From NCBI RefSeq assembly GCF_005938655.1, contig NZ_VCQT01000038.1, positions 124,001 to 188,000 on the forward strand: a DNA stretch of 64,000 nt. The letters are read 5' to 3'. The translations under genes and the position numbers were made by a program. Position 1 is the first letter of the stretch, and each line of letters starts with the position of its first letter. The stretch is from Alloalcanivorax gelatiniphagus (lineage in GTDB: Bacteria > Pseudomonadota > Gammaproteobacteria > Pseudomonadales > Alcanivoracaceae). This document shows positions 1 through 64,000 of the stretch, one piece after another. The notes under the pieces are model-generated. The model ran no database searches and had not been told where the DNA came from. It saw only the letters and a program-made list of their open reading frames with translations.

Positions 1-89
1 GCGCGCACCGTCAGCGACACCTTGTCCAGCGCGCGAAAAGTACCGAAGGTTTTACTGGCGCCGATGGTTTCCAGCTTCAGGGCACGCAT
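1..89 (-). CDS. ABC importer ATP-binding protein, N-terminal fragment (runs off window)
   Basis: The 29 visible codons from the ATG at 89 read MRALKLETIGASKTFG followed by a conserved ALDKVSLTVR block. This is the usual opening of sugar/nucleoside-type ABC ATPases, just before the Walker A region, which lies outside the window. The ATG follows the upstream stop codon with a two-base gap, so it is translationally coupled to the biuret-hydrolase-like gene. The operon already has a BMP-type binding protein and two permeases but no ATPase, so this is most likely the missing energy-coupling subunit. Family assignment rests on a short stretch and on context. Confidence 0.7.
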   Translation of the reverse strand, partial: MRALKLETIGASKTFGTFRALDKVSLTVR

Positions 90-91
90 GG

Positions 92-781
92 TCACTGCGC
101 CCCCAGGCCGGCCAGCAGAGCACCGGAATCGGACACGCTGCCGAACACCCCGCCCTGCATCTTCACCATCTTCACGGCGGCATCGTGGTTGCCCTGATCG
201 GTGGCGCCGCAGCAGTCCTCCAGCAGCAGGCATTCGAAGCCCCGGTCGTTGGCCTCGCGCATGGTGGTGTGCACGCACACGTCGGTGGTGATGCCGGTGA
301 GAATAATATTGTCGATGCCCCGGGTATTGAGGATCAGCTCAAGATCGGTGGCGCAGAACGAGCCCTTGCCGGGCTTGTCGATGATCACTTCGCCCTCCAG
401 TGGCGCCAGCTCCGGAATGATCTCCCAGCCCGGTTCGCCACGCACCAGGATGCGCCCGCAGGGACCGGCGTCGCCGATGCCGGCGCCGATCCGTTGCGAG
501 CGCCAGCGTTTGTTGGCGGGCAGGTCGGCCAGATCCGGACGGTGCCCTTCGCGGGTATGGATGATATGGAAGCCCCGTTCGCGCAGGGCCGCCAGCACCT
601 TTTTGATCGGCTCGATGGGCGCCCGGGTCAGGGACAGGTCGTAGCCCATGCTGTCCACGTAGCCGCCCTTGCCGCAGAAGTCGGTCTGCATATCGATCAC
701 GATCAGCGCGGTGTTGTCCGGGCGCAGGTCACCGTTGTAGGGCCAGGGATAAGGATCGGCGCTGATGAATTGCTCGCTCAT
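92..781 (-). CDS. biuH: Isochorismatase-family cysteine hydrolase, probable biuret amidohydrolase
   Basis: A 229-residue isochorismatase-like hydrolase. The expected Asp-Lys-Cys catalytic set is visible as D34 (in MQTDF), K139 (in KPGKGSF) and C169 (in TTDVCVHTT). Biuret hydrolases of this family convert biuret to allophanate and ammonia in the cytoplasm. The substrate is inferred from the look of the sequence plus neighbours: a cyanuric acid amidohydrolase family enzyme and an allophanate hydrolase, the steps before and after, lie within 10 kb. Its start directly follows the formamidase stop, and the ABC ATPase starts two bases after its own stop. Other amidases of the superfamily (ureidoacrylate or carbamoylsarcosine hydrolases) are the main alternatives. 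Confidence 0.75.
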
Positions 782-782
782 A

Positions 783-1787
783 TCAAGGCTCTCCCGGTTT
801 ATAGGAACGTTGCGGCGGCTCGAAGCCGAAGGCGCTGCCGTCGGTGTGCTTGACCTTGTCTTCCCAGGGCAGCCGGTAGCGGCCCGCCGCCAGGTCCTGC
901 ATGTAGGTGTAGGGGCAATCGCCGGCGCCGCCTTTTACCGCCACATAACCACGGTGGCCGAACTGGTAGATGTTGTTCTCCACGCCCCAGTGCTCGCGGG
1001 CTTCGCGCACCAGGTCCGGGCGCAGCTCGCAGCAGACGATTTCGTCGGCGCGGCCACTGCCTTCCACCAGGGGCACGCCGTCGAAGTTGACGAACTGGGC
1101 TTCGCCCATGGAATCGAAGGTGCCATCGGAGCCGCACATGCAGACGCTGGCGGTCTGCATCAGGTTGGTGAAGGCGTTGGCCTGGTTGGTGATCTTCCAG
1201 GAATGGCGGATCGGCGCCGTGTAGCCGGCGGTGCGGATCATGATCTCGGCGCCCTTGTAGGCGCACTCCCGGGCCATCTCCGGGAACATGCCGTCGTGGC
1301 AGATAATCAGCGCCAGCGTTGAACCGTTGGGGCCTTCGCACACCGGAATACCCTGGTCGCCGGGTTCCCAGGGTTCCACCGGCACCCAGGGGTGCATCTT
1401 GCGGTAGTAGAGTTTCAGCTCGCCGGTGTCGTCGATGATCAGGCCGGAGTTGAACGGGTTACCGTTGGGGTTGGCTTCCATGATCGAGAAGCAGCCCCAG
1501 ATTTTGTGATCAATGCAGGCCTGTTTCAGCGCCGCCACTTCCGGGCCGTCCAGGTCGCACATAATGTCCGGCGAAGTGTCCATGGACAGGCCGTGCAGGC
1601 AGTATTCCGGAAACACGATCAGATCCATCTCCGGCATGGAGCGCCGGGCCTTGCCAACCATTTCGACCACGCGCTGGGTCTGTTGCCAGAGTTCATCGCG
1701 GGTGCGCGGGTCGGGCAACGCCAGTTGCGCCAGGCCCATCACCACACCGTTGGGGGATTTGTTCAAACCAGAGAGTCCACTGGACAT
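783..1787 (-). CDS. amiF: Formamidase, nitrilase superfamily (AmiF type)
   Basis: A 334-residue protein, the usual length of AmiF formamidases. The nitrilase-superfamily Glu-Lys-Cys triad is visible at E61 (VFPEY), K130 (YRKMHPW) and C163 (ICHDG). The [17 protein letters not shown] and [14 protein letters not shown] blocks are the regions I recognise from AmiF rather than from AmiE aliphatic amidases. The expected reaction is formamide to formate and ammonia in the cytoplasm. It lies between the permease genes and the biuret-hydrolase-like gene, so it appears to be a co-transcribed ammonia-releasing step for imported amides. The exact substrate (formamide or another short amide) cannot be decided from sequence alone. 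Confidence 0.85.
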
Positions 1788-1807
1788 GGGATTACCTTCT
1801 CGTCGGG

Positions 1808-2728
1808 TTATCGGTTCAGGCTGAGTTCACCGGGCGCGCCGCTGAGGGTACGGTCCGGCCGGCAGGTGATCACCATCACCGCCAGGGTCAGCACATAGGG
1901 AATGGCGTTGAACAGGTAGTAGCCCCAGCCAATGCCGATGGCCTGCAGGGCCGGGCCCACGGCGCCGGCGGCACCGAACAGCAACGCCGCCCACAGGCAG
2001 TTGATCGGCTGCCAGCGGGCGAAGATCACCAGCGCCACCGCCATCAGGCCCTGGCCGCTGGACAGGCCCTCGTTCCAACTGCCGGGGTAATACAGCGACA
2101 GATAAGCGCCGCCCACGCCGGCCAGAAAGCCGCCCACGCCGGTGGCCAGGATGCGCACCCCGGCGGCGCGATAGCCGAGCGCCTGGGCGGAGTCCTGGTG
2201 GTCACCCACCAGACGCAGCACCAGGCCCCAGCGGGTACCGCGCAGGCCCCAGTGCAGCACGAAGGCCAGCGCCACGCCGATAAAGAACAGCACGTTCACA
2301 TTCAGCGCCGAGCGCACCCGGGTGTCGTCGCTCCAGAAGCCGAGCGGAATGGACGGCAGCATGGGCGCGCTGGGCTGAATGAAATCCTTGCCCAGAAAGA
2401 ACGCCAGGCCGGTGCCGAACAGAATCAGGGCGATGCCGAAGGCGATGTCGTTGACCCTTGGCAGCGAACAGATCACACCGTGCACCAGGCCCAGGGCGAG
2501 CCCGGACAGGCCGGCGGCCAGCACCCCCAGCCAGGGGGAGCCGGACAGATAGGACACCGCGTAGCCGGTCATGGCGCCGGTGACCAGAATGCCCTCCAGC
2601 CCCAGGTTGATGCGCCCGCCCTTCTCGGTGAGGCATTCGCCGAGACTGACGAACAGGAACGGCGTGCCCACGCGGATGGCCCCGGCCAGCAGGGCCAGCA
2701 GAAAGATCGACAGTTCCGACTCAGCCAT
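1808..2728 (-). CDS. ABC transporter permease, BMP/nucleoside type (second permease)
   Basis: A 306-residue hydrophobic protein with about eight to ten membrane segments. The motif GGRINLGLEGILVTGA near residue 40 is the signature of the permease family that pairs with BMP-type binding proteins, as in purine nucleoside importers. Its start overlaps the end of the first permease by eight bases, a strong sign of coupled translation. With that permease it should form the membrane channel of the importer. The ligand is unknown. The enzymes in the operon (formamidase, biuret-hydrolase-like) suggest a nitrogen-rich amide or heterocycle rather than a nucleoside, but that is inference. Confidence 0.9.
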   Translation of the reverse strand: MAESELSIFLLALLAGAIRVGTPFLFVSLGECLTEKGGRINLGLEGILVTGAMTGYAVSYLSGSPWLGVLAAGLSGLALGLVHGVICSLPRVNDIAFGIALILFGTGLAFFLGKDFIQPSAPMLPSIPLGFWSDDTRVRSALNVNVLFFIGVALAFVLHWGLRGTRWGLVLRLVGDHQDSAQALGYRAAGVRILATGVGGFLAGVGGAYLSLYYPGSWNEGLSSGQGLMAVALVIFARWQPINCLWAALLFGAAGAVGPALQAIGIGWGYYLFNAIPYVLTLAVMVITCRPDRTLSGAPGELSLNR

Positions 2729-3842
2729 GGCTGACCTCCGTTGTGCCGGTGCGGGACGGCGGCGCCGCGATCCAGTGACCGCGCAACCACAGACGCCAGT
2801 CCAGGGTGCGGCGGGTAAGCGCCTCCCAGGCCAGCAGGTTGATGAAAAGAATGCCCTGCAGAATCAGGGTGGTGGCATCGGGCAGGCCCAGGCGCCGTTG
2901 CAGCAAGCCGCCGCTGGCTTCCAGACCACCGAGCAGGATCGCGCAAACGATAATGCCCAGCGGGTTATGACGGGCGGCGAACGCCACCAGAATGCCGGCG
3001 GTGCCGTAGCCGGAAATCAGCGCGGTATTGGCGCTACCCTGCACGGCGCTGACTTCGTACATGCCGGCCAGGCCGGCGGCGGCGCCACCGAGCACGCAGG
3101 TGAGCAGCACCAGCCGGTCCACCGGCAGGCCGAGCATGCGTGGCGTGCGCGGGTTGCCGCCGACGATACGCAGGGAAAAGCCCACCACGCTGTAGCGTAC
3201 GAACACCCAGGCCAGCACACAGGCGACCACGCCGGCCACCAGCCCCCAATGCACATAGAAGCTGTCGCTGATCACGCCGATCTGATAGCTGCCATCCAGG
3301 GGCGGCGTGGACGGTTTGTTCAAACTATTGGGATCGCGCAGCGGTCCTTCCACCAGGTGACGGAAGATCGCCAGGGCGATGTAGGAAAGCAGCAGGCTGC
3401 CGATGGTCTCGTTAACGCCGCGCTTCTGCCGCAACCAGCCGCTCAGGCCGATCCACAGGCCGCCGGCCAGCATCGCCGCCACGCCCATGGCGATCAGCAT
3501 TGGCCAGGCCGGCAGCGACGGCAGCCACAGCGGCGTCACCGCCGCCGCCAGACCGCCCAGCACCAGCGCCCCTTCACCACCAATGATGATCAGGCCGGCG
3601 CGGGCCGGCAGCGCCACGCACAGCGCCGTAAGCATCAGCGGCGCGGCGCGCATCAGGGTGTTTTCCCAGGCGAACATGGAGCCGAACGCGCCTTCGAACA
3701 CCAGCGGTCCGGCCTGCCAGGCGGGCTGCCCCTGAATCAGCAGAAACAGGATGAACAGCACCGCCGTGGTGAGCATCGCCAGCAGCGTGGGCAGCGCCGG
3801 CAAGGCCAGCACCGCCGCGCGCCCCAGCCAGGGCTTCAACAT
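2721..3842 (-). CDS. ABC transporter permease, BMP/nucleoside type (first permease)
   Basis: A 373-residue integral membrane protein of the same permease superfamily as its downstream partner. It has a hydrophobic N-terminal segment, the block LIIIGGEGALVLGGLAAA near residue 85, and the cytoplasmic loop RIVGGNPRTPRMLGLPVD typical of these permeases. Paired permeases of about 310 and 370 residues are usual for BMP-type importers. It starts 24 bases after the binding-protein stop and overlaps the second permease by eight bases. It should form half of the translocation channel. Nothing looks truncated. Confidence 0.9.
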   Translation of the reverse strand: MLKPWLGRAAVLALPALPTLLAMLTTAVLFILFLLIQGQPAWQAGPLVFEGAFGSMFAWENTLMRAAPLMLTALCVALPARAGLIIIGGEGALVLGGLAAAVTPLWLPSLPAWPMLIAMGVAAMLAGGLWIGLSGWLRQKRGVNETIGSLLLSYIALAIFRHLVEGPLRDPNSLNKPSTPPLDGSYQIGVISDSFYVHWGLVAGVVACVLAWVFVRYSVVGFSLRIVGGNPRTPRMLGLPVDRLVLLTCVLGGAAAGLAGMYEVSAVQGSANTALISGYGTAGILVAFAARHNPLGIIVCAILLGGLEASGGLLQRRLGLPDATTLILQGILFINLLAWEALTRRTLDWRLWLRGHWIAAPPSRTGTTEVSHG

Positions 3843-3866
3843 GACGGGCTCCGGTACCGGAGTGAT

Positions 3867-4976
3867 TTAGATCTGACCACGCACGCCCTCCACCAGATAG
3901 TCCATGCGCTCCAGTTCCACGGCGGTTTGTTTGTAGTCGGTGCCCTCGGCGATCACCACCTGGCCCTGGTTGTTCTTCAGCGGGCCGCCGAAGATCACGT
4001 AGTCGCCGCTGAGCATTTGTGCTTTCACCGCGTCCGCGTTCTTTTTCGCTTCGGCGCTCACCGCCGGCCCATAGGGAGAGGTTTTGACGAAGCCTTCCTT
4101 GAGGCCGCCGCGCAGGAAGTTGATCATCGGCTCGCCGTTGATGGCCGCCCGCACATGCTCCTGGTAGGGCGTTACCCAGTTCCATTCGGCGCCGGTGAGG
4201 TAGCCTTCCGGTGCCAGCTTGGCCTGGCTGGCGTGGTAGCCGCAGGTCATGGCGCCACGTTTCTCGGCGGTTTCCACCAGTACCTTGGGGCCGTCCACAT
4301 GGCAGGTGATCACGTCGCAGCCACTGTCGATCAGGCTGTTGGTGGCTTCCGCTTCCTTCACCGGCATGGACCAGTCACCGGTGAAAATCACCGAGGTGGT
4401 GATGTCCGGGTTCACCGAGCGGGCGCCCAAAGTGAAGGCGTTGATATTGCGCAGCACCTGGGGAATCGGCTTGGCAGCCACGAAACCGAGCTTGGCGGAT
4501 TTGCTCATATGGCCGGCCACCACGCCGTTCAGGTATTGCCCTTCGTCGATATAGCCGAAGAAGCTGCCCACGTTCATGGGATGCTTGCCCTTCTCCCACA
4601 GGCCGCCGCAGTGGGCGAAGCGGGTATCGGAAAAACGCCGCGCCACTTTCAGCACGTGCGGATCGAAGTAGCCGAACGAAGTGGGGAAAATCAGGCTGGC
4701 GCCATCCTGGCGGATCATCGCTTCCATGGCCCGTTGCACGGCCACCGTTTCCGGCACGTTCTCCTGCTCCACCACGGTGACGCCCGGCATCTTCTTGACC
4801 TGGGCGGCGGCTTCCGCGTGGGACTGGTTGTAGCCGAAGTCATCGCGGGCGCCCACGTACAGGAAGCCCACGGTGATTTCCTTCTGCGCGGCGCGCAGCG
4901 GATTGAACGGCAGCGCCGCGGCGGCGCCCAGCAGGCCGGCGGCCTTGATGAAATTACGACGATTGATATCCGACAT
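3867..4976 (-). CDS. BMP-family ABC substrate-binding protein with Tat signal
   Basis: A 369-residue periplasmic binding protein of the BMP/Med lipoprotein-like family; the conserved opening after the signal is EITVGFLYVGARDDFGYNQSH. The start at 4976 was chosen because GAGGA lies ten bases upstream and the resulting N-terminus (MSDINRRNFIKAAG) is a twin-arginine signal with RR at 6-7, followed by a short hydrophobic run ending in LRAAQK. The longer reading frame upstream has no such logic. Tat export suggests folding before secretion. It is the first gene of a six-gene operon, and a GTATAC palindrome lies about 80 bases upstream. The ligand is unknown. Confidence 0.9.
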   Translation of the reverse strand: MSDINRRNFIKAAGLLGAAAALPFNPLRAAQKEITVGFLYVGARDDFGYNQSHAEAAAQVKKMPGVTVVEQENVPETVAVQRAMEAMIRQDGASLIFPTSFGYFDPHVLKVARRFSDTRFAHCGGLWEKGKHPMNVGSFFGYIDEGQYLNGVVAGHMSKSAKLGFVAAKPIPQVLRNINAFTLGARSVNPDITTSVIFTGDWSMPVKEAEATNSLIDSGCDVITCHVDGPKVLVETAEKRGAMTCGYHASQAKLAPEGYLTGAEWNWVTPYQEHVRAAINGEPMINFLRGGLKEGFVKTSPYGPAVSAEAKKNADAVKAQMLSGDYVIFGGPLKNNQGQVVIAEGTDYKQTAVELERMDYLVEGVRGQI

Positions 4977-5053
4977 AGTGGCGCGTCCTCTAACACTGAC
5001 CTTGGATGAAAGGCGCCGCCGGCGCGGCGCGAAGCTTGAGTGCACCCTGGGAT

Positions 5054-5070
5054 GCATACTGGTATACAAG
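5054..5070. promoter_or_regulatory. Candidate GntR operator upstream of the amide-transport operon
   Basis: The sequence GCATACTGGTATACAAG is centred on the palindrome GTATAC, with partly symmetric flanks (ACT and AGT). Thirteen bases (TACTGGTATACAA) recur at 10373-10385, in front of the allophanate hydrolase gene. FCD-type GntR regulators often bind GTATAC-centred palindromes, and a GntR/FCD gene sits in this cluster at 15832. The match between the two sites is seen directly; regulator identity is inferred. Confidence 0.5.
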
Positions 5071-5207
5071 TAAGCAGCCTTCATGCCATTCACGGGAAAC
5101 CCCCTTAAAACAAGGCATTCCCGCGAAATTGGCAGCTTTCATCCAGGCGCCGCGCGCACTGCTTGTGTGCAAAGCCGCGCACCATGCACCAGTGGCGCGC
5201 ACCTGCC

Positions 5208-5966
5208 TCAGCCCCGGGATGCCCAGAAGGTCAGACGGCGCTCCAGCCACTCAAACGCCTGGTAGAGCACGATGCCCATGGCGCCCACCACCACCAGCCC
5301 GGCGAACACCAGCGGCACTTCGAAGCGGCTGCCGGCCACCATCATCATGTAGCCGACGCCGGCATTGGCGGCCACGGTCTCGGAGATCACCGAGCCCACG
5401 AACGCCAGGGTCACCGCCACTTTCAAGGCGGCGAAGAAGTACGGCAGGGTGCGCGGCAGGCCGACCTTGCGCAGCACCGTCAGGCGGCTGGCGCCCAGCG
5501 AGCGCATCAGATCGTTAAGCTCCGGTTCCACCGTGGCCAGGCCGGTGGCGATGTTGACCACGATGGGGAAGAACGAAATCAGAAAGGCGGTGAGAATCGC
5601 CGGCACCGTGCCGATGCCAAACCAGATCACCAGAATCGGCACCAGCGCCACCTTGGGAATGCTGTTGAAGGCCACCATCAGCGGGTACAAGCCGGCGTAG
5701 ACCTTCTCGCTGGCGCCCACCGCCAACCCCAGCACCACGCCAAAACCCACCGCCAGCGCCAGACCCACCAGGGTGGTCATCAGCGTTTGCAATGAGTGCT
5801 GCAGGATCGGCTCCCACTGGGCGGCCAGGGTGGTGGCGATCAGCGACGGCGGCGGCAGAATAAAGGTCTTGATGGCGAAGCCATGCACCACGCCTTCCCA
5901 CAGCAGGAAAGTCCCCAGGGTCACCAGCCAGGGCAGCACCCGGCGATTGAGCATCCAATCAACCAT
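5208..5966 (-). CDS. ABC transporter permease, NrtB/SsuC/TauC type
   Basis: A 252-residue permease with about six membrane helices and the family's EAA loop region (LNDLMRSLGASRLTVLRKVGLPRTLPYFFAALK, shown here only to locate it near residue 150). The start MVDWMLNRR at 5966 overlaps the ATPase stop by eight bases, so the longer upstream frame was rejected. This class works with NMT1/THI5-like binding proteins and imports nitrate, sulfonates, taurine, pyrimidine precursors or aromatic heterocycles. The operon partner at 6783 suggests cyanuric acid, a pyrimidine or a similar ring. It is the last gene of the operon. Confidence 0.9.
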   Translation of the reverse strand: MVDWMLNRRVLPWLVTLGTFLLWEGVVHGFAIKTFILPPPSLIATTLAAQWEPILQHSLQTLMTTLVGLALAVGFGVVLGLAVGASEKVYAGLYPLMVAFNSIPKVALVPILVIWFGIGTVPAILTAFLISFFPIVVNIATGLATVEPELNDLMRSLGASRLTVLRKVGLPRTLPYFFAALKVAVTLAFVGSVISETVAANAGVGYMMMVAGSRFEVPLVFAGLVVVGAMGIVLYQAFEWLERRLTFWASRG

Positions 5967-6786
5967 GGGCGGGCTCCTTGGCATCGGTGGTGGCGCGCCC
6001 GGCGTCGATGTCCCGGACCTCCACGATGTGGCCGCGCAGCCGTTGTACATACTCCACGAACGCCGGCTCGAAGGTGCCCTCCACGGTGCGCGGGCGCGGC
6101 AGGTCGATGTCTTCCCGGTGCACGATGCGGCCCGGCCCCTTGGAAAACACATAAACCGTGTCGGCCAGATAGACCGCCTCGCGGAGATCGTGGGTGACCA
6201 GCACGGTGGTGGGCCGGCGCTCCCGCCAGATCGACTGCACCAGGCCCCACAGATCCTCCCGGGTAAAGGCGTCCAGGGCGGCGAAGGGTTCGTCCAGCAG
6301 CAGCAGATCCGGTTCGTGGATCAGGGCGCGGCACAGGGAGGCGCGCTGCTGCATACCGCCGGACATTTCCCAGGGGTAACGATGGGCGTACTCGCCCAGG
6401 CCGAGCCGTTCCAGCAGCGCCAGGGCACGCTGCCGATATTCGGCGCGGCGGGCGCGGAAGCCGGCGGGCCCGCTCACCACTTCCAGCGGCAGCAGCACAT
6501 TGTCCAGCACCGTGCGCCAGTCGAGCATGGTGCTTTTCTGGAATGCCACGCCCACCGCGCCCCGGGAAGCCCCGGGGGCGTCGCCGCCCACCACTACCCG
6601 GCCGTCGGTGGCGCTTTCCAGGCCGGCGATCAGCCGCAGCACCGAGCTTTTGCCACAGCCGCTGGGGCCCACCAGGGCGACGCTGCCGCCGCTGGGTACG
6701 CTCAGGGAAATATCCACCACCGCCGGCGTGTCGCTGCGCGGGTAACGGAGGGTGGCGTTGTCCAGTTCGATAAAGCCTTCGCTCAT
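5959..6786 (-). CDS. ABC transporter ATP-binding protein, SsuB/TauB type
   Basis: A 275-residue nucleotide-binding subunit with a complete set of motifs: Walker A GPSGCGKSS near residue 40, Q-loop FQKSTMLDW, signature MSGGMQQRASL, Walker B LLLLDEPFAALD and the switch histidine in VTHD. It should energise the permease encoded directly downstream. Its start overlaps the stop of the ring-opening amidohydrolase gene by four bases (ATGA), and its end overlaps the permease start by eight. The order binding protein, enzyme, ATPase, permease is slightly unusual because an enzyme gene splits the transporter genes. Confidence 0.95.
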   Translation of the reverse strand: MSEGFIELDNATLRYPRSDTPAVVDISLSVPSGGSVALVGPSGCGKSSVLRLIAGLESATDGRVVVGGDAPGASRGAVGVAFQKSTMLDWRTVLDNVLLPLEVVSGPAGFRARRAEYRQRALALLERLGLGEYAHRYPWEMSGGMQQRASLCRALIHEPDLLLLDEPFAALDAFTREDLWGLVQSIWRERRPTTVLVTHDLREAVYLADTVYVFSKGPGRIVHREDIDLPRPRTVEGTFEPAFVEYVQRLRGHIVEVRDIDAGRATTDAKEPAHG

Positions 6787-7856
6787 GATCCGCTCTCCAC
6801 GATCAGCGCCAACGGCCCGCCGCCGTCCGGCCCCTGGTGCTCGGCACCACCGGACACGAACAGGGCCAGGTCGCCGGTGCGCCCGCCCAGCACCCCACCC
6901 ACCAGGGCACGGGCATGGCGGGTGGCATTGATGTCGCTGTCATCCCACATGGTGTGGCGCTGCCCGCGAATGTGGCCGCTGCGCGACGGTTCCGCCTTGG
7001 CCAGCAACGCCACCAGCGAGCCATCACCCAGGGTCGCCCGGGCCCGGTCCAGGGCCTCGCCGTCCAGGGCGTCGGCCATCACGTCGTGGCCGATGCGCAG
7101 GGCCGGGTCCCAGCCCGGGGCGTTGCCCAGCACCAGGATTTCGTTGCGCATCAGCTCGATGCCGGCGGAGGTGCTGGCGCGGCCGGACCAAAGATCAAAG
7201 TCGTGGCAGATGGCGGCGTCGCTGAGCGCTGTCTGCTCCACCTCACCCAGGGCCAGAGCCACGCCCAGGGCCGAGGCGCCCCGGGAAAAGCCCATGGATT
7301 CGTAGGTGTCGCTGGTGGCCACGGTGGCGCCGCGCCGGCGTGCGTCTTCGCAGCGGGCGGCGGTGAGCAGCGGGCATTTGATCTGCACATAGTGCACATC
7401 CTCCGCCCGCTCGATGCCGGCCGTGGCCATGGCCCGGCGCACCGCCTCGGCGGTGACGCGCACCTGATCCAGCCGGCCGATCTGTTCCGGCGCAAAGCGG
7501 TCGGTGAAGGCGATGCCGGCGGCCAGCCCCGGCTGCTCCGGCGCCGGCGAGGCGGCGTCGTCCACCTCGAACACCAGCCAGTGGGGCGACAGGCCGCCCT
7601 CGGTGCCGCCGGACATCACCAAGGCGATGCGCTCGGCCACGGTGTCCTCCGGCAACTCCAGTCGCTCGGCGAAAAAGCGCTTGAGCACGGTGGTGGCGAA
7701 GGCGCGGGTGAAGTCGTTGACGCAGCCGTTGCCCTCGGTCTTGCCGAGCACCGCCACCACCCGCTCCGGGTGCAGGCGGCCTTCGGCCAGGGCCTGGTGC
7801 AGCGGCGCCAGATCGTCCGGACCGGAACAGGGGAAACGCAGAACCCGGGTTCTCAT
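6783..7856 (-). CDS. Cyanuric acid amidohydrolase/barbiturase family ring-opening hydrolase
   Basis: A 357-residue member of the AtzD/TrzD/barbiturase family. Its threefold pseudo-repeat shows the expected Lys/Ser pairs: K39 (LGKTEGNG) with S82 (VMSGGTEGG), K160 (VQIKCPL) with S191/S195 (GFSRGAS), and K287 (LLAKAEPS) with S335 (FVSGGAEH). The enzyme opens cyanuric acid to carboxybiuret, which decays to biuret, or opens barbiturate in the barbiturase branch. A biuret-hydrolase-like gene and an allophanate hydrolase gene nearby favour cyanuric acid. It lies inside a transporter operon and overlaps both neighbours by four bases, so import and ring opening are tightly linked. Confidence 0.85.
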   Translation of the reverse strand: MRTRVLRFPCSGPDDLAPLHQALAEGRLHPERVVAVLGKTEGNGCVNDFTRAFATTVLKRFFAERLELPEDTVAERIALVMSGGTEGGLSPHWLVFEVDDAASPAPEQPGLAAGIAFTDRFAPEQIGRLDQVRVTAEAVRRAMATAGIERAEDVHYVQIKCPLLTAARCEDARRRGATVATSDTYESMGFSRGASALGVALALGEVEQTALSDAAICHDFDLWSGRASTSAGIELMRNEILVLGNAPGWDPALRIGHDVMADALDGEALDRARATLGDGSLVALLAKAEPSRSGHIRGQRHTMWDDSDINATRHARALVGGVLGGRTGDLALFVSGGAEHQGPDGGGPLALIVESGS

Positions 7857-8911
7857 TGCGCCACGCTCCGGTCTTCCAGTGCGTCAAGAAAGGCGCCGTC
7901 GAACACCTGGTCCGGGGCCGGCGGGTTGTCCAATTCCAGGGCCTCGGCCACCACCTCAATGGAGGCGGCCAGACGCTGGGGGTCCACGGCACCCAGGCCG
8001 TTTTTCTTCACCTCTTCGGTGATCAGCTGGTTGTCGATCAGGAAACGCATGCGCTGCTGTTCCAGCTCCACGTTGATCAGGCTGTCCTTTTCGCGCAGTG
8101 CCTCGGCGGCGGCCAGCGGGTCATCAATGCTGGCCTTGAGGCCGCGATGGCTGGCGCGCACCAGGCCCTGAACCACTTCCGGCTCCTGCTCGATCATGCG
8201 CTCGGTGACGATCAGGCCGTTGCTGTACAGCGGCACGCCGTAGTCGGAGTAATAGAAGATGCGGATATCGTCCTGGTCGATGCCCAGCTTCAGCAGGTTG
8301 GGTACCGCGCTGGGCGGGAAGCCGGCGATGGCGTCCACCTTGCCCTGCACCAGCATGGCCTCGCGCAGGTTGGGCGCCACGTTCTCGAAACGAATTTTGT
8401 CGCTGTCCAGGCCGGCGGCCTCGGCGAACAGGGGGAACATGCGGTAGGCGGAATCGTTGGCCGGCGCGCCGATGGCCTTGCCTTCCAGCTGCTTCGGCGC
8501 CTCGATACCGGATTCCTTGAGGGTGATGATCGCCAGCGGCGGCCGGTTATAGATCATGTAGACCATGCGCTGGCGGTTGTCCGGGTGGCGGGCGTTGAAT
8601 TCGATCAGCGTGTTGATGTCGCCGAAGCCGGCCTCGTAGCTGCCGCCGGCGATACGGGTGATCACCGCCGAGGAGCCCTCGCCGGCGTCCACCGTCACAT
8701 CCAAACCCTCTTCCTCGAAATAGCCCCGCTGGGCGGCCAGCACGAACGGCGCGTTGGAGGCCTCGAAGGCCCAGTTGGCGGTGAAGCGCACCTTGCGCTC
8801 GGCCTGGGCCGCCGGTGCCAGGCACAGGGTCAGCGCCGCCAGCAGCCCCAGCAGGGCACGGAGCGGCCGGCCACGGCTGGCCCCGGGTAACAAAGCGGTT
8901 CTTGGTTGCAT
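7853..8911 (-). CDS. ABC substrate-binding protein, NMT1/THI5-like
   Basis: A 352-residue binding protein. The start at 8911 has AGGAG eight bases upstream; an ATG two codons earlier lies too close to that site. The N-terminus is a Sec signal peptide (hydrophobic core ALLGLLAALTLCLA, likely cleavage after AQA). The mature part begins with FTANWAFEASNAPFVLAAQRGYF in pieces, the standard NMT1/SsuA opening. It should capture a small heterocycle or amide in the periplasm. It is the first gene of its operon and is divergent from a LysR regulator gene, which is the likely regulator. Confidence 0.9.
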   Translation of the reverse strand: MQPRTALLPGASRGRPLRALLGLLAALTLCLAPAAQAERKVRFTANWAFEASNAPFVLAAQRGYFEEEGLDVTVDAGEGSSAVITRIAGGSYEAGFGDINTLIEFNARHPDNRQRMVYMIYNRPPLAIITLKESGIEAPKQLEGKAIGAPANDSAYRMFPLFAEAAGLDSDKIRFENVAPNLREAMLVQGKVDAIAGFPPSAVPNLLKLGIDQDDIRIFYYSDYGVPLYSNGLIVTERMIEQEPEVVQGLVRASHRGLKASIDDPLAAAEALREKDSLINVELEQQRMRFLIDNQLITEEVKKNGLGAVDPQRLAASIEVVAEALELDNPPAPDQVFDGAFLDALEDRSVAQ

Positions 8912-9021
8912 GCACATCTCTCCTGCTCGCGTTGCGGGTGCCCGGCCGCGGGCCTGGGCGTTCAATGCGAGGCAAGATAGAATCCGTGGAGTGCAGCCCA
9001 CCAGCGTTATTTTCTGGCCAT

Positions 9022-9044
9022 AGCGATGCCGTTTCGGCATCGCT
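9022..9044. promoter_or_regulatory. Perfect palindrome between divergent lysR and binding-protein genes (candidate LysR box)
   Basis: AGCGATGCCG and CGGCATCGCT form a perfect 10-base inverted repeat around TTT. The inner part reads ATGCC-N5-GGCAT, which fits the T-N11-A form of LysR-type operators. It lies 19 bases before the lysR start and about 110 bases before the divergent operon, a usual place for an autoregulatory LysR site. Confidence 0.5.
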
Positions 9045-9062
9045 CCCTCGATGGAGCCCGTG

Positions 9063-9959
9063 ATGCAGAACATCCGCTTTCTTCGTTATGTGGACGCCGT
9101 GGCGCGCTGCGGCTCGATCCGCAAGGCCGCGGAACAGCTCAATGTGGTGTCGTCGGCGGTGAACCGCCGCATTCTGGATATCGAAGCGGAAATCGGCACC
9201 GACCTGTTCGAGCGGCGCGCCCGGGGCGTGCGCCTCACCGCCGCCGGCGAGCTGTTCGTGGCCTACGCCCGCAAACAGATGGCGGAGCTGGAACGCACCC
9301 TGTCGGAGATCGAGGACCTGCAAAGCGTGCGGCGTGGCGAAGTGCGCATCGCCGCCATCGAAGGCATGGCGGCGGAGCTGCTGCCCCGGGCGATCTGCGC
9401 GTTCCAGAAAACCCACCCGAAGATTCGCTTTACCACCTTTATCTGTGGCCGCGAGGAGGTGTACCAGCACCTGAAGGAATTCCGCGCCGACATCGGCCTG
9501 GTGTTCAACCCGCCGGCGGACCCGGAGATCCGCACGCTGATGGACGTGGAACAACGGCTGTGCGCCTTCGTCTCCCCGGACCATCCGCTGACCCGGCTGG
9601 ATAAGGTGCGGCTGTCCGACTGCGTGGGCTATCCGCTGGCGCTGCCGGATCGCAGCCTGGGCGGGCGCGCCCTGCTGGATGAGTTCCTGGCGCGCCGTTC
9701 GCTGCGCCTGGAGCCAGCGCTGGAATCGGACTCCTTCGAGCTGATGCGCAACTTCGCGGTAAAAAGCGGCGGCGTCTGCTTTCAGATTCAGATCGGCATG
9801 CCGCCCTCGCACCTGCCCGGCGGCATGCGCGCCCTGCCCCTGGTGGACCGGGGCCTGAGCCGGGGCCGGCTGGTGCTGGGCATGGAACACTCCCGCGCCC
9901 TGCCGGTGGCCACCGCCCGCTTCGTGGAGCACCTCAAGGGCGAACTGGCCGACGCCTGA
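9063..9959 (+). CDS. LysR-family transcriptional regulator
   Basis: A 298-residue LysR regulator. The N-terminal winged helix is clear (FLRYVDAVARCGSIRKAAEQLNVV), followed by a co-inducer domain. The ATG at 9063 has GGAG six bases upstream and gives the common MQNIRFLRY opening; the ATG at 9051 has no ribosome site. The gene is divergent from the cyanuric acid amidohydrolase/transporter operon and a palindrome lies between them, so it probably controls that operon, much as AtzR controls cyanurate genes. The inducer is unknown. Confidence 0.9.
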   Translation: MQNIRFLRYVDAVARCGSIRKAAEQLNVVSSAVNRRILDIEAEIGTDLFERRARGVRLTAAGELFVAYARKQMAELERTLSEIEDLQSVRRGEVRIAAIEGMAAELLPRAICAFQKTHPKIRFTTFICGREEVYQHLKEFRADIGLVFNPPADPEIRTLMDVEQRLCAFVSPDHPLTRLDKVRLSDCVGYPLALPDRSLGGRALLDEFLARRSLRLEPALESDSFELMRNFAVKSGGVCFQIQIGMPPSHLPGGMRALPLVDRGLSRGRLVLGMEHSRALPVATARFVEHLKGELADA

Positions 9960-9978
9960 CCGCCCGGAGGTAGATACC

Positions 9979-10184
9979 GTAGGAGCGACTGGGCGGCATT
10001 CCGCTTCAGTCGCGATCACCCGGGTGGAAACCTTTTCGCGACTAAAGTCGCTCCTACATCCCGGAAAGAACACCGCAGGGGCGGCTGGGCGGCGTTCTGC
10101 TTGTTGTAGGAGCGACTGGGCGGCATTCCGCTTCAGTCGCGATCACCCGGTGGGAAACCTCTTCGCGACTGAAGTCGCTCCTAC
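9979..10184. repeat. Two REP pairs in a duplicated 127-base unit
   Basis: Two nearly identical inverted REP pairs occupy 9979-10057 and 10106-10184. Each runs from GTAGGAGCGACT to AGTCGCTCCTAC with a shared inner segment, and each is followed by ATCCCGGAAAGA. The spacing indicates tandem duplication of a 127-base unit. They fill much of the 440-base gap between the LysR gene and allophanate hydrolase; I see no gene there. Confidence 0.85.
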
Positions 10185-10365
10185 ATCCCGGAAAGAGCAC
10201 CGTGGGAGCGGCTGGCCGCACAATAACGGTGCCGCGCGCCCCGTGATGAGGCAGAACACCGCCCGCGAACGCCACGGCGTTTTTTCACCAAACCACCGCC
10301 AGCGCCCATAAACACTGGCACCGCGCCGTGCCCGCGAAAAGCTGGCACCGGCCTTGCACTGATCG

Positions 10366-10395
10366 GCATACCTACTGGTATACAACGAGGTATGC
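10366..10395. promoter_or_regulatory. Nested palindrome with GTATAC core upstream of allophanate hydrolase
   Basis: An 8-base perfect inverted repeat (GCATACCT and AGGTATGC) is exactly concentric with an inner GTATAC palindrome. Thirteen bases (TACTGGTATACAA) are shared with the site at 5054-5070. The right arm overlaps the region just before the GTG start at 10400, so the element could be an operator or a leader hairpin masking the ribosome site. The nearby GntR/FCD gene is the candidate regulator. Confidence 0.5.
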
Positions 10396-10399
10396 GAAC

Positions 10400-12169
10400 G
10401 TGCTTGGCTGGACCATCGATCAATGGCGCTCCGCCTACCGGCGTAAAAAACTGACGCCGGTTTCCGCCATGAAGGCGCTGTCCACTCTGTTGCAGGACAG
10501 CGAACGGGCTCTCTGGATTCACCTGCTCGACGAGTCCAGTCTGCTGGCCCAGGCGGAACGCCTCAGCGATCCGTCCCTGCCTCTGTACGGCGTGCCCTTC
10601 GCGGTAAAGGACAATATCGACGTGGGCAGCCTGCCCACCACCGCCGCCTGCCCGGCCTATGCCTATACCGCCAAGGAAACCGCTCCGGCGGTGCAGGCGC
10701 TGCTGGATGCCGGCGCCATCCTGGTGGGCAAGACCAACCTGGACCAGCTGGCCACCGGCCTGGTGGGCGTGCGCTCGCCCTACGGCGAAGTGCCCAACCC
10801 GTTTAATGGCGACTATGTCACCGGCGGTTCCAGCTCCGGTTCCGCCGCCGTGGTCAGCCTGGGGCTGGTGCCGTTCTCGCTGGGCACCGACACCGCCGGC
10901 TCCGGCCGGGTGCCGGCGGCGCTCACCAACATCGTCGGCCTGAAGCCCACCAAGGGCAGCATGAGCACCCGGGGCGTGGTGCCCGCCTGCCGCACCCTGG
11001 ACTGCATCAGCGTGTTCGCGCTCAGCGTGGACGACGCGGAAACCGTATTCGATATCTATAAAGGCTACGACGAACAGGACGGCTACGCCCGTCACGTACC
11101 GTCCGGCGTGCCCACCGCCCTGCCGGAAAAACCACGCCTGGGCGTGCCCAAGGAAACACCCTGGTTCGGCGACGTCCAGGCCGCCGCCGCCTGGCAGCGG
11201 CAACTGGAAGAGCTGGACGCCATCGCTGAGCTGGTACCGGTGGATGCGGAGGTGCTGCACGAAGCCGCCCGCCTGCTCTACCAGGGCCCTTGGGTGGCGG
11301 AGCGCTACACCGTGGCGGAGCCGCTGCTGGACGACCCGGACGCCCTGCTGCCGGTGATCCGCGACATTATTCTGCCGGCCCGGGACATGAGCGCCGCCGA
11401 CGGCTTCCGCGCCCAGTACACACTTGCCGACCTGCGCCGCCGGGCGGACCAGTTGATGGCCAGCGTCGACGCCCTGGTGGTACCCAGCACACCGGGCATC
11501 TATACCCGGGCGGCGGTGAACGCGGACCCGGTGACCCTCAACAGCCAGCTCGGCACCTGGACCAACTTCGTCAACCTGCTCGACATGTGCGCCCTGTCGC
11601 TGCCCGGCGGGCTGCGCGACGGCGACGGCCTGCCCACCGGCATCACCCTGATCGGCCCGGCCTGGTACGACAGCGCCCTGGCGGAGTTCGGCCGGCGCTG
11701 GCAGCGCCACCGCCCCTGGAAAGCCGGCGTCACCGACCAGCAACCGGCGCTGCCGGCGGCGGAGGACGACAAGGACCGGGACGACGGCACCGTCACCGTG
11801 GCGGTGGTGGGCGCCCATCTGTCCGGCATGCCGCTCAACTACCAACTCACCGAACGCAACGGCGTACTGCTGGAAACCACCCGCACCGCGCCCTGCTATC
11901 GCCTGTACGCGCTGGCCAACACCACGCCGCCCAAGCCCGGCCTGATCCGCGCCGACGACGGCGCCGCCATCGAGATCGAGCTGTGGAAACTGCCGGTCAC
12001 CGAGTTCGGCAGTTTCGTGGCGCTGATCCCCGGCCCGCTGGGCATGGGCACCCTGGAAACCGAGGACGGCCGCCAGGTGAAAGGCTTCATCTGCGAAGGC
12101 TGGGCGATTGCCGACGCCAAGGACATCACCGCCCTGGGGGGCTGGAGAAATTACATCAAGGGGTTATGA
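10400..12169 (+). CDS. atzF: Allophanate hydrolase
   Basis: A 589-residue amidase-signature enzyme that splits allophanate into ammonia and CO2. Using the GTG at 10400, which has GAGG nine bases upstream, the catalytic set falls at K70 (FAVKDNID), S144 (TGGSSSGS) and S168 (TDTAGSGR). These have the same spacing (74 and 24 residues) as in AtzF. A C-terminal domain of the AtzF_C type (from about residue 450, ending LGGWRNYIKGL) is present, so the protein is full length. A more upstream ATG would start inside the palindrome region and lacks a ribosome site. Urea carboxylase begins two bases after the stop, so the pair makes a urea amidolyase module. It also completes cyanurate and biuret breakdown. 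Confidence 0.92.
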   Translation: MLGWTIDQWRSAYRRKKLTPVSAMKALSTLLQDSERALWIHLLDESSLLAQAERLSDPSLPLYGVPFAVKDNIDVGSLPTTAACPAYAYTAKETAPAVQALLDAGAILVGKTNLDQLATGLVGVRSPYGEVPNPFNGDYVTGGSSSGSAAVVSLGLVPFSLGTDTAGSGRVPAALTNIVGLKPTKGSMSTRGVVPACRTLDCISVFALSVDDAETVFDIYKGYDEQDGYARHVPSGVPTALPEKPRLGVPKETPWFGDVQAAAAWQRQLEELDAIAELVPVDAEVLHEAARLLYQGPWVAERYTVAEPLLDDPDALLPVIRDIILPARDMSAADGFRAQYTLADLRRRADQLMASVDALVVPSTPGIYTRAAVNADPVTLNSQLGTWTNFVNLLDMCALSLPGGLRDGDGLPTGITLIGPAWYDSALAEFGRRWQRHRPWKAGVTDQQPALPAAEDDKDRDDGTVTVAVVGAHLSGMPLNYQLTERNGVLLETTRTAPCYRLYALANTTPPKPGLIRADDGAAIEIELWKLPVTEFGSFVALIPGPLGMGTLETEDGRQVKGFICEGWAIADAKDITALGGWRNYIKGL

Positions 12170-12170
12170 A

Positions 12171-15100
12171 ATGGCTTTGAAGAAGGTGCTGATCGCCAAC
12201 CGTGGCGAGATCGCGGTGCGCATCTGCCGCACGCTCAAACAGCTGGGCATCGCGTCGGTGGCGGTGTATTCCGACGCCGACCGCAACAGCCAGCATGTGG
12301 CCGCCGCCGACGAAGCGGTGGCCCTGGGCGGCCAGACCGCGGCGGACAGCTACCTGCGCAGCGACCTGATTCTGCAAGCGGTGAAGGACACCGGCGCCGA
12401 CGCGGTGATCCCCGGCTACGGCTTTCTCTCCGAGAACGCGGATTTCGCCGAGGCCTGCGCCGCCCAAGGCGCGGTGTTCGTGGGCCCGACCCCGGACCAG
12501 CTGCGCCGCTTCGGCCTCAAGCACGAGGCCCGCGCCCTGGCGGAAGCCGCCGGCGTGCCCCTGGCCCCCGGCACCGGCCTGCTGCAAAGCCTGAATGAAG
12601 CCAAACAAGCCGCCGCCGAAATCGGCTACCCGGTGATGCTCAAGAGCACCGCCGGTGGCGGCGGTATCGGCCTGAGCCGCTGTAACGATGAAGCAGAGCT
12701 GGTGGATGCGTTCGAATCCGTGAAGCGCCTGGGGGAAAGTTTCTTCTCCGACTCCGGCGTGTTCATCGAGCGGTTCGTGGCCCGCGCCCGCCATGTGGAA
12801 GTACAGATCTTCGGCGACGGCCAGGGCAAGGTACTGGCCCTGGGCGAACGGGAATGCTCCCTGCAACGGCGCAACCAGAAAGTGGTGGAAGAAACCCCGG
12901 CGCCCAACCTGCCGCAAGCTACTCGTGAAAAACTCCACGACAGCGCCGTGCGTCTGGGCCAGTCGGTGAACTATCAGTCCGCCGGCACCGTGGAATACAT
13001 CTACGACGACGAGCGCGACGAATTCTATTTCCTGGAGGTGAACACCCGCCTGCAGGTGGAACACGGCGTCACCGAATCGGTGTTCGGCGTGGACCTGGTG
13101 GCCTGGATGCTGCAACTGGCCGGCGCAGAAAGCGTGCCCCTGGACCAGGACTATCAACCGGACGGCCACGCCATGGAAGTGCGCATCTACGCCGAGGACG
13201 CGCTCAAGGACTTCCAGCCCAGCCCCGGTGAACTCACCGAGGTATCTTTCCCGGACAGTATCCGCCTGGACGGCTGGGTGGACACCGGTACCGAGGTCAG
13301 CCCCCACTACGACCCGATGCTCGCCAAGGTCATCGTGCACGGCGCCGACCGCGCCGCCGCCCTGAACAACATGCGCGACGCCCTGGCCGCCACGCGACTG
13401 TCCGGCATTGCCACCAACCTGGATTACCTGCGCCAGATTCTGCGCGACCCGGCGGTGGCCGAAGGCAAAGTCTCCACCCGCTACCTGGAGACGTTCCAAT
13501 ACCACCCCACCGCTTTCGAAATCGTCGACCCGGGCACCTACACCACGGTGCAGGATTACCCGGGCCGCGCCGGCTATTGGGACATCGGCGTGCCGCCGTC
13601 CGGGCCCATGGACGACTACGCCTTCCGCATGGGCAACCGCATCGTCGGCAACCACGCCAGCGCCGCCGGCCTGGAAGCCACACTTGTGGGCCCCACCCTG
13701 CGCTTCCATAGCGATACGGTGATCGCCCTTACCGGCGCCGGCTGCGACGCCACCCTGGACGGCGAGCCGGTGGCCCTGTGGCAACCGCTGGCGGTAAAAG
13801 CCGGCCAGACCCTGACCACCGGCAAGGTGACCAGCGGCTGCCGCACCTACATCGCCGTGCGCAACGGCATCGACGTGCCCGACTACCTGGGCAGCAAGTC
13901 CACTTTCGTGCTCGGCCAGTTCGGCGGCCACGGCGGGCGCACTCTGCGCAAGGGCGACGTGCTTGCCATCTGCCAGCCGCAGCTGGCCGGCTGCCCGACA
14001 CCGGCGCCGGAACATGAACCGGCGGCGCCGGATGCCGCGCTGATTCCGGACTACCCGCAGCAGTGGGAAATCAAGGTGCTGTATGGCCCCCATGGCGCCC
14101 CGGACTTTTTCACCGAGGAAGCCATTGAGGAGTTCTTCAGCGCCGACTGGCAGGTGCACTACAACTCCAACCGCCTGGGCATCCGCCTGGTGGGCCCGAA
14201 ACCGAGCTGGACCCGCACCGATGGCGGCGAGGCCGGCCTGCATCCGTCCAACATCCATGACTGCGAATACGCCGTGGGCAGCGTCAACTTTACCGGCGAC
14301 TTCCCGGTGATCCTTACCAAGGACGGCCCCAGCCTGGGCGGCTTCGTCTGCCCGGTGACCATCGCCAAGGCGGAGCTGTGGAAGGTGGGGCAACTGAAAC
14401 CCGGCGACAGCATCCGCTTTGTGCCGATGGCGTTCGATGAGGCGTTGGCGTTGGAGAAGGCGCGGGATCGTGCGATTGAGATGTTGGAGGCGGAAAGCGC
14501 CGGGGGGGAGCCGGGTACCTTGGGGGGATCGCGACTGAAGTCGCTCCTACAGAAAAAAGCGACGTCGGCGACGATGTTGGCGGAGCTGGACGCCACTGAT
14601 CTGGCGCCGCGTATCACCTACCGGCAGGCCGGCGACAAATATATTCTGATCGAGTACGGCGACAACGTGCTGGATCTGGACCTGCGCTTCCGCGTCCATG
14701 CCCTGATGGAAAACCTGAAGGGCGATAAGGTGGAGGGCATCCTGGAATTGTCCCCCGGCGTGCGCAGCCTGCAGGTGCACTACGATTCCCGGGTGATCCA
14801 CCAGGCCGATCTGGTGAAAACCCTGCTGGACCGGGAAGCCGCCATCGGCTCCGTGGCCGACATGGTGGTCACCTCCCGGGTGCTGCACCTGCCCCTGGCG
14901 TTCGAGGACAGCGCCACCCTGGACGCGGTGAAACGCTACCAGGAAACCATCCGTGGCGAGGCCCCCTGGCTCCCCAACAACGCGGAGTTCATCCGCCGCA
15001 TTAATGGGCTGGACTCGGTGGAGCGAGTCAAGGAGATCGTCTACCAGGCCAGCTACCTGGTGCTGGGCCTGGGCGACGTTTACCTGGGCGCCCCCTGCGC

Positions 15101-15821
15101 CGTGCCGGTGGACCCGCGCCACCGGCTGATGACTTCCAAATACAACCCGGCGCGCACCTACACCGCCGAAGGCACGGTGGGCATCGGCGGTGTCTATATG
15201 TGCATCTATGGCATGGACTCCCCCGGCGGCTACCAGCTGGTGGGTCGCACCCTGCCAATCTGGAACAAGCACCTCAAGAACCGTCAGTTCAAAACCGGCG
15301 AACCCTGGCTGCTGCGTTTCTTCGACCAGGTGCGCTACTACCCGGTGAGCGAGGACGAGCTGGCCGGCATGCGCGATGCCTTCCGCGAAGGCCGCCTGGA
15401 CGTGGAAATCACCGAAGAGGAATTCTCGCTGGCGGATCACCACCGCTTCCTGAACGAGATCGAACCGGAGATGGTGGCCTTCCGCGATAACCAGCAGGCC
15501 GCCTACCAGAAGGAAGTGGCCCGCTGGCAGGACGAGGACGCGCAAATCGAATCCGCCCTGCTGGGCGGTGGCGGTGCCGACATCGGCGAGGTGGACGGCC
15601 ACCTGGTCAGCGCCGAAATCAGCGGCAACGTCTGGAAGCTGCTGGTGGAAGAAGGCGCCACCGTGGAGCAAGGCCAGACCCTGGTAATCGTGGAAGCCAT
15701 GAAGATGGAATTTGAAATCACCGCCAGCGCCGCCGGCAAGATCACCGGCCTGCACTGCAAGCCCGGCGCCATCATCAACGCCGGCGACCCGGTGGCGGTG
15801 ATCGACACGGAAGTGGCCTGA
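12171..15821 (+). CDS. Urea carboxylase (biotin-dependent), with an in-frame REP insert
   Basis: A 1216-residue biotin enzyme. Domains in order: biotin carboxylase N-lobe (1-110), ATP-grasp (115-320), carboxylase C-lobe (335-440), AHS2/KipA-like (447-765), AHS1/KipI-like (about 811-1015) and a biotinyl domain with K1178 in EAMKM. It carboxylates urea to allophanate, the substrate of the enzyme encoded just upstream. Guanidine carboxylases share this architecture, so the substrate is not proven; no ykkC riboswitch or UAAP genes are visible. The linker between AHS2 and AHS1 carries a complete REP half-site at 14527-14550, translated as residues 786-794, in a stretch rich in TTG leucine codons unlike the CTG-rich remainder. 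Confidence 0.92.
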   Translation: MALKKVLIANRGEIAVRICRTLKQLGIASVAVYSDADRNSQHVAAADEAVALGGQTAADSYLRSDLILQAVKDTGADAVIPGYGFLSENADFAEACAAQGAVFVGPTPDQLRRFGLKHEARALAEAAGVPLAPGTGLLQSLNEAKQAAAEIGYPVMLKSTAGGGGIGLSRCNDEAELVDAFESVKRLGESFFSDSGVFIERFVARARHVEVQIFGDGQGKVLALGERECSLQRRNQKVVEETPAPNLPQATREKLHDSAVRLGQSVNYQSAGTVEYIYDDERDEFYFLEVNTRLQVEHGVTESVFGVDLVAWMLQLAGAESVPLDQDYQPDGHAMEVRIYAEDALKDFQPSPGELTEVSFPDSIRLDGWVDTGTEVSPHYDPMLAKVIVHGADRAAALNNMRDALAATRLSGIATNLDYLRQILRDPAVAEGKVSTRYLETFQYHPTAFEIVDPGTYTTVQDYPGRAGYWDIGVPPSGPMDDYAFRMGNRIVGNHASAAGLEATLVGPTLRFHSDTVIALTGAGCDATLDGEPVALWQPLAVKAGQTLTTGKVTSGCRTYIAVRNGIDVPDYLGSKSTFVLGQFGGHGGRTLRKGDVLAICQPQLAGCPTPAPEHEPAAPDAALIPDYPQQWEIKVLYGPHGAPDFFTEEAIEEFFSADWQVHYNSNRLGIRLVGPKPSWTRTDGGEAGLHPSNIHDCEYAVGSVNFTGDFPVILTKDGPSLGGFVCPVTIAKAELWKVGQLKPGDSIRFVPMAFDEALALEKARDRAIEMLEAESAGGEPGTLGGSRLKSLLQKKATSATMLAELDATDLAPRITYRQAGDKYILIEYGDNVLDLDLRFRVHALMENLKGDKVEGILELSPGVRSLQVHYDSRVIHQADLVKTLLDREAAIGSVADMVVTSRVLHLPLAFEDSATLDAVKRYQETIRGEAPWLPNNAEFIRRINGLDSVERVKEIVYQASYLVLGLGDVYLGAPCAVPVDPRHRLMTSKYNPARTYTAEGTVGIGGVYMCIYGMDSPGGYQLVGRTLPIWNKHLKNRQFKTGEPWLLRFFDQVRYYPVSEDELAGMRDAFREGRLDVEITEEEFSLADHHRFLNEIEPEMVAFRDNQQAAYQKEVARWQDEDAQIESALLGGGGADIGEVDGHLVSAEISGNVWKLLVEEGATVEQGQTLVIVEAMKMEFEITASAAGKITGLHCKPGAIINAGDPVAVIDTEVA
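14527..14550. repeat. REP half-element inside the urea carboxylase reading frame
   Basis: The sequence GATCGCGACTGAAG followed by TCGCTCCTAC is the same REP unit found between genes throughout the window. Here it lies inside an open reading frame and is translated as SRLKSLLQ without breaking the frame. It sits in the loop between the AHS2 and AHS1 domains. Confidence 0.9.
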
Positions 15822-15831
15822 AGGAGCCCCC

Positions 15832-16575
15832 ATGAAGATGGTCTTGAAAAATCAGACGCGGGAAAATCTCGCCGAACGTATTTACCGCCAACTCAAGCAG
15901 GACATCTTCGACTTCCGCCTGCTACCCGGCGACCGCTTCAGCGAAAACGAAATCGCCGAACGCATGGGCGCCTCCCGCACCCCGGTGCGCGAGGCCCTGT
16001 TCCGGCTGGAACGGGAAGACTATGTGGAGGTGCTGGCGCGCAGCGGCTGGCAGGTTAAGCCCTTCGACTTTGAATACTTCGAGGAACTCTACGACGTGCG
16101 CACGGTGCTGGAATGCGCCGCCGTTCGGCGCCTGTGCGAACAGGACACCCCCTCACCACAGCTGGAAGCGCTCACTACCCTGTGGAACACGCCACAGGCG
16201 CAACGCCCAAGCCAGGTGGGGCCGGTATCCGCCCTGGACGAACGCTTCCACGAAATTCTGGTGGAAGCCGCCGGCAATCAGGAAATGGCGCGCATCCACC
16301 ACGACCTCACCGAGCGGCTACGCATCATCCGCCGGCTGGACTTCACCAAACCGCCGCGCATCGACGCCACCTACCAGGAACACGCCGCCATCCTCGACGC
16401 CATCGCCCACCGCCGGGTGGAACAGGCGCAAATGATGCTCCGCGCCCACATCGAAGCCAGCCGCAACGAAGTGCGCAAGATCACCCTGCACATGCTCCAC
16501 GAAGCCCGCGCCCACGGCCGCGAAACCACCCCCGCCGAGGTCCCCGGCGGCCCCGCCGGGGTCGGACCACGATAA
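15832..16575 (+). CDS. GntR-family (FCD/FadR subgroup) transcriptional regulator
   Basis: A 247-residue regulator with an N-terminal winged helix (NLAERIYRQLKQDIFDFRLLPG, then GASRTPVREALFRLERE) and an all-helical FCD ligand domain. GGAG precedes the ATG, ten bases after the urea carboxylase stop, so it is the last gene of the operon. It is the best candidate for the GTATAC sites at 5054 and 10366. Its last residues (GPAGVGPR) and stop are encoded by a sequence, CCGGGGTCGGACCAC, that recurs at 21424, so the natural C-terminus may have been replaced by a repeat insertion. Confidence 0.9.
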   Translation: MKMVLKNQTRENLAERIYRQLKQDIFDFRLLPGDRFSENEIAERMGASRTPVREALFRLEREDYVEVLARSGWQVKPFDFEYFEELYDVRTVLECAAVRRLCEQDTPSPQLEALTTLWNTPQAQRPSQVGPVSALDERFHEILVEAAGNQEMARIHHDLTERLRIIRRLDFTKPPRIDATYQEHAAILDAIAHRRVEQAQMMLRAHIEASRNEVRKITLHMLHEARAHGRETTPAEVPGGPAGVGPR

Positions 16576-16586
16576 CCCACTGTTTC
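16556..16586. repeat. Left copy of a 31-base imperfect direct repeat
   Basis: The sequence starts CCGGGGTCGGACCAC, followed by a variable few bases and AACCCA. It matches 21424-21454 over the first 15 bases exactly and most of the rest. It overlaps the 3' end of the GntR gene. The pair brackets the MetAP/immunity-like gene block. Confidence 0.55.
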
Positions 16587-16597
16587 TTAACGATTTC

Positions 16598-16635
16598 GGC
16601 TCCTAAAACAGCGTCCATCGGCGGTTAGAGGAGCC
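16598..16635 (+). terminator. Weak hairpin downstream of the GntR gene
   Basis: GGCTCCT (16598-16604) pairs with AGGAGCC (16629-16635) across a 24-base loop, followed by GTGTTTT. It is the only structure I see in the 183-base gap between the GntR and convergent map genes. The loop is long and the T-run short, so termination is uncertain. Confidence 0.3.
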
Positions 16636-16758
16636 GTGTTTTCCCGCGCCCACCGGCTAATCCGGCGCTCTGTTCTCGTGCCAGCAGAGCAGCCCATCCG
16701 CTTCCAGCTTGCCCAACTGCTGGGTCATGTCTTCAAACTAAGTGACCGCAGCATTCAG

Positions 16759-17550
16759 TCACTCGCCATCGGCTAACCGAAAGCGCTCTTCGTCCCGGAG
16801 CGTGAGCACCTCAAAGCCGTCCGCCGTTACCGCGATGGTGTGCTCCCACTGGGCGGACAGGCGTTTGTCGCGGGTGACCACGGTCCAGCCGTCGGGCAGG
16901 GTGCGAACCGCCGCCTTGCCCTGGTTGATCATCGGCTCGATGGTGAACGTCATGCCCTCGCGCAGCACGGTGCCGGTGCCGGCCTGGCCGTAATGGAGAA
17001 CCTGCGGGGCCTCGTGCATTTCACGGCCGATGCCGTGGCCGCAATACTCGCGGACCACGGAATAGCCGTAGCCCTGGGCGTGGGTCTGAATCGCGTGTCC
17101 CACATCCCCCAGGGTGGCGCCGGGCCGGACCGCGCGGATGCCGGCCCACATGGCCTCATAGGTGGCGTCGACAAGCCGCCGCGCGTGGGGCGACACCTTG
17201 CCGATCAGATACATCTTGCTGGAGTCGGCGATAAAGCCGCCCTTCTCCAGGGTGATGTCCACGTTGATGATATCGCCGGACTTAAGGGTTTTCTTCGCCG
17301 ACGGTACGCCGTGGCACACCACCTGATTCAACGAAGTATTGAGGGCATACTCAAAGCCGTACTGGCCCTTGCTGGCCGGGCGGGAACCAAGCTCATCGAC
17401 GATGTAGCGCTCTACCCGATCATTGATTTCCAGCGTAGTCAGACCGGCCTTCATCCAGCCGTCCATGTACGCGAACACCGACGCCAGCAGGCGCCCGGAC
17501 TCACGCATCAGCGCCAGCTCTTCCTCGGTCTTCAGGATCGCGTCAGCCAC
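16759..17550 (-). CDS. map: Methionine aminopeptidase, type I
   Basis: A 263-residue type I MetAP that removes the initiator methionine from nascent proteins. Metal ligands are present in the family blocks: Asp in INVDIT, Asp in FIADSSKM, His in GHGIGREMHEAP, Glu in FTIEPMI and Glu in WEHTIA. It starts with GTG and overlaps the ParD-like gene by eight bases. This is probably not the housekeeping copy, which in gammaproteobacteria usually lies near rpsB. The ParD-like partner and its palindromic promoter give the pair a toxin-antitoxin-like layout. Confidence 0.9.
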   Translation of the reverse strand: MADAILKTEEELALMRESGRLLASVFAYMDGWMKAGLTTLEINDRVERYIVDELGSRPASKGQYGFEYALNTSLNQVVCHGVPSAKKTLKSGDIINVDITLEKGGFIADSSKMYLIGKVSPHARRLVDATYEAMWAGIRAVRPGATLGDVGHAIQTHAQGYGYSVVREYCGHGIGREMHEAPQVLHYGQAGTGTVLREGMTFTIEPMINQGKAAVRTLPDGWTVVTRDKRLSAQWEHTIAVTADGFEVLTLRDEERFRLADGE

Positions 17551-17749
17551 CGGCCACCCGCCGGATATCCACCTCAGCCAGTTTCAACTGTTCGCGCACG
17601 ATCTCGGAAAAGGACAACTCAGGGTTGGCCTCCGCCAGCATGCCGATCTTGATCCAGAACTCGGCCTGGGCGTTGATGGAACGCACCATCACCGAACTGG
17701 CCTTGCGGATCTCCTCGTGGAGTTCGTCGCTGATCTTTACGATACCCAT
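17543..17749 (-). CDS. ParD-like antitoxin-type protein paired with MetAP
   Basis: A 68-residue protein (MGIVKISDELHEEIRKAS opening) of the ParD-like family, predicted to have a ribbon-helix-helix DNA-binding fold. It precedes and overlaps map by eight bases, the position an antitoxin holds before its toxin. No RelE/ParE-like toxin is nearby. Two overlapping palindromes (17763-17788) lie 14 bases upstream of its start and are good candidates for autoregulation. A role as MetAP partner or regulator is inference from this arrangement. Confidence 0.75.
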   Translation of the reverse strand: MGIVKISDELHEEIRKASSVMVRSINAQAEFWIKIGMLAEANPELSFSEIVREQLKLAEVDIRRVAGG

Positions 17750-17762
17750 GGCTCAACCTGAA

Positions 17763-17788
17763 TATACGAAACGTATATGAATCATATA
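17763..17788. promoter_or_regulatory. Two overlapping palindromes upstream of parD-like/map
   Basis: TATACG-AAA-CGTATA (17763-17777) and TATATGA-A-TCATATA (17774-17788) are perfect inverted repeats overlapping by four bases. The AT-rich sequence should also contain the -10 region of the parD-like gene. Paired TATAYG half-sites suit a ribbon-helix-helix repressor binding cooperatively. Confidence 0.55.
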
Positions 17789-17825
17789 TTCAAAGGGGAC
17801 CAAGGAGCAACGTGGAATCGGTGAA

Positions 17826-18122
17826 TCAGGAACGGTCACAACGTTCGGATTCTTCAATCGCCTGTTCAAGCAAGTCGATCATCTTCCGCGCCTCGCTGGT
17901 CGACATAAAGAAAGGTGCGGTTTGATACGTTATCGGAGCAGTAAACACCATATTCAAGCGTATAGCGGGAAGCCTCGGCTGGCCGCGAAGCCGAAAAGCC
18001 TCGATCCGCATCCTGCTCTTGATCAGAGGCGGCGATGACATGCAATCATTGACCGTCCCCACCTGTTTCAAGATGGTTCCCTCGAAGGTGGTTTTCCTGA
18101 ACCATTTGATAAACCGATTCAT
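17826..18122 (-). CDS. Hypothetical protein, 98 aa
   Basis: I do not recognise this protein. The start MNRFIKWFRKTTFEG at 18122 was preferred because upstream residues overlap the neighbouring gene in another frame. The N-terminus is basic and the C-terminus acidic (LLEQAIEESERC). The middle segment (LNMVFTAPITYQTAPFFMSTSEARKMIDLL in pieces) looks like a small alpha/beta domain. It follows the 84-residue gene by five bases and is likely co-transcribed with it. Confidence 0.55.
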   Translation of the reverse strand: MNRFIKWFRKTTFEGTILKQVGTVNDCMSSPPLIKSRMRIEAFRLRGQPRLPAIRLNMVFTAPITYQTAPFFMSTSEARKMIDLLEQAIEESERCDRS

Positions 18123-18127
18123 AGCGC

Positions 18128-18382
18128 CTACTCCCTGATTTCCAACCCATGGCCTTCGGCCAGTGGCTGAAGCGCTTCCTGGTCGCCGTGGATTTCCCAC
18201 TCCAACCAATTGCTCCACTCCAGCACCAATTCGAGGCTGTCTTTTCGGAGGGTATAGCTGTCGAAGTCGATGCCCTTGTCGAAGGCCAGCGGCGGGTATT
18301 GCTTAACCTGCTTCCAGCCGTCGCGCTTGAGTGCCATCAACAGCTCGTTGCCACGCTCGGTATCCAGGTGTATTACTTTCAT
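18128..18382 (-). CDS. Small hypothetical protein, immunity-like, 84 aa
   Basis: A soluble, acidic 84-residue protein with many aromatic residues (LEWSNWLEWEIHGDQ). I do not recognise a named family. The size, acidity and Trp-rich core resemble small immunity proteins, and it lies beside an Imm32-like gene on the same strand. The function is not established. Confidence 0.55.
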   Translation of the reverse strand: MKVIHLDTERGNELLMALKRDGWKQVKQYPPLAFDKGIDFDSYTLRKDSLELVLEWSNWLEWEIHGDQEALQPLAEGHGLEIRE

Positions 18383-18440
18383 TTGCTACCGCCGCGCCTC
18401 CATGTGCCCCTGGAAAGACGACGTCACAAGGTGCCCCCGG

Positions 18441-18713
18441 CTAACGATAAGGTCTGCCGCCTTCTTTAGTGGGCCAACCATAAATCTTGACGTGGTTTAC
18501 AAGCCGGTCTTTTTCCGACTGTTGCTCCGAAGATAGTTGGTAGCCACCCCACTCTTCGGTGAAATAATGATCGTGGGGGAAGTCACCGGACTTGGCGCGC
18601 TCAGCAAGCTTAAGCAGTTCTTTCGCCAGGAACGCCAGGCCCTCGGGATCCCCATGGATCGAGACCTGTTCGCTGCTCTCGTCGATTTCGAACGTCAGCA
18701 AGTAATCCATCAT
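18441..18713 (-). CDS. Imm32-like immunity protein
   Basis: A 90-residue protein starting MMDYLLTFEIDESSE, with a G-rich ribosome site (GGGGGGAG) seven bases upstream. The blocks IHGDPEGLAFLAKELLKLAE, DFPHDHYFTEEWGG and VNHVKIYGW are those I recognise from the Imm32 family, immunity proteins of polymorphic toxin systems. No cognate toxin gene is in the window, so this is either an orphan immunity gene or part of an accessory defence stock. Confidence 0.65.
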   Translation of the reverse strand: MMDYLLTFEIDESSEQVSIHGDPEGLAFLAKELLKLAERAKSGDFPHDHYFTEEWGGYQLSSEQQSEKDRLVNHVKIYGWPTKEGGRPYR

Positions 18714-18773
18714 CTTCGCACTCCCCCCCAAATGGAACCGTCCTGAGCAACGCCAGACCGCGCGGCCCTGTTT

Positions 18774-19145
18774 CTAACCCCGGTACAACAGGTACAGCCG
18801 CTTGATCTCCCTACCGCTGCACTCCAGGACCACCACCTGATCGTCGTTGAATCTGACTTCGGCGATATTGCGCTTCTTCGAGTAGAACGAGCCGGCGACG
18901 GCGAGGACGATGGCGATGATCACGCCGATCAAGTTGAACAGCAGCCCCAGCAGCACACTGAAAAGCAGCAGGCCGATAATAAATCCGACCACGCCGAACT
19001 TTCTTTCCTTGACCACACGGCCGGATACTGACGCCAACTGACCCGCGCGGTAGGTCACTTTGTTCGCCCCATTGATCACCAGCGTGTCATTGTTGCCAAT
19101 AGAGGCCGAGCCGCGCACCCCAAAATTGCCACCAACTATTTTCAT
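18774..19145 (-). CDS. Hypothetical membrane protein, 123 aa
   Basis: The start MKIVGGNFGVRGSAS gives a soluble N-terminal part of about 50 residues that looks beta-rich. A long hydrophobic stretch follows (VVGFIIGLLLFSVLLGLLFN and IGVIIAIVLAVAGSFY), enough for two membrane helices, then a basic C-terminal domain. No family recognised. It stands alone, with about 60 bases to the next gene downstream. Confidence 0.55.
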   Translation of the reverse strand: MKIVGGNFGVRGSASIGNNDTLVINGANKVTYRAGQLASVSGRVVKERKFGVVGFIIGLLLFSVLLGLLFNLIGVIIAIVLAVAGSFYSKKRNIAEVRFNDDQVVVLECSGREIKRLYLLYRG

Positions 19146-19249
19146 TTTTCTCCCCAAGCTACCCTTGGCGGCCAGGCCGTTCTTTTAAGGCTTGACCAAA
19201 TCCGATTTTCAGGCAAAACGCCCGGGGCAGATTAAAGACGTGACCGGCT

Positions 19250-19816
19250 TCACAAGTCAACACCTGCAAACCCGGCTCGAGTGGAATCCGGTCCGGTGAT
19301 TTTTTGAATAAAGGCGATGCGGTTCGCCACGGAAACCCGGGGTACTTCCACTGTCCGGTAGCCCCACTGCGTGTACCAACGGCTCATTCCCTGGAACACT
19401 TCCACCGCCTGCTCGAAGCTCTGGTCCCGCTCCGCGTCGGTGCCGTAGATGTCTTCCCAGGGGGGCAGGAGGAACACGGTGTTGTTATAGGGAAAGCGCC
19501 GGACCAGAGCGGCCACTTCCTCCCGAGTAATGGCGCACGCCTGATCAAGCATATAAAGCGCGTCCGGCACACCGCGATCAAAGAAGGTGACGCCGTCATG
19601 GGCCTGGGCCACCCGGTACTGCTCCATGTCCGAGGCCAGGATTTCCCGGGCGAAGGCCGCCGGCTCCGGCCGGGGCGGCAGCCCTTGGCCCAGCCGGGTG
19701 CGGATGATCCGCCGGGCCGCCTCGGGAGCCACCCGGACCCCCTGCTGCGCCAGCGCGTCCAGCAGGGTGGTCTTGCCGCCGCCGGGCCCTCCGGTGATTA
19801 CGAAGGCTCGGTTCAT
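19250..19816 (-). CDS. AAA-family ATPase (thymidylate-kinase-like P-loop protein)
   Basis: A 188-residue P-loop protein with Walker A GGPGGGKTT at residues 8-16 and a conserved VAPEAARRIIRTRLGQG region. FFDRGVPDALYML follows, typical of the AAA_28 group of small predicted ATP-dependent kinases. The substrate is unknown. It lies in a run of small accessory genes and is preceded by a Nudix gene, so a nucleotide-related role is possible but not shown. Confidence 0.8.
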   Translation of the reverse strand: MNRAFVITGGPGGGKTTLLDALAQQGVRVAPEAARRIIRTRLGQGLPPRPEPAAFAREILASDMEQYRVAQAHDGVTFFDRGVPDALYMLDQACAITREEVAALVRRFPYNNTVFLLPPWEDIYGTDAERDQSFEQAVEVFQGMSRWYTQWGYRTVEVPRVSVANRIAFIQKITGPDSTRAGFAGVDL

Positions 19817-19851
19817 GCTTGCTCTCCATGTTGGTGCTTTGGCGGGGAGAT

Positions 19852-20307
19852 CTATGGTGCAGGCTTATCCTTGATGATATCCGCCAGCAGATCGGCCAGG
19901 TTCTCGGGTTTGAAGGTCTCGGGCCCCGCGGTGCGCATTGCCTCCAGCGACCACCACTTCCATCGCTGGATGGTGGCCTTTTCCTCGTCGGTCCAATCCG
20001 CCGCGAACACCCGGGCGGCCTCGGGGCAGCGCACCAGGTAATAGCGCTCACGCCACAGCGCCGGCTGCGAGCGGGCAACCGCGAACACCGCCTCGCGCTC
20101 CATCACCAGCGGTCCAATTTCCTCGCGCAGACCGGTCTCTTCGTATAGCTCCCGGCTGGCCGCCTGCAGGTAGGACTCACCCGGCTTCAGCTCGCCGCCT
20201 GCCGTGGCCCAGAAAGCCGATGAGGTATGCTCATCCCGGTATTGAAACAACAACAGGTCATTCTGCTCGTTCAAGAGCATCAACCTGGAGCAGTAACGAA
20301 CTTCCAT
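19852..20307 (-). CDS. Nudix hydrolase
   Basis: A 151-residue protein with a complete Nudix box (GGELKPGESYLQAASRELYE then ETGL, residues 38-60), matching Gx5Ex7REUxEExGU. Such enzymes hydrolyse nucleoside diphosphates linked to another moiety; the substrate cannot be told from the box. Length is normal for a single-domain member. It is separated by 35 bases from the downstream P-loop gene. Confidence 0.9.
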   Translation of the reverse strand: MEVRYCSRLMLLNEQNDLLLFQYRDEHTSSAFWATAGGELKPGESYLQAASRELYEETGLREEIGPLVMEREAVFAVARSQPALWRERYYLVRCPEAARVFAADWTDEEKATIQRWKWWSLEAMRTAGPETFKPENLADLLADIIKDKPAP

Positions 20308-20425
20308 TACTCACGACCTCTAACGGATAAAAAAATCTGGCCGCCCCATGAGCACTGGAGCTCAGCAGGACAGCCTTCTCAAACAGGGGGTATCGGGGAG
20401 AGACCAGGCCACAGCGGATTGATAG

Positions 20426-20920
20426 CTACCTGATTTCTGGCGCGTTCTTCTTCAGCGCCTCGAGGAGCCGGGGAATGTCGAGGCCACGGTCGCGAAGGGA
20501 CTTCGGCACCACGTAGTAGAGCTTCGGCATGATAAGAATGAGTATGTACTTGTCATTCTGCCGCCATTTATGAACCGAGTCCCAGCGGACCAGTGCCGTG
20601 CCGTCCGGAGAAGAAACCTCCACGCCTTCTTCCTTCAGTTCGATCGCGAACTCAGCCTGAATGGCCTTATATTTGTCGTAGTGCCGGCCCAACATAATCG
20701 GCGTGATGAACAGCATCATCACCGCGAACAGCAATAACCACCCCACCGCGCCGCCGACAATGGCACCGACCAAAGAGGGAGGCGCAAAAGCAGCCGTAAT
20801 GGCCAGGACAATAAAAATCAAAGCGCACACGACCACCAACTTCAGCGTGGGCCGGGAGTGCAATCGGCCCGCCGCTATGTAGTCCTTCCTGGAAACCCGA
20901 TAAACCACCCGTTCAGACAT
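20426..20920 (-). CDS. YcxB-like membrane protein, 164 aa
   Basis: Two adjacent membrane helices (LKLVVVCALIFIVLAITAAF and VGAIVGGAVGWLLLFAVMML) follow a short cytoplasmic start. A soluble C-terminal domain carries VSSPDGTALVRWDSVHKW and YYVVPKSL, the pattern of YcxB-like proteins, whose function is unknown. It starts four bases after the upstream membrane-protein gene and is probably in one operon with it. Confidence 0.7.
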   Translation of the reverse strand: MSERVVYRVSRKDYIAAGRLHSRPTLKLVVVCALIFIVLAITAAFAPPSLVGAIVGGAVGWLLLFAVMMLFITPIMLGRHYDKYKAIQAEFAIELKEEGVEVSSPDGTALVRWDSVHKWRQNDKYILILIMPKLYYVVPKSLRDRGLDIPRLLEALKKNAPEIR

Positions 20921-20924
20921 TTCT

Positions 20925-21413
20925 TCAGCACCTCACCCGGTCCATAATGTGTTTCTTCACCTCATCAAAGTCCGCCATGTTCGGCAACACAGACGAGACG
21001 ATGGTGAACTTTCCCTTACGGTGGAAAATATTGAGGAAAACGGTGCCCTTGACCGCTTGCACCGAGACTTTCTCAACATCGTTAAACGGCACGGTGATTA
21101 TTTTTTTGCTGATACCGCTCTTGGGCGCTCTGACGTATTCATCAGTGAGCACCAACTCTGCCTTTGACTGCACGCTCTTAATGGCCAACAGCACACCCAG
21201 CGCCGAAAAGGCCACGAACAGCACGGTTATCAACCAGTAGAAAACCGTGGCGCCGGTTGTCGACATCTCGACAATCCCGTTAAGGACCAGGCCGCTGTCG
21301 TTCTGGTAGGAAAAATAGCCCATGAATCCGGCGAAGACACCGAAAAACAGCACGACGAAAATGGACGAAAACAGCCTGGGTTTGTAGGGGTAACGTTTTT
21401 CAATCACGTCCAT
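20925..21413 (-). CDS. Hypothetical membrane protein, 162 aa
   Basis: The start MDVIEKRYPYKPRLF at 21413 has GGAAG seven bases upstream; the longer frame would run into a repeat sequence. Two membrane helices (FSSIFVVLFFGVFAGFMGYF and VFYWLITVLFVAFSALGVLLA) are followed by a PH-like beta-rich domain (ELVLTDEYVRAPK, IITVPFNDVEKVSV). It resembles small bacterial PH-domain membrane proteins but I cannot name a family. Coupled to the YcxB-like gene. Confidence 0.6.
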   Translation of the reverse strand: MDVIEKRYPYKPRLFSSIFVVLFFGVFAGFMGYFSYQNDSGLVLNGIVEMSTTGATVFYWLITVLFVAFSALGVLLAIKSVQSKAELVLTDEYVRAPKSGISKKIITVPFNDVEKVSVQAVKGTVFLNIFHRKGKFTIVSSVLPNMADFDEVKKHIMDRVRC

Positions 21414-21423
21414 ATCAAAACTT

Positions 21424-21454
21424 CCGGGGTCGGACCACCACAACCCATTGATTT
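21424..21454. repeat. Right copy of a 31-base imperfect direct repeat
   Basis: It begins CCGGGGTCGGACCAC and continues with AACCCA and a T-rich tail, matching 16556-16586. It lies just upstream of the membrane-protein start at 21413. Confidence 0.55.
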
Positions 21455-21542
21455 TATTCCACCTTCTGCTTAAAAAGCGCCTCTCTGAGAGGTTGGAAGG
21501 CTCTTTTTGCAGGCGAAAACCCACACGCCCACCGATATCGCG

Positions 21543-22127
21543 CTAAGGCCCGCACCGCCACTGGCCCGGCCAGGTCCGTTGCGCGCCATCGGCCCGGTCA
21601 TAGGTCAAGGTGGCCGGCCGTGGCGGTGACTCGCCGCCTTCGGTGGGCTTACCGGTGACCTGGACTTGAACCGTCTTGCCTTTGCCATTAAAGGTCGGGG
21701 AGTCCGTGATACCGTCGAAGCCACCCGGCGCGGAGACGGGCTCCACATAGCCGGCCACCTTGACCACGCCCCGGGCCGGCTCCGACGACGCCACATTGCC
21801 CATGGCGATCAACAGCACCTGCCCATCCTCGGTGGTGAACTGGCATCCCAGTTCGCCGGGCAGCTCCGCCTGGCGCATGTCTTGCTCGGTCAGGGCATTC
21901 AGCGTAATCGCCGAACCGTCACCGCCCGTGGTCTCGGAGGCGGCCGCCTGTTCCGGGGTTGTCGCGTCCGCCGCGCCCTCCTCGGAGGAAGGCTGGGTCG
22001 ATGAGGGATTCGCCGGCTCCGAACCGCCCTCCGAGGACGGATCCGAGCAACCGGCAATCAAGGTGATGGCCAGAGCAGCGGCCGACAGAGCGCCGGAAAG
22101 TCCGGCTGTACGCAGGGAAAACGGCAT
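21543..22127 (-). CDS. Putative lipoprotein, 194 aa
   Basis: The start MPFSLRTAGLSGAL at 22127 leads into a signal peptide with lipobox LIAGC at about residue 27, so the mature protein is probably lipid-anchored. A low-complexity Ser/Glu/Pro/Thr linker of about 60 residues follows, then a compact C-terminal domain with two cysteines (GCQF, RCGP). No family recognised. It is monocistronic by spacing. Confidence 0.7.
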   Translation of the reverse strand: MPFSLRTAGLSGALSAAALAITLIAGCSDPSSEGGSEPANPSSTQPSSEEGAADATTPEQAAASETTGGDGSAITLNALTEQDMRQAELPGELGCQFTTEDGQVLLIAMGNVASSEPARGVVKVAGYVEPVSAPGGFDGITDSPTFNGKGKTVQVQVTGKPTEGGESPPRPATLTYDRADGAQRTWPGQWRCGP

Positions 22128-22196
22128 AAGGGTTCCTCCTTGAAAAAAGCGAATCGCCGTACTGTATAGGGATTTGCCCGGCACATTTCCACCGAC

Positions 22197-22769
22197 TCAG
22201 TCGAGGCGTTCGCAATTTTTCGACCAATCCCGCCGGGACAGGCTGTACAGGCAGTGCCGACGCAATAGGCTGGTTTCAGGCAGCGCCGGGTGATCGAAGT
22301 CCCTGCCGGTATCCGTCATCCCGATTCTTTCCATAACGGCGCGGGAGCGGCGGTTTTCAAGCACGGCAAAGGACACGATCTCTTCCAACTCGAGTTGCTC
22401 GAAGCCCACCTGCAACGACGCTTCGGCCGCTTCCGTGGCATAACCATTGCCCCAGTAGGGCCGAGCCAACCGCCATAGGACCTCTACGCAGGGGGAGAAC
22501 GGCAAATCATGGCGGGGGATATGAAGGCCGGCGATGCCGATCAACGCCCCACTCTCCAGCAGCTCGACGGCCCATATCCCCCAGCCCCTCTCCGCGATAA
22601 GTTGCTCGCATGTCCGCGCCATCAGGTCACTCTCGGAGCGCTCCAGAGTGCCCGGGAAGAACCTCATCACTTCCGGGTCAGCACACATACCGGCAAAGGC
22701 ACTCAGGTCACGCTCGGCCCACTGGCGGAGATGCAAACGCGGGGTGACAGGCTGAATGATCTGGCTCAC
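22197..22769 (-). CDS. GNAT acetyltransferase, RimJ/RimL type
   Basis: A 190-residue N-acetyltransferase. The N-terminal strand ([15 protein letters not shown]), the acetyl-CoA loop region ([15 protein letters not shown]) and the [13 protein letters not shown] helix are typical of RimJ-like enzymes that acetylate proteins or small molecules. The GTG at 22769 was chosen because it overlaps the CatB stop as GTGA and has AAGGGA upstream; a TTG six codons earlier is the alternative. It forms a two-gene unit with the catB-like gene. Confidence 0.85.
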
Positions 22770-23395
22770 CGGAATCCCTTCCAGCAACGATACAAGCCGG
22801 CAATATCAGACGAACACAGCAGCGGCATGGCTTCCTTGATGTGATCCAGCGGCCAGTCCCACCACGCCATCTCCAGAAGCATGGCGATTTCCTGCTCGGA
22901 GAAGCGCTTCCTGAGTGGCTTCGCCGGGTTGCCACCGACGATGGTATAGGGCTCCACGTCCTTGACCACCAAAGCGCGGCTGCCGATCACCGCGCCATGG
23001 CCGACCTGGACGCCGGGCATGATCATGGCCTCCGAGCCGATCCACACATCGCTGCCGATCACCGTGTCGCCGGCCCGCTGGAAAGCATCCGTGGATGCCG
23101 CGAACGCCGGCTCCTCCTGCATATAGAAGAACGGGAAAGAGGTTGCCCAGTCATATCGGTGGCCCTGATTGCCGGCCATGATAAAAGCCGCCCCGGACCC
23201 GATGGAGCAAAAACTGCCGACGATCAGCTGGTCCACGTCATCCCGGTCCGGCAAAAGATAACGGGCGCAATCGTCGAATGAATGGCCATGGTAATAGCCG
23301 GAATAGTAGCTGTACCGCCCGACCTTGATGTTGGGGTTCTGGACCTGGTCGGAAAGAAACTTGCCCTTGAAAGGGCTTTCGAAATAGTTATTCAT
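22766..23395 (-). CDS. catB: Type B chloramphenicol O-acetyltransferase (CatB/XAT family)
   Basis: A 209-residue hexapeptide-repeat acetyltransferase starting [19 protein letters not shown]79 in GNQGHRYDW occupies the catalytic histidine position of xenobiotic acetyltransferases, and the run of isoleucine-patch hexapeptides ([26 protein letters not shown] in pieces) is complete. The opening and the [10 protein letters not shown] block are very close to CatB enzymes that acetylate chloramphenicol. Whether it gives resistance here depends on expression. It overlaps a GNAT gene by four bases. Confidence 0.9.
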
Positions 23396-23452
23396 GACAC
23401 TCACAAAACAATAATCTGCCCGGATACTGCAGGCCCATCCGGCGCCCGCCCG

Positions 23453-23848
23453 CTACTCCGGCCGATGGCAGACGGCTTCGATATTGTTGCCGTCCGGATC
23501 AATCACAAAGGCCCCATAGTAGTTCTCATGGTAGGAGGGACGCAGACCCGGCTTACCATTGTCCACGCCGCCCTTTGCCATTACCTCCTTATAGAAGTCA
23601 TCCACCTGCCGGCGGGACCCGGCGGCGAACGCCAGGTGCCTTGGCGTCCAGGCTTCCCGGGTTTCGATGACCCAGTAAGATGGCTTGCCATTGATTCCGA
23701 AACCGCATCGCCTCTGGGTGGGGAAATCCTGGTTCCATTCCGCCACGAATTCAACTTGGAGCGAATAGCCCAACGCCGAAAACGCCGCCTCATAGAATGC
23801 CTTGGTGGCCGGGTAATCCGTGGCATAGGTACAGATATGATCAAACAC
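23453..23848 (-). CDS. VOC/glyoxalase-family protein
   Basis: A 131-residue single-domain vicinal oxygen chelate protein. A GTG start at 23848 has AAGGAG upstream; the larger reading frame is an artefact. It begins VFDHICTYATDYPATKAFYE and ends with FVIDPDGNNIEAVCH, both standard glyoxalase/bleomycin-resistance fold motifs. The substrate is unknown. It lies between the catB-like gene and a transporter gene. Confidence 0.85.
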   Translation of the reverse strand: MFDHICTYATDYPATKAFYEAAFSALGYSLQVEFVAEWNQDFPTQRRCGFGINGKPSYWVIETREAWTPRHLAFAAGSRRQVDDFYKEVMAKGGVDNGKPGLRPSYHENYYGAFVIDPDGNNIEAVCHRPE

Positions 23849-23970
23849 ACACTCTCTCCTTGCTCTTAACCCTGAATCGAGACCGCCACAGCCCCTGGCA
23901 GCAGTGACAGGGGCTAAGCCGCTCGGCAAAGGCGCACGTCCATGGTCGCCGCCGGGGCCATTGTACCGGT

Positions 23971-24492
23971 TCAGCGCGGCTTGGGAGGGGCAGCCATCGC
24001 CTCGGCGGCAGCCCGGGCCGGCGGCGTGACCGAGGAAAACCACTGCACGGTCAGCATGCCCGTGAGCACCAGCGCGACACCCACCAGCCGGCCGACTCCG
24101 ATTTCTCTCACCGGCAGGTTCATCCAGCCGAAGTAGTCCAGCAGCAACGAGGCGATCAACTGCCCGGCGACCACGCACACAATAAAGCTGGTGGCCCCCA
24201 CCCTCGGCACCAGTATCAACGCGGCCGACACATAGACCGCGCCGGTGATGCCGCCGAACCACACCCACACCGGCAACCGCCCCAGCTCCCCCACGGCGGG
24301 CAGCGGCACCCGCATCGCCAGGAGGATGGGAACCACAATAAGCATGCTGACGGCCAACGACACCAGGGTGGCCCAAAGCGGGTGACCCAGCGCGCGGCCC
24401 AGTTCAGCATTACTGCCAGCCTGAAGCGGCACCAGCGCGCCGGCCACCACCGCCACGGCGCCAAGCACCAGCCCGGTCATGGATAAGTTCAT
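23971..24492 (-). CDS. DMT-family transporter (YdcZ/DUF606 type)
   Basis: A 173-residue membrane protein with about five helices. The blocks PLQAGSNAELGRALGHPLWA and GATSFIVCVVAGQLIASLLLD are characteristic of the short DUF606 transporters. These are single-repeat relatives of EamA exporters and may work as dimers. It is divergent from a LysR gene 94 bases away, which is the likely regulator. The substrate is unknown. Confidence 0.85.
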   Translation of the reverse strand: MNLSMTGLVLGAVAVVAGALVPLQAGSNAELGRALGHPLWATLVSLAVSMLIVVPILLAMRVPLPAVGELGRLPVWVWFGGITGAVYVSAALILVPRVGATSFIVCVVAGQLIASLLLDYFGWMNLPVREIGVGRLVGVALVLTGMLTVQWFSSVTPPARAAAEAMAAPPKPR

Positions 24493-24586
24493 AGCGAGAC
24501 TCCCGATAGGACCTGAAGAGGCTCTCATCTTTCATGATTCTAATAGCGAATTGAAATCACACTTTTTATTCCATACTATTCGCCAC

Positions 24587-25501
24587 ATGAATACTCTGAG
24601 GCGTATTGATCTCAACCTGCTGGTCACGCTGCACGCGTTGTTGATGGAAAAACACGTGTCCCGGGCGGCGCTGCGCCTGCACAAAAGCCAACCGGCGGTC
24701 AGCCATGCATTGGCCAGCCTGCGGCGGATCTTTGACGACCCCTTGCTGGTGCGCCGGGCCGGCGGGCTCGAACTCACGTCCCGGGCCTCCGAACTGCTCC
24801 CGCCACTGACGGAAGCGCTGGACCGGCTCGGTGCTCTGATAGAGCAACCCGCCTTTGACCCCGCCGCCGCACAACGGGTGTTCAAGCTCGCCATGTCGGA
24901 CTACGGAGCCCGTGCGATTCTGCCCGGCCTGGCGCCGCTGTTAAGGAGGCAGGCTCCGGGGATTGATCTTCAAGTCCGCCAGGGTAGCCGAGCGTCGATG
25001 CTCGCTGACGTCGACGAAGGCGATATCGACATGGCCTTTGGCGTTTTCCCCCAGGAACTGCCCACCGAAATACGCACCCACACCCTCTTTATCGAGCACT
25101 TCACCTGTGTGGCCGACAAAAAGACGTTGCCGGAAAGCGGCGACCTCGATAAAACCCAATGGCTTGCCCGACCCCATGTTCTTGTGGCCATGCAAAGCAC
25201 GGAAAACAACGAAATAGAGAAGGCACTGAGCCGCGCGGGCGTCAGCCGCCGGGTGGCGCTGGCCCTGCCCCACTGGGGCGTCGCTACCCAGGTAGTAGCG
25301 GACACGGACTTTATCCTGACGGCGGCGCGCCACAGCTTTGATCTGTTTCTGGATGACCCGCGGCTTCAGTTCTTTACGCCACCGTTCCCCATTGACCCCT
25401 TTGAGTTCAACATGATCTGGCATTCCCGACGGGAGAGCGACCCGGGCCACAACTGGCTGCGGCAAACGATCATTGGCCTGCTTCAGGACGCCGGCCCGTA
25501 A
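24587..25501 (+). CDS. LysR-family transcriptional regulator
   Basis: A 304-residue LysR regulator with an N-terminal helix-turn-helix (VTLHALLMEKHVSRAALRLH, then SQPAVSHALASLR) and a periplasmic-binding-like domain. The start MNTLRRIDLNLLV at 24587 is the classical opening of the NodD/LeuO-like subgroup. It is divergent from the DUF606 transporter gene and is the only large plus-strand gene in this accessory stretch. Confidence 0.9.
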   Translation: MNTLRRIDLNLLVTLHALLMEKHVSRAALRLHKSQPAVSHALASLRRIFDDPLLVRRAGGLELTSRASELLPPLTEALDRLGALIEQPAFDPAAAQRVFKLAMSDYGARAILPGLAPLLRRQAPGIDLQVRQGSRASMLADVDEGDIDMAFGVFPQELPTEIRTHTLFIEHFTCVADKKTLPESGDLDKTQWLARPHVLVAMQSTENNEIEKALSRAGVSRRVALALPHWGVATQVVADTDFILTAARHSFDLFLDDPRLQFFTPPFPIDPFEFNMIWHSRRESDPGHNWLRQTIIGLLQDAGP

Positions 25502-25547
25502 GCCCTGGCATCACCCCGCCGCCCCCGCCCGGGCCAGCTACCCGCGG

Positions 25548-26018
25548 TTATACGCCCCGCAAAATACTCTGCAACATGTCATACCCGGCGCCGATGGCCT
25601 TGCCTTTCTCGGGTAAGGATTCAACGAAAGCCCGGTTCGCGGAAAGCCGCGCCCTGAATTCATCATGAACGATTGAAGCATCATAAAACGGGCCGCGACG
25701 GTCCGCGTTGACGCCACAGTAAAAGCAGATCACCGCCATCGCCTCGAACGCAATGTCGGGATTATCACAGCCGGCCATATCCACGAGGATATCCTGCGCG
25801 TGATGACCTTGCTGAGGGCAGAGAATCGTGGCCAGACACCCCTGCCAAAGCTGACCTCTGCTGCGCCACGCTTCTTTCAGGGCTTGCCAGTCGCCGGCTT
25901 CGAATTGAGCCAGGAGCTCCTCGGCATCTTCGGCCTCGCCGCCATCGCACCAGTCCTGGGAGTCGTAATCCTTGCCGTCCAGAAAATGATCGAAATCGTC
26001 GAATGTGGTGGACCCCAT
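25548..26018 (-). CDS. Hypothetical acidic protein, 156 aa
   Basis: The start MGSTTFDDFDHFLDG at 26018 was chosen because the upstream frame overlaps the next gene. The protein is acidic and helical, with GNPDIAFEAMAVI-like and AFVESLPEKGKAIGAGYDML segments. It resembles small immunity-type proteins in size and charge, but I recognise no named family. Confidence 0.55.
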   Translation of the reverse strand: MGSTTFDDFDHFLDGKDYDSQDWCDGGEAEDAEELLAQFEAGDWQALKEAWRSRGQLWQGCLATILCPQQGHHAQDILVDMAGCDNPDIAFEAMAVICFYCGVNADRRGPFYDASIVHDEFRARLSANRAFVESLPEKGKAIGAGYDMLQSILRGV

Positions 26019-26026
26019 CTCCGCCC

Positions 26027-26396
26027 CTATCGGCCACCCAGGCCGAACAATCGTTTGAGAAAGCCACCCGACCGCTTCGGCTTCGGAACCGGCCATTCTT
26101 CAGTTCCGAAGCCGGCCTCCGTCAGATAGGCCGACCAGACATCAACCCCAAGCTGCGCGGAAAGAGCATCGATCACTTCGAGAGCCCGACGCTCAACGCC
26201 CTTGGCTTTCTCAGCGAACACCTCAAACGGCACCGCTATGTTGTCGTACTCGTCGCCGTCGTCAGGGTCGGATTGCCTTATATGGAGATCGTCACCGATA
26301 CGAACCGCCTGTATTTGCCAGCCCTGATCCCCATCTTCAAAGGGCTTCTCCGGGTCATTGTTCAGCCAGGAAGGCGACGACCTGGTACCGGCGCAC
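26027..26396 (-). pseudogene. Small acidic protein gene, probably frameshifted near its start
   Basis: A start region GTG at 26396 reads VRRYQVVAFLAEQ then stops. The neighbouring frame is open from before that point and reads PSWLNNDPEKPFEDGDQGW and onward to FLKRLFGLGGR, but it has no ATG, GTG or TTG start before 26233. A single-base change near 26360 would join them into one protein of about 120 residues. The 68-residue downstream ORF could alternatively be a real short protein. Function unknown. Confidence 0.45.
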
Positions 26397-26400
26397 CTTG

Positions 26401-26826
26401 CTAAGAACGATGCTCCATAATCAGCTCCGAATGACCGGTGTGCTCGTCAATCTGCTCTTGGAGCACCGAAAATCCGTTGTTCCGATAGAAGCGGATGCTG
26501 GCCGCATTCTCTTTGTACACGGTCAGCTTCAATTTTGCTCGCCTGCTCTTCGCATCATCAAGCAAGACCGAACCAACCCCTTTGCCCTGCGAACCCGGCG
26601 CCACAAAGATCGCCGCCAGGGTGTTTTCGTACAGGCTGTAGAACCCGACCACAACTCCCTCATCTTCATAGACAAAGGTCTCAGACGCGGGGATGTATAC
26701 ATTACGCATCTCCCCCATCTTGGATTGCCAAAACGCCGGTTCGATGAAGTGATGGGCTTCGATTGAAGCAGCTAGCCAGATTGCCAGCACCTGATCAATA
26801 TCGGCGGGCCGATAATCGCGAATCAT
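26401..26826 (-). CDS. GNAT N-acetyltransferase
   Basis: A 141-residue acetyltransferase with motif A (AIFVAPGSQGKGVGSVLLDDAKS) for acetyl-CoA binding and motif B (YKENAASIRFYRNNGF). It resembles YiaC-like enzymes that acetylate small molecules or lysines. The gene is complete, and the frameshifted small gene follows four bases after its stop. Confidence 0.9.
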   Translation of the reverse strand: MIRDYRPADIDQVLAIWLAASIEAHHFIEPAFWQSKMGEMRNVYIPASETFVYEDEGVVVGFYSLYENTLAAIFVAPGSQGKGVGSVLLDDAKSRRAKLKLTVYKENAASIRFYRNNGFSVLQEQIDEHTGHSELIMEHRS

Positions 26827-26909
26827 GTCTTATTCTCATCGGATATTAAAAGAACGTTTAAGCGAGGAAGCGCTAGCACTGCCATAGGAACTTGGCGGAA
26901 TCACTGCCG

Positions 26910-27209
26910 TCACAGTTGGAACAAGTACGCCACCCCACCGCCGCCGAAATTCATCTCGGTCCTCCAGTCCGGCCCCTGCTCCAGCTGAGCCAGCTGAGCC
27001 AGAAATTCCATGGCCCTGCCGCACCTATCGCAATCGGGAACCTCTTCAGCCTGGAGCCATAAGGGCTCCCCGAAGAGCTGGCGGAATGCCCACGTCTCCG
27101 AGAACCACGCCGCCCTGCAGCTCCTGCAACGCCAGGTCATCCGGGCGCCTGTCGGCCACAGCGGCAAGCTCCCAGGCACGCCTTCATGGCACTTAAAGCT
27201 CGCGCTCAT
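26910..27209 (-). CDS. Hypothetical protein with two CxxC pairs, 99 aa
   Basis: A 99-residue protein with CRSC near residue 28 and CDRC near residue 60, spaced like a zinc ribbon. It has a Trp-rich start and a glycine-rich tail (NFGGGGVAYLFQL). It could be a small zinc-binding protein. No family recognised. Confidence 0.5.
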   Translation of the reverse strand: MSASFKCHEGVPGSLPLWPTGARMTWRCRSCRAAWFSETWAFRQLFGEPLWLQAEEVPDCDRCGRAMEFLAQLAQLEQGPDWRTEMNFGGGGVAYLFQL

Positions 27210-27288
27210 TAATGGTTGGCAACGGAATAAATGCTGGCGCGTTGGACCTTAATTTTATAACGCAGCTAAGATAGCGCCAGAAAACCGG

Positions 27289-27702
27289 TTAACACTTTCT
27301 TAACCGCGCCATTTTATTCAAATTATCAATGGCGAACCTTGACTTAATTTCTATTATTTCCTTTGGCCCAGTGCAATACCTATAGGTCGGGCATGATCTG
27401 CCCGGAGCGGGATCCCAGAATCGCTCATCGTGAAAAATTATCCAGTGTCTATAACGCTTATCATCCGGCCAGGGCACGTAAAGCAATGCCGAAATGCCTT
27501 TTTTTAAATGCTTTCTGCAGAAAAAACTGACCTCCAACGACGACAAAAACCTCTTAATTTGATCCCGCGTAACGTTATCATCATCTATATTCTTGCATCG
27601 CTTATTAGACATTAATTTATATGTTTCTTTGTAGGACTTCCCGATGACATTTGCCATGCAGGCGATCCCACACCCTGAATCTGATGAAGGCTGCTTAATC
27701 AT
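27289..27702 (-). CDS. C39/papain-like cysteine peptidase-type protein
   Basis: A 137-residue protein from the ATG at 27702. The opening QPSSDSGCGIACMANVIGKS resembles the nucleophile motif of C39-type peptidases (DCG-A-A), with the cysteine at residue 11. The RHWIIFHDERFWDPA block supplies the His and Asp found later in that fold. It is a single domain with no transporter attached. The stop codon TAA lies in a GGTTAAC sequence that may be a decayed attC core. Lower GC than its neighbours by eye. Confidence 0.55.
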   Translation of the reverse strand: MIKQPSSDSGCGIACMANVIGKSYKETYKLMSNKRCKNIDDDNVTRDQIKRFLSSLEVSFFCRKHLKKGISALLYVPWPDDKRYRHWIIFHDERFWDPAPGRSCPTYRYCTGPKEIIEIKSRFAIDNLNKMARLRKC

Positions 27703-27791
27703 TTTTCCACCCAAAACAACACTGAACTTTACAACAACTGATAACCCCGAAGCGACGGCGAAATGAGAAGGCCAATCGGGTCTCTTTTGGA

Positions 27792-28073
27792 TTATTCACA
27801 CTCCTTCACTTCATAGTGCCTTTCCACACCAGAGGTGACTCTAACCCATTCGGACGACTGAACGCGGCGCTGGTGGGCATCAAATGAGGCCCGATCAACA
27901 AACTCTTCGGACACGCAAAAGACATTCTTATTGTCCGGCTTCTGTGTCACCTCGAAGCGTAAACAGCCCGCCTCCTCAAGGGTCAACCGGATGTGATTGG
28001 GAAGCTCCGCCAGGACGGCGGCAAGGTCCACGTCGAGGACAACGATATGGCCCTCAAGAATGATCCTGGCCAC
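27792..28073 (-). CDS. Antibiotic biosynthesis monooxygenase (ABM) domain protein
   Basis: A 93-residue protein with a GTG start. The pattern CLRFEVTQKPDNKNVFCVSEEFVD and SFDAHQRRVQ fits the YgiN-like ABM dimeric ferredoxin-like fold, in which small enzymes oxidise quinols or polyketides without a cofactor. The substrate is unknown. A second ABM protein is encoded at 31595. Confidence 0.8.
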   Translation of the reverse strand: MARIILEGHIVVLDVDLAAVLAELPNHIRLTLEEAGCLRFEVTQKPDNKNVFCVSEEFVDRASFDAHQRRVQSSEWVRVTSGVERHYEVKECE

Positions 28074-28239
28074 GGGCTAACTACGTGGCTCGACGTTCAT
28101 TGAACGACATTCTTCTCGAAACGGGTGGACTATCTTGAAGACCCCGTCGACCCGAGGGGCGGTGGTGCTCTCCGGCCTGAAGTGACCGTAACCCAGTGGC
28201 GTAACTCCCCGTTTCAGCAGCATCTTTTAGCCTTGAAAA

Positions 28240-28836
28240 TTATCTGGCGCGGCAGGAGCTGTTCTCAATCACAGCTGAAAACAACGAAAACATATCGGGA
28301 TCAAGCTTAGTGCCGGCTTCCTCGCTCAGGATGCTCATGGTCTCGTCGTGTGACCTGGCGCTATGGTAAGGCCTACCGGTGGTCATCGCATCATAGGCAT
28401 CGACGACCAGGAGAATTCGGCAAGCCCTTGGAATCTGCGTACCCGCCAGCCCGTCAGGGTATCCGCTCCCATCAAACGACTCATGGTGATGCCTGACGAT
28501 GGATGCCACCTCGGCCGCGTTCGGCAGCAATACAGCCTTGACGATGCGCTCCCCGATGGTCGAATGAGTTTTCATCTCCTCCCATTCTTCCGGTGTAAGC
28601 CCCCCTGGCTTCAACAGCACCCTGTCACGTACCCCAATCTTGCCCACATCATGCAATTGGCTGGCAATACGCAGGGCATCCAATGAAGAGGCGCTCAGTT
28701 TGGCTGCCTCGCCCATTGCCAGCGCCAACCTGTGGACCCGGTCGCAATGACCTCTGGTATAGGTATCGCGTGCGCACAAAGCGGTGATAAGCGCGGGACA
28801 GGGATTTTGCCAATCCGGCATGTTGGTGGAAGACAT
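28240..28836 (-). CDS. HD-GYP domain phosphohydrolase, single-domain
   Basis: A 198-residue protein, starting MSSTNMPDWQNP after a G-rich ribosome site. The metal-binding HD is at 62-63 (LHDVGKIG), with HHHESFDGSGYPDGLAG at 116-132, the HD-GYP signature of cyclic-di-GMP phosphodiesterases. Unlike most members it has no receiver, PAS or GAF sensor domain. It may therefore act as a free phosphodiesterase or depend on a partner. The final helices are short. Confidence 0.85.
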   Translation of the reverse strand: MSSTNMPDWQNPCPALITALCARDTYTRGHCDRVHRLALAMGEAAKLSASSLDALRIASQLHDVGKIGVRDRVLLKPGGLTPEEWEEMKTHSTIGERIVKAVLLPNAAEVASIVRHHHESFDGSGYPDGLAGTQIPRACRILLVVDAYDAMTTGRPYHSARSHDETMSILSEEAGTKLDPDMFSLFSAVIENSSCRAR

Positions 28837-29108
28837 CGCCCCCCCCTTCTGGTGACGCCCAACATGTAATGAAACGCTGGCTCCAGTACCCAATGGGTGG
28901 CCAGCCCGTGATCACATTGCTGTTTGCGATATAGGCAAATAAAAGCATAAATTCAAGCAGGCCACAAACCCCACGACTTCGCCGCTCCCGCTTCCTGGTA
29001 AGCACATTGGCGATGGGCGGCGTCCGAACTTAGTGCTCCGATTCGTATTGCCATAGATGGCCGCCGTATCGCACCATCTTGCAGTCTTCAAGGAGGGAAC
29101 TCGATCCC

Positions 29109-29651
29109 TTATTTTCGATATCCCACCCACTCTTTAAGCAAAATGGCGTACTGCCTGGTATCAACGAAGACAGGGCGCCCATCACTGTCGTTCTCGAATG
29201 AAACGAACTCTTTAAAGGTCCCTTCGTGTCGCATTCCTAATTTCTCACAAAGACGCTGTGACGCGACGTTATCGTCTTCCACGTAGGCAAAGAGGCGGCG
29301 GGTAGACTTCGCCGCGAACAAATACTGGAACAAGGTTTGCGCGGCCTCGGTGGCCAGCCCTGCGCCGCCAAACCGGGCATTGAAGTTCCACCCGACGGAG
29401 AACGTATCCGGCTCATCCCCGGCATGCGCAAACAGGTCACCGATCAGCTGGCCGGTATCCTTCAGACACACTGCGACATAGTCATCGCTGCTGCTACGCT
29501 TCCTGACATCCTTAAGCGCGGCGGCCATGTCCTCAAGTCTTTGTGAAAAGAAGCAGCTCACCCGAGGCTCATGCAGGTACTCGAACAGGCCTGCGGCGTC
29601 TTCCGCCGCGAAGTTTCTAAGCAACAGCCGATCAGTCTCAATCGCTTTCAT
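29109..29651 (-). CDS. GNAT acetyltransferase, RimJ/RimL type
   Basis: A 180-residue acetyltransferase opening IETDRLLLRNFAAEDAAGLF, with the acetyl-CoA loop ARFGGAGLATEAAQTLF and NVASQRLCEKLGMRHEG. These are standard RimJ-type features. It is separate from the other two GNATs in this accessory stretch and is not closely similar to either by eye. The 272 bases upstream of the HD-GYP gene and the 265 bases after this gene's start hold no gene that I can see. Confidence 0.9.
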   Translation of the reverse strand: MKAIETDRLLLRNFAAEDAAGLFEYLHEPRVSCFFSQRLEDMAAALKDVRKRSSSDDYVAVCLKDTGQLIGDLFAHAGDEPDTFSVGWNFNARFGGAGLATEAAQTLFQYLFAAKSTRRLFAYVEDDNVASQRLCEKLGMRHEGTFKEFVSFENDSDGRPVFVDTRQYAILLKEWVGYRK

Positions 29652-29756
29652 AAACTATCCACAAGTGCTGGCACCGAAACCGCCGAGTGTACCCCCGTTT
29701 GAGGCAGGGGCCTCTATCCGGGACGTGGATCCGTGTGCGCACCTTCCGGGGCTTCT

Positions 29757-29780
29757 GTAGGAGCGGCTTCAGCCGCGATC
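29757..29780. repeat. REP element
   Basis: GTAGGAGCGGCTTCAG followed by CCGCGATC is a single copy of the window's REP palindrome. It lies in the otherwise empty gap 29652-29916. Confidence 0.85.
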
Positions 29781-29916
29781 AACCCCGACGTCATCTTCAT
29801 CGCCACTGAACCAGAAACCACCCAGTCGCTCCGACCCAGAGGGCCCGGAAGGGCTCGCCCCCTGAGCCACTCCCCGGCTGACGCGTAGTTTCCCGCCAAG
29901 GTGCGATGAACCTTTT

Positions 29917-30414
29917 TCATGAGCACGGGCTGGGCGTCAACACCGGTGTATCAACGCGCAATTCGTGCTCAGGCCCCTGCTCTAATTGAGACGGGGATTC
30001 TGGCGAAACCCATATTGGTTTATCCCATACCCAACATGAAGGTATTTCAACGGCCTTCCCTTTAGTGTCCACGTCCAGCAACCTTGCCTTTACCACCCAA
30101 CATTGACCAGCAGAGCCATATGGATACTTAATAACCTTGGTAATTTCCAGCTTCGTTCCGGGCTCAAGAGTTTTGACAAGTTCGACATCCTTATTTTTAC
30201 GACGAAGACTCTGACCCTCCGTGCTCAAAAACAAATATGACCACGTAAACTTCATTACGCGCTCTTTATCCGAGCCACTAACTTTTAAAAGCTCACCTTC
30301 TTCCGTGAATTCATAGCATTTACCAACGATACCGCCAACCACATCTGTCTTTGAAACATCTACAGCGGCACACCCAGATAAAAAAGCGAGCAAGACCAAT
30401 ACCGAAATTTTCAT
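29917..30414 (-). CDS. Putative lipoprotein, 165 aa
   Basis: From the ATG at 30414 the protein begins MKISVLVLLAFLSGCAAVD, a lipoprotein signal with lipobox LSGC. The mature part (about 148 residues) is beta-rich, with KCYEFTEEGELLKVSGSD and GSAGQCWVVKARLLD, and three cysteines. No family recognised. The longer upstream frame lacks a signal and overlaps the next gene. Confidence 0.75.
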   Translation of the reverse strand: MKISVLVLLAFLSGCAAVDVSKTDVVGGIVGKCYEFTEEGELLKVSGSDKERVMKFTWSYLFLSTEGQSLRRKNKDVELVKTLEPGTKLEITKVIKYPYGSAGQCWVVKARLLDVDTKGKAVEIPSCWVWDKPIWVSPESPSQLEQGPEHELRVDTPVLTPSPCS

Positions 30415-30500
30415 GGATTTCTCATAAAGCCCGCATTTACGGCTGGTTTGGTTCGCACCGGAAAACCGGCCCAACAACACGCGCTTATTTGGCAGAGTGC

Positions 30501-30872
30501 TCACTCCGTAATCTCCCAATGCTCCGCAAACCGAGCTTTTGCCACTTGATACATGCCCTGCCACTCTTTGCATCCCTCATGGCAGTGAACCGCAATAGAG
30601 ATCTTCCCCATTTCCGGCGCGCCCAACAGAACCAGTTTCAGCCCATCCACCCTTTCCGCAACGGCAATGGTTGTCGCTGTGCCACTTGGGAACTTGCGAG
30701 AGCCGTCTTCGGACGTCAAATTATTTTCGATAGCCAATTCATTCAACACCTCACGCGCCTTAATCAAATTCTCTTTTGACGCAGGAAAGGAGAATGTTAC
30801 TTGAGGGCTGGATGACTCAGCTGAGCAGCCGAATATGACTGCCAGCGCTAATACCAGGAATATATTTCGCAT
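30501..30872 (-). CDS. Putative lipoprotein, 123 aa
   Basis: MRNIFLVLALAVIFGCSAE is a short signal peptide with lipobox IFGC. The mature part of about 107 residues has one HCHEGC motif that could bind metal. Function unknown. It shares orientation with the neighbouring lipoprotein gene. A small hairpin (CGCCTG-TTTT-CAGGCG, 30891-30906) lies just upstream of its start. Confidence 0.7.
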   Translation of the reverse strand: MRNIFLVLALAVIFGCSAESSSPQVTFSFPASKENLIKAREVLNELAIENNLTSEDGSRKFPSGTATTIAVAERVDGLKLVLLGAPEMGKISIAVHCHEGCKEWQGMYQVAKARFAEHWEITE

Positions 30873-30910
30873 ACTCTATTTTCCGGCTCACGCCTGTTTT
30901 CAGGCGCATT

Positions 30911-31498
30911 TCAGTCGCCTGCAACACTTTTTTCGCCCCGGCCTTCAGCAAGGTCCACCCCGCCAAATTCGGCAACGATACTTGGCGACCACAATCGCCA
31001 AGCGATCCATCCGAACAAGGTCGACATGCCAAGCGCGAATAAGGCTGCCACCACCCTCATTAGCGTCATCATAAATTCGAAATTAGATTGAAAATCCGGC
31101 GCAGCGTCCGGTGCAATGGGCATTTGCGACATGACTATTTGCTGAAGAACCAGCCCTCCAAGATTCCAAAACACTCCGAGAAGCATGAGCGCGACGAACG
31201 CGATGCGAGCCCAATTTTTCCTTTTAAGGAGGCCGATGGAAGACGCAAGAGTGCCCAGGCATACAACCAGAAATGCTGCGAATATGAGCTCAATGTGCCC
31301 AAGAATGAACATTGCAGCGGCTGGCATTTGCTCCACGGCTTGACCTGACATGTGTTGCCTCATCTCATCCATTGGCATTGCGAAGTGCAACATCAAGTTC
31401 TGAAGAAGCGAAACCAATGAGGCGAAACCACTCAGCACAATAAAGATCCACGCAACCACGGTTACAAAGTTGGAGCGGGGAGTGCTTGCGATAGACAT
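30911..31498 (-). CDS. Hypothetical four-helix membrane protein
   Basis: A 195-residue protein with four predicted membrane helices (FVTVVAWIFIVLSGFASLVS, FILGHIELIFAAFLVVCL, IAFVALMLLGVFWNLGGLV, VVAALFALGMSTLFGWIAW). A Met-rich loop lies between helices one and two. No family recognised. Its start is 19 bases from the leftmost attC-like site, so it could be the last cassette of the array, although I see no attC after its stop. Confidence 0.65.
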   Translation of the reverse strand: MSIASTPRSNFVTVVAWIFIVLSGFASLVSLLQNLMLHFAMPMDEMRQHMSGQAVEQMPAAAMFILGHIELIFAAFLVVCLGTLASSIGLLKRKNWARIAFVALMLLGVFWNLGGLVLQQIVMSQMPIAPDAAPDFQSNFEFMMTLMRVVAALFALGMSTLFGWIAWRLWSPSIVAEFGGVDLAEGRGEKSVAGD

Positions 31499-31516
31499 TG
31501 ATATTTTCCTCGGAAG

Positions 31517-31588
31517 GGCTAACGCCGATGATAAGCGGCGCCCGGCTAGGGAGTCCGGTGGAAGCCGCAGGCCGGAACGAACTTAATT
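31517..31588 (-). other. attC-like recombination site (degenerate), left end of cassette array
   Basis: The plus strand runs from GGCTAAC to CTTAATT, with an internal GC-rich imperfect inverted repeat (GCGGC and GCCGC arms, CCGG repeats). Its position, directly after the stop of the ABM cassette at 31595, matches the other attC sites. The right core is degenerate. Confidence 0.5.
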
Positions 31589-31594
31589 GACTGG

Positions 31595-31912
31595 TCAAAT
31601 GCCATACTCACGCTCTACCCGCGCAACACGAACTCGAAAGCTTGAGTACCATTTTTTATGGCCAAGTCTCTGGGCTTCTTTATGCTCTGCGTTCTTTTTC
31701 CAATTAGTAATGGACTCCAGGCTCTCCCAGTAAGAAACGGTGATACCTAAACCCTCGCGCACGGACTCCATACCCAAGAAGCCCGGTTGACTTTCAGCCA
31801 ACTCGACCATGCGGTCTGCCATTGCCCCGTAGCCATTGTCTCCCTCGGTGCGATGGCTACTAAAAATCACCGCGTAATACGGCGGATCAGGAGTTTTTGC
31901 TATCTCTGACAT
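31595..31912 (-). CDS. ABM-family monooxygenase-like protein (gene cassette)
   Basis: A 105-residue protein with ABM features: PYYAVIFSSHRTEGDNGYG, then GFLGMESVREGLGITVSYWES and the NWKKNAEHKEAQRLG helix. Such proteins are small cofactor-independent monooxygenases or related heme-binding folds. It is flanked by attC sites on both sides and is therefore an integron cassette gene. Confidence 0.85.
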   Translation of the reverse strand: MSEIAKTPDPPYYAVIFSSHRTEGDNGYGAMADRMVELAESQPGFLGMESVREGLGITVSYWESLESITNWKKNAEHKEAQRLGHKKWYSSFRVRVARVEREYGI

Positions 31913-31926
31913 AGTCCCCTCTAGAC

Positions 31927-32010
31927 ATTTAACGCAAAGCTCTGGGGCGGCTGGAGCGAAGCGTAAACCGTCCCAGCCACGATAGTGGTGACAACAGCCC
32001 CTTGTTATGT
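31927..32010 (-). other. attC site
   Basis: Core ATTTAAC at 31927-31933 (GTTAAAT on the gene strand, a perfect GTTRRRY) and GTTATGT at 32004-32010 bracket an imperfect palindrome with CTGGGGCGGCTGG and CCAGCCAC arms. The stop codon of the kinase-like cassette gene lies inside the right core. Confidence 0.8.
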
Positions 32011-32511
32011 TTCATTGCTAGCACTAAGTAATTTACTAAGCTCATGCTTAGATTGTTCTGGTGTTTTTCCTGCCGTATCCAAAAAAATATCAGCCGAATA
32101 CCACAATTGATATTCCCTTGAAATTACGCTTCCCCAGTCAGGAGGTACAAGATTTGGAATATCCGATTTTCGGCTTTCAACTCTGCTTCGATGTTCTGAT
32201 TTATTTGAGCAGATAATTTCTATTTCCGTATAGGGCGCCTCAGCTTTTTTAGCGATGCTTACCCATGCTTGCCGAGACTCCGCAACTGGATTAGTAGAGT
32301 CAGCGACTACTGAAAGACCGTTTCGCAAATTGTCCAATGCTATAGAAAACGCAATTTTATAGCCTTCATCGTAAAGGTTTTTAAAGCCTGCATTACGTAA
32401 TTCTTGTTCAATGGTGTCAATACGAATGTAAACCGCGCCTATAGACGACGCCAAGAATTTGGAAAGTTCGCTCTTGCCTGTTGCCGGAAGGCCGCCGAAT
32501 ATATACAGCAT
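32005..32511 (-). CDS. P-loop kinase-like ATPase (gene cassette)
   Basis: A 168-residue P-loop protein from the ATG at 32511: MLYIFGGLPATGKSELSKFL carries a Walker A motif (GLPATGKS). VYIRIDTIEQELRNAG and VVADSTNP follow, as in AAA_33/zeta-toxin-like small-molecule kinases. The substrate is unknown. The gene is AT-richer than the core genome and lies between two attC sites. Its TAA stop is part of the attC core. Confidence 0.8.
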   Translation of the reverse strand: MLYIFGGLPATGKSELSKFLASSIGAVYIRIDTIEQELRNAGFKNLYDEGYKIAFSIALDNLRNGLSVVADSTNPVAESRQAWVSIAKKAEAPYTEIEIICSNKSEHRSRVESRKSDIPNLVPPDWGSVISREYQLWYSADIFLDTAGKTPEQSKHELSKLLSASNET

Positions 32512-32535
32512 CGAAATTTCCACATTTCACCTGAA

Positions 32536-32594
32536 ACATAACGCGAAAACGAAGCGGCGCGTCTCACGGGTCTGCCTTCCGTGACTTGTTATAC
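32536..32594 (-). other. attC site
   Basis: Cores ACATAAC (32536-32542) and GTTATAC (32588-32594) enclose a short imperfect inverted repeat containing CACGG and CCGTG. At 59 bases it is near the lower size limit for attC. The stop codon of the LysE cassette lies in the right core. Confidence 0.75.
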
Positions 32595-33206
32595 CCGATC
32601 ACTAAAAGCCAACTTAAGTCCGAGCGCAGCAAAACTTGTAGCGAAAATTCTCTGCATGACAGTGCCGGCTCTTTTTGACCTAACAATATAATCGCTAAAA
32701 ATGCCTGAAAGAAGACCGTACACAATAAACACAGCAAAAGTCATAAGCATAAAAAAAAGCCCAAGAACCATCATACTAACTAGAACGCTATCGGTTGTGC
32801 TAGGGATAAACTGTGGTAGAAAAGCCAGAAAGAATATAGAAAGTTTAGGGTTTAAGATATTGATCAAAAACCCTTTTACAATAGTGTCAGTGTATCGCGT
32901 AGCTGACTTATTATCTTTCAAAGAGAGTGGACCCGAAGATCGCCACATTTGCCATGCAAGATAAAGTAAGTATGCAGCACCAGCATATTTTACAACCTGA
33001 AACGCGAGCGCACTGGTATGAAATATAGCGGCAAGACCCAAAGCGCTTGCTAAAAATGCAGGTACGATACCGAGGGTGCAGCCGAATGCAGCAAATATAC
33101 TGGCACGTTTACCTACGAAGAGCCCTGTTGCGACGGTATACAAAACCCCAGTTCCTGGAATTAGAACCACCACTAGGGAGGTGAGTAAAAACTCTATAGA
33201 AATCAT
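32589..33206 (-). CDS. LysE-family exporter (gene cassette)
   Basis: A 205-residue transporter with six hydrophobic segments. The start MISIEFLLTSLVVVLIPGTG and the segment GLFVGKRASIFAAFGCTLG are the LysE/RhtB signature (PGP- or PGT-type motif with following loop). It probably exports an amino acid or similar metabolite; the substrate is unknown. AT-rich codons mark it as foreign to its surroundings. It is bounded by attC sites. Confidence 0.9.
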   Translation of the reverse strand: MISIEFLLTSLVVVLIPGTGVLYTVATGLFVGKRASIFAAFGCTLGIVPAFLASALGLAAIFHTSALAFQVVKYAGAAYLLYLAWQMWRSSGPLSLKDNKSATRYTDTIVKGFLINILNPKLSIFFLAFLPQFIPSTTDSVLVSMMVLGLFFMLMTFAVFIVYGLLSGIFSDYIVRSKRAGTVMQRIFATSFAALGLKLAFSDRV

Positions 33207-33231
33207 CTCAAGTTTCCCTTTCCGTTAAAGG

Positions 33232-33303
33232 GTATAACGCCAGTGGTACTGGGTGGCAACGGAGCTCAGCGTAGTTGGCATTCCATTGACCACATTGTTA
33301 CAC
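33232..33303 (-). other. attC site
   Basis: Cores GTATAAC (33232-33238) and GTTACAC (33297-33303) enclose CAGTGG and CCATTG partly paired arms. It follows the tautomerase cassette stop, which lies in the right core. Confidence 0.75.
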
Positions 33304-33684
33304 ATTGATCGAGTACTTGAGGTCGCGCGCCTCATCTCCAGTCATGCCACGAAAGCCCCAACAGTGGGGTGGCTGCTCCTTGATCGTGACCTCAACATCC
33401 ACGGGCGATATGCCAACCTCGGACTCAATCTTGCTGAATAGCTCCTTGATCAAAGCTTTTTGGGTCTCGGAAGCTCTACCCTCCATCATATTGATCTCGA
33501 TGGCAGTGTATGCGGGCGTCCTACCACCGGGGTAATAAAAATCCTCAGATTCCATAGGGATAAAGCGATGAGCCCGCTTGTCTTCAGGCATACCGAGTAC
33601 GGACTGCATACATCCGTGAATGACCTCAGAGAGCTGAGCCTTGACCGGATTAAGGTGTTCTTTGATTCCATAGATAACTACCAC
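33298..33684 (-). CDS. Tautomerase-family protein (gene cassette)
   Basis: A 128-residue protein from a GTG start at 33684, which has an excellent AGGAGG site upstream. It has the VVIYGIKEHLNPVKAQLSEV opening and the EINMMEGRASETQKALIKEL helix typical of 4-oxalocrotonate-tautomerase-like trimers. The catalytic amino-terminal proline of that superfamily is not at position 2 here, so activity is uncertain. It is flanked by attC sites. Confidence 0.75.
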   Translation of the reverse strand: MVVIYGIKEHLNPVKAQLSEVIHGCMQSVLGMPEDKRAHRFIPMESEDFYYPGGRTPAYTAIEINMMEGRASETQKALIKELFSKIESEVGISPVDVEVTIKEQPPHCWGFRGMTGDEARDLKYSINV

Positions 33685-33699
33685 GGTTCCTCCTGCAAT

Positions 33700-33782
33700 G
33701 TGTAACGCCCGCAGCACGCGCGGCTTTGTAGTGAAGGCAAGCCGCAGCGGAAAAGCCGCCGCTGTGACTGCGATTGTTAGGC
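33700..33782 (-). other. attC site
   Basis: Cores GTGTAAC (33700-33706) and GTTAGGC (33776-33782) enclose long GC-rich arms (GCAGCACGCGCGGCTTTG and a partner beginning CGGCGGC on the other strand). It is very similar to the site at 34534, showing that these cassettes share an attC subtype. Confidence 0.9.
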
Positions 33783-33798
33783 TTCTGCTGAATAGACG

Positions 33799-34515
33799 TC
33801 AAAACCGTTCATCATATATAGCAGGCAGCACAAGTTCACGGACGTAAGATGCGCTAGACATGTTAATGAGGGTATTTACAACGTTGACTACGTCGTGAAC
33901 GGGTACAAGTTGTCCGTTACCTCGGAGAGCGGCTTCATCCAATGGCACAGAAAGAGCATCGTCTGTGTTGAGGTAGCCAAGCTGCAAACAAGTAACCGCT
34001 AAACCGTCCTTTCGGAAACCCTCTCTCAATGCGTCACCAATACCTGTCAGGGCAAACTTTGACGCGCCAAACGTAACTTCCGGACGTCCACTCTGGCGAA
34101 GCCCGGATGTTGAACCAGTAAGAATCAATCGAGGATTAGTGGAATTGAGAAGTTTGGGAATAAGCCTTTTTAGCAGCAGTATGGTTCCAGTGATGTTGAT
34201 ATTCACCATCCCAACAATGCTCTCATCAGAATCATCAAGAAACTTGTACTCATCCGTAAAAGCCGTCTCTTCCCAGACTCCCAGATTGTATATCAGCACA
34301 TCCAGCTCCGGGGGAGTTTGCCGCTCAATCTCTAAGGCTGCCTCCAGAGGGGTTCCTAGGTCCGCTTCGATCCAATCAAGACTAACGAAATCAGGCAGCT
34401 TAAGCTCTTTCGGACGCAGGCGTGAAACACCAACAACATTATCACCAGCCGTGCATAACCCTTCTACAAAAGCTCGACCCAGGCCTTTACTCGCCCCAAC
34501 GACCATTAACTTCAT
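33799..34515 (-). CDS. Short-chain dehydrogenase/reductase (gene cassette)
   Basis: A 238-residue SDR from the ATG at 34515, which has AAGGAGGG seven bases upstream. The cofactor loop GASKGLGRAF lies at residues 7-16, the DVLIYNLG motif replaces the usual NNAG, and the catalytic Tyr-x-x-x-Lys position appears as FGASKFAL, with Phe where Tyr is expected. That substitution may impair classical dehydrogenase activity. Substrate unknown. It is flanked by two closely related attC sites. Confidence 0.85.
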   Translation of the reverse strand: MKLMVVGASKGLGRAFVEGLCTAGDNVVGVSRLRPKELKLPDFVSLDWIEADLGTPLEAALEIERQTPPELDVLIYNLGVWEETAFTDEYKFLDDSDESIVGMVNINITGTILLLKRLIPKLLNSTNPRLILTGSTSGLRQSGRPEVTFGASKFALTGIGDALREGFRKDGLAVTCLQLGYLNTDDALSVPLDEAALRGNGQLVPVHDVVNVVNTLINMSSASYVRELVLPAIYDERF

Positions 34516-34533
34516 GAACCAACCCTCCTTTTT

Positions 34534-34617
34534 GCCTAACGCCCGCAGCACGCGCGGCTTTGTAATGGAGGCGCAGCCGCAATGGAGAAGCTGTCGCTGT
34601 GCCTGCGATTGTTAGCC
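34534..34617 (-). other. attC site
   Basis: Cores GCCTAAC (34534-34540) and GTTAGCC (34611-34617) enclose GC-rich imperfect arms, closely matching the site at 33700. The stop codon of the following cassette gene lies in the right core. Confidence 0.9.
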
Positions 34618-35052
34618 ATGTAGAGCTCCCTCAAATATTGCCTGGATCTCAGAAGTCGCATTTTTCAGTGTGTCCAAACGCGTCGTTTGATTGACCGCTG
34701 GAGAATAGGCACTCCAAATCTCGCTCTTTAGCTCTGAAAACCTTTCCCGGCTCCTACCTGTCAGATACAACCTAACGATATGCTCCTGGCTATTAATCTC
34801 ATAAAAACATTCAGAAATAGCCATGTCTTTGTCTTCTTGATCAAGGCTCGTATCGTAGAGAATATCTACAGCCGCTTTGCGAAACTGGTTCAAATGGCTT
34901 ATGAACCCAGCAAACGCGATGCTTCGCTGTTGCCGAAGCCACTTTTCATATTCTGTTCGGCGAGTCAGAAAGGCGCCTAGAAAACCGCCCGCCACGGAAA
35001 AAAAACCTGCCACGATGGCAACATTCAACCCAATGTCTTCCCCACAGTACAT
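34612..35052 (-). CDS. Hypothetical membrane-anchored helical protein (gene cassette)
   Basis: A 146-residue protein with one N-terminal membrane helix (VAIVAGFFSVAGGFLGAFL). A basic RRTEYEKWLRQQR segment and an alpha-helical cytoplasmic domain rich in charged residues follow. No family recognised. It lies between two attC sites, the right-hand one interrupted by an IS element. Confidence 0.65.
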   Translation of the reverse strand: MYCGEDIGLNVAIVAGFFSVAGGFLGAFLTRRTEYEKWLRQQRSIAFAGFISHLNQFRKAAVDILYDTSLDQEDKDMAISECFYEINSQEHIVRLYLTGRSRERFSELKSEIWSAYSPAVNQTTRLDTLKNATSEIQAIFEGALHG

Positions 35053-35175
35053 TATCTATACTCCACTTAGGTCGATTAGCAGTGCTGGCTAACGCTGCGG
35101 ACGCGCGCTCGTGATCTGCTACCACTTTCGTGGGCACTTTCAGGCACACGCACCGAAGTATTCCTCCGGCCTTTT

Positions 35176-35968
35176 TTACCCGATCCCTGAGTGGAGCCGA
35201 TCGCGATTGTAGAAGTCGATGTACTCCACGATTCTTGTCACTGCTTCGATTTCATTAGCGAATCGGCGCTGATGCACCAGTTCTGTTTTCAGTGTATGGA
35301 AGAAGGATTCCACGGTCGCATTGTCCAGTAGATTCCCCTTCCAGCTCATGCTCCGGCGCATGCCGGCCTGCTCGACCAGACCCCGATACTCATAAGCGGC
35401 ATACTCGATGCCCTGGTCGGAGTGGAGCACACAGCCCGGCTGCGGGCATTGTCGTGACAGCGCCATGCGAAGCGCACTCTTGGTCAGCTCCGCATTGTCG
35501 AGCGACTGAACGCCCCCCCACGCGACGGCTGAACAGATCCGCGACCACGGCATGTTAAAGCCAGCCACTCGGCGCCCTGATGTAGGTAAAATCCCCGGCC
35601 CAGGGCTGCCCTTCGCCCGAGGGCGGCGCGTCCTCGGCCAGTACGTTGCTTGCCGAAGTATAGAAAGCATGTCCACCCGGGTTCCACACATAAAGCCCCT
35701 TGGTGGAGGCATGAACGCCGGCTTCTTTCATCAGCCTGGACACCCGCCGGATGCTGCAGGACAGGCCACTCTGGCGGAGTTGCTGATGCACCCGCCGGGC
35801 GCCATAGGCCCGGCGGAAGCCCTGGTTAAGCTCGACAATCGCGCCCATCAGCAACTTGTCATGGCGTCGGTGATCGCTCTCGGCACGACTTAGCCGCTGC
35901 GGGAGACGCCGAGCAGACTGCATGGCGGTGCACGTCACGGTGGCCACGGTTCTTCTCAACCAGCTCAT
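35176..35968 (-). pseudogene. IS3-family transposase OrfB, disrupted
   Basis: The N-terminal part (FRRAYGARRVHQQLRQSG, DFTYIRAPSGWL) ends at an in-frame TAA near 35560. The same frame continues after the stop as HAVVADLFSRRV, and then a frameshift at a G-run near 35515 moves the rest (VQSLDNAELTKSAL to DRLHSGIG, with the HSDQG and E motifs of the DDE core) into another frame. The catalytic domain cannot be made as one protein. Confidence 0.8.
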
Positions 35969-35974
35969 AGAGCC

Positions 35975-36343
35975 TTACTTTTTCCACTGGAAGAACCGCT
36001 CGGCCTTTTTTAGCAAATCAATCTCGTCATCGCTCTGGGCCAGTTGCCGCTCCAGCTTTTTGATCCGTCTCTCCGCAGCGGCCAATTTCTCTTCGGCCAC
36101 CTTGGTCGGATCTGCTCGGGTCGGCCGCCGCTCAGGGGAAGGCTTTTCCGTTTTCATGCTTTTATTCTCCCTGAGCTCGCCCCGCCTGGCCTCCATCTGC
36201 CAGCGATAGAGCATCACCGGATGGATACCCAATGACTCTGCTACATCCTTGGACTTAACGTCAGGGTGATTAGCCAACGTACCGGCTTGAATCTTGAAAG
36301 CCAGGATATAACGATCATATTTTCTCTTCTTGGTCTGTCCCAC
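35975..36343 (-). CDS. IS3-family transposase OrfA
   Basis: A 122-residue protein with the helix-turn-helix DVAESLGIHPVMLYRWQME and a C-terminal leucine-zipper-like coiled coil (EEKLAAAERRIKKLERQL). This is the usual OrfA that binds the IS ends and joins OrfB by frameshifting. It appears intact, but its OrfB partner is broken. Confidence 0.85.
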   Translation of the reverse strand: MGQTKKRKYDRYILAFKIQAGTLANHPDVKSKDVAESLGIHPVMLYRWQMEARRGELRENKSMKTEKPSPERRPTRADPTKVAEEKLAAAERRIKKLERQLAQSDDEIDLLKKAERFFQWKK

Positions 36344-36454
36344 TCTGCACCTCTCTCACGAACAGAAAACTCTGTCCACAAAAGTGGTTACAGATAACGG
36401 CGTATCCGTTGTGACGAAGGAGCAACGGATGCGACGTCGCTTTGCCCGCGATTG

Positions 36455-37261
36455 TTAGGCGCCACTTGGCTCGCAAAGACCTTGCCCGTGAGACATCTCG
36501 GCCAGTTTCAAAAGCGAGTCTTGGTAAGGGGCTCCGCCCACCTCCATAACCGATCTTATTTCGCTTATACAGTCCCACACGACCCTCCGCCATTTGAATG
36601 AGCTGTAGTTCATGGCGTCTTGTAGGATCATGGACGCGGTCAGTAGCGTATTTGATATTACAGTTATATTAGAGGGAAACCTCGGTGCTGGCTCCAAACC
36701 CGTTATGGTAAAAAAGTCTTGCTGGCCGTCGTTTGCCATAGGATGAACATGCGTGGAGGCGTAATCATAGCCGTATTTATACAGAAACTGCATTCCCATG
36801 TCTTTTGCTACTGCTGCAGCTTTTGGTCGCTTCCAAACCGGCTTGCTTTTCTCGAGAGCCCTTATTCGCTCCTTTTGTTTCTCGGATAGGTTGTATACCC
36901 AGCCCACGGCTTGGCCTTTGAATAGCTCGTCACTTTTCACCCGGTTCTGGGCTTTGTACTGCTCATAAAACGACCAGCCATCAAAAACTTCAAACTCATT
37001 TTTTTCTCCGAGGCTATGCAGATGAAACATCCTATCTACAAGGACTCGATGTATAGCCCACGCACTTTGATAATCCTGATTGTCCCATAGCAAAAAAACG
37101 CTTTTGAGGGTTCTAGCGGATCGGGCAACGAAGTTTCTAATGATAATGTTTTTCGTATCGCATTCATGTCGCGCGAAAGCGAAAAGAAGCATTCCGCTGA
37201 CAATGTAAAGAGCGTCCGCTGCAGCGCGGTATACTTCAACCGGTTGATGTTCTTCCGACAT
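36455..37261 (-). CDS. Hypothetical protein, DUF5677-like (gene cassette)
   Basis: A 268-residue, mostly alpha-helical soluble protein from the ATG at 37261. Conserved-looking segments are RSARTLKSVFLLWDNQDYQSAWAI and the ASTHVHPMANDGQQDF region near residue 175. The pattern reminds me of DUF5677, whose function is unknown. The TAA stop lies inside the attC core at 36454. A second IS element ends 31 bases before its start and may have replaced its promoter. Confidence 0.6.
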   Translation of the reverse strand: MSEEHQPVEVYRAAADALYIVSGMLLFAFARHECDTKNIIIRNFVARSARTLKSVFLLWDNQDYQSAWAIHRVLVDRMFHLHSLGEKNEFEVFDGWSFYEQYKAQNRVKSDELFKGQAVGWVYNLSEKQKERIRALEKSKPVWKRPKAAAVAKDMGMQFLYKYGYDYASTHVHPMANDGQQDFFTITGLEPAPRFPSNITVISNTLLTASMILQDAMNYSSFKWRRVVWDCISEIRSVMEVGGAPYQDSLLKLAEMSHGQGLCEPSGA

Positions 37262-37292
37262 GCCGATCTCGTTGCTGGTCCTACCCATAAAA

Positions 37293-38121
37293 AGTAGACA
37301 CTGTTATGCGCATCTGCGCTCAAATTCTGCCGGACCGATATTGCCGAGGGCAGAGTGTCTCCGTTTGCAGTTATAAAAGATTTCAATGTATTCGAAGGTA
37401 CCGGATTGAACCGCTTCAATGGAACCAAATTGCTCGGCATAGATCAGCTCGACCTTGAGCCGACTGTAGAATAATTCCATTACCGCATTATCCCACCAGT
37501 TACCATGCCGGCTCATGCTGGGCAAACAGTCGCGCGAGCGAATCATGTCCAGGTACTTCACAGAGCGGAACTGGACGCCGCGATCCGAGTGGATGATCAA
37601 CCCGGGCTGAACATCCCGGGTTGCGAAGGCCATGCTGAGCGCGTCCATTGCGAGCTTCTCCGTCATCGAAGTGTCGAGCTTCCACCCTACGATGGTCCTG
37701 GAATAGAGATCCATTACCGTGGCCAGGTACAGCCAGCGCCCATTGACCCTGATATAGGTAATATCCATTACCCACTCCTGGCTCGGGCCCTCTGCACGGA
37801 AGCGGCGACGCAGGAGGTTGTCTTCGACGTTGATCATCGTCGGACTGGCCGGACGATAATGAAAGCCTTTGCCATTGCGAGCTCGAATGCCGCGTAATCG
37901 CATGATATTGGCCACAAAGTTCTTCGAGTAAGGCAGCCCCGCCGCCTTCAGTTCCAACGCCAACCTGGGCGCGCCGTAGCGCGCCTTGAACTCGCCGAAC
38001 AAATCGATCACCTTGTTCTCGACCCTCTCCCTGCGAAATTCCTGGGTATATACATGGCGTTGTTTCTTGACCATGACACACCTCCGTGTAGGGGCGTCCC
38101 TAACTATAAAAGGTGTCTACT
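37293..38121 (-). mobile_element. Internally deleted IS3-family element
   Basis: AGTAGACAC at the left end (37293) is matched by GTGTCTACT at the right end (38121). The element is only about 829 bases long, shorter than an IS3-family element with two ORFs. It has inserted between the attC core at 38141 and the start of the DUF5677-like cassette gene. Confidence 0.75.
37304..38074 (-). CDS. IS3-family transposase, fused OrfA start and OrfB after internal deletion
   Basis: A 256-residue protein whose first residues (KKQRHVYTQEFRRE) look like OrfA. It passes directly into mid-OrfB (LFGEFKARYGAPRLALELK), skipping the OrfA helix-turn-helix and the OrfB start. The DDE integrase core is present: D in DITYIRVNGRW, D in IHSDRGVQF and E in NAVMELFYSRLK. 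The catalytic part is complete but the DNA-binding part is lost, so autonomous transposition is unlikely. Confidence 0.8.
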   Translation of the reverse strand: MVKKQRHVYTQEFRRERVENKVIDLFGEFKARYGAPRLALELKAAGLPYSKNFVANIMRLRGIRARNGKGFHYRPASPTMINVEDNLLRRRFRAEGPSQEWVMDITYIRVNGRWLYLATVMDLYSRTIVGWKLDTSMTEKLAMDALSMAFATRDVQPGLIIHSDRGVQFRSVKYLDMIRSRDCLPSMSRHGNWWDNAVMELFYSRLKVELIYAEQFGSIEAVQSGTFEYIEIFYNCKRRHSALGNIGPAEFERRCA

Positions 38122-38140
38122 CCTTGTGGGTAACTCGGTC

Positions 38141-38250
38141 ATCTAACGCCTAAGCTCAGTTGCCGCCGGAGCAGCCAAAGGCTGCTGAGGGAACCCAAAG
38201 CGTGCCAGCGCTTTGTGCTGTCAACTGCAGCGACTTGCTGGGTGCTTAGT
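38141..38250 (-). other. attC site
   Basis: The core ATCTAAC (38141-38147) is a perfect RYYYAAC. The right core is degenerate (GCTTAGT, 38244-38250). Between them lie several inverted repeats, including GCAGCC-AAA-GGCTGC and AAAGCG/CGCTTT. At 110 bases it is the longest attC here. Confidence 0.8.
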
Positions 38251-38752
38251 CATGCAAATTAAATATTTTTCGGAACTCAACTTCCGCTGAAGAACGCTTG
38301 CCTACGCCGCTTCGTATGACGCCTTTAATGCTCCATTTCGGCTTCTGTGTGCCTTTGACATTCTGGAGCTCAGTATTCGCGGCGACTCCGGCTTGAATGA
38401 GAAAATCTTCGATCTCAGTAATTTGCGTCTTATTTGTCACGCCTTGCTGGTTAGGATGAACCACGAAATACATCAAGGGCGTCCCTTTAGCGTAGTTGCT
38501 GAACCCGTTCTGATATTTGTGGCGATTGCTCGGATTGAACGTCTCTTGCTTGAAGCTCACGCTAGCTTGCCCGATATAAACGGGCGTAAGGCCGCCACCA
38601 CTTCGAATTACAAAAACATAACAACCGCGTTCAGCTGCCAAGTGCGAAGCTTTGCTTCCGTCGTTCCAGAAATTATCGAAAACAAGCTGCCGCCCCCCTT
38701 TTCGGTTTTCCCACTCGATTTCGTGCGGGCCGTCAACTGTAAAGCTAGTCAT
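38246..38752 (-). CDS. GIY-YIG-like nuclease-domain protein (gene cassette)
   Basis: A 168-residue protein. The segment GCYVFVIRSGGGLTPVYIGQA near residues 43-63 matches the two-part GIY-YIG motif (CYVF for GIY, VYIG for YIG), with a later glutamate in ITEIEDFLI that could be the metal ligand. GIY-YIG domains are single-strand or structure-specific nucleases. It is the first cassette next to the integrase remnant, the position with the strongest expected expression in an intact integron. The assignment rests on motif reading only. Confidence 0.6.
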   Translation of the reverse strand: MTSFTVDGPHEIEWENRKGGRQLVFDNFWNDGSKASHLAAERGCYVFVIRSGGGLTPVYIGQASVSFKQETFNPSNRHKYQNGFSNYAKGTPLMYFVVHPNQQGVTNKTQITEIEDFLIQAGVAANTELQNVKGTQKPKWSIKGVIRSGVGKRSSAEVEFRKIFNLHD

Positions 38753-38763
38753 GCATATTCCTC

Positions 38764-38820
38764 ACCCAACCGGCATTAGGACGCCGTCTCGAATATCCAA
38801 TGAACGCGCAGGCGTTATAT
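38764..38820 (-). other. Integron recombination core next to the integrase remnant (attI or a further attC)
   Basis: ACCCAAC (38764-38770) is GTTGGGT on the cassette strand, a perfect core site 12 bases before the first cassette gene. GTTATAT (38814-38820) could be a second core. The arms are poorly palindromic, which fits attI better than attC, but a decayed attC is not excluded. Confidence 0.5.
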
Positions 38821-38934
38821 CACGTTATAGTTTTTGGCTTCGCCGAATAAAACCAGAAAACTCAACAGGTTACAAACCTGCCGCGTTGTCTGTCCCTGTT
38901 CGCTTGATTTCTTCAGTTCCGAATTACCATGACT

Positions 38935-38950
38935 CCGTTTATATAAACAG
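38935..38950. promoter_or_regulatory. LexA-like SOS box upstream of the integrase remnant
   Basis: CCGTTTATATAAACAG differs by one base from the perfect palindrome CTGTTTATATAAACAG and fits the CTG-N10-CAG LexA form. It ends 16 bases before the ATG of the intI-like fragment. LexA control of integron integrases is well established, so the box supports the identity of the fragment. Confidence 0.6.
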
Positions 38951-38966
38951 CCCCAAGAGGGTGGCC

Positions 38967-39086
38967 ATGCATACGGATAGTGGGAGGCGCCCAGGGCTCC
39001 GTGATCAGTTTCGCGATGCCATTCGAGTGGGCCATTACAGCCCGCAGGGGCGAATCGCCGGCTGCTGGTTTGAAATGGAGAGGTGA
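38967..39086 (+). pseudogene. intI: Truncated integron integrase (intI) 5' remnant, 39 codons
   Basis: Starting with ATG after AAGAGG (six-base spacing), the frame reads GRRPGLRDQFRDAIRVGHYSP in its early part. The run LRDQFRDAIRVGHYS corresponds to the conserved N-terminal helix of IntI proteins (L-DQ-R-RIR--HYS). The similarity fades and the frame stops after EMER. No tyrosine-recombinase catalytic domain follows; REP and tandem-repeat DNA and then pdxH occupy the space. Its direction, divergent from the cassettes, is as expected for intI. The length makes the call tentative. Confidence 0.55.
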
Positions 39087-39103
39087 TCGTTGGTTTAGAG
39101 GCT

Positions 39104-39127
39104 GATCGCGGCTGAAGCCGCTCCTAC
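39104..39127. repeat. REP element
   Basis: GATCGCGGCTGAAGCC followed by GCTCCTAC is one REP unit, 17 bases after the stop of the intI remnant and directly before a 10-base tandem array. Confidence 0.85.
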
Positions 39128-39130
39128 AGG

Positions 39131-39187
39131 GGCGTGTAGGAGCGTGTAGGAGCGTGTAGGGACGTGTAGGGGCGTGTGGGGGCGTGG
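39131..39187. repeat. 10-base tandem repeat array
   Basis: The units GGCGTGTAGG, AGCGTGTAGG, AGCGTGTAGG, GACGTGTAGG, GGCGTGTGGG and GGCGTGG follow one another in exact 10-base register. They abut the REP and look like slippage products grown from the REP end. Confidence 0.85.
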
Positions 39188-39233
39188 TGTGCGTGATCGG
39201 GCGGGCGAGCGGGGCCGTCGGGAGGGGAACGCC

Positions 39234-39863
39234 TCAGGGGGCGAGGCGTTCTCGGGTCCAGGTGGTGCCTTGTTTGAGGTAGCGGAAGCGGTCGTGGAGG
39301 CGGCTGGGGCGGCCGTGCCAGAACTGGATTTCTTCCGGGGTGATGCGGTAGCCGCCCCAGGTTTCGGGCATGGGGATGGGGTCGCCTTCCGGGTGTTGTT
39401 GGGCGAGGTTGGCCATGTCCGCTTCCAGTTGTTCGCGGGTGGTGGGGCGGCTTTGTGGGGAGATAGCGGCGCTGAGCTGGCTGTCGCGGGGGCGGCTGGC
39501 GAAGTATTCCCGGGCTTGTTGGGCGGGGAGTTTTTCGGCGCGGCCGTTGACGATGAGCTGGCGGTCGAAGGGGCCCCAGAACATGACGAAGGAGACGTTG
39601 GGGTTGGCGGCGATGTCGTCGCCTTTACGGCTGTCGTGGTGGGTAAAGAAGACGAAGCCGCCGTCCTCGATGCCTTTGAGCAGGACCACCCGGCTGGAGG
39701 GGCGGCCGTGGCCGGAGACGGTGGCCAGGGTCATGGCGTTGGCCAGGGGCAGGCCGGCGTCGATGGCTTCATCGACCCAACGGCGGGCCTGCTCGACCGG
39801 GTCCGCCAGCAGGTCGGCTTCGGTGAGGCCGGGGGCGTGGTATTCCTGGCGTACGTCTTTCAT
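39234..39863 (-). CDS. pdxH: Pyridoxamine 5'-phosphate oxidase
   Basis: A 209-residue FMN enzyme that oxidises pyridoxamine or pyridoxine phosphate to pyridoxal phosphate. The RVVLLKGIEDGGFVFFTHHDSRKG block binds FMN, SRPRDSQLSAAISPQS is the family signature, and the C-terminus FWHGRPSRLHDRFRY with RERLAP is complete. The start at 39863 (MKDVRQEYHAPGL) matches family length. It is a core metabolic gene and marks the right border of the integron region. Confidence 0.95.
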   Translation of the reverse strand: MKDVRQEYHAPGLTEADLLADPVEQARRWVDEAIDAGLPLANAMTLATVSGHGRPSSRVVLLKGIEDGGFVFFTHHDSRKGDDIAANPNVSFVMFWGPFDRQLIVNGRAEKLPAQQAREYFASRPRDSQLSAAISPQSRPTTREQLEADMANLAQQHPEGDPIPMPETWGGYRITPEEIQFWHGRPSRLHDRFRYLKQGTTWTRERLAP

Positions 39864-39964
39864 GGGGGCCCTTGTGCGTTTGTTCGTGGTTTGGGGATTG
39901 TAGCTGAAATAGTAGGGGGGGGGTTGGTTGTTTGGGGTCAAGGGTGGAAGGGTGCGTGCTGGGG

Positions 39965-39988
39965 GATCGCGGCTGAAGCCGCTCCTAC
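39965..39988. repeat. REP element
   Basis: GATCGCGGCTGAAGCC followed by GCTCCTAC, in the 199-base space between the divergent pdxH and chaC-like genes. Confidence 0.85.
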
Positions 39989-40062
39989 GGGGGGGGTTGG
40001 TGGCGCGCTGAGTGGATGATCCGGTGGCGGCGGGTTGGGGCGGGATTCGTTATCCTGGGCGG

Positions 40063-40623
40063 ATGTCATTCAATACCATCGAGATTAACAAGCAGCGGCA
40101 GGATTTGAGCGGACGCGAGAGCGTCTGGTTGTTCGGCTATGGGTCGCTGATTTTCAAGGCGGATTTTCCTTATCTGGAGCGGCGGCCGGCGAGCATTCGC
40201 GGGTGGGCGCGGCGGTTCTGGCAGGGGTCCCACGATCATCGCGGTACGCCGGAGGCGCCGGGGCGGGTGCTGACGCTGGTGGAGAGCCCGGGGACGGTGT
40301 GCGCGGGCATGGCCTATCGGGTGGCGCCGGCGGTGTTCGATCATCTGGATGTGCGGGAGAAGAACGGCTATTTGCGGTTTTCCACCGCGATGACGTTCGC
40401 CGATGGCGGGCACGAGGAGGGCCTGGTGTACATCGCCACGGAGGACAACGCGGCGTTTTTGGGGCCGGCGCCGGAGGCGGCGATCGCGCGGCAGATCGCG
40501 GTGAGCCATGGGCCCAGTGGGCCGAATCGGGATTATCTGTTGAACCTGGCCGAGGCGTTGCGGGAGTTGGGGGCGGAGGATGAGCATGTGTTTGCGTTGG
40601 AGCGGTTTTTGTTGGCGCTTTGA
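40063..40623 (+). CDS. Gamma-glutamylcyclotransferase, ChaC-like
   Basis: A 186-residue ChaC-type enzyme, starting MSFNTIEINKQRQDL. The substrate-binding loop WLFGYGSLIF near residue 25 and the catalytic glutamate region (VREKNGYLRF) are present. ChaC proteins cleave glutathione to 5-oxoproline and Cys-Gly in the cytoplasm. The C-terminal 91 bases overlap the convergent AraC-type gene. Confidence 0.85.
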   Translation: MSFNTIEINKQRQDLSGRESVWLFGYGSLIFKADFPYLERRPASIRGWARRFWQGSHDHRGTPEAPGRVLTLVESPGTVCAGMAYRVAPAVFDHLDVREKNGYLRFSTAMTFADGGHEEGLVYIATEDNAAFLGPAPEAAIARQIAVSHGPSGPNRDYLLNLAEALRELGAEDEHVFALERFLLAL

Positions 40624-41627
40624 CGCATTTGCCGGGGCGTGACGCCAAACCAGCGTTGGAAGGTGCGGCTGAAGTTGGAGGGGTCCTGGTAGCCGAGCCG
40701 TTCGGCGATGCGTTCCACCGGCACCGTGGTTTCCAGCAGGTACCAGGCGGCCAGTTCGCCGCGCACGTCGTCCAGCAGTTCCTGGTAGCGAGTGCCTTCG
40801 GTTTTGAGCTTGCGGATCAGGGTGCGAGGGGACATGGCGAAGCGGTCGGCCATCTGTTCCAGGGTGGGGTAGTCGCCGTCGCCGTCCAGCAGCTCGATGC
40901 CGATGCGCTGGCTGAGCGGGCCGCCGCTTTGCAGTTGCTTAAGCTGGTGCTCGCAGTCCCGCAGGGCGGTGCGGTGCAGGCCCGGGTCGGCGGTGAGGCA
41001 GGGGGTGTCGAGCACCGCCTTGGGCAGGGTGATGGTGAGGTGCTCGGCGCCGAAGGTCACCGGGCAGCTCAGCCGTTCGCTGTAACGGTCCGCCCAGGGT
41101 GGCGCCGGGAAAGGCACCTGAATGCGGGCGTCACGCAGGCGCCGGGAGGTGACCGTGTCCACCAGTTGGAAGTAGGTGCCCAGGATCGAGCCGGTGTTGA
41201 ATTCCCGCATGTCGCCCAGGTCCACCTTTTCGTGGAGGGTGAGCCGCCCTTCCCGTTCGTCCTCCTCGAAGCTGAGCTCCACCAATTGGAAGCGCACCTC
41301 CACGAAGCGGGCCACCACCTTGAGCACGGCGCGCAGATCCGGCGCCGAGACCACCGCGTAGCCCAGGGGACCATGGGCGGAGACCGAGGTGGCGGCGCCG
41401 ATTTCCAGGCCCAGCCAGGGGGTGCCGGTGAGCGCCACGGCGCGCCGTTCCAGGCGTGATACCTGTTCCAGGCTCAGGTAGCGGTGCTCGCCAAGCAGTT
41501 GTTCCCATTGCAGCCGGGTGCCTTCGAAAATAGCCTCGTTGCTGAAGCCCTTCTCATGCAAATAGGCACACAGCAGCCTGGGGTAGACTGGGTGGATGGC
41601 GGGGCGCAGACGATCTGTGTCGGCCAT
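40533..41627 (-). CDS. AraC-family transcriptional regulator, divergent from alkB
   Basis: A 364-residue regulator with an N-terminal arabinose-binding-like ligand domain (about 1-230) and a C-terminal double helix-turn-helix (LEQMADRFAMSPRTLIRKLK, then IAERLGYQDPSNFSRTFQRWFG). The normal family end is TPRQMRQ. Here about 30 extra residues rich in Asn and Ser run antisense through the chaC-like gene, so the original stop seems lost. Its position, divergent from alkB, makes it the likely alkane-responsive activator. Confidence 0.9.
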   Translation of the reverse strand: MADTDRLRPAIHPVYPRLLCAYLHEKGFSNEAIFEGTRLQWEQLLGEHRYLSLEQVSRLERRAVALTGTPWLGLEIGAATSVSAHGPLGYAVVSAPDLRAVLKVVARFVEVRFQLVELSFEEDEREGRLTLHEKVDLGDMREFNTGSILGTYFQLVDTVTSRRLRDARIQVPFPAPPWADRYSERLSCPVTFGAEHLTITLPKAVLDTPCLTADPGLHRTALRDCEHQLKQLQSGGPLSQRIGIELLDGDGDYPTLEQMADRFAMSPRTLIRKLKTEGTRYQELLDDVRGELAAWYLLETTVPVERIAERLGYQDPSNFSRTFQRWFGVTPRQMRQSANKNRSNANTCSSSAPNSRNASARFNR

Positions 41628-41772
41628 GGGGCTGTCCTGTTCGCCGGTTGACGCGTTGGGCTGTCACTTTATGACGATTTATTGCCACCTTACTCGGTGC
41701 TTCGCAAGGTCCGGAGGAGACATTCTGTTTCCATGGATCAATCCAACGACGAATAACAATAGCGAGGCCACT

Positions 41773-42972
41773 ATGAGTAAGGCAGGCGTGTTCACCGGAC
41801 CCTCCGGTGTCGTGTACCGGGACCGCAAGCGCAAGCTGTGGTTTACCTCCATCTTCGTGCCGGCCATCGTGTTCGTCGGCCCGGCGTTGTATTTCGCCAC
41901 CGGCAACGCCTGGACGCTTTGGATTCCGCTGGTGTTCTACTACCTGACGGTGCCGGTGCTGGACATGATCATCGGCGAGGATCTGAGTAACCCGCCGGAG
42001 GAGATCGTCCCGCAGCTGGAGGAAGATCCTTACTACCGCTGGGTGACCTACGCCCTGGTGCCGCTGATTTGGGGCGCCTGGTTCTTCGGGGCCTGGTTCG
42101 TGGGCACCCAGGACCTGCCCTGGTATGGCGTGCTGGCGATGATCTATCTGATCGGTGGCACCTGTGGCGTGGGCATCAACCTGGGCCATGAAATGGGCCA
42201 CAAGAAGGGCAAGGGCGAGCGCTGGATGGCCAAGTTCGTGCTGGCTCCGTGCGCCTACGGCCACTTCTTTATCGAACACAACAAGGGCCACCATAAGGAC
42301 GTGGCCACGCCGGAGGACCCGGCTTCCTCGCGCATGGGCGAGAGCATCTGGAAGTTCGTGGTGCGGGAAATCCCCGGCGCGGCCAAGCGCGCCTGGCGCC
42401 TGGAAAAAGAGCGCCTGGAGGCGCAGGGCAAATCGGTGTGGTCCCTGGAGAACGAGATCATCCAGCCGGCGATCATCACCGCCGTGGCCTGGGGTACGGT
42501 GCTGGCGATCTTCGGCATTGGCCTGCTGCCCTATATTCTGGCCACCGCCTTCTGGGGCGCGTTCCAGCTGACCTCCGCCAACTACATCGAGCACTACGGT
42601 CTGCTGCGCCACAAAACCGCCAGCGGCCGCTACGAGCGCACCCAGCCGCACCACAGCTGGAACAGCAACCACATGTTCTCCAACTGGGCCACCTTCCACC
42701 TGCAGCGCCATTCGGATCACCATGCCCACCCCACCCGGCGCTACCAGAGCCTGCGCCACTTCGAGAACCTGCCGACCCTGCCCAACGGCTACTTCGGCAT
42801 GTTCTTTATCAGCTACTTTCCGCCGCTCTGGTACAAGGTGATGGACAAGCGTCTGCTGGAGCACGCCGGCTATGACGCGCGCAATATCAACTTCGACCCG
42901 GCCCGCCGGGAGGAGCTGATTCGTAAGTACGGCATCCAGTATGGGGATGCGCCGGCGAAGGTGGCTGCCTGA
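41773..42972 (+). CDS. alkB: Alkane 1-monooxygenase
   Basis: A 399-residue integral membrane di-iron enzyme that hydroxylates n-alkanes at the terminal carbon, using rubredoxin as electron donor. All histidine boxes are present: HEMGH (139-143), EHNKGHH (168-174), the AlkB signature NYIEHYG (270-276) and LQRHSDHHA (310-318). Six hydrophobic helices lie between them. The start MSKAGVFTGP follows a GAGG site. No rubredoxin gene is adjacent, so electron-transfer partners must be encoded elsewhere. Control is probably by the divergent AraC regulator. Confidence 0.97.
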   Translation: MSKAGVFTGPSGVVYRDRKRKLWFTSIFVPAIVFVGPALYFATGNAWTLWIPLVFYYLTVPVLDMIIGEDLSNPPEEIVPQLEEDPYYRWVTYALVPLIWGAWFFGAWFVGTQDLPWYGVLAMIYLIGGTCGVGINLGHEMGHKKGKGERWMAKFVLAPCAYGHFFIEHNKGHHKDVATPEDPASSRMGESIWKFVVREIPGAAKRAWRLEKERLEAQGKSVWSLENEIIQPAIITAVAWGTVLAIFGIGLLPYILATAFWGAFQLTSANYIEHYGLLRHKTASGRYERTQPHHSWNSNHMFSNWATFHLQRHSDHHAHPTRRYQSLRHFENLPTLPNGYFGMFFISYFPPLWYKVMDKRLLEHAGYDARNINFDPARREELIRKYGIQYGDAPAKVAA

Positions 42973-42982
42973 GAGCCGCATT

Positions 42983-43041
42983 TCGCGACTGAAGTCGCTC
43001 CTACAGCGCTTGGTGCCGTAGGAGCGGCTTTAGCCGCGATC
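42983..43041. repeat. Inverted pair of REP elements
   Basis: TCGCGACTGAAGTCGCTCCTAC followed 13 bases later by GTAGGAGCGGCTTTAGCCGC in reverse orientation. The two could fold into a long hairpin and act as a transcription boundary after alkB. Confidence 0.85.
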
Positions 43042-43081
43042 CAGCTTGTGGCACCAACCCCGCCGCCAGTAACATGGCCGG

Positions 43082-43708
43082 ATGAGCGACGACATCCATT
43101 TCTACCAACCCTCCGCCGGCCACGGCCTGCCCCACGATCCTTTCAACGCCCTGGTGGCGCCCCGCCCGATCGGCTGGATTTCCTCGCAGAGCCCGGACGG
43201 CGTGCTCAACCTGGCGCCCTACAGTTTCTTCAATGCCTTCAACTACCGGCCGCCCATCGTTGGCTTCGCCAGCATCGGTTACAAGGACAGCGTGCGGAAT
43301 ATCGAGGCGACGGGAGAGTTCGGCTGGAACCTGGCCACCCGCCCCCTGGCGGAGGCCATGAACCAGAGCTGCGCGGCGGTGGCGCCGGAGGTGAACGAGT
43401 TCGAGCTGAGTGGTCTGACGCCGGAGCCGTCGCGGATTATCAACGTGCCCCGGGTGAAGGAAACCCCGGTGTCCTTCGAGTGCCGCCTCAGCCAGGTGCT
43501 GCGCCTGACCGGCGCCGACGGCGCCGAAACCGACACCTGGCTGGTGCTGGGCGAGGTGGTGGGGGTGCACATCGCCCGACATCTGCTCAAGGACGGCATC
43601 TACGATACCGCCGCCGCCGAGCCGATCCTGCGCGCCGGCGGCCCAGCGGATTATTTCACCGTCAACGAGACGACCCGCTTCCAGATGTACCGGCCGAAGA
43701 CACGATAA
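43082..43708 (+). CDS. Flavin reductase-family protein (FMN-binding)
   Basis: A 208-residue protein of the flavin-reductase-like/FMN-binding split-barrel type. The segments NALVAPRPIGWISSQSPDG, LAPYSFFNAFNYRPPIVGF and GEFGWNLATRPLAEAMN are family blocks. Members reduce or bind FMN and may serve oxygenases. It follows alkB but is separated from it by an inverted REP pair, so a functional link is only possible. The ychJ-like gene starts five bases after its stop. Confidence 0.88.
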   Translation: MSDDIHFYQPSAGHGLPHDPFNALVAPRPIGWISSQSPDGVLNLAPYSFFNAFNYRPPIVGFASIGYKDSVRNIEATGEFGWNLATRPLAEAMNQSCAAVAPEVNEFELSGLTPEPSRIINVPRVKETPVSFECRLSQVLRLTGADGAETDTWLVLGEVVGVHIARHLLKDGIYDTAAAEPILRAGGPADYFTVNETTRFQMYRPKTR

Positions 43709-43713
43709 CCGCC

Positions 43714-44157
43714 ATGACGACCTGCCCCTGCCAATCCGACCTCCCCTACGAGGACTGCTGCGCGCCGCTGCATCGCGGTGAGCCGGCGGCCACGCCGGAG
43801 GCACTGATGCGCTCGCGCTACAGTGCCTTCGTGCGCAACGATACGACCTATGTGGCCGAAAGCTGGCACCCGGACACCCGCCCCACCGGGCTGATGCTGG
43901 ATGACGGCGACCATTGGCTTGAACTCAAGGTGCTGGACAGCGACGCCGACGGCGACCGGGGGCGGGTGCATTTCCGCGCTCTGCGGCGCAACGGCAAGGG
44001 CTTTTCGGTGCTGGAGGAAAACTCACGGTTCCTGCGTGAGGGCGGCCACTGGTTTTATCTGGATGGCGACAGCAAGGTGAGCAATCTGAAGCCGGGGCGC
44101 AACGATCCCTGCCCCTGCGGCAGCGGCAAGAAATTCAAGAAGTGCTGCGCGGCCTGA
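43714..44157 (+). CDS. ychJ: YchJ-family SEC-C motif protein
   Basis: A 147-residue protein with an N-terminal cysteine motif (CPCQSDLPYEDCC), a central NTF2-like domain (ALMRSRYSAFVRND) and a C-terminal SEC-C zinc motif (NDPCPCGSGKKFKKCC). This is the UPF0225/YchJ architecture; the function is not well defined. It is translationally close to the flavin reductase gene. Confidence 0.92.
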   Translation: MTTCPCQSDLPYEDCCAPLHRGEPAATPEALMRSRYSAFVRNDTTYVAESWHPDTRPTGLMLDDGDHWLELKVLDSDADGDRGRVHFRALRRNGKGFSVLEENSRFLREGGHWFYLDGDSKVSNLKPGRNDPCPCGSGKKFKKCCAA

Positions 44158-44211
44158 CGCGGGCATCCGTCTCTAGACCCAGTAACGGCAAGGCATCACT
44201 GAACCCTGGTT

Positions 44212-44235
44212 GATCGCGGCTAAAGCCGCTCCTAC
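44212..44235. repeat. REP element
   Basis: GATCGCGGCTAAAGCC followed by GCTCCTAC, in the 208-base gap between the convergent ychJ and siderophore-interacting protein genes. Nothing else is recognised in that gap. Confidence 0.85.
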
Positions 44236-44365
44236 GCCGGGATTCGGTGGAAATCGGGGAAAAAAGAGCGGGCCGTCCGTGACCCAAGGGGGGTAAGAAT
44301 GGACCGCGACATGTCTGTATCGCGGGGTTCAGTATCGCCCGCCCGGCGCCGGCCCGGTAGCCGGT

Positions 44366-45181
44366 TCACACAGGTTCCTTGCCCGATTCTGCCGGTGGCC
44401 CCGCCTTCTCTTTCCGCTTTTCGAGCTGGTGGCGGTCCTCGGTCAGGCCGATTTGCCAGTAGCCGCTGGCGTAGAGGCGGTGGCGCTCCACCTGGCGTTC
44501 CTCGGTGAAGTAGCGGCGCAGGGCGCGCACGGCGCCGCTTTCGCCGGCCACCCAGACCGCCGGCGAGCCGTCCAGCCAGGGCAGCGCCAGCACCGTGTCC
44601 ACCAGGCCCAAGGCCGGTTGTTCCGGGTTCGGGTGGACCCGCCATGTGACCTGGATGCCATCCGGGAACGGCAGCGGCTGCTGGTCGGCGGGGTCGAGGA
44701 TGTCCAGCACCGCGTAGCCGCGGGCGTGGGCGGGCAGGCGTTCGATGTTGGCGCCGATGGCGGGCAGCGCGGACATGTCGCCGGCGAACAGGAACCAGTC
44801 CGCGTGGAAGTCCACCAACTTGGGCTTGCCCGGCCCGGCGAAACCGACCCGGTCGCCGGGCCGGGCATTGGCGGCCCAGCCGGAGGCCGGGCCGTGGTCG
44901 GCGTGCATCATGAAGTCGACCACCACCTCGCCTCGGCCACGATCAAAATGGCGCAGGGTGTAGGTGCGCACGAAGGGTTTGTGTTGGTCCGGCGTGTCGT
45001 TGAACGGCGGCAGGGCAATGTCGGCCTGGCCGGGCCGGGGAATCAGCAGTTTGAAGTTGGCGCTTTCGTGGTGGTCGGGGAAATCACTCAAGTCACCGCC
45101 GCCGAGCACCACCCGCTTCATGTTCGGGGTCAGGTTCTCGGTGCGCAGCACCTCCAGGATACGGGGCGCGGGTCTGGGCAT
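44366..45181 (-). CDS. Siderophore-interacting protein (NAD(P)H ferric-siderophore reductase)
   Basis: A 271-residue flavoprotein. The FAD-binding motif RTYTLRHFD lies near residue 73, followed by FAGPG and the NAD(P)H-domain segments FLFAGDMSALPAIGANIE and VWVAGESGAVRALRRYF. These are the features of ViuB/YqjH-type cytoplasmic reductases that release iron from imported siderophores. It is divergent from a MarR gene with a long palindrome between, so that regulator probably controls it. Confidence 0.92.
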   Translation of the reverse strand: MPRPAPRILEVLRTENLTPNMKRVVLGGGDLSDFPDHHESANFKLLIPRPGQADIALPPFNDTPDQHKPFVRTYTLRHFDRGRGEVVVDFMMHADHGPASGWAANARPGDRVGFAGPGKPKLVDFHADWFLFAGDMSALPAIGANIERLPAHARGYAVLDILDPADQQPLPFPDGIQVTWRVHPNPEQPALGLVDTVLALPWLDGSPAVWVAGESGAVRALRRYFTEERQVERHRLYASGYWQIGLTEDRHQLEKRKEKAGPPAESGKEPV

Positions 45182-45231
45182 GGGTCACCTCAAGGAAAAC
45201 GGGGGCGCTTGTGACGCCCCGGCAATTAGTA

Positions 45232-45272
45232 GACAATATCAACCATAAACTCACTGGTTGATATTGTCAACC
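45232..45272. promoter_or_regulatory. Operator region between sip and marR genes
   Basis: GACAATATCAACC (45232-45244) and GGTTGATATTGTC (45256-45268) are a perfect 13-base inverted repeat with an 11-base spacer. GGTTGA-TATTG-TCAACC (45256-45272) is a second, overlapping palindrome. Both lie between divergent starts and suit a dimeric MarR repressor. Confidence 0.65.
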
Positions 45273-45281
45273 AATCACATC

Positions 45282-45728
45282 ATGCCGAAACCCATGCCAC
45301 ACCAAGCCGATATCCGCCAGGTGCTCTGGCAGCTGGCCTTCCAGTTCAAGGTCAGCAGCAAGCGCGCGATCCGCGACTACGATCTGCCGATCAACGGCAT
45401 GCACGTGCGTCTGTTGCAGATGATTCACCGTCAGCCGGACTGCACCGCCCAGCACATCGCCACGGTCACCGGCCGCGACAAGGCGCAGATCACCCGCGTC
45501 ATCAAGGAACTGGAGAGCATGGCGCTGATCACCCGCACCCCTGATCCGGCGGACCGCCGCAGCCAGTTGCTGGCGCTCAGCGAAACCGGCCAGAGTCTGA
45601 TGGCGCGCATTCAGCAGGCGGAAGACGAGGTCAGGAAAACGCTGCTGAAAGGCATCCCGAAAAAGGATGTGGAAGCCTTTATCGAGATCGGTAACCGGAT
45701 GTTGGATAACTTGCGGGAAGAGAGTTAA
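45282..45728 (+). CDS. MarR-family transcriptional regulator
   Basis: A 148-residue MarR regulator from the ATG at 45282. The winged helix is clear: QHIATVTGRDKAQITRVIKEL recognition region, then the wing TPDPADRRSQLLALSETG. It probably represses the divergent siderophore-interacting gene and itself through the palindromes at 45232-45272, and so might respond to iron or redox status. Confidence 0.9.
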   Translation: MPKPMPHQADIRQVLWQLAFQFKVSSKRAIRDYDLPINGMHVRLLQMIHRQPDCTAQHIATVTGRDKAQITRVIKELESMALITRTPDPADRRSQLLALSETGQSLMARIQQAEDEVRKTLLKGIPKKDVEAFIEIGNRMLDNLREES

Positions 45729-45860
45729 AAGTTAAAAGTTGAAAGTTAAAAGGGGTGCTAATTTCTTGGGCCCTCGCCCATTCGCCTTCACTTCAAGCGC
45801 GGGCACGGCGGAGGGCCTCAAGCAGACCCTGTCCGCGTTTCAACTTTCAATTTTCAACTA
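45724..45860. repeat. Small element with AT-rich terminal inverted repeats
   Basis: The left end is built from GTTAAAAGTT and GTTGAAAGTT units (45724-45751), and the right end is the reverse complement type CAACTTTCAATTTTCAAC (45841-45858). The 137-base segment with a GC-rich centre and no ORF resembles a MITE-like non-autonomous element. Confidence 0.5.
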
Positions 45861-45887
45861 AAAAAAAGCGCGGCCTGCAACCGCGCC
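45861..45887 (-). terminator. Intrinsic terminator after the MFS gene
   Basis: On the minus strand, GCGCGG-TTGCAGG-CCGCGC is followed by seven T residues. It lies 26 bases after the MFS stop codon and should end the acyl-CoA operon transcript. Confidence 0.85.
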
Positions 45888-45912
45888 GAACCATAACCTT
45901 TTCTGTCGCGGG

Positions 45913-47127
45913 CTAGCGCTCGTACTCCTTGAGTTTCTGCATGGCGATGGTGCCCACCACCGGGCCGATGGCCAGCAGGCCGAAGGCCGCCGGCCAGCCC
46001 CAGGCGTTCTGTACCACCGGAATCAGCCAGAGTGTCGGCACCGTCAGCACGAAGCCGATGGCCAGTTGCAGGGTGAGCGCGGTGCCCACGTATTGCTGGT
46101 CGCCCAGCTCGGTGATCACGGTGGAAAACTGCGCCGAGTCCGCCACCACCGCGAAGCCCCATACCAGCCCCACCAGCAGCACCAACGGCAGCGGCGCGCT
46201 GTGCAGAAAGCCGATCAGTAGGGCGCAGGCGCCGGACACGATCATCGCCGCCGAGGTGGTGTTGCCACGGCCCCAGCGGTCGCCCAGCTCACCGCCCACC
46301 CAGCAGCCCACGGCGCCGATGGCGATCACCAGAAACGCCAGCAGCGCCCCGGTGCCGCCGGGCTCCGCCCAGCCGTCGTTGTGCAGCACCTGGGTGATGA
46401 ACACCGAGAACCAGGCCCACATGGCGTACAGCTCCCACATGTGGCCGAAGTAGCCGATCGACGCCAGCCGCACCGGCCGGTCGGAGAAGGCGCGCCAGGC
46501 CTGGCCCGGGTTGAAGGGCGCGCGGGGAAAATCAAAGGGCCCGTCGCGGCCGAGAAATTCAGCGATCACACCGCCGGCCAGGGTCAGCACCGAGGTGGCC
46601 AGGATCACCAGGCGCCAGTCCAGCCCGCCCAGGCCGTTGACCAGATGGGGGGTGGCGGAGCCCAGCGTCAGCGCCCCCACCATGATGCCCAGGGCGGTGC
46701 CCCGTTTGACCTTGAACCAGGTGGCCATGGCTTTCATGGCCGGAGGATAGACGCCGGCCAGAAACAGCCCGGTAAGGCCGCGCAGCAACATGGCGCCGGT
46801 GACCCCGGGCTCGATGAGCAACAACAGATTGGCAAGCGCCGCGCCGATGGAGCCGAACAGCATCAGTCGGCGCGGCGGAATCAGATCCGCCAGGTTGAAC
46901 AGGGCGGAGCCCAGGGCGCCGACCACGAAGCCCAGCTGCACGCTGATTGTCATCCACGCCGACTGGCCCGCCGTCAGCGACCACAGATCGCGCAGTTGCG
47001 GCACCACCGCGGTGGCGGAAAACCAGGTGGTCATGCCCAGCAGCATCGCGCTGGCGAGGACCGTGAGGCCCTGCCAGCAGCCGCGCGGATCACGGCGGAT
47101 AACGGCGGCCGGATCCACCGCGTTCAT
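45913..47127 (-). CDS. MFS transporter
   Basis: A 404-residue protein with about twelve membrane helices. The loop 2-3 motif is degenerate (GSALFNLADLIPPRRLML). The segment MLRGLTGLFLAGVYPPAMKAMATWF is typical of anion/organic-acid porters. It overlaps the MaoC gene by four bases and is the last gene of the acyl-CoA operon, so it may import or export a carboxylic-acid substrate of that pathway. Confidence 0.9.
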   Translation of the reverse strand: MNAVDPAAVIRRDPRGCWQGLTVLASAMLLGMTTWFSATAVVPQLRDLWSLTAGQSAWMTISVQLGFVVGALGSALFNLADLIPPRRLMLFGSIGAALANLLLLIEPGVTGAMLLRGLTGLFLAGVYPPAMKAMATWFKVKRGTALGIMVGALTLGSATPHLVNGLGGLDWRLVILATSVLTLAGGVIAEFLGRDGPFDFPRAPFNPGQAWRAFSDRPVRLASIGYFGHMWELYAMWAWFSVFITQVLHNDGWAEPGGTGALLAFLVIAIGAVGCWVGGELGDRWGRGNTTSAAMIVSGACALLIGFLHSAPLPLVLLVGLVWGFAVVADSAQFSTVITELGDQQYVGTALTLQLAIGFVLTVPTLWLIPVVQNAWGWPAAFGLLAIGPVVGTIAMQKLKEYER

Positions 47128-47585
47128 CGCGGCAGCGCGGCGGTGTAGGTCACCGCTTCACCGCTGATGCACACTTCACCGTTCTGGTTTTCCACGGTGG
47201 TCCGAATGGTGCAGAACGGTTTGTCCTCGCGCACGTTGAGCACTTCCACCCGGCCGGTGATGGTGTCGCCCACGTAGACCGGCTTGGAGAATTTCCATTC
47301 CACGCTGAGGAACACGCTGCCCGGGCCGGGCAGGTCCTCGGCCACCACCGCATTGAGAATGCCGGTGGTGACGCCGCCCTGCACGATCAGGCCGCCGAAG
47401 CGGGAGGCTTCCGCCGCCGCCTTGTCGGTGTGCAGCGGGTTGTAGTCGCCGCTCATTTCGCTGAACAGCTCGATGTCTTTCTCGGTGACGTCCTTTTTGC
47501 GTTCGGCGATCTGGCCTTCGCGGGGCATACCGTGACGGGTGTCGGTCCAGCCGTTAACGGCCTTGGATTGATCATTGGCGCTCAT
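47124..47585 (-). CDS. MaoC-family enoyl-CoA hydratase
   Basis: A 153-residue hot-dog-fold hydratase starting MSANDQSKAVNGWTD. The hydratase motif appears as FSEMSGDYNPLHTDKAAAEASRFGG, with the catalytic Asp and His, followed by IVQGGVTTGILNAVV. It should hydrate enoyl-CoA to 3-hydroxyacyl-CoA. It lies between a thiolase and the MFS gene in the same operon. Confidence 0.9.
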   Translation of the reverse strand: MSANDQSKAVNGWTDTRHGMPREGQIAERKKDVTEKDIELFSEMSGDYNPLHTDKAAAEASRFGGLIVQGGVTTGILNAVVAEDLPGPGSVFLSVEWKFSKPVYVGDTITGRVEVLNVREDKPFCTIRTTVENQNGEVCISGEAVTYTAALPR

Positions 47586-47616
47586 GGGTACTCCTTCTCT
47601 CTCGTTGTTCATCGGG

Positions 47617-48795
47617 TTAAGCAAGACGTTCCAGCACCACCGCGTAGCCCTGGCCGCCACCGCCGCACAGGGAGGCCACCGCGTAGCGGCCCTGGCGGCG
47701 GTGCAGTTCACGGGCGGCGGTGAGCAGCAGGCGGAAGCCGGTGCCGCCCAGCGGGTGGCCCAGGGCGATGGCGCCGCCGTTCACATTGACCTTGTCGGCG
47801 GGCAGATCCAGGTGCCGGGCGCTGGCGATCACCACCGCGGCGAACGCCTCGTTGATCTCGAACACGTCGATGTCGTCCAGGCGCAGGCCGGCGCGGGCCA
47901 CCGCCTGCTCGATGGCGGCGGCGGGCTTCAGGTGCAGGGTGTTGTCCGGCCCGGCCACTTCCGCCCAGGCGCGGATACGGCCCAGCGGGGTGACGCCGGC
48001 GGCCTCCGCCTCGGCCAGGGAACAGACCAGACCGGCGGAGGCGCCGTCGGTCATTTGCGAGGCGCTGCCGGCGGTGATGGTGCCGCCTTCCTCGAAGGCG
48101 GCGCGCAGCCCGGCCAGCTTCTCCTCGCTGCTGTCGGCGCGGATGCCCTCGTCCCGATCCAGGCGGGTGGCGCCGTCGTCGAACGGCAGAATCTCGCCGT
48201 CAAAGAAGCCGCTTTCCACGGCAGCGGCGGCGCGCCGGTGGGAGGCGGCGGCGTAGGCGTCCTGCTCCGGCCGTTGGATGCCCAGGTCCCGGTTGGCGCG
48301 CTCGGACAGCGGGCCCATGCCCTCGTCGGTGAGCGAACACCAGAGGCCGTCGTTCATCATGATGTCGGTGAACGCCAGCTCGCCGGGGCGCCGTTCCGCC
48401 TGGCGCATCAACCGGGCGTGGGGGGCGCGGCTCATGGAGTCGCCACCGCCGACGATATAGCGGCGGCCTTCGCCCAGGCGAATCCGCCGGGACGCATCGG
48501 CGACGCTGGCCAGGCCGGCCAGGCAGACGTTATTCAAAGTCAGCGCCGGCACCCGCCAGTCGACGCCGGCGGCGGCGGCGATCAGGCGCGCCGGGTTCTG
48601 GCCCTGGGCCGCCTGCAGCACCTGGCCGAGCAGCACGCCGTCGGCGCGCTGAAAGGCCGGGTAACGGCGGATCAGTTCCGCCACCGGCGCGGCGGTGAGT
48701 GCCCGCGCCGGCACCGGCGCCAGGCCACCCAGGTAGCGGCCGAACGGCGTGCGCAGGCCGTCCAGCAGCACCGGTTCATGGTCGGCATTCATCAT
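47617..48795 (-). CDS. Thiolase (acetyl-CoA C-acyltransferase)
   Basis: A 392-residue thiolase with the nucleophile in LNNVCLAGLAS near residue 90, GHPLGGTGFR, and the C-terminal CGGGGQG cysteine motif, so it should be active. It would cleave or condense 3-ketoacyl-CoA. The reading frame overlaps the DUF35 gene end by four bases. The exact chain length is unknown. Confidence 0.92.
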   Translation of the reverse strand: MMNADHEPVLLDGLRTPFGRYLGGLAPVPARALTAAPVAELIRRYPAFQRADGVLLGQVLQAAQGQNPARLIAAAAGVDWRVPALTLNNVCLAGLASVADASRRIRLGEGRRYIVGGGDSMSRAPHARLMRQAERRPGELAFTDIMMNDGLWCSLTDEGMGPLSERANRDLGIQRPEQDAYAAASHRRAAAAVESGFFDGEILPFDDGATRLDRDEGIRADSSEEKLAGLRAAFEEGGTITAGSASQMTDGASAGLVCSLAEAEAAGVTPLGRIRAWAEVAGPDNTLHLKPAAAIEQAVARAGLRLDDIDVFEINEAFAAVVIASARHLDLPADKVNVNGGAIALGHPLGGTGFRLLLTAARELHRRQGRYAVASLCGGGGQGYAVVLERLA

Positions 48796-49208
48796 GCGGT
48801 CTCCTCGGGAATGAATTTGGGCAACACCTCACCGCCCTGCTCCACCCAGTGCACCCGCACCGGCTGGCCGATGCGCACCTGGTCCGGCGCGCAGCCCACC
48901 ACGTTGGAGAGCATGCGCGGGCCCTCTTCCAGATCGATCAGCGCCACCACATAGGGCACCTCATCCTGGAACGCCGGGTGGCCGGGTTTGTGCACCACGA
49001 TGAACGAGGCCACCGTGCCCCGTCCGCTGGCGTCGCGCCATTGGAGGTTGGTCGACCAGCTGTGCGGGTCCAGGGCGCGGGGGTAGAACACCCAGCGGTC
49101 CGAGTCCGGGCAATACTGAAGGCGCAGGCGGCGCTCACGGCAGCCGTCCCAGAACGGTTGCGACAGCGGGCTGGCCTGGGGGCCGGGTTTGCTGAGAGTC
49201 ATGGTCAT
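48792..49208 (-). CDS. DUF35 OB-fold/zinc-ribbon acyl-CoA-associated protein
   Basis: A 138-residue protein of the DUF35 type. It has the N-terminal helix region PLSQPFWDGCRERRLRLQYC and an OB-fold (WRDASGRGTVASFIVVHKP). The zinc-ribbon cysteines are mostly lost: YCPDSDRW has one. Such proteins form complexes with thiolase-like lipid-transfer proteins. It overlaps the upstream Cys-less thiolase gene by four bases, the expected pairing. Confidence 0.85.
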   Translation of the reverse strand: MTMTLSKPGPQASPLSQPFWDGCRERRLRLQYCPDSDRWVFYPRALDPHSWSTNLQWRDASGRGTVASFIVVHKPGHPAFQDEVPYVVALIDLEEGPRMLSNVVGCAPDQVRIGQPVRVHWVEQGGEVLPKFIPEETA

Positions 49209-50359
49209 TGCTCCCGGCGCAGCACCAGAGCGGTGGCTTCGCTCATGGTGGCGCCATTGCCGGTGATCAGGGCGTGGCGGGCGTTGGCGATCTGCCGGCC
49301 TTCGGCCTGGTGGCGCAGTTGCCGCACCGCCTCGATGATGTGGGACATGCCGCCGGCCAGATCGGCCTGGCCGAACGACAGCTGGCCGCCGTGGGTATTC
49401 AGCGGCTGGTCGCCCTCCGCGCTCAGGTCGTGGGCCGCCAGCCAGGGGCCGCCCTGCCCCGGCGGGCACAGGCCGGCGTCTTCCACGGTCACCGCCAGCA
49501 TGATGCTGTAGCAGTCATACAGCGACAGCAGGTCCATTTGCCCGGCGTCCACCCCGGCCTGCTGGAAGGCCCGGGCCATGGCCGGTTTGAGCGGACCGGA
49601 GAGCAGATCCGGGGCGCCGGAGATGGCCCGGTGGGTCACCTTTTCGCCGGCGCCGGCCAGCAGCACCGGCGGCTGCCGCAGGGTCCTGGCCCGCCGTGCC
49701 GAGGTGACCACGAAGGCGGCGCCGCCGGCGCAGGGCATCACCACTTCCAGCAAGCGCAGCGGCTCCGCCACCCAGGGCGAGTTGAGCACCTCGTCCACGG
49801 TGATCGGCGCGTCGCGGAAAATCGCCTGGGGATGGCGGGCGGCGTTGCGGCGCTGGGCCGCCACCGCCGTGGCCAGCTGCTCGCTGGTGGTGCCGTAATG
49901 ATGCATGTGCGCCTGGGCGATCATGGCGTAGGCGGCGTTGGCGCCGGAGGCGCCGAACGGCACGTCGAACTCGCGGATCGGGTTGCGGTTGGGCGAGCGC
50001 GGCGGCGTTGCCTCGCGGGTGTTGGCCAGCACGCACAGCACCGCCTCGCACATGCCGGCGTTGATCGCCGCCGCCGCCCGCCAGGCCATGCCGGCGCCGG
50101 AGGCGCCGCCCAGGTCCACCACATTGCTCATGGTGGGCCGCAGGCCCAGGTACTCGCTGACCGTGGCCGGCACGTGCTGGGGGGTCTCGCCCACCTGGGG
50201 CCCCACCAGCAGGCCGTCGATGGCGGCGGGCTCCAGGCCGGCGTCGGCCACCGCTTCCGCGCTCACCCGGGCGATCATGCCCAGGGTGGTTTCACCCTCG
50301 GTGCGGCGCGTCGGGGTCAGCTCGGCGATGCCGGCGATGGCGCAGTCCCAGTGGCTCAT
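49205..50359 (-). CDS. Thiolase-like lipid-transfer protein lacking the catalytic Cys
   Basis: A 384-residue protein of the SCP2-thiolase/Ltp group. At the usual nucleophile position the sequence reads DLGGASGAGMAW with no cysteine, and the GHP-type histidine loop is replaced by SFGQADLAGG. These changes are typical of members that work with DUF35 partners, such as the Ltp2-type aldolases of steroid side-chain breakdown. A retro-aldol or similar C-C lyase role on a hydroxyacyl-CoA is therefore more likely than thiolysis. The substrate is unknown. Confidence 0.85.
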   Translation of the reverse strand: MSHWDCAIAGIAELTPTRRTEGETTLGMIARVSAEAVADAGLEPAAIDGLLVGPQVGETPQHVPATVSEYLGLRPTMSNVVDLGGASGAGMAWRAAAAINAGMCEAVLCVLANTREATPPRSPNRNPIREFDVPFGASGANAAYAMIAQAHMHHYGTTSEQLATAVAAQRRNAARHPQAIFRDAPITVDEVLNSPWVAEPLRLLEVVMPCAGGAAFVVTSARRARTLRQPPVLLAGAGEKVTHRAISGAPDLLSGPLKPAMARAFQQAGVDAGQMDLLSLYDCYSIMLAVTVEDAGLCPPGQGGPWLAAHDLSAEGDQPLNTHGGQLSFGQADLAGGMSHIIEAVRQLRHQAEGRQIANARHALITGNGATMSEATALVLRREQ

Positions 50360-52320
50360 GCCCGCACCTCCGCCACCGTCACGAACTCATCCAGACAATC
50401 CGGATTGAGCAGCGAGCCTTTGTTTTTCACCGGCTTGCCGGTGAGCAGTTGCAGCACCGCTTTCTCCACCTTCTTGCCGTTCAGGGTGTAGGGAATTTCC
50501 GGCACCGGGAAGATGCGCTTGGGCACATGGCGGGGCGACGCTTCGCTCAGCAGCGACGAGCGAATCCGTTGTTCCAGGGCGTCGTCCATGGCCTGCTCCG
50601 CCCCGGTGACCACGAACAGCCACAGGTCCATGTCGCCGCCCTCCGCCGGGTAGCCGATCACCAGGGAATCCTCCACGCCCTCCAGCGCTTCCACCACCCG
50701 GTAGATTTCCGAGGGGCCCATGCGCACGCCGCCGGGCTTGAGCAATGTATCGCTGCGGCCGGTGATGACGATGCCACCGCTGGCGGTGAAATAGGCCACG
50801 TCGCCGTGGGTCCAGATGTCGGCGCGCTCGCCAAAATAGGTGTCCAGGTAACGCTGCCAGCCGTCCTCGCCCCAGAACCCCAGGGGCATGGACGGGAACG
50901 GTTCGGTGCACACCAGGTCGCCGTGGCGGCCGAGCACCGGAATGTCCCGCTCGTCGAGCATGGCCATGGCCATGCCCAGGGCCGGCACCTGGATTTCGCC
51001 GGCGCGCACCGGCCCGGCCGGGTTGCCCATCACGAAGCAGCCGAGGATTTCGGTGCCACCGGAAATCGACGCCAGGCACAGGTCCGCCTTCACCGCGTCG
51101 TAGACCCAGCGGAAGTTTTCCTCGGTGAGCGGCGCGCCGGCGCTCATCACCATGCGCAGGGCGGACAGGTCATGGTCATCGCCGGGCCGCCGCCCGTCCT
51201 GCTCCAGCAGCGACAGGTACTTGGGGCTGGTGCCGAAATGAGTGGTGCCGGTCTCGGCGGCGATGCGCCACAGCACGTCATGGTCCAGGGTGCCGTCCTG
51301 TTTCGGCAGGGCGGCGCCGTCGTAGAGCACCAGGGTGGCGCCGCTGGCGCGGGCGGTGATCATCCAGTGGTACATCATCCAGGCGGTGGAGGTGTAATAG
51401 AGGATGCGGTCGCCGGGCCCGATATCGCAGTGCAGCATGTGCTCCTTGCGATGATTGATCAGGGTGCCGCCGGCGCTGTGCACGATGCACTTGGGCAGGC
51501 CGGTGGTGCCGGAGGTGTAAATCACATACAGCGGGTGATTGAACGGCAGCGCCACATAGTCCGGTTGCGCCGGCGCGCCCCGGGCCAGGTCGTCCAGCCG
51601 CTGGCCGGGGACGTTGGCCCCGGGGGCCTCGCCGTCGCCGCACAGCAGCAGATGGGCCACGTTCAGTTTATTGGCGATCTCCGCCACCCGTTCGCCGATG
51701 TCATGCTGGCGGCCGTTGTACCGGTAGCGGGGCACCGCCACCAGCACCTTGGGTTCGATCTGACCGAAGCGGTCGAGCACGCCGTTGACGCCGAACTCCG
51801 GCGCGCAGGCGGACCAGATCGCGCCGATGGAGGCGGTGGCCAGCACCAGCACCAGGGTGTCCAGGGTGTTGGGCATCAGGCCGGCGACCCGGTCGCCCTC
51901 GCCCACGCCGAGCGCACGCAGGGCCTGCTGGGCGCCGGCCACCCGCTCGCGCAATTGCGCCAGGGTCACTTCCCGGCCCACGCCGTCCTCGCCGGTTTCG
52001 ATCACCGCGATGTCCGCGTCGTCCCCGGCCAGCAGGTTCTCGGCGAAGTTCATCCGCGCGCCGACGAAAAAGCGGGCGCCGATCATGCGGGCGTCACCGT
52101 CCCGGCTCAGCACCTGATCGTAGTCGCTGGCCAGGGGCGCGGCGAAGCGCCAGAACTCGGCCCAGAAGTCTTCCAGGCAGGTCACCGAGTAGCGATGCAG
52201 GTCGGCGTAGCCGGCGCCTTCCAGCCCCACCTGCCGGGCGAAGCGGGCGATCTGCGTGCCGGCCGCCTGTTGCGGGGTGGGCGTCCAGCACAGCGGCGCC
52301 AGGTTTTCCGTGTAACTCAT
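50356..52320 (-). CDS. Acetoacetate-CoA ligase
   Basis: A 654-residue adenylate-forming enzyme. The P-loop YTSGTTGLPKCIVHSAGG, the ISGGTEILGCF motif, THGDVAYFTASGGIVITGRSD and the final RIFPVPEIPYTLNGKKVEKAV with its acetylation lysine are all present. The N-terminal DFWAEFWRF region is typical of acetoacetyl-CoA synthetases. It activates acetoacetate or a related keto acid. It overlaps the lipid-transfer gene by four bases. Confidence 0.92.
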   Translation of the reverse strand: MSYTENLAPLCWTPTPQQAAGTQIARFARQVGLEGAGYADLHRYSVTCLEDFWAEFWRFAAPLASDYDQVLSRDGDARMIGARFFVGARMNFAENLLAGDDADIAVIETGEDGVGREVTLAQLRERVAGAQQALRALGVGEGDRVAGLMPNTLDTLVLVLATASIGAIWSACAPEFGVNGVLDRFGQIEPKVLVAVPRYRYNGRQHDIGERVAEIANKLNVAHLLLCGDGEAPGANVPGQRLDDLARGAPAQPDYVALPFNHPLYVIYTSGTTGLPKCIVHSAGGTLINHRKEHMLHCDIGPGDRILYYTSTAWMMYHWMITARASGATLVLYDGAALPKQDGTLDHDVLWRIAAETGTTHFGTSPKYLSLLEQDGRRPGDDHDLSALRMVMSAGAPLTEENFRWVYDAVKADLCLASISGGTEILGCFVMGNPAGPVRAGEIQVPALGMAMAMLDERDIPVLGRHGDLVCTEPFPSMPLGFWGEDGWQRYLDTYFGERADIWTHGDVAYFTASGGIVITGRSDTLLKPGGVRMGPSEIYRVVEALEGVEDSLVIGYPAEGGDMDLWLFVVTGAEQAMDDALEQRIRSSLLSEASPRHVPKRIFPVPEIPYTLNGKKVEKAVLQLLTGKPVKNKGSLLNPDCLDEFVTVAEVRA

Positions 52321-52351
52321 TGATGCACTCCTGTTTTTTCTCAGGGAAAAC

Positions 52352-53704
52352 TCAGCCGAACAGCGGCGGCAACAAAGTGATGCCAAGGCCGAAGATGGCG
52401 AATGCGAACAGCATCATCACCGCCGTATAGCCGACCACATCGCGGGCCTTGAGGGCGGTGACGCCGAGCAGCGGCAGCATCCACATGGGCTGGATGGCGT
52501 TGGTGAGCTGGTCGCCGTAACCGAACGCCAGCACCGTGACCGCGTTGTCCACGCCCAGGCTCTGGCCGGCCTGGATCAGCAACGGCCCCTGCACCGCCCA
52601 TTGGCCGCCGGCGGACGGCACCATCAGGTTGACCACCCCGGCGCTGACCATGGCCAGCAGCGGGAAGGTGCCCGGCGTGGAGATCGACACCAGCCAGTTG
52701 GCGAACACCGTGACCAGCCCGGAGCCGGCCATCATGCCCATGATCCCGGCGTACAGCGGAAACTGGAGCACGATCTGGCCGCAGGCGCGGATGCCGTCGT
52801 CGATGGCGTTCACATAGGCCATGGGGGTGCGGTAGGCGATCAGGCCGAACACCAGCAGCGCGAAATTCACCAGGTTCAGGTTCAGGTCGAAGCCGTTGGT
52901 GTAGAAGTGCCAGACCAGGTAGCCGAGACCGGGAACCACCAGCATCCAGTTAAGGATGGCCGCGTTCTCCAGCTTTTCCGCCAGGGTGGTGGTGCCGTCT
53001 TCCTGGCCGGCGTCATTCGGTTGCTCGGCGACCACCTCGTCGTCGCTGACTTCCTGCACGTCTTCCGGGTTCGGATGCATGGCCCGGTAGATCAGCGGAA
53101 TCACGATCAGATAGGCGAGGAAGGTAATCAGGTTGGCCGGCGAGAAGATGGTTTCCGACACCGGGATCAGACCGATCTGATCGGCCAGGAAATGGTTTTG
53201 GGTATTCACCAGCAACGGCGCCGAGGCGGACAGCCCGAAGTTAAAGATGATCAGCCCGGAAAAGCCGGCGGCGGCGGCCAGCGGGTAGTGCACCTTGATG
53301 CCTCGGGACTTGGCCTGGCTGCACACCTCACGGGCGGCGATGGCGCCGACGATCAGGCCCAGGCCCCAGCTCAGGAACCCGAACACCACCGCCAGCACGG
53401 TAACCAGCATCACCGCCTGGCCGGCGGTGCGCGGCAGCGCGGCGGCCCGGCTCACCGCCCGGCGCACCGGTGGCGAACTGGCCAGCACGTAACCGAACAG
53501 CAGGATTACCACCATCTGCATGGAAAACTGCAGCAGATTCCAGAAGCCGTCGTACCAGTGGCCGACCATCTGCGCCGGGCTCTGATGGGTAATGACAATG
53601 CCCATCAGGTACACCACCGCGGACAGCAGAATGGCGAAGATAAAGGGGTTGGGAATGAATTGACGGGAAACGCGCGCGCATATCGCGCCGGCGGCCTGAA
53701 GCAT
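52352..53704 (-). CDS. atoE: Short-chain fatty acid transporter, AtoE type
   Basis: A 450-residue membrane protein with about twelve helices from the ATG at 53704. The blocks RQFIPNPFIFAILLSAVVYL, SWGLGLIVGAIAAREV and VNLMVPSAGGQWAVQGPLL are the AtoE signature. It should import short-chain fatty acids or acetoacetate, matching the ligase encoded next in the operon. It is the first gene of the operon and has several operator-like repeats upstream. Confidence 0.92.
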   Translation of the reverse strand: MLQAAGAICARVSRQFIPNPFIFAILLSAVVYLMGIVITHQSPAQMVGHWYDGFWNLLQFSMQMVVILLFGYVLASSPPVRRAVSRAAALPRTAGQAVMLVTVLAVVFGFLSWGLGLIVGAIAAREVCSQAKSRGIKVHYPLAAAAGFSGLIIFNFGLSASAPLLVNTQNHFLADQIGLIPVSETIFSPANLITFLAYLIVIPLIYRAMHPNPEDVQEVSDDEVVAEQPNDAGQEDGTTTLAEKLENAAILNWMLVVPGLGYLVWHFYTNGFDLNLNLVNFALLVFGLIAYRTPMAYVNAIDDGIRACGQIVLQFPLYAGIMGMMAGSGLVTVFANWLVSISTPGTFPLLAMVSAGVVNLMVPSAGGQWAVQGPLLIQAGQSLGVDNAVTVLAFGYGDQLTNAIQPMWMLPLLGVTALKARDVVGYTAVMMLFAFAIFGLGITLLPPLFG

Positions 53705-53782
53705 GTTGTTGTCCTCCACCTGTCGTGTCGGTTTTATTATTCGAACGCTCTTGTTGGGTCGGCCGGTCCGGCAAACACAGGA

Positions 53783-53821
53783 CTGTACCGACTGGTCCAT
53801 ACACTAGAATGACCAGTCGGT
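53783..53821. promoter_or_regulatory. Candidate TetR operator upstream of atoE
   Basis: ACCGACTGGTC (53787-53797) and GACCAGTCGGT (53811-53821) form a perfect 11-base inverted repeat with a 13-base spacer. The left half lies in CTGTACCGACTGGTCCAT, nearly the same as a second site at 53997. Confidence 0.6.
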
Positions 53822-53996
53822 CGCTGTAAAGCCCGCCCTCTGATCCGCCGAGCACCCAGCCGAAGCCCGATCAATAAAGGCTAAGTGATTGATATATAGT
53901 AAAAATAAGAAAATACAATGAAAGCCGGCAACGCCATTGGCTTTGCCAATGAAGAGCCGGCAGGCCCCGGGATTACCGGGTTTGGAGGGAAATCGC

Positions 53997-54014
53997 CTGT
54001 ACCGATTGGTACAT
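53997..54014. promoter_or_regulatory. Second operator-like copy near the tetR 3' end
   Basis: CTGTACCGATTGGTACAT contains TGTACC-GATT-GGTACA, a palindrome, and differs at only two positions from the 53783 motif. The rest of the 350-base region between tetR and atoE is AT-rich without a gene. Confidence 0.55.
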
Positions 54015-54054
54015 CAAAAAGCGATAAAAAAGAAAATTCTAGTATCGAAAGGGT

Positions 54055-54627
54055 CTAATCGCGGGGGCGTTTCAGGCCGTTCAGTATCAGATCGCAGAAC
54101 GATTCGGCGATTGCCTCCGGGCTGCGGTGGCCATCCGGGCGCAGCCACAGGTAGCTGTAGTGATGCATGCCCAGCACCGCCTTGACCGACAGGGAATCGG
54201 TTTCCTCGAATTCACCGCTGTCGAAACCGGCGCTCAGAATGCGCCCCCAAACCCCTTCGTACTGGCGGTGCAGGTCGAGCAGCGCCTGGCGGTTGTCGCC
54301 GGTGACCGCGTGCATTTCACGGAAGCACACGGTCAGCTCCGACAGGTCGTCGGCGACGCTGCGCATCACCGCCCGGGAAAAACGCCGCAACCGCTGCTCG
54401 GCGGGCATCTCCTCACCCAGCAACCGCTCGCCCAGGGCCACCAGCTCGCGCAAATAGCGGGTGGTGATCTCGAACAGCATTTCCTCCTTGTTGGAGAAAT
54501 AGTGATACAGGGAGCTACGCCCCAGGCCGGTGGCCTTCTCCAGGTCACTCATGCCGGTGGCGTGGAAACCCTTGCGGGCGAACAGATCCGCGGCGGCACG
54601 CAGCAGCCGGGTACGATTGTCGTTCAT
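54055..54627 (-). CDS. TetR-family transcriptional regulator
   Basis: A 190-residue TetR regulator from the ATG at 54627 (MNDNRTRLLRAAADLF). The helix-turn-helix is MSDLEKATGLGRSSLYHYFSNKEEML. The C-terminal ligand domain resembles fatty-acid or acyl-CoA responsive members only in general form. It lies directly upstream of the acyl-CoA operon on the same strand and is the natural candidate for the ACCGACTGGT-type sites. Confidence 0.9.
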   Translation of the reverse strand: MNDNRTRLLRAAADLFARKGFHATGMSDLEKATGLGRSSLYHYFSNKEEMLFEITTRYLRELVALGERLLGEEMPAEQRLRRFSRAVMRSVADDLSELTVCFREMHAVTGDNRQALLDLHRQYEGVWGRILSAGFDSGEFEETDSLSVKAVLGMHHYSYLWLRPDGHRSPEAIAESFCDLILNGLKRPRD

Positions 54628-54708
54628 GGGCCCCCGAGGTGGTCGCTGAAGAATCACGGCCGCTCATTATAAGGCCAACACCCGCCGGGTCCATGGCGGA
54701 CCGGTCCG

Positions 54709-55566
54709 TCAGGGGAGCGCGGAGGCCAGCGCCTTGCCGATTTCGGCGATGGCGGCGTTGCGCTGGTCCATGGAGGCGTCGGCTTCGGTGAGGTAGATGG
54801 CCGCCAGCACCGGGCCGCGTTGCGGTGGCCACATCACGGCGATGATGCTCCGGGAACCATGCCCGCCGGCGCCGGTTTTATCGGCGACGGTCCAGTTGTC
54901 CGGCACACCGGCGCGCAGCAGGTCGTCGGCCACCCGGTCGGCTTTCATCCAGTCCAGCAGTTGCCGCCGCGAGTCGGCGCTCAACACCTCACCGAACAGC
55001 AGCGTGTACAGGGTGTCCAGCATGGCGTCGGGCGTGGTGGTGTCGCGCAGGTCGCCGGGGGTGCCTTCGTTCAGTTCGGTTTCGTAGCGGTCCAGGCGCG
55101 TTACCGTATCGCCGGTGCCGCGCAGAAAGGCGGTCAGCCCGGCGGGGCCGTCGATGGCGTTGAGCACCAGGTTGGCGGCGGTGTTGTCGCTGAGGGTAAT
55201 GGTCGCTTCACAGAGCGCGGCCAGGGTCATGCCGTCTTCCACATGCTGCTCGGTGGTCGGCGAGTAGGTCACCAGGTCGTCCTTGGTGTAGCGGACCCGC
55301 CGGTTGAGTTGTTCCTCGCCGGCATCCACCTTGTGCAGCAGGGCACCGCAGGCCAGCACCTTGAAGGTGCTGGCGAACGGAAAACGCTGGTCCGCCTGAT
55401 AGCGCCACCGGCGGCCGCTGTCGGTATCGGATATGGCCACTCCGACCCGCGCCTGCAGCCGGTTTTCCACCTGCTTCACCGTATCGATCACCGCATCGTC
55501 GGCCCGCGCCGTGGCCGCCAGCACCAGCAATCCCAAACCGACCATCAAAACCCGACCATTCAACAC
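54709..55566 (-). CDS. Class A beta-lactamase
   Basis: A 285-residue serine beta-lactamase. From the GTG at 55566 (GGAG five bases upstream), a signal peptide (core LMVGLGLLVLAATARA) is followed by the catalytic motifs: S66-TFK (SxxK), S126-DN, E162-x-x-LN on the omega loop, and K230-TG. All active-site residues are intact, so hydrolysis of penicillins is expected; the spectrum cannot be judged. It stands alone between tetR and an outer-membrane efflux gene. The precise start codon is uncertain. Confidence 0.92.
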   Translation of the reverse strand: MLNGRVLMVGLGLLVLAATARADDAVIDTVKQVENRLQARVGVAISDTDSGRRWRYQADQRFPFASTFKVLACGALLHKVDAGEEQLNRRVRYTKDDLVTYSPTTEQHVEDGMTLAALCEATITLSDNTAANLVLNAIDGPAGLTAFLRGTGDTVTRLDRYETELNEGTPGDLRDTTTPDAMLDTLYTLLFGEVLSADSRRQLLDWMKADRVADDLLRAGVPDNWTVADKTGAGGHGSRSIIAVMWPPQRGPVLAAIYLTEADASMDQRNAAIAEIGKALASALP

Positions 55567-55585
55567 AACCACTCCTTCTATCAAT

Positions 55586-55657
55586 GTAGAAGCGGCTTCA
55601 GCCGCGATCAGACAGCGTGTTCGGTCAGCACCTGATCGCGGCTGAAGCCGCTCCTGC
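55586..55657. repeat. Inverted pair of REP elements
   Basis: GTAGAAGCGGCTTCAGCCGC (55586 onward) and GATCGCGGCTGAAGCCGC (55634 onward) face each other across 24 bases. They fill the space between the beta-lactamase start and the efflux operon end. Confidence 0.85.
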
Positions 55658-55668
55658 ATTATAGCGGT

Positions 55669-57081
55669 TCAGCGCGTCTCGGGATCGTCAGCCGGCAACG
55701 GCGCCCCCGCCAGCGTCCGATAAATGCCAACCATGGCCAGGGTTTCCGAGGTGCGGCTTTCGATCAGGCGGTCCCGGGTGTCGATCAGTTCCTGCTCGGC
55801 GGCCAGCACCTCGAAGTAACCGATGTAACCCTGCTCATAGCGGGTGCGGGCCAGCTGCGCCGCCCGGCCGGCGGCGTCGGTGGCGTCTTCCAGGCGGGCG
55901 CTGCGCACCCGCGAGTGTTGGTAGCGCGCCAGCTGGGTCTCGGTTTCGGCGAGCGCTTCCAGCACCGTCTGCCGGTAGTCCGCCAGGGCCGCCCGGCTGG
56001 CCGCGTCGGCGGCGTCGATGCGGCTGCGCACGCCGCCGAAATCCAGGAAGGTCCAGTCCACGCCCAGGGCCACGGCGCGGGATTCCGCCGGGCCGCTGAA
56101 CAGGTCGGAGGAGTCCGCCGCCACCGAGCCGATCAACGCATCCAGACTGAAGCTGGGGAACAGGTCGGCGGTGGCCACGCCGATGCGCGCGCTGGTGGCG
56201 GCCAGCCGCCGTTCCGCCGCGCGGATGTCCGGACGGCGGCGCAGGGCGTCGCCGGGGCTGCCCACCGGAATCACCGGCAGGCTGTCCGGCAGCGACCCGG
56301 GCAGGGTCAGCTGGCCAAGCAGGGCCCCCGGCTCCTGGCCGGTGAGCACGGCGATGCGGTACATGCGCTCGCGGATGCCCGCCTCCAGGTCCGGCAGGGT
56401 GGCGCGGATGGCGTCCAGCCTGGCGCGGGCACGCACCCGGTCGAACTCGGTACCACGGCCGGCGTCCAGACGCGCCTGCACAATGTCCAGGGACTCCCGC
56501 TGGTTGGCCACGTTGCGGTGGGCCATGCGCAGCTGTTGCTGCAGCCCGCGCAGCTCGAAGTAATCGCTGGCCAGGCGTCCCACCAGGGCCACCCGCAGGG
56601 CGTCCAGGTCGGCGCCGGCGGCGTCCAGATCCGCCTGACGGGCCTCGCGGCCCCGGCGCAGGCGGCCGAACAGATCCAGTTCCCAGCGGGCGGCGGCGCC
56701 GACCTGGTAGCGGGTGACCCGCTCCCGGTCCGGCTCGGCCCGTTCCACCCGCGCCAGATGCTGTTCGCCGGCGGAGCCGCTGGCGCTCAGGGTCGGATAT
56801 TGGTCGGCCCGGGCACCGCGCAACAGCGCGCCGGCCTGGTCCAGCCGGGCCAGGGCCGCCTGCAGATTCTGGTTGGCGTCCAGGGTCTGTTCGATCAGGT
56901 GCGCCAGCAGCGGGTCCTGAAAACCGTTCCAGAAACGGCGCTGCTCGCCCTCGAAGGCGCCGCTATCGCGGGCCTCCTGGAAGCGCTCCGGCGCTTGCAA
57001 ATCCGGGGCCTGGTAATCCGGCCCCACGGCGCAGGCGCTCAACAACAGCAGCGCCGCGCCGGATAGAAGTACGTTACGCAT
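55669..57081 (-). CDS. Outer membrane efflux lipoprotein (OprM/NodT family)
   Basis: A 470-residue TolC-like channel protein with lipobox LLSAC near residue 17 and the NodT-family start VGPDYQAPDLQAPERF. Long alpha-helical repeats follow, including RRRPDIRAAERRLAATSARIGVA and FPSFSLDALIG. It should form the outer-membrane exit duct for the RND pump encoded just upstream. It starts inside the last eight bases of the pump gene, so translation is coupled. Confidence 0.93.
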   Translation of the reverse strand: MRNVLLSGAALLLLSACAVGPDYQAPDLQAPERFQEARDSGAFEGEQRRFWNGFQDPLLAHLIEQTLDANQNLQAALARLDQAGALLRGARADQYPTLSASGSAGEQHLARVERAEPDRERVTRYQVGAAARWELDLFGRLRRGREARQADLDAAGADLDALRVALVGRLASDYFELRGLQQQLRMAHRNVANQRESLDIVQARLDAGRGTEFDRVRARARLDAIRATLPDLEAGIRERMYRIAVLTGQEPGALLGQLTLPGSLPDSLPVIPVGSPGDALRRRPDIRAAERRLAATSARIGVATADLFPSFSLDALIGSVAADSSDLFSGPAESRAVALGVDWTFLDFGGVRSRIDAADAASRAALADYRQTVLEALAETETQLARYQHSRVRSARLEDATDAAGRAAQLARTRYEQGYIGYFEVLAAEQELIDTRDRLIESRTSETLAMVGIYRTLAGAPLPADDPETR

Positions 57082-60000
57082 GGTTTTCTCCCGGCAGGCC
57101 ATGGGCCTCGCCGTCCATGGTGGAAACATGATCGCTCTTCAGCGGCCCGGCCAGCTTGCGCAGGGCCACGTAGAACACCGGGGTCAGGAACAGCCCGAAC
57201 AGGGTGACGCCGATCATGCCGGCGAACACCGCCATGCCCAGGGCCTGACGGACCTCGGCGCCGGCACCGTGGCCCAGCACCAGGGGCACCACGGCGGCGG
57301 TGAAGGTGATCGAGGTCATGATGATCGGGCGCAGCCGCAGGCGGCAGGCTTCCAGCGCCGCTTCCACGGTGTCGCGGCCCTGCAGTTCCAGTTCACGGGC
57401 GAATTCCACGATCAGGATGGCGTTCTTGCAGGCCAGCCCGATCAGCACCACCAGCCCCACTTGCACGAAGATGTTGGTGTCGCCGCCCATCAGCCAGACG
57501 CCAAGCAGCGCCGACAGCAAACACATGGGCACGATCAGGATCACCGCCAGCGGCAGAGTCCAGCTTTCGTACAGGGCCGCCAGCACCAGGAACACCAGCA
57601 GCACCGCCAGCGGGAACACCACCAGGGCGGCGTTGCCCTGGGTGTGCTGCTGGTAACTGAGGTCGGTCCATTCGAAGTCGACGCCGGCCGGCAGCACCTG
57701 TTCGCCGATGCCGGTGAGCACGGTCATGGCCTGGGCGGAGGACAGCAGGCGCGGGTCCGCTTCGCCGGCCAGGTCCGCCGCCGGATAGCCGTTGAAGCGC
57801 AGCACCGGGTCCGGACCAAAGCTCGGCCGAATATCGACCATGGAGCCGATCGGCACCATTTCGCCCCGGTCATTGCGGGTGCGCAGTCGGGCGATGTCCT
57901 CGACACTGTCCCGGAACGGCGCGTCCGACTGGGCGATCACCTGCCAGGTGCGGCCGAAGCGGTTGAAGTCGTTCACATAGGTGGAGCCCAGGTAGGTTTG
58001 CAGGGTCATGAACAGATCGGTCACCGCCACGCCCTGGGCCTTGGCCTTGAGCCGGTCCACTTCGGCGTCCAGCTGCGGCACGTTGGCCTGGTAGCTGGTG
58101 ATCGGATAGCTCATCCCCGGGGTTTGCATCACCGCGCCCTGGAAGGCGGTGACCGCCTCCTGCAGCTGGCCGTAGCCGAGCCCGCCCCGGTCCTCGATAA
58201 ACAACTGATAACCGGAGCCGTTGCCCAGCCCGAGAATCGGCGGCGGCATGAACGAAAAGGCGATGCCGTCCTTGAGGCCGCTGATCTTGGCGACGATTTC
58301 CGCGTTGATTTCCTCGGCGCTGCGGTCCCGCTGGTCGAAGGGCTCCAGGGTCAGAAACGCCAGGCCGGTGTTGGCGGTGTTGGTGAACTGCAACGCATTG
58401 AGGCCCGGGAAGGTGATGGCGTGGGACACGCCCTCGGTGTCCATGGCGATGTCCACCACCTGGTTCAGCAGCGCTTCGGTTCGCTCCAGGGACGCACCCT
58501 CGGGCAGTTTCACGCCGGCCAGCAGGTACATCTTGTCCTGCACAGGAATAAAGCCCGGCGGTACCAGCTTGAACATGGAGCCGGTGGCGGCGAGCAGGAT
58601 CAGATAGATCACGAACACGGCGCCGCGCCGGCGCAGGCTGCGTGAAACCGCGCCCTGGTACTTCTCCGAACTTTTGTTGAAGAAGCGGTTGAAGGGCCGG
58701 AACAGCCAGCCGAACAGCCCATCGATAATGCGCGTGAGCCGGTCCCGGGGCGCGCCATGGGGTTTGAGCAGCATGGCCGCGAGGGCCGGTGACAGGGTCA
58801 GGGAATTAATCGTGGAGATCACCGTGGAAATGGCGATGGTCACCGCGAACTGACGGTAGAACTGACCGGTAACGCCGGACAGGAACGCCATCGGCACGAA
58901 CACCGCGCACAGCACCAGACCGATGGCCACGATCGGGCCGGACACTTCCTTCATGGCCTGGTGGGCGGCGGCCCGGGGCGCCAGCCCGTCCTCGATGTTC
59001 CGCTCCACGTTTTCCACCACCACGATGGCGTCGTCCACCACGATGCCGATGGCCAGCACCAGGCCGAACAGGGTCAGGGTGTTGATCGAGTAACCGAGCA
59101 GGTAAAGCATGGAGAAGGTGCCCACCACCGATACCGGCACCGCCAGCAACGGAATGATCGAGGCACGCCAGGTCTGCAGGAACAGGGTTACCACCAGCAC
59201 CACCAGCAGCACCGCTTCCAGCAGGGTCTGGATCACCGAGCGGATCGAATCGCTGACGAAAATGGTGGTGTCATAGACGGCGCGGTACTCCAGCCCTTCC
59301 GGGAACCGTTGCGCCAGTTCGTCCATGGTGGCGACCACCTGTTTGCGGATTTCCAGGGCGTTGGCCCCCGGCGCCTGGAAGATGCCGATGGCCACCGCGT
59401 CCTCGCCATCCAGGGTGGCGCGCAGGGTATAGTCACCGGCGCCCAGCTGCAGCCGGGCCACGTCGCTCAGGCGCAGAATCTGGCCGTCGTCGCCGACCTT
59501 GAGCACGATGTCACCGAATTCCTGTTCGGTGGTGAGCCGGCCCTTGGCGTTGATCAGGGTAAGGAAGTCACTGCCGGGCATGGGTTCGGCGCCGATCTGG
59601 CCGGCGGAGACCTGCACGTTCTGTTCGCGCATGGCCGCCACCACGTCACCGGCGGTCAGGCCCCGGGCGGCGATCCGCTCCGGGTCCAGCCAGGCACGCA
59701 TGGCGTAGTCGCCGCCGCCGAACAGCTGGGCCTCGCCGACGCCGGCGATGCGCGCCAGCTGGTCACGTACATGCAGCCGCGCGTAGTTGCGCAGATACAG
59801 GGTGTCGTAGCGGCCATCCGGCGACACCAGATGCACCACCATCAAAAAGGTGGGCGACTGCTTCTGGGTGGTCACGCCCTGGCGGCGCACCGCTTCCGGC
59901 AGCCGCGCCAGCGCCTGGCTGACCCGGTTCTGCACCCGCACGGTGGCGTCCTCGGCGTTGGTGCCGGGGCGGAAAGTGATGGTCATCTGCAGCACGCCGT

Positions 60001-60259
60001 CGGAGCCGGCCACGGACTTGAAGTACATCATGTCCTCGACGCCGTTGATCGCTTCCTCCAGCGGCGTGGCCACGGTCTCGGCGATCTCCTTGGGGTTGGC
60101 GCCCGGGTAGACGGTGCGCACCAGCACCGAGGGCGGCACCACCTCCGGGTACTCACTGATCGGCAGGTTGGGTATGGAAATCGCCCCCACCGCGAAGATG
60201 ATGATGGACAGCACCGCGGCAAAAATCGGTCGGTCCACGAAAAAACGCGAAAAATTCAT
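57074..60259 (-). CDS. RND multidrug efflux pump, HAE1 type (AcrB/MexB-like)
   Basis: A 1061-residue inner-membrane proton antiporter starting MNFSRFFVDRPIFAAVL. The twelve-helix plan with two large periplasmic loops is complete. The proton-relay aspartates lie in helix four (GIVVDDAIVVVENVERN), and the C-terminal half has GLACKNAILIVEFA. It should export hydrophobic compounds together with the adaptor and outer-membrane partners in the same operon. Confidence 0.95.
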   Translation of the reverse strand: MNFSRFFVDRPIFAAVLSIIIFAVGAISIPNLPISEYPEVVPPSVLVRTVYPGANPKEIAETVATPLEEAINGVEDMMYFKSVAGSDGVLQMTITFRPGTNAEDATVRVQNRVSQALARLPEAVRRQGVTTQKQSPTFLMVVHLVSPDGRYDTLYLRNYARLHVRDQLARIAGVGEAQLFGGGDYAMRAWLDPERIAARGLTAGDVVAAMREQNVQVSAGQIGAEPMPGSDFLTLINAKGRLTTEQEFGDIVLKVGDDGQILRLSDVARLQLGAGDYTLRATLDGEDAVAIGIFQAPGANALEIRKQVVATMDELAQRFPEGLEYRAVYDTTIFVSDSIRSVIQTLLEAVLLVVLVVTLFLQTWRASIIPLLAVPVSVVGTFSMLYLLGYSINTLTLFGLVLAIGIVVDDAIVVVENVERNIEDGLAPRAAAHQAMKEVSGPIVAIGLVLCAVFVPMAFLSGVTGQFYRQFAVTIAISTVISTINSLTLSPALAAMLLKPHGAPRDRLTRIIDGLFGWLFRPFNRFFNKSSEKYQGAVSRSLRRRGAVFVIYLILLAATGSMFKLVPPGFIPVQDKMYLLAGVKLPEGASLERTEALLNQVVDIAMDTEGVSHAITFPGLNALQFTNTANTGLAFLTLEPFDQRDRSAEEINAEIVAKISGLKDGIAFSFMPPPILGLGNGSGYQLFIEDRGGLGYGQLQEAVTAFQGAVMQTPGMSYPITSYQANVPQLDAEVDRLKAKAQGVAVTDLFMTLQTYLGSTYVNDFNRFGRTWQVIAQSDAPFRDSVEDIARLRTRNDRGEMVPIGSMVDIRPSFGPDPVLRFNGYPAADLAGEADPRLLSSAQAMTVLTGIGEQVLPAGVDFEWTDLSYQQHTQGNAALVVFPLAVLLVFLVLAALYESWTLPLAVILIVPMCLLSALLGVWLMGGDTNIFVQVGLVVLIGLACKNAILIVEFARELELQGRDTVEAALEACRLRLRPIIMTSITFTAAVVPLVLGHGAGAEVRQALGMAVFAGMIGVTLFGLFLTPVFYVALRKLAGPLKSDHVSTMDGEAHGLPGENHA

Positions 60260-60335
60260 GACAAAGGGCTCCTGAACGGCGGGCCCATGCCCGCCGCCTG
60301 TGTGTCGTTCCCTGGGAAAAAGTGGTGGGGGTTAG

Positions 60336-61517
60336 CTAGCGGTGCGCGACCTCGCCTTCAACGGCCGGCTCGCGCATGGCGATGGGGTTGGGCGCCACCG
60401 GCTGGCCCGGGGCGAACACCTTCTGGGTGCCGTTGACGATCACCCGGTCCCCGGACTCCAGCCCCTGGCGCACCACGATCAGGTCGTCCACCTCGCGGCC
60501 GGTGACCACCGCCCGGCGGGCTACCTTATTGTCGTCACCGACCACGTAGACGAAGCGCCGGTCCTGATCGGCGAGCACCGCCTTGCGGTTGATCAGCAGC
60601 GCCTGGTCCAGGTGGGCCACCGCCATTTCCACCCGGGCGAACTGGCCGGGCCTAAAAATGCCATCCGGGTTGGGCAGCACCGCCCGGTAACGCAGGGTGC
60701 CGGTGTCCGGGTTCAGCTGGTTGTCCACGAAGTCCAGTTCGCCCTGGTGGGGGAACCCGGTCTCGCCGCTCAGGCCGACGCGCACCTTGGCGCTCTTTCC
60801 CTGCTCCATCAGCCCCTGGGCGCCCTGGGCGTCGGACTCGTTGCTGTCGAAGTAAACGTGCAAAGGGTTCACCGAGACCACCGTGGTCAGCAGGGTCTGG
60901 TCGGCGTTGGCCAGGTTGCCCTTGGTGACCAGGGCGCGGCCGGCACGGCCGGCCACCGGCGCGGTGATGCGGGTATAGCGCAGGTCCAGCTCGGCGCTGA
61001 CCAGGGCCGCTTCGGCCTCGTCCACCAGGGCGCGGGCGTTGAGCAGCGCGGCCTGGCGCTGGTCGTACTCCTCCCGGGAGATGGCGCGGGCGTCCAGCAG
61101 CTTGCGGGCCCGGCCGGCCTCGCCCTCGGCGAGCTGACGCTGGCTGCGGGCCTGGGTCACCGCCGCCCTGGCGGCCCGGGCGCGGGCCTCATAGGGGCGC
61201 GGATCAATGCGGAACAGCAAGGCACCGGCTTCCACCAGCTCGCCTTCCTGAAAGGCCACTTCGTCGATATAGCCGGTGACGCGGGGGCGCAGTTGCACGG
61301 TCTGCGGGGCTTCCACCCGGCCGGTGAAGGTTTCCCACAGGGTCACCGGTTCCACCAGTACCCGGGCCACATCCACCTGCGCAGCCGGCGGCGCGGCGGC
61401 TTCCGCTTCACCACGGGCATCGCAGCCGGCCAGCAACAGCAGCCCCGCCACCAGCAGCGTGGCCAGCCCCCAGTAAAGGCCCGCGCCCGCCACCGGGGCG
61501 CCGTTGATATTTTCCAT
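60336..61517 (-). CDS. RND periplasmic adaptor (membrane fusion protein)
   Basis: A 393-residue adaptor with a lipoprotein signal (LLVAGLLLLAGC). A barrel-sandwich lipoyl half (RPRVTGYIDEVAFQEGELV), a coiled-coil hairpin (ARAARAAVTQARSQRQLAEGEAGRA, about 115-195) and beta-barrel and membrane-proximal domains follow. It links the RND pump and the outer-membrane channel. It is the first gene of the operon and has a SoxR-box-like promoter 30-60 bases upstream. Confidence 0.95.
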   Translation of the reverse strand: MENINGAPVAGAGLYWGLATLLVAGLLLLAGCDARGEAEAAAPPAAQVDVARVLVEPVTLWETFTGRVEAPQTVQLRPRVTGYIDEVAFQEGELVEAGALLFRIDPRPYEARARAARAAVTQARSQRQLAEGEAGRARKLLDARAISREEYDQRQAALLNARALVDEAEAALVSAELDLRYTRITAPVAGRAGRALVTKGNLANADQTLLTTVVSVNPLHVYFDSNESDAQGAQGLMEQGKSAKVRVGLSGETGFPHQGELDFVDNQLNPDTGTLRYRAVLPNPDGIFRPGQFARVEMAVAHLDQALLINRKAVLADQDRRFVYVVGDDNKVARRAVVTGREVDDLIVVRQGLESGDRVIVNGTQKVFAPGQPVAPNPIAMREPAVEGEVAHR

Positions 61518-61548
61518 GGTTTGTTACTCCGTATGCGTTAGGCGGTGA

Positions 61549-61579
61549 ACGGTAGTTCCTCAACTTAAGTTCAGGTCAA
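61549..61579 (-). promoter_or_regulatory. SoxR/MerR-type promoter of the efflux operon
   Basis: On the minus strand a -35 TTGACC (61574-61579) and a -10-like TACCGT (61549-61554) are separated by 19 bases. The near-palindrome CCTGAACTTAAGTTGAGG (61558-61575) overlaps the -35. This matches the soxS promoter plan, where SoxR binds CCTCAAGTTAACTTGAGG in an overlong spacer; 15 of 18 bases agree in one orientation. No soxR gene is in the window. Confidence 0.65.
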
Positions 61580-61889
61580 GCCCGAAACGTTTATTATTCT
61601 GAGAGGGGTGTTCATGGGGACGTACTGTAGTGGCGGGCGCCCCGGCGGCGTTATCGAGTTCCTCCCTCTTACTTGCCTGATTCTGCAGAGCAACGCCACG
61701 AAGCCGCCGGCGCGGTGTGCGGGGCTGGCCCCATTCCAGGGCGGAATGGGAAGGGATTGCCCGTTTCTCCCCAGTGCTTGCCCAATTCTGCAAATATCTG
61801 GCTTTTTGCCATAAAGCCCCCAAAATACGGGCGTAGACTCACCGCTTATCGATGCCACCACCGTTTTGCCGCCGACCGGAGGACGCCCC

Positions 61890-62858
61890 GTGACCGCCCG
61901 CCCACCGCTTCACAACCTGCCCGATCCCGAACTGGTCCACTTGGCGAAAACTCTTTCCCGCCAGATCCAGAAGTGGGCCCCCAACGAGGGGCTCAATACC
62001 ACGTCCATCGCCGGCCTGGATCTGTTCCGCGCCAACTCCACCAACAGCTGCATGGGGTCCTCGATCTATGATCCGTCCCTGTGCCTGATCGCCCAGGGCG
62101 CCAAGACCATCTGGCTGGGCGACCGGGAATTGGATTACGGGCCCTTGAGTTGTCTGGTGTCGTCGGTGCATTTGCCGGTGCTCGGCAAGATCACCCAGGC
62201 GTCCCCGGAACAGCCCTACCTGGGTCTGAAGCTGACCATCGATCCCCAGGAAGTCACCGACCTGATGCTGGAGCTGGGCGATGCCATCCTGCATATGGAG
62301 GACCACCCCGAGTGCGCGGAAAGCGCCTGCGGCCTGGGCCGGGTGCAGGCGGAGAAGAGTCAGGTGGAAGCGATGCTGCGGCTGTTGAAACTGCTTGATA
62401 CGCCCGCCGACGCGCCGATTCTGGCGCCGCTGGCGCGGCGCGAGATTCTGTACCGGGCCCTGACCGGGGAGATCGGCCCGCGCCTGCGCAAACTGGCCGT
62501 GGCGGACAGCCAGGTGCACCGGGTGTCCAAGGTGATCTCGGTGCTCAAGGACCGCTTCAGTGAACCGCTGCGGGTCCGGGAACTGGCGGACATGGCGAAC
62601 ATGAGCGAGTCCGCCCTGTACCACAGCTTCAAACAGGTGACGCGCATGTCACCGCTGCAATTCCAGAAGAAGCTGCGCCTCCACGAGGCACGCCGGCTGA
62701 TGGTGGCCCAGGGCCTGGAGGCGGCCACCGCCAGCTTCCGGGTGGGCTATGAAAGCCCGTCCCATTTCAGCCGCGAATACAGCCGCCTGTTCGGCAATCC
62801 GCCCCGGGCGGACGTGGTCAAGCTGCGCGGCGAGTACCCGGAGACCGCCCGCGCCTGA
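61890..62858 (+). CDS. AraC-family transcriptional regulator
   Basis: A 322-residue regulator. GTG at 61890 has GGAGG seven bases upstream. It has the AraC_N-type ligand domain (SSIYDPSLCLIAQGAKTIWLGD near residue 60) and a C-terminal helix-turn-helix pair (LADMANMSESALYHSFKQVT and RVGYESPSHFSREYSRLFG). It is divergent from the efflux operon and could control it. The remaining 372 bases between them hold only the SoxR-like promoter. Confidence 0.9.
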   Translation: MTARPPLHNLPDPELVHLAKTLSRQIQKWAPNEGLNTTSIAGLDLFRANSTNSCMGSSIYDPSLCLIAQGAKTIWLGDRELDYGPLSCLVSSVHLPVLGKITQASPEQPYLGLKLTIDPQEVTDLMLELGDAILHMEDHPECAESACGLGRVQAEKSQVEAMLRLLKLLDTPADAPILAPLARREILYRALTGEIGPRLRKLAVADSQVHRVSKVISVLKDRFSEPLRVRELADMANMSESALYHSFKQVTRMSPLQFQKKLRLHEARRLMVAQGLEAATASFRVGYESPSHFSREYSRLFGNPPRADVVKLRGEYPETARA

Positions 62859-62871
62859 GCGCGCCGGGCGG

Positions 62872-63264
62872 TCAGCGCGTCAGCCAGTGACGGGCCAGGG
62901 CCACCATGCCCAGGCCCAGCCCGGTCATGCACAGGGAGCCGACCACATGGGCGGCGATACCCGCCGTGGCCAGCCCCCAGCGGCCCGCCTGCAGATTGAT
63001 GAACATCTCCGCGGAGAACGACGAGAAGGTGGTGAGGGCGCCGAGGAAGCCGGTCACCACCAGCAAGCGCCATTCCGGGGTCAGCGACGGCAGGCCGGCG
63101 AACACGCCCAGGGCCACGCCGATCAGCCAGCCGCCCAGCAGATTGGCGGCCAGGGTGCCCAGCGGGATGGCCGGAAACAGGGCGTTCAACCCGAGACTCA
63201 ACAGCCAGCGCAGATTGGCGCCCAGCGCCGCCCCCACCGAGATCGCTACCACCGATAACCACAT
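62872..63264 (-). CDS. crcB: Fluoride channel CrcB/FluC
   Basis: A 130-residue membrane protein with four helices. The family blocks [28 protein letters not shown] and [12 protein letters not shown] are present. It forms a dual-topology dimer that exports fluoride. It is convergent with the AraC gene, 13 bases away. I looked for a fluoride riboswitch in front of it and did not find a convincing one. Confidence 0.93.
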
Positions 63265-63496
63265 TGGGTCTGTCCCCCGTCGGAAAAAACAGGGGATATG
63301 ATGACGCCGATGTCCGCACCATGAAACCTCTGGCATGAAGCTTGCCTTCACGCCCCCACGAAGCGGCGCCGGTCTGCTAGAATGGCGCCCTCCTGGTGAT
63401 CCCAGACCCGGCCCGTTCACCAACGCTGCGAAAGTCGTATCGACGGTGGAGGCCAGCCAATTCATTATCCAACCCGATAATCAGAGGAGTTCTTCC

Positions 63497-64000
63497 ATGG
63501 CGCAGACACGCGTAACCGTTATTCCCGGCGACGGCATTGGTCCGGACATCGTAAAGGCCACCTTGCGACTGTTGGACGCCCTGGAGTGCGACTTTGCCTA
63601 TGATGAGGCCATTGCCGGCCAGACCGCCCTGGATCAGGGCCTGGATCTGGTGCCCCAGGAAACCCTGGACATGATCGAGAAGAACACGGTGGCCCTGAAA
63701 GGCCCGATCACCACCCCGGTGGGCAAGGGCTTCCGCTCGGTGAACGTGACCCTGCGCAAGCACTTCGATCTGTTCGCCAACCTGCGCCCGGCGCTGTCCA
63801 TCCCCGGGGTGCGCTCGCGCTATGACAATGTGGACATCCTCACCATCCGCGAAAACATCGAAGGCATCTATTCCGGCGAAGGCCAGATGGTCAGCGACGA
63901 CGGCGAACGGGCCGAGCTGCGCAGCGTGATCACCCGCAAGGAATCCAAGCGGCTGATGCGTTTCGCCTACGAAGCCGCCCAACGCCTGGGCCGCCGCAAG
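63497..64000 (+). CDS. NAD-type isocitrate dehydrogenase, N-terminal part (runs off window)
   Basis: The first 168 codons are visible from the ATG at 63497, which has AGAGGAG upstream. MAQTRVTVIPGDGIGPDIVK is the decarboxylating dehydrogenase start, and SVNVTLRKHFDLFANLRPAL with ENIEGIYSG is the substrate-binding region. Ser and Asn in SVNVTLRK favour isocitrate over isopropylmalate. It belongs to the TCA cycle, and the NAD form has been linked with acetate- and alkane-using bacteria. The upstream 232 bases contain a TAGAAT -10-like box at 63378 but no gene. Confidence 0.88.
   Translation, partial: MAQTRVTVIPGDGIGPDIVKATLRLLDALECDFAYDEAIAGQTALDQGLDLVPQETLDMIEKNTVALKGPITTPVGKGFRSVNVTLRKHFDLFANLRPALSIPGVRSRYDNVDILTIRENIEGIYSGEGQMVSDDGERAELRSVITRKESKRLMRFAYEAAQRLGRRK

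What the first reader, a model, noticed from the sequence alone, without database searches (positions are those of the whole stretch)
31517..38820. Chromosomal integron cassette array without integrase (CALIN), carrying uncharacterised cassette proteins
Eight minus-strand genes of unrelated families are each followed by an attC-type site. The sites at 33700 and 34534 share nearly the same arms, as expected from one integron lineage. Several cassette products have no clear function (34612, 36455, 38246).
Basis: partly seen in the sequence, partly recalled or inferred. Interest (0 to 1): 0.7.

Follow-up and report, generated by a model that had tools for sequence, protein, structure and literature searches.

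The report
Integrase-less integron, one of many platforms
A row of captured genes in a bacterium of the genus Alloalcanivorax sits behind the docking site of an integron whose capturing enzyme has eroded to a stub, and the same chromosome carries more such docking sites, so gene capture here seems to be spread over many places and to run without a resident enzyme.

Summary
The cassette array is real. An attC model trained only on sites beside integrase genes of relatives finds seven attC sites in 64 kb, all on the minus strand at 30.4-38.3 kb; an eighth is weak (31517), a ninth is split by an IS3-family insertion. The assembly encodes no IntI, only XerC and XerD. "CALIN" is true but incomplete: between pdxH and the first cassette lie a 25-codon intI stub (38967-39041, +), a LexA-like box and an attI (38768-38877, -). 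In Alloalcanivorax profundimaris an intact intI occupies this spot, so this is the relic of a chromosomal integron anchored at pdxH. The unexpected part: the attI has nine matches in this genome (two in the window), beside guaA, ubiD, an mscS-like gene and others, and at least one in 30 of 46 family genomes, but none outside the family in a sample of the order. 74 of 101 copies examined have an attC downstream. At the guaA attI, two genomes without intact IntI differ by one 1,233-bp cassette placed exactly at the crossover. Best reading: many attI platforms per chromosome, most without a resident integrase, still filled or emptied by an IntI in trans. The parts are known; I found no report of this layout.

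The parts
39234..39863 (-). pdxH, anchor gene; intI sits directly beside it in A. profundimaris (G023)
   Evidence: TIGR00558 over cut-off; pdxH in 34 of 46 family genomes at E <= 1e-40; in G023 the pdxH and IntI matches are about 25 bp apart
38967..39041 (+). intI stub: first 25 codons, divergent from the cassettes
   Evidence: tblastn 68% identity over 25 aa to the intact IntI of G035, E 1.8e-5; translation
38935..38950 (-). LexA-like box CTGTTTATATAAACGG (near CTGT-N8-ACAG)
   Evidence: G026 and G022 have the full palindrome at this place; that such a box marks SOS-controlled intI promoters is recalled
38768..38877 (-). attI, crossover after its GTT
   Evidence: model R2 built without this genome: 79.7 bits, E 8e-24; sequence diverges right after it in relatives
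38246..38752 (-). cassette 1, 168-aa orphan protein
   Evidence: no family at the usual thresholds; AlphaFold2 model poor, pLDDT 48
38141..38243 (-). attC of cassette 1
   Evidence: 25.9 bits
37276..38141 (-). IS3-family remnant abutting the attC, one ORF
   Evidence: a homologous copy in A. marinus has about 380 bp more between the two matching pieces
36455..37252 (-). cassette 2, DUF5677 protein
   Evidence: PF18928, E 3e-22
36393..36460 (-). attC of cassette 2, first part (cut by the IS)
35116..36392 (-). IS3-family element (1,277 bp) inside that attC; ATC repeat at its ends
   Evidence: transposase domains; ends
35087..35115 (-). attC of cassette 2, second part
34612..35052 (-). cassette 3, 146-aa all-helical orphan protein
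   Evidence: no significant family; model pLDDT 82, all helices
34534..34617 (-). attC
   Evidence: 54.6 bits; folds as attC
33799..34515 (-). cassette 4, short-chain dehydrogenase
   Evidence: PF00106 E 1e-20
33700..33782 (-). attC
   Evidence: 62.2 bits; folds as attC
33298..33684 (-). cassette 5, tautomerase
   Evidence: PF14552 E 1e-21
33232..33303 (-). attC
   Evidence: 22.8 bits
32589..33206 (-). cassette 6, LysE-type exporter
   Evidence: PF01810 E 4e-31
32536..32594 (-). attC
   Evidence: 36.7 bits
32005..32508 (-). cassette 7, P-loop (AAA_33) protein
   Evidence: PF13671 E 6e-13
31927..32010 (-). attC
   Evidence: 26.8 bits
31595..31912 (-). cassette 8, ABM-domain protein
   Evidence: PF03992 E 4e-9
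31517..31600 (-). doubtful, decayed attC
   Evidence: 13.2 bits, E 0.09
30911..31498 (-). probable former cassette, 195-aa protein, no attC found behind it
   Evidence: inference
30501..30872 (-). probable former cassette, 123-aa protein of no significant family
   Evidence: inference
30422..30490 (-). degenerate attC
   Evidence: 26.9 bits; G021 has an 84% identical 62-bp stretch
28861..28969 (-). second attI copy, degenerate
   Evidence: 21.5 bits, E 1.2e-5 in the window, 8e-4 for the genome
28240..28836 (-). HD-domain gene directly behind the second attI; no attC found behind it
   Evidence: PF13487 E 2e-32

Best explanation
Shown: the window holds the relic of a chromosomal integron at pdxH in an Alloalcanivorax genome, with an intI reduced to about 25 recognisable codons, an attI and a cassette array. 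Shown: the same attI sequence recurs at several chromosomal loci in this genome and in most of the family genomes examined, usually with attC sites behind it. Inferred: these are attI platforms, some of which once had their own intI (stubs remain beside attIs of three other genomes) and lost it, while attI stayed. Inferred: they still gain or lose cassettes when an IntI is supplied in trans (a plasmid, a mobile integron, or a lineage with intact intI), by attI x attC recombination at G|TTRRRY. Retention of attI after loss of intI would make sense if it also carries the cassette promoter; that was not shown.
For: attC array. In this genome the integrase-family matches are four partial ones in two frames, which score over the cut-offs of XerD and XerC; one search finds only these two places. 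IntI in 1 of 13 genus genomes at E <= 1e-60. intI stub and attI beside pdxH; intact intI in G023, 144 codons left in G026 and 93 in G022. attI model R2, trained without this genome: 9 matches here, at least one in 30 of 46 family genomes. Order sample: 9 of 293 genomes match at E <= 1e-4, all nine of this family. Sites beside intact intI starts: G002 and G003 (found with the window's own attI as DNA query; both are also in R2's training set) and G035 (R2, not in training). Same-strand attC within about 3 kb downstream at E <= 0.01: 23 of 31 (recounted) and 51 of 70; opposite strand 1 of 31 and 0 of 70. Loci with the same upstream gene in different species align for up to 1.5 kb, the length compared, and stop within 16 bases of the crossover. 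guaA platform: G026 has a 1,233-bp segment (366-aa frame, attC at its end) exactly at the crossover, and the next 1,363 bp match this genome at 98.5%. Cassettes shared between intI-linked and orphan platforms: G002/G004, G003/G010. intI relics beside other attIs: G019, G034, G035 C59.
Against: No recombination, integrase binding or promoter activity was measured. The genome is a 50-contig draft, so an IntI in a gap cannot be excluded. 27 of 101 copies have no attC within reach at E <= 0.01. Not all platforms turn over: G028 and G029 share the first stretch behind pdxH (93.6%), and their attI core is degraded there. The weakly resolved pdxH tree nests intact-intI G023 among species with truncated intI, so the order of loss is unclear. 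Five window attCs fold poorly. In the order sample only 12 candidates per genome were scored (this genome gave 8 of its 9), so weak or diverged copies elsewhere could be missed.
Confidence: 0.78

Rival explanations
1. An ordinary dead chromosomal integron: intI decayed, the array is frozen, and the other attI copies are inert fossils.
For: intI is gone, several attCs are degenerate, two IS elements lie in the array, and some attIs are degraded.
Against: A one-cassette difference exactly at the guaA attI between two genomes without intact IntI, in sequence 98.5% identical; unrelated DNA behind attIs whose upstream DNA is 91-95% identical; attI copies with downstream attC in 3 genera.
Confidence: 0.2
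2. The repeated module is not attI but a promoter-terminator module or repeat that happens to precede cassettes.
For: Copies of the guaA type carry a terminator-like hairpin upstream (seen by eye); the module has conserved blocks; the simple scan puts a terminator-like match on the left end of the window's attI, though such matches are near chance number there (16 found, 11.7 expected).
Against: The same sequence sits directly upstream of intact intI in three genomes of two genera; homology ends at a GTT crossover; an exact one-cassette difference occurs there.
Confidence: 0.07
3. Cassettes were dropped at non-classical attG sites by a passing integrase, with no attI involved.
For: Dispersed attCs without intI are expected from attG insertion; one attC pair of this genome (C40 near 308.7 kb) has no R2 match before it.
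Against: In the window and at most other loci examined a 110-bp attI-like sequence precedes the first cassette; that attG sites are short and degenerate is recalled.
Confidence: 0.05
4. A variant of the best explanation: the multiplicity came from duplication of one attI region with its neighbours rather than from several full integrons.
For: Two copies on contig C4 share a TetR gene region, 837 bp at 91%; a copy beside a RhuM/Fic gene carries a stretch that by eye resembles the guaA 3' end.
Against: intI stubs occur beside attIs at other loci in G019, G034 and G035; the ubiD and mscS copies keep a LexA-like box, by eye. Both routes may have contributed.
Confidence: 0.35

Closest known systems
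Xanthomonas chromosomal integron at ilvD (PMC12444791; abstract, passages and section 11 read)
   Same: Ancient integron anchored beside a housekeeping gene, intI repeatedly truncated or lost, arrays left behind, further CALINs elsewhere
   Different: Here the anchor is pdxH, and further arrays carry their own attI copies at conserved loci; the Xanthomonas passages read describe the others as clusters of attC sites
CALIN (cluster of attC sites lacking integrase; definition as quoted in PMC12444791)
   Same: Two or more attCs, no nearby functional intI
   Different: attI and an intI stub are present at the head of the array
Sedentary chromosomal integron of Vibrio type (recalled; only search listings seen)
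   Same: attI, attC arrays, many uncharacterised cassettes
   Different: Small arrays at several attIs instead of one large array beside one active intI
Delta-attI-type cassettes of class 1 and 2 integrons (PMC12901181; passages read)
   Same: attI sequence found away from the intI-adjacent site
   Different: Those are mostly attI fragments that replace attC downstream of a gene in mobile integrons; here whole attIs precede cassettes at chromosomal loci

Membership tests
CALIN | at least two attC sites | tested here: met
   7 in the window
CALIN | no functional integrase nearby | tested here: met
   stub only; genome has XerC and XerD
complete chromosomal integron | intact intI | tested here: not met
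   25-codon stub
complete chromosomal integron | attI next to the first cassette | tested here: met
   79.7 bits
complete chromosomal integron | attC-bearing cassettes in one orientation | tested here: met
complete chromosomal integron | cassette promoter Pc | tested here: inconclusive
   no sigma-70-like match at attI in the simple scan; conserved blocks in the attI alignment
attI site (dispersed copies) | lies beside intI in at least some genomes | tested here: met
   G002, G003, G035
attI site (dispersed copies) | cassettes exchanged at G|TTRRRY | tested here: met
   by genome comparison only
attI site (dispersed copies) | recombined by cognate IntI | not testable with these tools
   needs an assay
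attG insertion site (window array) | no attI before the first cassette | tested here: not met

The most novel reading that the evidence does not exclude
A distributed integron: in Alcanivoracaceae several dedicated attI platforms per chromosome, at conserved loci such as pdxH, guaA and ubiD, accept cassettes in trans from a shared or intermittently supplied integrase, so gene capture continues in lineages with no resident intI.
Probability: 0.5. Interest if true: 0.78.

Novelty: new variant of a known kind. Interest (0 to 1): 0.62.

Why it matters
Integrons are usually described as one integrase beside one attI and one array, and integrase-less arrays as remnants. Many attI platforms on one chromosome, still exchanging cassettes without a resident integrase, would mean that surveys keyed on intI or on attC clusters miss part of gene capture. 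It would also make in-trans cassette uptake directly testable with a set of attIs that nature has already dispersed.

Tried and rejected
Rfam at gathering thresholds found nothing in the window. A home-made attC motif scan had too many opposite-strand hits to be used alone (110 in 252 kb), so it served only to pick training sites: 23 of the 66 listed, chosen by eye; one was trimmed by five leading bases. Taking the longest frame in G023 as IntI was wrong (a transposase-like frame) and was corrected. PADLOC gave nothing for nine of ten window proteins and only Cas3/Cas10-model matches, best E 5e-5, for the HD-domain protein at 28240. Two orphan cassette proteins had no plasmid match at E <= 1e-5, and 38246 had no PDB sequence match. 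My guess that 38246 is a GIY-YIG nuclease rests on a motif seen by eye; the structure model is too poor to say. No fold search was run.

Selections behind the attI counts: 103 rows were followed up (33 already fetched, 70 fetched later); the weaker rows, above E 8.1e-7, were dropped, among them the second attI of the window. Two of the 103 (intI-adjacent, G002 and G003) were left out of the attC tally, giving 101; the 70 still include the intI-adjacent copy of G035 and the copy of G004 whose intI is split. itself used E <= 0.1 and gives 25 of 31; the 23 of 31 at 0.01 is my recount of its rows. In one search only part of the rows was typed, the best for each locus; I checked by eye that the other rows lie on the same strand as their attI. 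Some fetched stretches end early at contig ends, which lowers the tally. From the 33, 21 made model R2; the 8 of this genome and 4 truncated or odd ones were dropped. One paper search mostly matched words such as 'attitudes' and is useless.
Full report
The observation. A covariance model of attC (R1) was built from 23 attC sites of arrays beside intI in the same bacterial family, none from the window; its structure covaries (103 cells changed on both sides against 34.8 in shuffles, none of 500 as high). Over the window it gives seven matches, all on the minus strand, at 30.4-38.3 kb. With filters off a weak eighth appears at 31517. The site behind the DUF5677 gene is interrupted by an IS3-family element of 1,277 bp with an ATC repeat. 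Folded alone, only the two strongest sites take the textbook shape by my reading, which would suit an ageing array.

What the cassettes encode. By Pfam: DUF5677, a short-chain dehydrogenase, a tautomerase, a LysE-type exporter, a P-loop protein and an ABM-domain protein. Two products (38246, 34612) have no family. The latter is modelled as all helices at pLDDT 82; the former gives no usable model.

The head of the array. The genome's matches to the integron-integrase family are four partial ones in two frames, below the cut-off; these frames pass the NCBIfam cut-offs for XerD and XerC. Among 13 genus genomes only G023 (A. profundimaris ST75FaO-1) has IntI at E <= 1e-60; it passes the integron-integrase cut-off (388 bits) and lies about 25 bp from pdxH. 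In the window, pdxH is followed by 25 codons of intI (68% identity, E 1.8e-5) in the expected divergent orientation, then a LexA-like box, then an attI. Relatives show other stages of loss: 144 codons in G026 and 93 in G022, about 28-30 in G021, none found in G020. G026 and G021 share a junction inside intI and, with this genome and G020, a REP-bearing flank beside pdxH. The pdxH tree, weakly resolved, nests intact G023 within this group, so intI alleles may also have moved by recombination.

attI. Past the conserved GTT the sequences of the relatives differ at once, as attI x attC recombination predicts. The Xanthomonas integron at ilvD has a similar history of intI loss beside a housekeeping gene (PMC12444791; abstract, passages and section 11 read).

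Many attIs. A DNA search with the attI region found several copies in many genomes. Of these, 33 with flanks were compared: nearly all end at the same CCTAAT-CCTGTT pattern and are followed by unrelated DNA. Loci that share an upstream gene in different species (guaA, ubiD, a TetR gene, a RhuM/Fic gene; families checked) align for up to 1.5 kb, the length compared, and stop within 16 bases of the crossover. A sequence model (R2) from 21 copies, none from this genome, finds 9 in this genome at E <= 0.001, including both in the window. It finds at least one in 30 of 46 family genomes, in three genera. In a sample of 293 genomes of the order 9 match at E <= 1e-4, all of this family; 12 family genomes are among the 29 rows shown, and the other 264 are reported as without a match (12 candidates scored per genome). 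Sites lie beside the start of intact intI in G002 and G003 (both are in R2's training set) and in G035 (not in training). Of the 30 genomes with R2 sites, 10 have an IntI match at E <= 1e-60 (in G004 it is split), so 20 do not.

Do they head cassettes? Same-strand attC within about 3 kb downstream at E <= 0.01: 23 of 31 copies (25 at 0.1) and 51 of 70, together 74 of 101; opposite strand 1 of 31 and 0 of 70.

Are they active? At the guaA locus this genome and G026 match at 94% for 1.5 kb upstream. In G026 a 1,233-bp segment with one 366-aa frame (no Pfam family) and an attC begins exactly at the crossover; the following 1,363 bp then match this genome from its own crossover on, at 98.5%. This looks like one cassette gained or lost at attI. 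G026 keeps only a truncated intI and this genome a stub. The shared cassette DNA is more alike than the upstream DNA, which suggests recent transfer. Cassettes are also shared between intI-linked and orphan platforms (G002/G004, G003/G010) and between two platforms of one genome (G032, 93%). Against this, G028 and G029 share the first stretch behind pdxH, with a degraded attI core.

Origin of the copies. intI relics beside attIs at loci other than pdxH (G019 at 0.58 Mb, G034, G035 C59) and LexA-like boxes at the ubiD and mscS copies (by eye) point to several former full integrons. The guaA-type copies have a terminator-like hairpin instead (by eye), and some copies look duplicated with neighbours. 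Both routes are possible.

Print. Searches for Alcanivorax with integron terms, for multiple, second, additional or orphan attI, for attG and secondary sites and for multiple integrons with in-trans action showed no report of dispersed attI families in the titles and abstract starts listed; one search was spoilt by unrelated words. The papers listed were not read except the two named above and in Closest known systems, and most subscription journals are not held, so this is weak evidence of novelty.

Verdict. The array is a real integrase-less integron relic, an ordinary kind by itself. The dispersed, apparently still used attI platforms are a new variant.

Noticed in passing
window 29755-29784 and 39100-39129: Inverted copies (97%) of a REP-like repeat flank the variable region; a third copy lies at 39965-39993.
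   Followed up: partly
window 37276-38141: An IS3-family remnant starts at the end of the first attC; the A. marinus copy matches from the same attC end onwards, so an attC-linked insertion preference is possible.
   Followed up: partly
L066 4620-4784: A 74-aa frame resembling an internal piece of IntI (46% over 54 aa, E 4e-8) lies about 4.7 kb downstream of the mscS attI of this genome, another possible integrase fragment.
   Followed up: partly
attI alignment A2, columns 70-78 with 98-106: A 9-bp inverted repeat inside attI pairs in 92.6% of cells, with four cells changed on both sides; its role is unknown.
   Followed up: partly
L068 6671-7783 (G000 contig C40 near 308.7 kb): Two attC sites in one orientation without a detectable attI of this family before them.
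   Followed up: no
L066 8571-9467: The cassette behind the mscS attI encodes a protein with a DUF4062 domain and tetratricopeptide repeats.
   Followed up: partly
window 29109-29651: GNAT acetyltransferase gene with no match at E <= 1e-20 in the other 45 family genomes, between the decayed cassettes and the second attI.
   Followed up: partly
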